Shown here piece after piece: positions 1-19,052 of a DNA stretch of 19,052 nt. The notes below the pieces were generated by a model. It had not been told where the DNA came from and ran no database searches. It was given only the letters and a program-made list of their open reading frames with translations. This DNA is from Halococcaceae archaeon (lineage in GTDB: Archaea; Halobacteriota; Halobacteria; Halobacteriales; Halalkalicoccaceae). The DNA is taken from positions 1 to 19,052 of the forward strand of contig SKWB01000359.1 in the NCBI GenBank assembly GCA_007129135.1. The letters run 5' to 3'. Each line of letters starts with the position of its first letter. Positions within the stretch are counted from its first letter, which is position 1. A program made the position numbers and the translations under genes.

Positions 1-317
1 ACGAGAAGCTCACGAACACCCGACCGGGACGCGAGGAGGCCCCCGACATGCACGGCGGCGTCGCGGCGACGCTCGTCGACACTGCCGGGGGGTTGGCCCA
101 GCGCACGACGCTCGAGAACCCACTCGAGGGCGGTGTGGCGACGATCAACCTGAACGTGAACTACCTCCGTCCCGCGACGGCGGACCTGACCGCGACCGCG
201 GAGGTGATCAGGGCGGGCTCGAGCGTCGGCGTGAGCGAGATAACCGTCGAGTCCACGACCAACGGCGAGACGAAGCCGGTCGCGACGGGCCAGGGCGCCT
301 ACCGGCTCTTCAGATAG
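1..317 (+). CDS. PaaI-type hotdog thioesterase, 3' part
   Basis: The C-terminal part of a hotdog-fold protein, open from base 3 to the TAG at 315-317; the N-terminus lies outside the window. The stretch MHGGVAATLVDTAG matches the HGG-containing active-site loop of the PaaI/4HBT thioesterase family, followed by the long central helix and the strands typical of that fold (TINLNVNYLRPA, then LTATAEVIRAGSSVGVSEI). Members hydrolyse acyl-CoA thioesters in the cytoplasm, often of aromatic or medium-chain acids. The substrate cannot be read from this fragment. The Met codon at base 48 is internal to the family domain, so it is unlikely to be the true start. The next gene is convergent, 133 bp away, so no operon partner is visible on this side. 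Confidence 0.88.
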   Translation, partial: EKLTNTRPGREEAPDMHGGVAATLVDTAGGLAQRTTLENPLEGGVATINLNVNYLRPATADLTATAEVIRAGSSVGVSEITVESTTNGETKPVATGQGAYRLFR

Positions 318-450
318 AGGAGCGAGAGAGCGGCTCTCACGGGTAGGGCTCACTCGCGCTCGCGAGGGGCTTCCTTCGCACGCCGAACCGCCTCGTCGCG
401 TCTCACCCGCTTCGGATCCCCGTCGACCTCCACGGGGCTCTCGTCGTCGC

Positions 451-1419
451 TCACCTGCTCTCGTTCCCCGTTCCGGGGTCGCCGAGCGAGAGGGTGAGAC
501 AGCGGACGGAGCCGCCGGCCTTCTGGAACTCGTCGGTCTCGATCGGGATCGGGTCGAACCCGGCGTCGGAGAGCAGCCGTTCCGTCGTGGGGTTGCCCGC
601 CCCGAGCAGCACCCGGTCGCCGAGCGCGACGGCGTTGCAGGCCAGCCCGCCGCGTGTCTCCGAGACCGGGGCGGCGAGCACCCGCTCGAAGACCGTCTCG
701 ATCAGGGCGAGCCCCTCGTCGGTGAACGCCTCGGGCTGGATCAGCACGGACTCCCGGTCGAGCGGCGAGAAGCAGACGTCGAGGTGGTAGTAGTGCGGGT
801 CGGTGAGTTCGAGCGCGATCACCCGCACGTCGAGGCGGTCGGCGATCCCGTCGTAGGCCGCCCGATCCGAACGGATCCCGTGGCCGCCCCAGAGCAGCCG
901 TTTCTCCGGGTGCCAGAGCGCGTCGCCGCCGCCCTCGAAAGCGTGGTCGGGCGCCGGGAGCACGTCGTAGCCGGCCTGCCGGGCCCACGCCTCGAAGTAG
1001 GTCGGCTCCGCTGCGCGCTCGTCGGTCGACATCCTCGCGAGCAGCGCCCCCCTACCGTCGGGCGTCGAGAGCGCGTGGTTCGCGCCGAACGCGAAGTCGG
1101 GGAGCGTCGTCGGGCCGGCGGTTCCGGGGGGTACGGCGAGCCCGTCGGGGTCGACGACGTGGGTGCACTCGGCGTACCGGTCACAGACCCGCCGGAGCCG
1201 CTCCCACTGTCGGCCCGCGCGGTCCGTGTCCACGCCCTCGCGCATGTACGGGTTGATGTGGTAGCGGACGTCGAAGTGCGTCGGTCGGGCGAGGACGAGC
1301 GTCTCGTGGGCGGGACGGTCGGGAACGTCGTCGAGCGATCCGTCGAGGTCGGCGGCCGTCTCGACGACGGAGCCGGTGGCAGGGGAGGGCATCGCGGTCG
1401 CTAACGCCCCACACGGCAT
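451..1419 (-). CDS. Arginine deiminase / DDAH-like hydrolase (amidinotransferase fold)
   Basis: A 322-residue protein of the guanidine-modifying (arginine deiminase, DDAH, amidinotransferase) superfamily, which attacks a guanidinium carbon through a Cys thiol. Counting from the ATG at 1419, the expected catalytic set is present: Asp108 in LPDFAF, Glu162 in FEGGGDAL, His212 and Asp214 in YHLDVCF, and Cys307 in the terminal AGGSVRCLTL motif. The INPYM segment near residue 58 is also typical of the deiminase-like branch. The exact substrate (arginine, methylarginine or another guanidino compound) is not determined. The gene follows the isochorismatase-fold gene on the same strand. A GTG at 1437 overlaps that gene's TGA as GTGA and has a GAGGT about 9 nt upstream, so it is a serious alternative start; an ATG at 1392 is a third possibility. 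The pairing suggests a short pathway opening a guanidino compound and then cleaving a carbamoyl or amide bond. Confidence 0.88.
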   Translation of the reverse strand: MPCGALATAMPSPATGSVVETAADLDGSLDDVPDRPAHETLVLARPTHFDVRYHINPYMREGVDTDRAGRQWERLRRVCDRYAECTHVVDPDGLAVPPGTAGPTTLPDFAFGANHALSTPDGRGALLARMSTDERAAEPTYFEAWARQAGYDVLPAPDHAFEGGGDALWHPEKRLLWGGHGIRSDRAAYDGIADRLDVRVIALELTDPHYYHLDVCFSPLDRESVLIQPEAFTDEGLALIETVFERVLAAPVSETRGGLACNAVALGDRVLLGAGNPTTERLLSDAGFDPIPIETDEFQKAGGSVRCLTLSLGDPGTGNESR

Positions 1420-1433
1420 AGCTCTGGTCCCCG

Positions 1434-2006
1434 TCACTCGAACGCTACCTCGTCCCGGCAGAGGACCTCGCCGAAGAGCCAGCCCGCGTGCTCCAAGGCG
1501 TACTCCCGGTGGGCCTCTTCGAGCGAGCCGATGCAGTCCTCGACGAGCACCGGCCTGAAGTCCCGGAGCCCCGCACTCCCGGCGGTGTGGAGCACGCAGA
1601 CGTTCGCAAGCGTCCCACAGAACACGAGGTCGCGGATCCCCCGCACCCGGAGCCAGCCCGCCAGTTCGGTGTCGTAGAACGCGTCGTAGGTGTGTTTCTC
1701 GACGACGTGGTCGTCCTCCCGTGGCGCGAGCGCGTCGACGATCTCGGCCTCCCACGAGCCCTCGAGGACGTGTTCGCCCCAGCGGTCGAACTCGTCGTAG
1801 TAGTGGTTCCCGTCGAACTGGCCCGGTGGGTGGACGTCACGCGTGTAGCAGACCCGGACCCCCGCCTCGCGCGCGCTCGAGAGGAGGTCGGCGATCGGGT
1901 CGATCACCGCCTCGCTGCCCGGTGCGTAGAGGGCCCCGTCGGGGTCGCAGAACCCGTTCTGCATGTCGACGACGACGACGGCCGTCTCGGTCGGATCGAA
2001 GTTCAT
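1434..2006 (-). CDS. Isochorismatase-family cysteine hydrolase
   Basis: A 190-residue cytoplasmic hydrolase of the isochorismatase/nicotinamidase fold. The Asp-Lys-Cys triad is visible: Asp14 in VVVDMQNGF, Lys104 in VVEKHTYDAF and Cys137 in GTLANVCVLHTA. The family contains nicotinamidases, N-carbamoylsarcosine amidases, ureidoacrylate hydrolases and isochorismatases; the sequence alone does not decide among them. The length is standard for the family. The stop overlaps a possible GTG start of the downstream deiminase-like gene, so the two are very likely cotranscribed, and an amide or carbamoyl substrate is more plausible than isochorismate. The start is the ATG at 2006. The 86-bp gap to the divergent surface-protein gene contains a long inverted repeat that may control this side. 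Confidence 0.9.
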   Translation of the reverse strand: MNFDPTETAVVVVDMQNGFCDPDGALYAPGSEAVIDPIADLLSSAREAGVRVCYTRDVHPPGQFDGNHYYDEFDRWGEHVLEGSWEAEIVDALAPREDDHVVEKHTYDAFYDTELAGWLRVRGIRDLVFCGTLANVCVLHTAGSAGLRDFRPVLVEDCIGSLEEAHREYALEHAGWLFGEVLCRDEVAFE

Positions 2007-2011
2007 GCGAA

Positions 2012-2050
2012 GGATACGAACCGGGAGGGCGAAACGGTTCGGTCGTATCC
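2012..2050. promoter_or_regulatory. Inverted repeat in a divergent promoter region
   Basis: Two 8-bp arms, GGATACGA at 2012-2019 and TCGTATCC at 2043-2050, are perfect reverse complements separated by 23 bp. They lie in the 86-bp divergent gap between the isochorismatase-fold gene and the surface-protein gene. One arm ends 6 bp before the leftward ATG; the other ends about 12 bp before the TATA-like stretch of the rightward gene. The layout fits a shared operator. No regulator can be assigned. Confidence 0.4.
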
Positions 2051-2060
2051 GGTCGCCGGA

Positions 2061-2070
2061 CCCTTTTTAC
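2061..2070 (+). promoter_or_regulatory. TATA-like box of the first Hvo_1808-type gene
   Basis: The stretch CCCTTTTTAC is centred about 27 bp before the ATG at 2093. That spacing predicts transcription starting at or next to the start codon, a leaderless mRNA, which is common in haloarchaea. It supports 2093 over any upstream in-frame start. Confidence 0.5.
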
Positions 2071-2092
2071 TCGACCGCTCCTATCTCGTGGT

Positions 2093-3721
2093 ATGCGTCG
2101 TGTTTGTGCCCTGTTGGTCGCCCTCCTCCTCGTGGTGAGCGGCGGGCCGGCGCTCGCCGTCGCGGCGGGCGGGCCGGTCGCAGCCGACGGGTTGGCAGGT
2201 GGGGAGGGACAGCTCGCGGGCGAGCCGGACGGCGACGGCGAGTGGCGCGAGTACGAACCGGACGACGAACTCGGCCTCGACGGGAGCGAAGAGCTCTCCG
2301 AGGAGGAGCTAGAGGAGGTGATCGACCGGGCGATGGTCCGCGTCGAGGAGCTCCGCGAGGTCGAGTTCGAGGCGCGGCCGCCCGTCGAGGTCGTCACGAG
2401 AAGCGAGTTCCAGGAGGAGTACGACGGGCTGGTCGGCGAGGGGACCGAGAACCAGACCGAGTTCGTGAACGCGAAACACAGGGCGCTGTTCCTCGCCGGC
2501 GACGACGAGGACTCGACGGAGACCGTCGCGGAGAACCAGAACGTCTCGGTCGGCGGCTTCTACTCGCCGGCGACGGACGAGATCGTCGTGATCGTCGACG
2601 ACGAGACGCCCGTGATCGACGAGGTGATCCTCGCGCACGAGCTCTACCACGCCTACCAGGACCAGGAGTGGGACCTCCAGGAGTTCGACGCCCAGACGCG
2701 CGACGAGCGCAACGCCCAGAACGGCCTGATCGAGGGCGACACCGTCTTCATGGAGTTGGAGTACGAACAGCGCTGTGAGAGCGGCGAGTGGGAGTGTGTG
2801 CGTCCGGCGGAGGCGGAGGGGACCGAGCCGGCCGAGGAGGGTCAGCCGGCGAACATGGGGCTGCTCCTGCTCGACTTCCAGCCCTACAGCGACGGACCGG
2901 CGTTCTCCGAACACGTCTTCGAGCGGGGCGGCTGGGACGCCGTGAACGAGCTCTACGACGCACCTCCGGAGACGAGTCAGCAGGTCATCACGCCGGAGCG
3001 CTACCCCGACGACCTCCCGCGCGAGGTCGAGATCGACGACGCCCCCGACGAGGAGTGGGACCGGCTGCGCCCCGAAGAGCGGCCCGACCACGACGTGCTC
3101 GGCAAGGTCTCGATCGCGACGATGTTCGCCGCGCCGCTCTACGACCAGCCGGGCGAGCAGTTCGTCTCGCCCGACGAGTTCCTCAACCTCGGCCCCGACG
3201 GCGAACTCGACGACTTCGACCCGATCAACTACGACGTCGAGTTCGCGACCGGCTGGGACGGCGACCGGCTGCACGTCTACGAGAGCGACGACGGGGAGAA
3301 CGCCTACGTCTGGCGGATCGCCTGGGAGAGCGAGGAGGACGCCGAGACGTTCGTCGAGGGCTACGACGACCTGCTCGCGTACCGGGGAGCCGAGAACGAG
3401 GGCGACGGGCTCTACGTCGCAGCGGACGGGGGCTACGTCGGCGCGTACGACGTCGACCACGACGGCGACGTGGTGACGATCACCCACGCGCCGGACGTCG
3501 AGGCGCTCTCGGCGGTGAACGGAGAGGTCGAACCCGCCGAGGTCGAGGACGACGCCCTCGAGGAGGCCGACGACGAGCCCGAGGAGACGCCCGAGCCCGA
3601 GGAGACGCCCGAGACCGAGGAGGCCGACGACGACGCGGCCGAGGACCAGCCAGGCTTCGGCCTCATCGCGGCGCTCGCCGCGCTCGTGATCGCACTCGCG
3701 CTGCTCGCACGGCGTCGCTGA
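2093..3721 (+). CDS. Hvo_1808-type surface protein, putative zinc metallopeptidase with PGF-CTERM tail
   Basis: A 542-residue secreted protein. Residues 1-26 form a Sec-type signal peptide (MRRVCALLVALLLVVSGG). The mature part is very acidic. It holds HELYH at 182-186 and, 28 residues after the second His, Glu214 in IEGDTVF, a pattern resembling an HExxH...E zinc-peptidase site. Cys228 and Cys235 flank GEW and could form a disulfide. FQPYSDGPAF at 262-271 is shared exactly with the next gene. A Thr/Pro/Glu-rich linker (about 490-515) leads to PGF at 520-522, a hydrophobic helix and the terminal RRR, the PGF-CTERM signal processed by archaeosortase A. The resemblance to the Hvo_1808 family of surface proteins is from recognition; peptidase activity is inferred. 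The start was chosen by the signal peptide and the upstream TATA-like box. The stop lies 1 bp before the next ATG. Confidence 0.9.
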   Translation: MRRVCALLVALLLVVSGGPALAVAAGGPVAADGLAGGEGQLAGEPDGDGEWREYEPDDELGLDGSEELSEEELEEVIDRAMVRVEELREVEFEARPPVEVVTRSEFQEEYDGLVGEGTENQTEFVNAKHRALFLAGDDEDSTETVAENQNVSVGGFYSPATDEIVVIVDDETPVIDEVILAHELYHAYQDQEWDLQEFDAQTRDERNAQNGLIEGDTVFMELEYEQRCESGEWECVRPAEAEGTEPAEEGQPANMGLLLLDFQPYSDGPAFSEHVFERGGWDAVNELYDAPPETSQQVITPERYPDDLPREVEIDDAPDEEWDRLRPEERPDHDVLGKVSIATMFAAPLYDQPGEQFVSPDEFLNLGPDGELDDFDPINYDVEFATGWDGDRLHVYESDDGENAYVWRIAWESEEDAETFVEGYDDLLAYRGAENEGDGLYVAADGGYVGAYDVDHDGDVVTITHAPDVEALSAVNGEVEPAEVEDDALEEADDEPEETPEPEETPETEEADDDAAEDQPGFGLIAALAALVIALALLARRR

Positions 3722-3722
3722 G

Positions 3723-5201
3723 ATGGGCTCACGAGCAGCGGTCCTCGCCGTCGTCGTCTGCGTGGTGCTCGCGGGCTGTACGGCGGTGCCACCCGGGGAG
3801 CTGTTCCCGTTCGGGGAGGACGAGGACGACGACCCGTCGGCGCTCGACCCGGACAGGCCGCTCGGCGAGGTCAGGGGCGTGAGCTACGACGACGACCTCG
3901 GGGTGAACTCGACCGCCGAGCTGAGCGAGGCCGAACGCGAGGCGGTGGTCCACCGGGCGATGGCCCGCGTCGAGGTGATCCGGGGGCTCCAGTTCGAGGA
4001 GGAGGTGCCCGTGGAGGTGATCTCCCGGGAGGGGTTCAGAGAGGAGCGGCGGTTCACCGAGCAGTGGGACGAGGACTACGCGACCTGGAACGACCACCTC
4101 TGGCGGGCGCTCTTTCACGTCGACGAGGAGACGGCCGCCGCCGAGGAGTTCGAGGCGCTCTACGGCGGGGCGGTCCAGGGCTACTACTCCTCGGGCGACG
4201 AGGAGATCGTCATCGTCGCGGACGACCCGGACGCGGTCGCGATCGACCGGAACACCCTCGCCCACGAGCTGCTCCACGCGCTGCAGGACCAGCACTTCGG
4301 GCTGGAGCGCGACCGCTCGTCGCTCGACTCGGAGCACGCCGCGCTGGGTATCATCGAGGGCGACGCGAACTACGTCGAACTCCAGTACGACGAGCGATGC
4401 GAGGACGGCGAGTGGGAGTGTCTCGACCGACCGAGCGCGACCGGTTCCGAGGGCTCGTTCGACTTCGGGCTGCTCGTGACGATCTTCCAGCCCTACAGCG
4501 ATGGCCCGGCGTTCGTCGACCACCGGTACGGGGAGGGGGGCTGGGAGGCGGTGAACGAGGTCTACGACGCACACCCGAGCGCGACGACGGAGGTGATCCA
4601 CCCCGACCGGTACGGCGAGTTCGAACCGACGAACGTGACCGTTCGGGACGAGTCGACCGATGACTGGGAGCGGTTCAACGTGAGCGGCCGCGAGGAGGGC
4701 GTCGAGACGGTCGGCGAGGCGGCGCTCTACGCCAGCTTCTGGTCGAACGGGGTGATCGACCGCGAGCACCTCTACGGGGGCGAGGACCCGCTCTCGCCGT
4801 ACGACTACTCGCACCCGATCACGACCGGGTGGGCGGGCGACCAGCTCGTCCCGTACGAGGGCGAAGAGGGCGAGTACGCCTTCGTCTTCGAGAGCGAGTG
4901 GGAGTCCGAAGGGGACGCCGAGCGGTTCGCGGAGGCGTACGGGGAGCTCCTGGCCGTGAACGGTGCGGACGAAGAGGGGGAGGCCTCGGTGATCGAGCCG
5001 GGCGAGTCCTTCGCCGGGGCGTATCACGTGAGTCAGGACGGGGAGACGGTGACGGTCGTTCACGCGCCGAGCGAGAGCGAACTCGAGGAGGTCCACGGGG
5101 TCGAGGTGGGGGTGCCCGCGTCGCTCGATCGGTCGGAAGCGGTTGGTCCACACCTCGGTATGGGGTCGGACGGATCGGGAACGGCACCGGCGGCCGGATA
5201 G
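3723..5201 (+). CDS. Hvo_1808-type lipoprotein, putative zinc metallopeptidase
   Basis: A 492-residue paralogue of the preceding gene, starting 1 bp after it and so surely in the same transcript. The N-terminus is a lipoprotein signal (LAVVVCVVLAGC) with the lipidated Cys at position 19. There is no PGF-CTERM tail, so the two paralogues use different membrane anchors. The putative zinc site is conserved: HELLH at 181-185 and Glu212 in IEGDANY. The disulfide-candidate pair Cys226 and Cys233 around GEW, and the FQPYSDGPAF block, are also conserved. Spacing between these blocks matches the first copy to within one or two residues, as expected from tandem duplication followed by divergence. The product should sit outside the membrane as a lipid-anchored protein. 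The function is unproven; a surface protease or protein-maturation role is an inference from the HExxH motif. The stop is 5 bp from the stop of the convergent permease gene. Confidence 0.9.
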   Translation: MGSRAAVLAVVVCVVLAGCTAVPPGELFPFGEDEDDDPSALDPDRPLGEVRGVSYDDDLGVNSTAELSEAEREAVVHRAMARVEVIRGLQFEEEVPVEVISREGFREERRFTEQWDEDYATWNDHLWRALFHVDEETAAAEEFEALYGGAVQGYYSSGDEEIVIVADDPDAVAIDRNTLAHELLHALQDQHFGLERDRSSLDSEHAALGIIEGDANYVELQYDERCEDGEWECLDRPSATGSEGSFDFGLLVTIFQPYSDGPAFVDHRYGEGGWEAVNEVYDAHPSATTEVIHPDRYGEFEPTNVTVRDESTDDWERFNVSGREEGVETVGEAALYASFWSNGVIDREHLYGGEDPLSPYDYSHPITTGWAGDQLVPYEGEEGEYAFVFESEWESEGDAERFAEAYGELLAVNGADEEGEASVIEPGESFAGAYHVSQDGETVTVVHAPSESELEEVHGVEVGVPASLDRSEAVGPHLGMGSDGSGTAPAAG

Positions 5202-5206
5202 GGCGA

Positions 5207-6181
5207 TCAGCGGTAGTAGAACTGGCCGGCGACGACGACGACGTCGTCCCCCACGGAGCGTTCCGTGCGGTGGTCGGAGAGCCGACGGATGCGCCAGCGG
5301 ACCGCCCCCCACTTGATGACGAGGAAGCCGACGAGGATCACGCCGAATCCGACGAGCGTCGCCTCGGTGAGCGGCTCGCCCAGGGCGGCCACCCCGACGA
5401 GCACCGCGATCATCGGGGTGACGTAGTTGACGAGGCTCACCTGAACCGGGCCGGCCTCCTCCAGGAGCTCGAAGTAACAGAGGAAGCCGCCGACGGTGGC
5501 GGCGACCCCGAGGTAGGCGAGCGCGAGGAGCGCCGTCGGGGAGAACGTCGCGGCGGCGACCGACTCGGCCGGGTGGACGAGGCTCGTCAGGTGGAGCGCG
5601 ATCGCACCCACGAGCATCATCCACGCCTGGAGCGAGACGAGCGACATCGTCGAGCGGATCCGGAGCGCGAGGACGCTCCCGAGCGCGAAGCTCACCGCCG
5701 AGAGGAAGAGCAGCGCGACGCCGACGAGCTGACCGTCGAGCCCCGCGGGATCCGGCCTGGCGATGATGGCGACGCCGACCAGCCCGAGGAGGATGCCGAC
5801 GGCCGTCGGGAGGGTGAGCCGCTCCTTCGGGAGCAGCCAGACGGCGAACGCGGGCGTGACGACCGGGGTGAGACTCATCATCACCGCGGCGATGCCGCTC
5901 GTGACGTAGCTCTGGCCGACGAACAGAAGGGCGTAGTGCGCGCCGATCAGGAACGTCCCGCCGATGGCGATCAGCGCCCAGTCGCTCCAGCGGGCGGGGC
6001 GCCACTCGTAGCCGGCGACGACGACGTAGGCGAACAGTACGGCCGCTGCGACGTCGAACCGGAGCGCGGCGAACAGCACCGGCGGTAGGTCCGCGAGACC
6101 GACCTCGATCGCGAGGAACGAGGTGCCCCAGACCGTCGCGAGCAGGGCGAACAGCGTGGAAGTGCGAGATAATCCTCTCAT
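5207..6181 (-). CDS. DMT-family permease (EamA-type)
   Basis: A 324-residue integral membrane protein with about ten hydrophobic segments arranged as two EamA repeats. The first repeat begins at STLFALLATVWGTSFLAIEV and the second around GVALLFLSAVSFALGSVLAL. The IGAHYALLFVGQSYV and YVTPMIAVLVGVAALGEPL segments are characteristic of drug/metabolite transporters. Such proteins export amino acids, metabolites or toxic compounds, usually by proton or sodium exchange; the substrate is not predictable here. The last 30 or so residues form a basic, then polar, cytoplasmic tail. The start at 6181 is supported by a strong Shine-Dalgarno match (GGAGGGAGG on the minus strand, 6192-6200) 10 nt upstream, unlike the leaderless neighbours. 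The gene is monocistronic: it is convergent with the lipoprotein gene and separated by 187 bp from the regulator gene upstream. Confidence 0.9.
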   Translation of the reverse strand: MRGLSRTSTLFALLATVWGTSFLAIEVGLADLPPVLFAALRFDVAAAVLFAYVVVAGYEWRPARWSDWALIAIGGTFLIGAHYALLFVGQSYVTSGIAAVMMSLTPVVTPAFAVWLLPKERLTLPTAVGILLGLVGVAIIARPDPAGLDGQLVGVALLFLSAVSFALGSVLALRIRSTMSLVSLQAWMMLVGAIALHLTSLVHPAESVAAATFSPTALLALAYLGVAATVGGFLCYFELLEEAGPVQVSLVNYVTPMIAVLVGVAALGEPLTEATLVGFGVILVGFLVIKWGAVRWRIRRLSDHRTERSVGDDVVVVAGQFYYR

Positions 6182-6191
6182 GGTGATAGTT

Positions 6192-6200
6192 CCTCCCTCC
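6192..6200 (-). promoter_or_regulatory. Strong Shine-Dalgarno site of the permease gene
   Basis: On the minus strand this reads GGAGGGAGG, ending 10 nt before the ATG at 6181. It fixes the start and shows that this gene uses a leadered mRNA. Confidence 0.6.
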
Positions 6201-6218
6201 GCAGAAGGCAGGTTCGTG

Positions 6219-6248
6219 AGTCCGGACTAGAGTCCGCGAGTATAAGAG
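6219..6248 (-). promoter_or_regulatory. Promoter and operator-like palindromes of the permease gene
   Basis: A TATA-like element (TATAAGAG on the plus strand, 6241-6248) lies on the minus-strand upstream side, predicting a transcript start near 6217 and a leader of about 36 nt. Between it and the predicted start is a perfect 10-bp palindrome, AGTCCGGACT (6219-6228), followed by another AGTCC at 6231-6235. That makes three half-sites in 17 bp, a typical arrangement for a repressor covering the start site. Confidence 0.45.
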
Positions 6249-6368
6249 GATTGCCGGATTCGCGATACCGTTTGACACCCTACCATGCTACTGAGTACTC
6301 GGATGAACAGTCACGAACGATCACCCGGAGTCACGGCCGTGAGAGACGGGTCGGAAGGGGTCGGAGGC

Positions 6369-7025
6369 TCACTCGAAGTCGCCGACGAGGACGGTGTTGA
6401 CGTTCAACACCTTCTGTGCCCGGCGGAGTCGCTCGGAGAGCGACTGGTGGCTGATGTCGAGTTCGTCTGCGAGTTCCTCGAGCGAGACGTCCCGGGGGAC
6501 GTCGTAGTAGCCGCGTTCGGTCGCGAGCGTGATCGCCTCGTGCTGGGACTCGCTCAGACCGAACCGGCCCTCGCGGTCGTCGTTCATCTCGTAGATCGCG
6601 GTGATGTTCAGCCGGATACCCCGGTCCTCCGCGTAGTCGTACGCCCGCGAGAGGGCATCGCGCTCGGGAAAGAGCGCGCGGAAGTTCCAGACGCCGTCCG
6701 TGGCGACCGCCGAGAGGATCACGCCCTCCTGTTCGGTGAGGATGTTGACGAGGACCTCCGCCCTGTCGACCCAGTCCATCCGGTAGAGCCGGACGCCGTC
6801 GTCGGTCTCGCTGATCAGTTCGAACGTAGCGAGCGTCTCGTCGGCCTCGAAGAGGTCGTCGATCCGCCCCCAGTCGTCGGCGGTGACCCAGACGTACGGC
6901 ATGACGTGGTCGGGTCCGTGTGCCGCGACGCGCTCTATCTCCAGTTCGGGGATCGGCCCCTCCTGAATCGTCTCGCCCAACGCGAACCCCTCGACCGGCA
7001 GCCTGAACTCCGCGATAGTCGCCAT
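6369..7025 (-). CDS. HTH-10 (Bat-type) transcriptional regulator
   Basis: A 218-residue DNA-binding protein of the haloarchaeal bacterio-opsin-activator group. The C-terminal HTH_10 domain spans about 158-210, with the recognisable LSESQHEAITLATERGYYDVP opening split by the SLEELADELDIS helix-turn-helix at 181-193. The N-terminal 150 residues form the sensor-like region seen in these regulators (VTADDWGRIDDLFEADETL and EDRGIRLNITAIYEMND); its ligand is unknown. The start at 7025 is preferred over the Met codon at 7034 because the minus-strand TATA box at 7050-7056 lies about 27 bp upstream, predicting a leaderless mRNA starting at this ATG. The next gene downstream is the permease, 187 bp away with its own promoter, so a regulatory link to it is possible but only by position. 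Confidence 0.92.
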   Translation of the reverse strand: MATIAEFRLPVEGFALGETIQEGPIPELEIERVAAHGPDHVMPYVWVTADDWGRIDDLFEADETLATFELISETDDGVRLYRMDWVDRAEVLVNILTEQEGVILSAVATDGVWNFRALFPERDALSRAYDYAEDRGIRLNITAIYEMNDDREGRFGLSESQHEAITLATERGYYDVPRDVSLEELADELDISHQSLSERLRRAQKVLNVNTVLVGDFE

Positions 7026-7049
7026 GGTAAGCACCAGTAGGCTGAACCG

Positions 7050-7056
7050 TATAAAT
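7050..7056 (-). promoter_or_regulatory. TATA box of the HTH-10 regulator gene
   Basis: The plus-strand sequence TATAAAT reads ATTTATA on the minus strand and is centred at 7053, about 27 bp upstream of the ATG at 7025. The match and the spacing are both good for a haloarchaeal leaderless promoter. Confidence 0.7.
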
Positions 7057-7149
7057 CGGCCGTTGTCGGCCGATCGGTCGCTCGAACCGGTCGATCGTGT
7101 CCCACGCAGGGGATGGAGTGACCCGTCGTGGCCGACTAAGGGACGAACG

Positions 7150-7275
7150 ATGTTTAGGCCAACTCACCAGCCGACCTGCACCCGCTGTGAGCGTCCGCAA
7201 GTCGAGGTGAACGGTCAGTACTACGGACTCTGTTTTCAACACCTCAGAGACCAACGCGATATCGAGACGTTGTGA
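7150..7275 (+). CDS. Small CxxC zinc-ribbon-like protein (41 residues)
   Basis: A short open frame from the ATG at 7150 coding for 41 residues. It has Cys10 and Cys13 in TCTRCERP, Cys28 in YGLCFQHL and His31, so four potential zinc ligands arranged as CxxC-x14-CxxH. Haloarchaea are known to make many tiny zinc-finger proteins of this size, several with roles in stress or biofilm regulation. No family name can be given. It lies between the divergent regulator gene and the dehydrogenase gene. No convincing TATA box was seen upstream. The spacing of Cys/His ligands and the absence of an overlapping gene argue that it is real; homologues in other genomes would decide. Confidence 0.55.
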   Translation: MFRPTHQPTCTRCERPQVEVNGQYYGLCFQHLRDQRDIETL

Positions 7276-7295
7276 GCGCGTGGTGAGTGGCACAC

Positions 7296-7301
7296 GCTTT
7301 T
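7296..7301 (+). promoter_or_regulatory. Possible TATA-like element before the dehydrogenase gene
   Basis: The stretch GCTTTT is centred about 28 bp before the ATG at 7327, consistent with a near-leaderless start. The match to a haloarchaeal TATA box is weak. Confidence 0.3.
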
Positions 7302-7326
7302 GTCCACACCGTGTGAACCGATCCCT

Positions 7327-8304
7327 ATGGCAACAGAGTGGGAGGTGCTCCTCCCGACCCGGATCGACCCCACGGGGCCGGAGTCGATTGCGGAGTTCGC
7401 TCGCTGTACCGGGATCGACGAGTACGGCAGCCGCGAGGCCGCCCTCGAGGAGATCGATCGGTACGACGCCGTCATCGTCAGGACCGCCGCGCTGGACGCC
7501 GACGTGATCGAGCGGGCGGAGCGGCTACGGGTCATCGCCAAACACGGGAGCGGGCTCGACAACGTGGACGTCGCGGCAGCGTCGCGTCGGGGGATCGTGG
7601 TCTGTAACACACCCGGTGCGAACGCGCAGTCGGTCGCGGAACACGCGATAGCCCTGCTGTTCGGCGTCCGTCGCCACCTCCATACCGCCGACGAACACGT
7701 CCGCTCGGGCGGCTGGGAGCGCTCCGAGTTCACCGGCCACGAACTCGCTGGGGACGCGCTCGGGCTGCTCGGGTTCGGGGCCATCGCGGAGCGGACGGCG
7801 GCGCTCGCCCGGGGGATCGGGATGGCCGTCCTCGCGTTCGATCCGTACCTGGACGACGACCGGTTCCCGGAGGGAGTAGAACGGGTCGAGACCGTCTCGA
7901 ACCTGTTCGATCGCTCGGACGCGGTGAGCGTCCACGTCCCCCTGACCGACGGAACGCGCGGCTCGGTTTCGACCGACGAGCTGGCGGCGTTGGGCGAGAA
8001 CGGCGTCCTGATCAACACCGCACGGGGTGCGATCGTCGAGGAGACAGCGCTCGTCGAGGCGATCGAGGACGGGACGCTGGCCGGTGCCGGCCTCGACACC
8101 TTCGCGTCGGAGCCACCGGGCGAGGACCACCCCCTGTACGACCGGGACGAGGTGCTCCTGACGCCACACGTCGGCGGGGTGACCGAGCAGGCGCTCGTCC
8201 GGATGAGCCGACGGGCGGCCGCGAACGTCCGGACGGTCTACGAGGGCGGGCTGCCGGAGTCCACGGTGAACCGCGCCGATATAGACCGCGAGGTGGCCCG
8301 ATGA
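7327..8304 (+). CDS. D-2-hydroxyacid dehydrogenase (SerA-like)
   Basis: A 325-residue NAD-dependent dehydrogenase of the D-isomer-specific 2-hydroxyacid family, which includes phosphoglycerate, glyoxylate/hydroxypyruvate and lactate-type enzymes. Visible signatures are AKHGSGLDNVDV (71-82), the Rossmann motif LGLLGFGAIAE (145-155), the FDPY acidic tip at 171-174 that favours NAD, catalytic Arg233 in NTARGAIV, Glu262 in the LDTFASEPP loop and catalytic His281 in TPHVGG. There is no C-terminal ACT domain, so it is a short form. The ATG at 7327 is preferred to an in-frame ATG at 7300 because family homology begins at EWEVLLPTRID. The last four bases overlap the aldolase gene as ATGA, so the two are translationally coupled and probably act on the same C3-C6 oxo/hydroxy acid route. 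The substrate is not determined. Confidence 0.9.
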   Translation: MATEWEVLLPTRIDPTGPESIAEFARCTGIDEYGSREAALEEIDRYDAVIVRTAALDADVIERAERLRVIAKHGSGLDNVDVAAASRRGIVVCNTPGANAQSVAEHAIALLFGVRRHLHTADEHVRSGGWERSEFTGHELAGDALGLLGFGAIAERTAALARGIGMAVLAFDPYLDDDRFPEGVERVETVSNLFDRSDAVSVHVPLTDGTRGSVSTDELAALGENGVLINTARGAIVEETALVEAIEDGTLAGAGLDTFASEPPGEDHPLYDRDEVLLTPHVGGVTEQALVRMSRRAAANVRTVYEGGLPESTVNRADIDREVAR

Positions 8305-9086
8305 GGTCCGAGAACGGGCTTCGCCGCGCGCTCGAACGCGGCGAGACCGTCCTGGGGGCGAGTTCGGCGACGTTCTCGCCGACGGTCGTCGAGACCCTCG
8401 GCTACCTCGGGCTGGAGTTCGTCTGGCTGGATTTCGAGCACGCCGGGCCGAGCCCGTACGACAGCACCGCCCTCGAGGAGCTGACCCGGGCCGCCGAAGT
8501 TGCCGATATCGAACTGCTGGTTCGACTGCCGGCGCCGGAGCCACCGCTCGTCAGGAAGGTGCTCGACGCGGGCGTCAGGACGATCCTGCTCCCCCGGATC
8601 GAGACGGCGAGCGAACTGCGCCGGGGTGTCGAGGCGGCGTACTTCTCGTACGACGGGGACGTCGGCGACAGGGGGGTCGGCATCGGGCGCTCGGGCGAGT
8701 GGGCGGGCTACGACGGGAGCTCCGTCGCCACCGAGGACGACGAGGTCTTGGTGGGGACGATGATCGAGAACGAACGGGCCGTCGAGAACGTAGAGGAGAT
8801 CCTCTCGGTCCCGCAGCTCGGGTTCGCGTTCGTCGGTCCTGCCGACCTGGCGATGTCGATGTCGGGCGGCGACCCGACGGCGAAGAACCCCGAGGCCGTG
8901 GCGACCGCGATCGACCGGACGCTCGAGGCCTGCCTCGCCGCCGACGTCCCGGCCGGCCGAATCCGAAACGACCCGGCCGAAGCGCAGGCGGCGATCGACG
9001 CCGGTTACCGGATCGTCCGGATCGGCGGCGACGTCTCCTCGATCCGCGAGACGCTCGGGGCGCGGCTCGCCGACCTCGGACGGTGA
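8301..9086 (+). CDS. HpcH/HpaI-type class II aldolase
   Basis: A 261-residue metal-dependent aldolase of the HpcH/HpaI family, which cleaves 2-oxo-4-hydroxy acids into pyruvate (or a 2-oxo acid) and an aldehyde. Expected residues are present: His47 in DFEHAG, Arg75 in LLVRLPAP, the divalent-metal ligands Glu156 in GTMIENE and Asp182 in VGPADLAMS, and PRIETASE at 98-105. The length is typical. Its ATG overlaps the dehydrogenase stop (ATGA), a strong operon sign. A combined pathway is plausible in which the aldolase releases glyoxylate, tartronate semialdehyde or hydroxypyruvate that the dehydrogenase reduces, but this is inference. The stop lies 30 bp from the stop of the convergent lipoprotein gene. 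Confidence 0.9.
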   Translation: MRSENGLRRALERGETVLGASSATFSPTVVETLGYLGLEFVWLDFEHAGPSPYDSTALEELTRAAEVADIELLVRLPAPEPPLVRKVLDAGVRTILLPRIETASELRRGVEAAYFSYDGDVGDRGVGIGRSGEWAGYDGSSVATEDDEVLVGTMIENERAVENVEEILSVPQLGFAFVGPADLAMSMSGGDPTAKNPEAVATAIDRTLEACLAADVPAGRIRNDPAEAQAAIDAGYRIVRIGGDVSSIRETLGARLADLGR

Positions 9087-9116
9087 CCGAGACGTCGCCG
9101 CGACGTGGGGCCGCTC

Positions 9117-9383
9117 TCAGTCGTCGCCGTACTCGTCCCCGCCGTCGCCCTCTCCCTTTTCGGCTTCGGCTCCCGCGTTCGCATCGGTGGATGCATCACC
9201 GGACTTTTCGGAGGAATCCCTCCCATCGAGAGCTCCGTCCGTATCCGCCAGACACCCCGTGAGGAGGACGACCAGTGCCGTACCGGTGGTGGCGAGGACG
9301 GCCCGTCTGGTGCGGTCGATCCGGGGTGCTCTCGTGCCCGCCGCTCGCCGCTCTATCCCGACCTGTCGCTCTGTGTCGCTCAT
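9117..9383 (-). CDS. Small Tat-type lipoprotein (88 residues)
   Basis: An 88-residue secreted protein of unknown function. The N-terminal 25 residues are polar. They are followed by a twin-Arg pair (RR at 26-27), a hydrophobic stretch and the lipobox LTGC with Cys44, the usual layout of haloarchaeal Tat lipoproteins. The remaining 44 residues are almost entirely Asp, Glu, Gly, Ser and Ala with no aromatic core, so the mature protein is probably an unfolded acidic tail on a lipid anchor. It lies 132 bp downstream of the three-gene pseudoenzyme operon on the same strand, but a minus-strand TATA-like GGTTTATC at 9471-9478 may give it its own promoter with a leader of about 65 nt. No family is recognised. 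Confidence 0.7.
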   Translation of the reverse strand: MSDTERQVGIERRAAGTRAPRIDRTRRAVLATTGTALVVLLTGCLADTDGALDGRDSSEKSGDASTDANAGAEAEKGEGDGGDEYGDD

Positions 9384-9515
9384 CGTCGACTCCGAAAACG
9401 TCCCGCGTCAGCCGGCCCCGACCGTACTCCGGAGACCGACGCTTTCGTGATACCGATGGCTCTCCGTGGAGATAAACCGAGTGTGAGACAGCGACGGTCC
9501 GATCGACGGAGCGGG

Positions 9516-10676
9516 CTATCGGTCCCCGAGCCACGTCCGAGCGACCGCACCGATAGTCTCCGGATCGATCGTCTGCCCGACCGGCAACAGCCGCACGCGA
9601 GCCGCGAGCCCTCGGTCGCTCGCGTACGCATCCCCGTCCTGGACCACCGGATCGAGCGACGGCCACGCGTCGGGTAAGCGCTCGGCGAGGGTATCGCTCT
9701 CGACGAGCACCGGGAGGGCCGAGGGGCACCAGCCCCGTGGACAGGTGTCGAACAGGGGGGAGACCCCCTCTCGGTCGGCTAGCTCCCAGCGCCACGCCGC
9801 GACGTTCGCCCGGCGGGCCGCGATACACCACTCGGGGTCGACGTGGTCGAGCAGGAGCCGAGAGAGCTTCGACATCGGGACGTCGGTCGACGCGTACGCG
9901 GTCGCCGAACCGCTCCCCCACGACGACGGACGAACCGGTGAGAGCGCGCGAGAGAGCGACGAGACGAGCGGGACCCCCGTCGTCGCCTGCACCGCGGTCG
10001 AGACGCCGTAGCGGGCGTCCCCCGTGGAGAAGGCGTCCCTGACCGACGCGTTTCGGAGATCCGCGCTTCGGATCCCCTCACCGGGAACCAGGGCGGCCCC
10101 GTTCGGCACTCGGAAGGCCGGCGGAAACGAGAGCAGGCCGACGTCGCCGCTCGTCCAGAGCGCCTCTCCGTCCCGGCTGCTCAGCGCCGCGTGTGTGCCG
10201 TCCTCGATCAGACCGGCACCGTGGTCGGTACAGCGATCCACGAAGGCGCTGACGACCTCGGTTTCCTGGGGACGACCGAACGGGTGGGTGAGGACGGCCG
10301 CGAGTACGCCGTCGTCGACGTGCTCCGCGACCTCCTCGGTGGGACTGAGGTCGTCGGCGAGCGGATAGAACCCGGGGGTGAGCCCGGTCGCCCGCACCGC
10401 CTCCGCGAGGACCGCCGGAGCGAGGGCCGGTAGCAACACCACCTCCCCCTCGTAGAGCGACCCGAGCGCCGAGAGCGCGTCGGAGAGCGCCCGCGCTTCG
10501 TGGCCGTAGAGCGCGATCCGGTCGATCCCCCGTTCGGCGTAGAACGGGAACAGGCCGGTCCGGGTCGTCCGCTCCGGACGGCCGACGGTCGGCTCGATCG
10601 AGCCGACCTCCCGCTCGAGGGCGGGTCCGAGCGTCCCGGACCGACCGACCTGCCCCTCGGCGTCCTGGCTACTCAT
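9516..10676 (-). CDS. DegT/DnrJ/EryC1-like aminotransferase fold protein lacking the PLP lysine
   Basis: A 386-residue protein with the fold of DegT-type sugar aminotransferases. Recognisable elements are LIEDGTHAA (156-164, with Asp159 for the PLP nitrogen), SGDVGLLSF (176-184) and the C-terminal small domain starting at VPMSKLSRLLLDH and continuing through the RRANVAAW and LPVLVES motifs. In active members the segment after SF reads roughly HxxK, and that Lys forms the Schiff base with PLP. Here it is FPPAFRVPNG, with Phe188/Arg189 and no Lys nearby. The Lys loss was checked on the minus-strand codons around 10105-10125. Transamination is therefore unlikely; a binding or scaffold role, or dehydratase-like chemistry, remains possible. 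The first 40 residues are extra and look disordered. Its ATG overlaps the stop of the phosphodiesterase-like gene (ATGA), making it the third gene of the operon. Confidence 0.82.
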   Translation of the reverse strand: MSSQDAEGQVGRSGTLGPALEREVGSIEPTVGRPERTTRTGLFPFYAERGIDRIALYGHEARALSDALSALGSLYEGEVVLLPALAPAVLAEAVRATGLTPGFYPLADDLSPTEEVAEHVDDGVLAAVLTHPFGRPQETEVVSAFVDRCTDHGAGLIEDGTHAALSSRDGEALWTSGDVGLLSFPPAFRVPNGAALVPGEGIRSADLRNASVRDAFSTGDARYGVSTAVQATTGVPLVSSLSRALSPVRPSSWGSGSATAYASTDVPMSKLSRLLLDHVDPEWCIAARRANVAAWRWELADREGVSPLFDTCPRGWCPSALPVLVESDTLAERLPDAWPSLDPVVQDGDAYASDRGLAARVRLLPVGQTIDPETIGAVARTWLGDR

Positions 10677-12100
10677 CGTCGCCCCCCGTCGGTCTCGACG
10701 GCCGCGTCACCTGTCGGCTGCGGATAGCTCATCCGCTCCGGCCGGGAGACGACCGGGAGCGGCGTCCCGTCCATTCGGTCCGAGATGGGCAGCGAGAGCG
10801 CGGCGAGAACCGTCGGCGCGACGTCGAAGAGGTGGGCGTCGGAGAGCGCCCGCGGTTCGACGCCGCGGCCGGTCATCGCCAGGTAGCCGGTCGGCGTCCG
10901 ACACGGCGTCTCGCCCCCGTCGGCGAACACCTGACCGCCCAGACTGGTAGAGAGCGATATCCCGTCGTTCGGAACCGCGACGACGTCGGGCGCGTCGTCG
11001 ACGGAGGGTCCCCAGAGGTGTGCCTCCCGTCTGATGACGTCGGCGAACGCCGGATCGCCGTTCGGTGCCGTCAGGTCTCTGAGCGTCTCGATCAGCTCGC
11101 TTCGCACCCCCTCGTACACCTTCTCACCGACGATCCCCTCGGGTTCCCGACCGCGGCGGTTCACCCGGAGGCCGTACTCGGCGGGTGATCTGAGATAGGC
11201 AGTCGAACTCGCGAAGTCGACCGACCGAGCGCCCCCACGCAGCAGCCCTCGTGGGAGGACGCGGCGTGTCCCGCCGATCACCCGCTCGATGGGCGAGCTG
11301 ATCGGCTCGGTAACGCACTCCGACTCGCCGGGTGTCGCCGGCCTGCCGCGACACGGGCCGGCTTCGAGGTATCCCTGACGCCTGAGGAACTCGTTCACCC
11401 TGACCTCGTGGCCACAGGTCGGAGCCAGACCGTACGCGCTCGTCACGACGACGAGGTCGGCGTCGACCACCTCGAGGAGACGACCGACCTCGGAATCGAT
11501 CGCGCGGAAGACCGCCTCGCGGTCCGCGTCCGACTGACCGCCCGACTCGAAGCGGACGATGCCGACGTCGGGTTCGGTTCGGTCGAGCAGGTGGGCGAAC
11601 GCGGCCGACCGTTGGCGTGCCAGAGCGCTCCCGTCGTCGGTCTCCGGTTCGGGGACGAGGCGGTACTCCCCGATCGACTCGCGAACGCGCGCGAGATCGG
11701 CGTCGAGCGTGGGCGCGCGAGGGCACGCGGCGGGGACGACGACGACCGACTCCTCCGGGGTCGCGAACGGGACGTTCACCACGACGCTCCGCAGGCCGTG
11801 GTAGGCGAGGATCTCCCAGAGCGCTGGCTCGCGAGGGGCGTTCACCCCCGTCCGCCGCCAGTCGTAGCCGTCGTAGACGAACGGGCCGAAGACGCCGTGT
11901 TTTCCGGGGTTCGTGCCCGTGTGAAGCGAGGCCCACGTGCTCGTACCGTGGAGGAGGCCCTGTGACCCGAGCGGCCCGCTCGCACCCGTCTCGGCGATCG
12001 ACGATAACACGGGGAGCGCGCCACGGTCGAAGAGCGGGTCGAGGGTCCGGGGACTCGCGCCGTCGACCTCGACGACCAGCGCCCGGAGGGTCGTGCTCAC
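10673..12100 (-). CDS. Type I phosphodiesterase / alkaline phosphatase-like protein with degenerate metal site
   Basis: A 475-residue protein of the alkaline phosphatase superfamily, closest in layout to the haloarchaeal type I phosphodiesterase/nucleotide pyrophosphatase group. The first metal-binding Asp is present (Asp13 in VVEVDGAS), and the WASLHTGTNPGKHG block (56-69) is well conserved. The usual nucleophile Thr four residues before that Trp is Gly52, though Thr53 and Thr55 are near. The second metal motif, normally SDHG, reads TSAYG at 220-224, so both Asp and His are missing. The mid-domain D-x3-H region reads ESGGQSDADRE, also without the pair. RVNEFLRRQGYL at 234-245 follows the expected pattern. 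The start is a GTG at 12100 overlapping the upstream TGA as GTGA. It is probably a non-catalytic relative; the confidence in fold is higher than in the loss of activity. It is the second gene of the operon. Confidence 0.82.
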   Translation of the reverse strand: MSTTLRALVVEVDGASPRTLDPLFDRGALPVLSSIAETGASGPLGSQGLLHGTSTWASLHTGTNPGKHGVFGPFVYDGYDWRRTGVNAPREPALWEILAYHGLRSVVVNVPFATPEESVVVVPAACPRAPTLDADLARVRESIGEYRLVPEPETDDGSALARQRSAAFAHLLDRTEPDVGIVRFESGGQSDADREAVFRAIDSEVGRLLEVVDADLVVVTSAYGLAPTCGHEVRVNEFLRRQGYLEAGPCRGRPATPGESECVTEPISSPIERVIGGTRRVLPRGLLRGGARSVDFASSTAYLRSPAEYGLRVNRRGREPEGIVGEKVYEGVRSELIETLRDLTAPNGDPAFADVIRREAHLWGPSVDDAPDVVAVPNDGISLSTSLGGQVFADGGETPCRTPTGYLAMTGRGVEPRALSDAHLFDVAPTVLAALSLPISDRMDGTPLPVVSRPERMSYPQPTGDAAVETDGGRR

Positions 12101-13974
12101 GGCCGCCCCCGTACGCCCGGTCCGTCGAGCGCTGACCCGTCTTCGGTCCCGCCGACCGTCTCCACGACGGGCATCGAGAGGAACGTGAGTGCGGTGGTGA
12201 GCTCCGTCGTCCTGTCCTTCCCTTCCCCGTGTTCTCGTTCCCATCGTCGGAGCGTGCCCGGGTCGAGGCCGGGGACCTCCCGCGCGAGGTGTCCACGTCC
12301 CTCGAGCGTCCGTCGAGCAGCGGAGGGCTCGTGGAGGGGGATGGGATCAGTCCAGGGATCGTCGCGGAGGTGCTCTCCGGGAGCGCTCTCGCCGCCGACG
12401 TACCGTCGCCAGAGGCTCCGTGCCGTTCCCGCCAGGTACTCTGCGGGAAACGGCCGGGTGAGCGGCTCGCCGCTCCCGGCGTGGGGTATCTCCGCGAGCG
12501 ACGGCGAGATCCGCTCCACCGCACGGGCGATCAGGTTCCCCCGGAGCCGATAGCCGATCGGGATCGACAGCGCGAGGTCGACCATCCGGGCGTCGAGGAA
12601 CGGCGTCCGGTAGGGGAGGGTTCGGGTCAGGCTCAGGTGCGAGGCGAGACCCGGTCCGTTCGACAGGGGCCACCAGCCCCCGCAGTACGAGAGCTCCTCG
12701 AGCGACCCGTACAGCACGCCGTGGTGGGCGATCCCATCGACCCCCCGTTCGAGGTTCGAGGCGAGGATCTCCCCGATCTCGCGACCGTCGACCGGTTCCT
12801 CGGTCGCGCCCCCGGCGAGCCGGTCGGCGTACTCCGCCACCGACCCGATGGGTCGCTCCAGCGGAAGCGCGACCCTGCCGAACCGGTCGTGTTCGACCGA
12901 CCGCGCCGGGAGCCCGGCCGGGCCGAACAGGGCGTCGGCGAACGTCCCGGAGAGCAGCGTATCGACCCGGGAGACGACCTGTCGTTCGAGCCCGGCGAGC
13001 GGCCGCTGTGTCGGGGCGCCGTCGAACCCGGTCAGCTCGTCCGCTCCGTCGAAGATCCGCCTTCCCTGCCGCCCGTCCCGTCGGAGGAGGACGAACTCGT
13101 GACCCGAACGGAGGGCGACGCGTTCCGCGGTTCGCGCCTCGCGACTCATCCAGTCGGCGACGTGAAACGCGGTCGCGTCGGCGTCGAGCGCGGCCAGCAC
13201 GAGCCTGGAGGCGCTCCCGCCCGAGAGCAACACGCCGTAGCGCCGACCGCGCTCGATCCGTTCGACGAGCACCGTCCGCAGCGTCTCCGCTAGCTCGTCG
13301 ATCACGTCCTCGACTGGTCGCTCGCGCGGTCGGTACCGCGGCCTCCAGTACCGGTCCGTCTCCACACGGTCGGTGGCGAGATCGACCGTCGTGACCGTCG
13401 CCGGGCCGAGCGAATGGATACCGGTGAGCGGCGTCGTGGTCCCGAACGTCCGTCCGAACGCGAGGTACTCCCGGGTGATCTCCGGGTCGAACCCGGCCTC
13501 GACACCCGGGTGCGAGGGAAGCTCCTGGACGTCCGTGGAGAAGACGATCGAGCCGTCGTCGGCCCGGGCGCGATAGACCGGCAGCGTGCCGAGGCGATCG
13601 GTGATCAGGTGGGCGGCGTCGGCCTCCCGATCGTAGACGAGGCCGAAGCCGTTGGCGTTCAGTCCCGCGACGAACGCGAGCCCGTGTTCGGCGTAGAGCT
13701 GTGCACAGTACCGGGCGCTGTCGAGGTTTCTCGGTCGGGGGACGTGGCCGAGGCCGCCGCCGACCGCCCGGTCGTCGAAGCCGAACGCCTCGCCGACGAA
13801 CCAGACGAGCGCCTCCCCGACGTGGTACGGACCGGGGGTCCCGAGGCCGGGGTGGGCGGTCGCGTAGACGTCGACCTCCCGATCGCTGTAGCGACTGACC
13901 GAGCGCTCGTTCCGCGCCAGCGACTCCGTGGAGCCGCGGGGATCTCCCCCGATCACACCACAGATCCCGACCAC
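12097..13974 (-). CDS. Asparagine-synthase-like amidotransferase with degenerate active sites
   Basis: A 625-residue protein with the two-domain layout of asparagine synthase relatives. The N-terminal Ntn-hydrolase-like part begins VGICGVIGGD and contains LNANGFGLVYDR and LITDRLGTLPVYRA; the C-terminal ATP-pyrophosphatase-like part starts near 230. The PP-loop, normally SGGxDS, reads SGGSASR at 251-257 (Asp replaced by Ala), and the usual GxGxDE pattern reads GTFADALFG (Glu replaced by Ala). The glutaminase Cys must be residue 1 after Met removal, but the only candidate, Cys5 here, is preceded by an Ile codon with no start next to it. The start is uncertain: GTG at 13974 gives a family-like N-terminus; GTG at 13983 and 14046 (649 residues) are alternatives. 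It is the first gene of the operon; its stop overlaps the next GTG. Amidation activity is doubtful. Confidence 0.8.
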   Translation of the reverse strand: MVGICGVIGGDPRGSTESLARNERSVSRYSDREVDVYATAHPGLGTPGPYHVGEALVWFVGEAFGFDDRAVGGGLGHVPRPRNLDSARYCAQLYAEHGLAFVAGLNANGFGLVYDREADAAHLITDRLGTLPVYRARADDGSIVFSTDVQELPSHPGVEAGFDPEITREYLAFGRTFGTTTPLTGIHSLGPATVTTVDLATDRVETDRYWRPRYRPRERPVEDVIDELAETLRTVLVERIERGRRYGVLLSGGSASRLVLAALDADATAFHVADWMSREARTAERVALRSGHEFVLLRRDGRQGRRIFDGADELTGFDGAPTQRPLAGLERQVVSRVDTLLSGTFADALFGPAGLPARSVEHDRFGRVALPLERPIGSVAEYADRLAGGATEEPVDGREIGEILASNLERGVDGIAHHGVLYGSLEELSYCGGWWPLSNGPGLASHLSLTRTLPYRTPFLDARMVDLALSIPIGYRLRGNLIARAVERISPSLAEIPHAGSGEPLTRPFPAEYLAGTARSLWRRYVGGESAPGEHLRDDPWTDPIPLHEPSAARRTLEGRGHLAREVPGLDPGTLRRWEREHGEGKDRTTELTTALTFLSMPVVETVGGTEDGSALDGPGVRGRP

Positions 13975-14127
13975 GTCACCCACCGCCCGGAAGGGCTCTG
14001 GGCTCCCCGAATCGGCCGTCTTCGACCGCCGGTCGGCGACCCTCACGCCGATCTTCGACTGCGAGCATACCCCTCCCTCGACCTATCGGATGTTTACTAC
14101 TAGTCCGGTAACGCGCGACTATACCCC

Positions 14128-14137
14128 CTCTAAAACC
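14128..14137 (-). promoter_or_regulatory. Possible promoter of the three-gene pseudoenzyme operon
   Basis: On the minus strand this reads AACGGTTTTAGAG-like sequence, with TTTTA at 14131-14135. It predicts a transcript start near 14106 and a leader of 60 to 130 nt depending on the start codon used. The surrounding stretch, 14085-14225, is visibly richer in A and T than the flanking genes. It also holds a palindrome, GTATC-GATA-GATAC, at 14188-14201. The promoter call is tentative. Confidence 0.35.
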
Positions 14138-14252
14138 GTTCTAGGGCGAGTTAGACGGGAGATAACTCCCTGCAGAGTCGTTTCACGGTATCGATAGATA
14201 CGGGGGTGCTGTTATCGACGTACTAACGGGGGAGGGCGGGCCGTGCACCATT

Positions 14253-14266
14253 CGAAAGGCTTTTTC
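14253..14266 (+). promoter_or_regulatory. Promoter of tRNA-Phe
   Basis: CGAAA (14253-14257) followed by GGCTTTTT (14258-14265) resembles the BRE and TATA elements of haloarchaeal stable-RNA promoters. It is centred about 28 bp before the mature 5' end at 14292. Confidence 0.55.
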
Positions 14267-14291
14267 TCCGGCTGGGCGTCGCTCGGGGTAG

Positions 14292-14365
14292 GCCGCCTTA
14301 GCTCAGCCTGGGAGAGCACTCGACTGAAGATCGAGCTGTCCCCCGTTCAAATCGGGGAGGCGGCA
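14292..14365 (+). tRNA. tRNA-Phe(GAA)
   Basis: A complete 74-nt cloverleaf can be folded by eye. The acceptor GCCGCCU pairs with AGGCGGC and is followed by discriminator A. The D-arm is GCUC/GAGC around AGCCUGGGA. The anticodon stem CUCGA/UCGAG encloses the loop CUGAAGA with anticodon GAA. The variable loop is CUGUC, and the T-arm is CCCCG/CGGGG with loop UUCAAAU. There is no intron, and CCA is not encoded. A broken second copy follows 31 bp downstream. Confidence 0.97.
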
Positions 14366-14396
14366 TGCCTTTCGGACGCGATCCACATTCACCGAG

Positions 14397-14500
14397 TTCG
14401 ACCGAAGATCGAGCTATCCCCCTCCCCGCGAGCGACGCGAGCGGGGGCTCGGAAGGCGTCGCTACGCTCGTCTTCCGGTGGTTCGAATCGGTGAGGCGGC
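14397..14500 (+). pseudogene. Broken second copy of tRNA-Phe, interrupted
   Basis: Bases 14397-14422 repeat the anticodon arm and variable loop of the tRNA-Phe 31 bp upstream, with only a few changes (loop CCGAAGA, anticodon position still GAA). Bases 14481-14500 repeat its T-loop and 3' acceptor strand (GTTCGAATCGGTGAGGCGGC; 18 of 20 identical). The 5' acceptor strand and D-arm are missing, and 58 bp are inserted between the two parts, so it cannot be a functional tRNA. Possible origins are tandem duplication with decay, or a remnant attachment site from an element that used the tRNA gene. Confidence 0.75.
14423..14480 (+). repeat. 58-bp GC-rich hairpin element inside the broken tRNA copy
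   Basis: This inserted stretch contains CCCCGC/GCGGGG arms around GAGCGACGCGA, then GGAAG/CTTCC arms. In addition GCGACGC (14432-14438) is complementary to GCGTCGC (14456-14462), so two alternative folds exist. It resembles short structured intergenic elements rather than coding DNA. Whether it is repeated elsewhere in the genome cannot be seen from this window. Confidence 0.5.
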
Positions 14501-14620
14501 GTGTTCCGAGACCGTGAATGCTGCGAGCGAACACCGGCGAGTTCGTCCACGGACGGCGACAGCGAGCCTCTCCCGGCTCTCACGTTCCCGTGTGGGACGT
14601 TCGCATGAACGGTCGCAACA

Positions 14621-14626
14621 TTTATT
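14621..14626 (+). promoter_or_regulatory. TATA-like box of the DUF7504-type gene
   Basis: TTTATT, centred about 32 bp before the ATG at 14656, predicts a transcript starting within a few bases of that codon. It supports this start over the in-frame ATG at 14518, which would lie just past the tRNA remnant. Confidence 0.5.
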
Positions 14627-14655
14627 TTCTTATCCGTTGTCTCTTGGTTAAGAGT

Positions 14656-15351
14656 ATGGTCGAGGAGTGGCGGTCCACCGAACCCGACTACGCGGAGACA
14701 GCGACGCTCGTTCGCGAACTCGACGCGATGAAGCGTCGTGGCTCCGCGCTCCTCGTCGTGGGTTCCGTCCCGGACCGGGTCAGGTCCCGTGCGTGTGAGG
14801 CGCTTCTCGGGACCGACGTCGCCCGTCGTCGGCTGTTCGTCGTCACCGAGGACCGGGAGCCACCGCTCTCCTGTCTCCCGCAGATGCACCGCGACGGCGA
14901 CCACGCACGCGTCGTCGAGTACACCCGGCCCGCCCGTGGGGCGACTGCGACGGCAGCCACGCCGCTGCTGCCGGTCCCGACGCGGACGGTCTCCTGCGGA
15001 CGGCTCTCCGAACTCGGCATCGAGATCTCCGAGTCGATCGAGGCGCTCGACCGGGCTGCCTCCGGGCTCTCCCCGGCGGAACTCCGGCTCTGTTTCGACT
15101 CGCTCGTCCCGGTGCTCGCCTCCTCCGACGAGGTGACCGTCTTCCGGTTCCTCCACCTCCTCTCTCACCGGGTCCGTTCGGTCGACGGGATGGCTCACGT
15201 CCACCTCCCGGTCGAGTCGGATTCGCCCGTCATCGGCCGACTCTCCCCCCTGTTCGACGCCGTGATCGAGCTCTCGGAGACGGAGACGGGGCCGGCCCAG
15301 CGCTGGAGGCTCCGCGATCGGAACGTGGAGACCGGCTGGCTCGCGCTCTGA
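14656..15351 (+). CDS. DUF7504-type haloarchaeal protein
   Basis: A 231-residue cytoplasmic protein that resembles the haloarchaeal DUF7504 group, which has a RecA-like alpha/beta layout. The first strand is SALLVVGSVPDRV (about 32-44), followed by a helix with CEALLG, a second strand RRLFVVTEDRE and a later strand pair EVTVFRFLHLLSHRVR. No Walker A (GxxxxGKS) is present, so ATP binding is not supported. Relatives are often found near regulators and chemosensory genes, but their job is unknown. The start at 14656 is chosen because a TATA-like box lies just upstream and because the N-terminal extension from 14518 has no family character. The gene is convergent with the artA partner gene, with the stops directly abutting at 15351/15352. 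Confidence 0.7.
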   Translation: MVEEWRSTEPDYAETATLVRELDAMKRRGSALLVVGSVPDRVRSRACEALLGTDVARRRLFVVTEDREPPLSCLPQMHRDGDHARVVEYTRPARGATATAATPLLPVPTRTVSCGRLSELGIEISESIEALDRAASGLSPAELRLCFDSLVPVLASSDEVTVFRFLHLLSHRVRSVDGMAHVHLPVESDSPVIGRLSPLFDAVIELSETETGPAQRWRLRDRNVETGWLAL

Positions 15352-16350
15352 TCAGATCCCTGGGACGTCCCAGTGGATCTCGTCGGCCCGGTGCCACTCG
15401 TCGTACGCCGCGAGCCCCTCGCCCGTTACACCCGTGAGCCTGAGGTCGTGGTAGAGCGTCGAGTGGGTGTAGTCGAGGAAGGTCACCGCGACAGTCAGTC
15501 CGCCCTCGAGAAACGCCGTCGCGAGGCCGTTGTAGACGTGTTTGTGTCGTCTGTCGCGCACCCAGAACGCGGCGACGGGCACCGTCTGTTCGGTCGCGGG
15601 TGTGGCGTGGAGCGCCTCGGCCGCTCGGTAGGAGAGCTCCCAGCAGAACAGCCCGGTGTGGCCCCGCTCCGTGAGGGAGTCGAGGTCGGTCGACCGCTCG
15701 AACGGTGCTCTGAGGTTCACCCGACCCATGAGCACGTTGTCCTGGATCGAGCCGCCGACGTAGCGGGGAACGTCGTAGCTCCCGTGCTCTCGAAAGCCGT
15801 CGACCAGCCCGTAGACGAGCGCCTCGGGATCGGCGGGATCGGCGTTCGCGAACCCGAGTACGGTCTCGGGTGCGACCGGCTCGGCGATCGGTCCGCGGAG
15901 CGCTCCGGTGATCACCGGTCGGTGCTCGGCGTTCCCGACGCGCTCGAAGAACGCCTCCGGCTGGTAGAACTCGTAGCGGTGGTCCCCGCTCCCGATACTC
16001 GTCCCGTCCTCGACGAGCGCGACGAACGCCCCACCGAGGCCGTGTTCGTCGTCCGCTTCGCGGACGGCCACAGCCGTCCGGGGCACCGAGCGCCACTCGC
16101 CGTCCGCGGGTCGGAGCCACGCGCGCTCCTCTCCGGTCGTCGCGAGCAGCTCGTAGCCCCCGTCTTCGCCGCCGACCGCCACCGATCCGAGCTCGAGGCG
16201 TTCGTCGAGCAGCCCGCCGACGTCCTGTGCTACGAGGTTCGTCCCGCCGTCGAGGTGGCCGTAGCCGAGCAGCACGTTGTCGACCGCCCGAAACGACCCG
16301 AGCGTGAGGAGGCCGCCGCCGATCAGTGAGAGCGCCCGTCGTCGGTTCAT
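15352..16350 (-). CDS. Unrecognised exported or membrane-tethered protein downstream of artA
   Basis: A 332-residue protein, not recognised. The N-terminus MNRRRALSLIGGGLLTLGSF has a basic start and one hydrophobic segment, reminiscent of a Tat leader or an uncleaved membrane anchor. The rest is soluble-looking. It has a long internal region with GYELLATTGEERAWLRPADG, a conserved-looking HKHVYNGLATAFLEGGL block near 265-285 and YTHSTLYHDLRLTG after it. The gene starts 33 bp after the stop of archaeosortase A on the same strand, so it is very probably cotranscribed. The pairing of a sortase-like enzyme with an exported accessory protein recalls EpsI-type partners of bacterial exosortases, but no motif of that family was found and the analogy is only positional. 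Confidence 0.75.
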   Translation of the reverse strand: MNRRRALSLIGGGLLTLGSFRAVDNVLLGYGHLDGGTNLVAQDVGGLLDERLELGSVAVGGEDGGYELLATTGEERAWLRPADGEWRSVPRTAVAVREADDEHGLGGAFVALVEDGTSIGSGDHRYEFYQPEAFFERVGNAEHRPVITGALRGPIAEPVAPETVLGFANADPADPEALVYGLVDGFREHGSYDVPRYVGGSIQDNVLMGRVNLRAPFERSTDLDSLTERGHTGLFCWELSYRAAEALHATPATEQTVPVAAFWVRDRRHKHVYNGLATAFLEGGLTVAVTFLDYTHSTLYHDLRLTGVTGEGLAAYDEWHRADEIHWDVPGI

Positions 16351-16383
16351 CGGCCGGGCTCTCTTCTCGCCGGTAGTAAGCTT

Positions 16384-17307
16384 TCAGTCGTCGCTCGGAG
16401 CCGGGGTGACCGTCGGCGTCCCGAGGAGGTCGTACTCGGTCCCCGTGAGCAGGTAGAGGAGGTCTTCGACGATCACGGCGAGCTCGGGCAGCAGTTTGAG
16501 GACGACCCAGAAGAGCCCCAGCAGCGCGAGGACCGCGAGCCCCTGCGAGAGGATCCGATCCGCGACGAAGAAGGAGACACGGACGGGGTCGGTCAGGCCG
16601 AAGACCGCCATCACGGGGCCCGCGAGCGCCTCGTGTGAGAAGAGCTGTTCGCCCGAGGAGTACGCGATGAAGACGTTCCGTGCGATGTTCAGCACCCAGA
16701 TCGCAGCGAGTGAGAGCCCGAGGGCGGCCAGTCGTCGCCTCAGCGGTGCGCGAACCGCGGCGGTCAGCCCGCCGAAGATCGCCATGCTCCCGATCCCCGT
16801 GCAGGCGAAGACGATCCGGGTCGAGTACGACTGTCCGGTCGCGGTCTCGGTCCCCGGGAAGACGAAGAGGCTCTGCAGGCTCCGGTCGTCGGTCACGAAC
16901 TCGTACTCGGCCCCGAGGGCGGCCATCCCCCACTCGGTCTGCGCGGCGACGATCTCGATCAGGCCGTCGTGGAGCGGGGCGATCGTCTCGAACGGGATGT
17001 AGATCGCGAGCGCGACGGTCACCGCCCGGGAGAGCACGAGCAGCGAGGTGCGACCCCGCGAGAGGTGGTAGGCGACGGCGAGGCAGGCCGGGACGCCGAC
17101 CGCCACGAGGACGGTCTGGATCACGCTCCGGTGTTCGAACGCGAAGAAGGGGATCATCAGCAGCCAGAACGCGGCGAAGAGCACCCACGCGCCGGCCATC
17201 GCCCGCCGACCGAACGAGCGGTCGTGCCACTCGGCGCCGCTCGCGCCGAGGAAGGCCGCGACGACCACCCAGAGGAGGGGACCGGTCACCGCGGAGAGGT
17301 CGGTCAT
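16384..17307 (-). CDS. artA: Archaeosortase A
   Basis: A 307-residue membrane protein with about eight hydrophobic segments and the exosortase/archaeosortase signature: Cys169 in IVFACTGIGS, Arg210 in WVLNIARNVFIA and Arg251 in VADRILSQ. In Haloferax volcanii ArtA, the equivalent Cys and two Arg residues are reported as essential. The enzyme removes C-terminal PGF-CTERM segments from secreted proteins and links them to membrane lipid. Two substrates are visible in this window: the surface protein ending at 3721 and the one at 18575-19052. The ATG at 17307 is chosen because a TATA box (17331-17337) lies about 27 bp upstream, giving a leaderless mRNA. The partner gene follows after 33 bp. The C-terminus is a soluble acidic tail. 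Confidence 0.95.
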   Translation of the reverse strand: MTDLSAVTGPLLWVVVAAFLGASGAEWHDRSFGRRAMAGAWVLFAAFWLLMIPFFAFEHRSVIQTVLVAVGVPACLAVAYHLSRGRTSLLVLSRAVTVALAIYIPFETIAPLHDGLIEIVAAQTEWGMAALGAEYEFVTDDRSLQSLFVFPGTETATGQSYSTRIVFACTGIGSMAIFGGLTAAVRAPLRRRLAALGLSLAAIWVLNIARNVFIAYSSGEQLFSHEALAGPVMAVFGLTDPVRVSFFVADRILSQGLAVLALLGLFWVVLKLLPELAVIVEDLLYLLTGTEYDLLGTPTVTPAPSDD

Positions 17308-17330
17308 AGCTCGTAGGTGGCGATCCGTCG

Positions 17331-17337
17331 GTATATG
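17331..17337 (-). promoter_or_regulatory. TATA box of artA
   Basis: The plus-strand sequence GTATATG reads CATATAC on the minus strand, centred about 27 bp upstream of the ATG at 17307. It predicts a leaderless transcript for the artA operon. Confidence 0.6.
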
Positions 17338-17356
17338 TTTGCTGACCGTTTGCGTA

Positions 17357-17489
17357 GCCGTCGCTCGTCGGTCGGGCGCGATAAGAAACCGCGGTGGGGA
17401 AGGGCCAAGCATGCGTCCGGTATCCATGTACGTAGACGCGGTTTCGCGCGACGAGGCCGGCGGCGGCCAGCAGCGCGATCGGCGCGACG
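17357..17489. repeat. Direct repeat, left copy (decayed PGF-CTERM gene 3' end)
   Basis: This stretch aligns along its length with 18491-18632. It starts with a shared CGCTCGTCGGTCG stretch, continues through a shared CCGCGGTGGGG block and ends in a 57-bp core (17433-17489) that matches 18576-18632 at 55 of 57 positions. The two copies flank the toxin-antitoxin pair. The gap 17308-17624, 317 bp without an intact gene, holds the artA promoter, this repeat and the toxin-antitoxin promoter. Confidence 0.75.
17433..17489 (-). pseudogene. Remnant of a PGF-CTERM surface-protein tail
   Basis: On the minus strand this encodes APIALLAAAGLVARNRV, matching the end of the intact PGF-CTERM gene (ALIALLAAAGLAARNRV) at 15 of 17 residues. 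The stop TAA of the intact gene is TAC here, the PGF residues and everything upstream are gone, and the downstream T-run is broken. It is a gene relic left of the toxin-antitoxin pair. Confidence 0.65.
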
Positions 17490-17604
17490 GCGCAAGTGCT
17501 TCGGACTCGGATCGTGATCGAGGCGATCGGTCCTCGACGTCCTGCTGAGCGACGCGGGAGTGGCGTTGTCCTCATACCACAACATCTATCACCGGGGCAG
17601 CCGT

Positions 17605-17615
17605 TATACTGTATA
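17605..17615. promoter_or_regulatory. Palindrome at the toxin-antitoxin promoter
   Basis: TATACTGTATA is a perfect 11-bp palindrome (odd centre) ending 9 bp before the toxin ATG at 17625, and it includes the best TATA-like bases. This is a natural site for autorepression by the HTH partner. Confidence 0.5.
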
Positions 17616-17624
17616 GCCCTTCCG

Positions 17625-17930
17625 ATGCCCGCGAGGAAGCTCTTCGAGGACGACGATGAGTTCCCGGCCGGAGACCGGTGGGAGGCGATCGTCTGGAACG
17701 TCCCCGAGAGCGACGAGTTCCCGGAGGGGTTGAAATACAGCTTTCAATACCTCGGACCGGCCGACGAAGAGATCCTCAGATACGATAACGCGAACGACGC
17801 CCATGGCGTCGGACGACACCACCGCCACTACCGCGGCGACGTCGAAGGTATCGACTTCGAGGACCTTCGGTCACACGTCGAGAGATTCCTCGAGGAGGTC
17901 GAGGCCATACATGAGCGAGAATTCACCTGA
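17625..17930 (+). CDS. TumE-type toxin of a toxin-antitoxin pair
   Basis: A 101-residue acidic protein with the marks of the TumE toxin family (DUF6516): the central ILRYDNANDAHGVGRHHRHYR segment (50-70) carries the conserved RYDNA plus a His-rich HHRH stretch, and a C-terminal helix LRSHVERFLEEVEAI follows. The family is thought to be the toxic partner of a two-gene module; its cellular target is not established. The start at 17625 is the Met that begins family similarity; upstream in-frame sequence runs into the decayed repeat. The 3' end overlaps the partner gene by 20 bp, so the two are cotranscribed. A palindrome sits at the promoter. Confidence 0.85.
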   Translation: MPARKLFEDDDEFPAGDRWEAIVWNVPESDEFPEGLKYSFQYLGPADEEILRYDNANDAHGVGRHHRHYRGDVEGIDFEDLRSHVERFLEEVEAIHEREFT

Positions 17931-18360
17931 CCACCCGCACGAACCCCCGAAGGACGCAGAGTATCCCTCGGCGCTTCGTATCACATCGAAGCCGTTCGAG
18001 GAGCATAGAGAGAGCGCGCTGGACCGCGCCGAGCGTTGGGAGCGGGGAGAGGAGGTCCCCCACGCCGTGAACTTCCAGGACGCCAGCCGCCTCCAGCGTG
18101 TCCTCACGCCGCGCCGTCTCGATCTGGTGCGTACCCTGATGGACGAGTCCGCGGAGAGTATCCGTTCCCTCGCCGATCGCCTCGACCGGGACGTCCGGCA
18201 GGTCCACGACGACCTCCGGATCCTGAGCGAGTACCGAATCGTCCACTTCCGCGAGGAGGGCGGCGCGAAGAAGCCGTACGTCCCCTACGACACCGTCACG
18301 ATCGAAGTCGAACTGACCGGATCGCACGGCGACGCGTCCGAGCCGCCCGCATCGGTGTAG
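17911..18360 (+). CDS. HVO_A0114-type HTH DNA-binding protein, antitoxin partner
   Basis: A 149-residue protein resembling the HVO_A0114 family of putative DNA-binding proteins, which regularly follow TumE-type genes in haloarchaea. A winged helix-turn-helix lies at about 66-115: LTPRRLDLVRTLMDE, then IRSLADRLDRDVRQVHDDLRI split as recognition helix, then the wing YRIVHFREEGGAKKPYVPYD. The N-terminal part (ALRITSKPFEEHRESALDRA) is the family's conserved leader. It probably neutralises the toxin and represses the pair from the palindrome at 17605-17615. The ATG at 17911 overlaps the toxin gene by 20 bp. The order toxin-then-antitoxin is the reverse of the commonest arrangement but is normal for this family. 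Confidence 0.87.
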   Translation: MSENSPDHPHEPPKDAEYPSALRITSKPFEEHRESALDRAERWERGEEVPHAVNFQDASRLQRVLTPRRLDLVRTLMDESAESIRSLADRLDRDVRQVHDDLRILSEYRIVHFREEGGAKKPYVPYDTVTIEVELTGSHGDASEPPASV

Positions 18361-18490
18361 CGGGACTCCGGAGGCTATCCTCTCGATCCTTTCCGACCCC
18401 GGGTGCGTGCGGTGGCGTCGCCGACCGACGACCACAGGTTCGATCGAGCCGTTTCCCGCTCGGCTGCCGCCTCTCTCGATTCGCGCGAGC

Positions 18491-18632
18491 GCCGCCGCTC
18501 GTCGGTCGAGCGCGATAAAAAAACCGCGGTGGGGTAGGGGCCGGACGCGTGTCCGGTGGTTGGGTGTGTCGAGCTTAGACGCGGTTTCGCGCGGCGAGGC
18601 CGGCGGCGGCCAGCAGCGCGATCAGCGCGACG
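18491..18632. repeat. Direct repeat, right copy (intact PGF-CTERM gene 3' end)
   Basis: The counterpart of 17357-17489. Here the 57-bp core is the functional 3' end of the PGF-CTERM gene with its TAA, and the T-run terminator is intact. The left copy is therefore the derived, decaying one. Confidence 0.75.
18517..18523 (-). terminator. T-run terminator of the PGF-CTERM gene
   Basis: Seven A on the plus strand give TTTTTTT on the minus strand, directly after the GC-rich CCGCGG and about 52 bp past the stop codon. T-runs of this type end archaeal transcription. The left repeat copy has the run interrupted by G. Confidence 0.55.
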
Positions 18633-19052
18633 ATGACACCGAAGCCAGGCTGGTCTTCGGGGTCGTCGGGCGTCTCGACGGTGTCGTCACCGTCGTCGTC
18701 GACACCCGGCGTGTCGTCGGCGTCGTCGTCAGCCATGTGGTCGTCGTCCGAGTAGTCATCGTCCTCGGTCTCCTCGGAGAGCGTGACGGTCACGCCTTTC
18801 TCGTCGGAGTCGAGGGTGACGGTCTCGGAGTAGTCCTCGTAGCCGTCGGCGCTCACACTGAGCGTGTAGTCGCCGCGGTTGAGCTCCATCATGACCTCAC
18901 CGTCGGCATCCGTGGAGCCTTCCTTGTCGTCGATCGAGACGGTCGCGCCGGAGATGGCGTCACCGTCCTCGTCCTCGACGGACACGGTCAGCTCACAGAT
19001 CCCTTCGAAGTCGTCCAGGTCCTCTTCCTCGACGACCATGCCGGTGTAGTCG
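18575..19052 (-). CDS. PGF-CTERM surface protein with PEGA-like domain, 3' part
   Basis: The C-terminal part of a secreted protein; the frame stays open to the window edge (codons for D-Y-T-G precede the Met at 19039), so the true start is outside. Visible parts, counted from that Met: a beta-sandwich of the PEGA/carboxypeptidase-regulatory type (TVSVEDEDGDAISGATVSI, then NRGDYTLSVSADGYEDYSE), an Asp-rich disordered linker with several DDD runs, then DQPGFGVIVALIALLAAAGL and the terminal ARNRV. PGF plus hydrophobic helix plus basic end is the PGF-CTERM signal, handled by archaeosortase A, whose gene lies about 1.3 kb away. The domain suggests a carbohydrate-binding or adhesive cell-surface role; the full function depends on the missing N-terminal part. 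Confidence 0.9.
   Translation of the reverse strand, partial: DYTGMVVEEEDLDDFEGICELTVSVEDEDGDAISGATVSIDDKEGSTDADGEVMMELNRGDYTLSVSADGYEDYSETVTLDSDEKGVTVTLSEETEDDDYSDDDHMADDDADDTPGVDDDGDDTVETPDDPEDQPGFGVIVALIALLAAAGLAARNRV

Follow-up and report, generated by a model that had tools for sequence, protein, structure and literature searches.

Single pseudoenzymes have been widely described (as excerpts of PMC10211241 set out), and dead paralogues that activate live ones, the so-called prozymes, are known for the AdoMet decarboxylase and deoxyhypusine synthase of trypanosomatids, according to excerpts of PMC5201418 and PMC3663545. The locus analysed here resembles these systems in that a catalytically dead paralogue is retained alongside a live one, but prozymes concern one enzyme each, with proven heteromers, whereas the present case involves three folds from a single operon, for which heteromers would be a prediction. 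A second point of comparison is the XrtA/PEP-CTERM toolkit (with the TIGR03108 amidotransferase and the TIGR03019 FemAB protein), in which a sortase-type gene likewise has AsnB-like and FemAB-like genes in its neighbourhood; the sortase there is XrtA, whereas here it is archaeosortase A, beside a dead trio without FemAB. Scores to both of these families are far under their cut-offs (72.3 bits versus 816.9 for TIGR03108). According to excerpts of a study on type IX secretion (PMC7468200), genes of the AsnB and FemAB types are linked with sortases and with amino-acid-modified linking sugars. Among open-licence papers, no literature was found on the combination of archaeosortase, PGF-CTERM and asparagine synthase, while searches on haloarchaeal pseudoenzymes and on Natronorarus turned up translation factors only and nomenclature only, respectively. 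The remaining system for comparison is the intact operon of Halalkalicoccus, which is like the trio in its place (by tRNA-Phe, the DUF7504 gene and archaeosortase A) and in the order of the three genes, and unlike it in that the site residues are kept and that FemAB and a 701-aa protein are present.

The window, i.e. the whole stretch of 19,052 nucleotides that was analysed, is an entire contig of a haloarchaeal assembly (70.9% complete). As the preliminary description had it, three leftward genes with the folds of an AsnB-like amidotransferase, a type I phosphodiesterase and a DegT aminotransferase lie coupled in it, which was borne out by profile matches and by the GTGA and ATGA overlaps (Table 1). 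The trio was sampled in three genomes of the genus Natronorarus, namely that of the window, Natronorarus salvus (2 contigs, 99% complete) and a MAG labelled Halococcaceae archaeon CSSed162cmB_235 (SKXI01000408.1; hereafter G293), and was found in all three, so that the expectation of a gene order shared with other genomes holds throughout the genus as sampled. Seven Halalkalicoccus genomes match the dead DegT-like protein at just 28-36%, and four protein clusters match it (the window, one ENA, one JGI and N. salvus) among 8000 scored candidates. Since the class searches covered 292 genomes taken from a larger group and the cluster search scored those 8000 candidates, this narrow spread is a lower bound.

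Table 1. Features of the window around the dead trio
Feature	Position	Strand	Remarks
DegT-like pseudoenzyme, 386 aa	9516..10676	-	ATGA overlap with phosphodiesterase-like gene
DegT-like codon 186 = Pro	10119..10121	-	PLP lysine in relatives
Type I phosphodiesterase-like pseudoenzyme, 475 aa	10673..12100	-	Phosphodiest (PF01663), E 2e-20; GTGA overlap with AsnB-like gene
Phosphodiesterase-like codon 401 = Arg	10898..10900	-	presumed metal ligand His in relatives
Phosphodiesterase-like codons 222-223 = Ala-Tyr	11432..11437	-	presumed metal ligands Asp-His in relatives
Phosphodiesterase-like codon 52 = Gly	11945..11947	-	presumed nucleophile Thr in relatives
AsnB-like pseudoenzyme, 625 aa	12097..13974	-	Asn_synthase, E 2.4e-11
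AsnB-like codon 255 = Ala in PP-loop	13210..13212	-	Asp in relatives
tRNA-Phe	14292..14365	+	adjoins trio; also N. salvus trio, and intact operon in 6/6 Halalkalicoccus loci
DUF7504 protein, conserved neighbour	14518..15351	+	Pfam, E 1.9e-56; synteny
332-aa protein, unassigned family, conserved neighbour	15352..16350	-	N. salvus and 4/6 Halalkalicoccus loci
Archaeosortase A	16384..17427	-	TIGR04125, 305 bits versus cut-off 75; synteny
PGF-CTERM surface protein, C-terminal end (gene cut by contig end)	18575..19051	-	TIGR04126, 46.8 bits versus 24.5

In the AsnB-like protein, the PP-loop reads SGGSASR in the dead copies versus SGGSDSR in relatives, i.e. the Asp expected of a glutamine-hydrolysing asparagine synthase is replaced by Ala in 3/3. 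Among the 120 homologues listed (of 128 matches), 116 have Asp at this position, three have Ala (all of them the dead copies) and one, P0100, is without the motif; Gly occurs there in L069, i.e. the residue has been lost in the wider AsnB-like family beyond the dead copies as well. With regard to the start of the protein, the relatives P0006 and P0007 open with MVGIC or MVAIC, which corresponds to GTG at 13974 (an in-frame GTG is also present at 14046). Counted from 13974, the Cys of the window's protein is residue 5 rather than the N-terminal catalytic Cys; none of the 120 listed homologues has Cys at residue 2, while 62 have it at residue 5.

The phosphodiesterase-like protein matches its profile (PF01663) at 74.1 bits, against a cut-off of 23. 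By analogy with the alkaline phosphatase superfamily, we take D14, T53, D197, H201, D244, H245 and H453 (numbering of the intact N. salvus protein) to be the nucleophile and the six metal ligands. Among 51 related loci (several of which are one gene found twice), 49 spell DTDHDHH at these seven positions and the other two (L115 and L156) are truncated, whereas all three dead copies have DGG[QR]AYR. Six of the seven are thus changed, although columns 197 and 201 fall in a gapped stretch and are less sure. The losses are concentrated at the site, with 6/7 site residues lost against 59/164 of the other invariant residues (one-sided p 0.013). Overall, the dead copies retain 106/171 of the residues that are invariant among the intact operon proteins, compared to 81/106 for AsnB and 37/65 for DegT. 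In the Halalkalicoccus genome G060 (apparently H. jeotgali B3), the intact-type phosphodiesterase gene is itself split over two frames (L081, 10715-12596); it has Arg at the last aligned site and was excluded from the invariant-residue count.

The DegT-like protein has the fold and profile of the DegT/DnrJ/EryC1/StrS aminotransferases, and Pro at the position of the PLP lysine in all three dead copies, versus Lys in 30/30 related loci (nine of which are the canonical operon genes themselves; P0003 was outside the lysine check). The PLP Lys of an intact DegT relative was aligned by HMMER onto a Lys of TlmJ. Catalytic residues that had merely shifted were sought on the alignments, and apart from a Thr one residue on (T53) in the phosphodiesterase-like protein and a lone Lys (K270) in the DegT-like one, the key residues were lost. 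The claim that each of the three proteins lacks its defining residues therefore stands by alignment to intact relatives, with one amendment: the glutaminase half of the AsnB-like family looks vestigial family-wide, and the loss of its Cys is, judging from the homologues, older and separate from the loss event of the trio.

That the frames had nevertheless been retained intact was also part of the preliminary description, and this agrees with the substitution pattern. The dN/dS of the trio is 0.29-0.47 over all genus pairs (0.31, 0.31 and 0.42 for the three genes of the window versus N. salvus), which is far under neutral (simulated neutral change yields 0.98 with this estimator), with 0.32-0.33, 0.25 and 0.47 for the intact copies and 0.24-0.33 for three flanking genes. 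The frames are stop-free over 21-25% nucleotide divergence, whereas neutral simulation of 20% change gave a mean of 15.9 stops and 0/2000 stop-free runs. For each gene, the dead copies form a single clade with 100/100 support, the stems of which measure 0.94-2.09 changes per column. Also, the gene overlaps are conserved across all three genomes, which suggests that the trio may be co-translated. An assembly artefact was rejected, as N. salvus and a separate MAG carry the identical residues. The low lysine content (4 in 1486 residues of the trio versus 14 in 1567 of the intact N. salvus set) is not exceptional, since 20000 random gene triples included 420 with a content equally low. The trio is real, conserved and unusual; its members lack the conserved catalytic motifs by sequence, which is how excerpts of PMC10211241 define a pseudoenzyme, and it very probably consists of three co-retained pseudoenzymes.

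In the six Halalkalicoccus loci on long contigs (the genomes compared include G060, G134, G195 and G201; the contig of a seventh locus, G292, is too short to show the order), the order is without exception DegT, FemAB, phosphodiesterase, AsnB, tRNA-Phe, the 701-aa protein, DUF7504 and archaeosortase A, next to which comes a protein that matches the PGF-CTERM protein of N. salvus. The loci of the window and N. salvus read dead trio, tRNA-Phe, DUF7504, 332-aa protein, archaeosortase A and PGF-CTERM protein. FemAB is absent from the dead-trio loci (3/3 fetched), and the 701-aa protein is missing from the Natronorarus loci. At the other end, tRNA-Val lies beyond DegT in 5/6 Halalkalicoccus loci and beyond the dead DegT gene in G293. 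From this synteny beside tRNA-Phe and archaeosortase A it follows that the dead trio is the positional counterpart of the intact DegT-FemAB-phosphodiesterase-AsnB operon. The residue losses, as well as that of FemAB, predate the split of the three sampled Natronorarus members. The call on origin rests on synteny, because the trees leave open a descent from the genus's own intact copy: in the DegT tree the dead copies group with Halalkalicoccus at 91/91, which is less than full support, and the alternative grouping is not rejected (p-AU 0.082), and in the AsnB tree neither grouping is (p-AU 0.087 and 0.209). The operon of three put forward at first is thus indeed made up of three genes, but as the remnant of a four-gene operon at an archaeosortase locus.

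Of the neighbours, the 332-aa and 701-aa proteins (window 15352-16350; L078 11980-14085) gave no Pfam match at the thresholds used and no NCBIfam match up to E 0.1, and the PGF-CTERM proteins tested had surface-glycoprotein scores under the cut-off of each named S-layer family. Upstream of the trio, the window and N. salvus share an identical block of 32 bases, which may be a promoter. A second, partial copy of tRNA-Phe (14398-14422, matching at 23/25 bases) comes 78 bases after the full gene and is possibly a trace of integration or duplication. Synteny between the window and G293 seems to end at an 88-aa lipoprotein-like ORF (9117-9383), the G293 relative of which was called as 197 aa (L139 4208-4801; 74% alike, dN/dS 0.73). 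Further away, two adjacent proteins (2093-3721 and 3723-5201), related by eye, each contain an AHEL-H motif, and the second has zero lysines in 492 residues.

The trio and live paralogues coexist in N. salvus, where an intact four-gene operon lies ~80 kb away, and in the window's genome, where the intact four-gene copy is spread over two short contigs. A polysaccharide flippase gene adjoins the intact genes in L055 and L060, and the intact operon is presumably a surface-sugar pathway. A second AsnB-like gene lies near the first in L038, L040, L044, L049 and L051, and the pair overlaps in all of these but L038.

The explanation that is favoured, if tentatively, is that the trio acts as a set of non-catalytic partners of the intact pathway. 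Starting from a four-gene operon beside archaeosortase A, Natronorarus lost FemAB along with key site residues in each of the three remaining proteins; these would have kept their folds and perhaps their interfaces. They could then modulate the intact paralogues by binding to them, in the manner of prozymes, or alternatively hold the same surface-sugar intermediates for them, with the intact copy carrying out the chemistry. The changed residues in 3/3 genomes, the constraint, the fully supported clade on long stems, the shared place and the intact copies all support this, as do the dead paralogues already known to activate live ones (in the same excerpts of PMC5201418 and PMC3663545). It is weakened by G293, in which an intact AsnB-like gene was seen and an intact DegT gene was not (its genome is 61% complete), and by the DegT-like gene being the least constrained of the trio (0.42-0.47), though the intact DegT copy is similar. 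In addition, some DegT-fold enzymes function without the lysine (examples are ColD and E1 dehydrase mutants at a His that is found there naturally; the trio has Pro). The more far-reaching version is doubtful: in one lineage, a whole pathway operon would have become a shadow complex of three unrelated folds, itself without catalysis, which would regulate the live copy of that pathway or serve it as a scaffold, perhaps at the site of archaeosortase and surface protein.

It is also possible, if not what we would choose, that the trio stands on its own at the archaeosortase locus, along the lines of the preliminary description, as a complex for binding, sensing or scaffolding that would hold a ligand such as a nucleotide-linked amino sugar and leave the intact enzymes untouched. 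The conserved overlaps, with the co-translation they suggest in all three genomes, would fit such a complex, as would the conserved place by archaeosortase A and the PGF-CTERM gene in the window and N. salvus, and the DegT fold being that of nucleotide-sugar enzymes. That place, however, is also held by the intact Halalkalicoccus operon and may therefore simply be inherited. A rebuilding of the old sites of the phosphodiesterase-like and DegT-like proteins for new chemistry is unlikely. C229, H231 and C400 of the former, near the old ligand positions in sequence, the Thr just past the lost one, and K270, the single lysine of the latter, are common to the three dead copies and absent at those columns in the intact ones; but the proximity is one in the linear chain, the predicted phosphodiesterase model being poor (pLDDT 52.7; best Foldseek match 3szy, TM 0.41, rmsd 14), and simultaneous losses in three unrelated folds are more simply explained as lost chemistry. 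Finally, a decaying relic with frames open by chance, for which the loss of FemAB and the long stems would speak, is very unlikely given the lack of stops where neutral change would bring many and a dN/dS that resembles that of the intact copies.

An operon whose three products, each of a different fold, jointly lost their catalytic residues, with order and constraint kept, would test the reuse of a pathway as a non-catalytic machine. Since N. salvus and Halalkalicoccus hold the dead and the intact state at one genomic place, the derived and the ancestral-like proteins are directly comparable.
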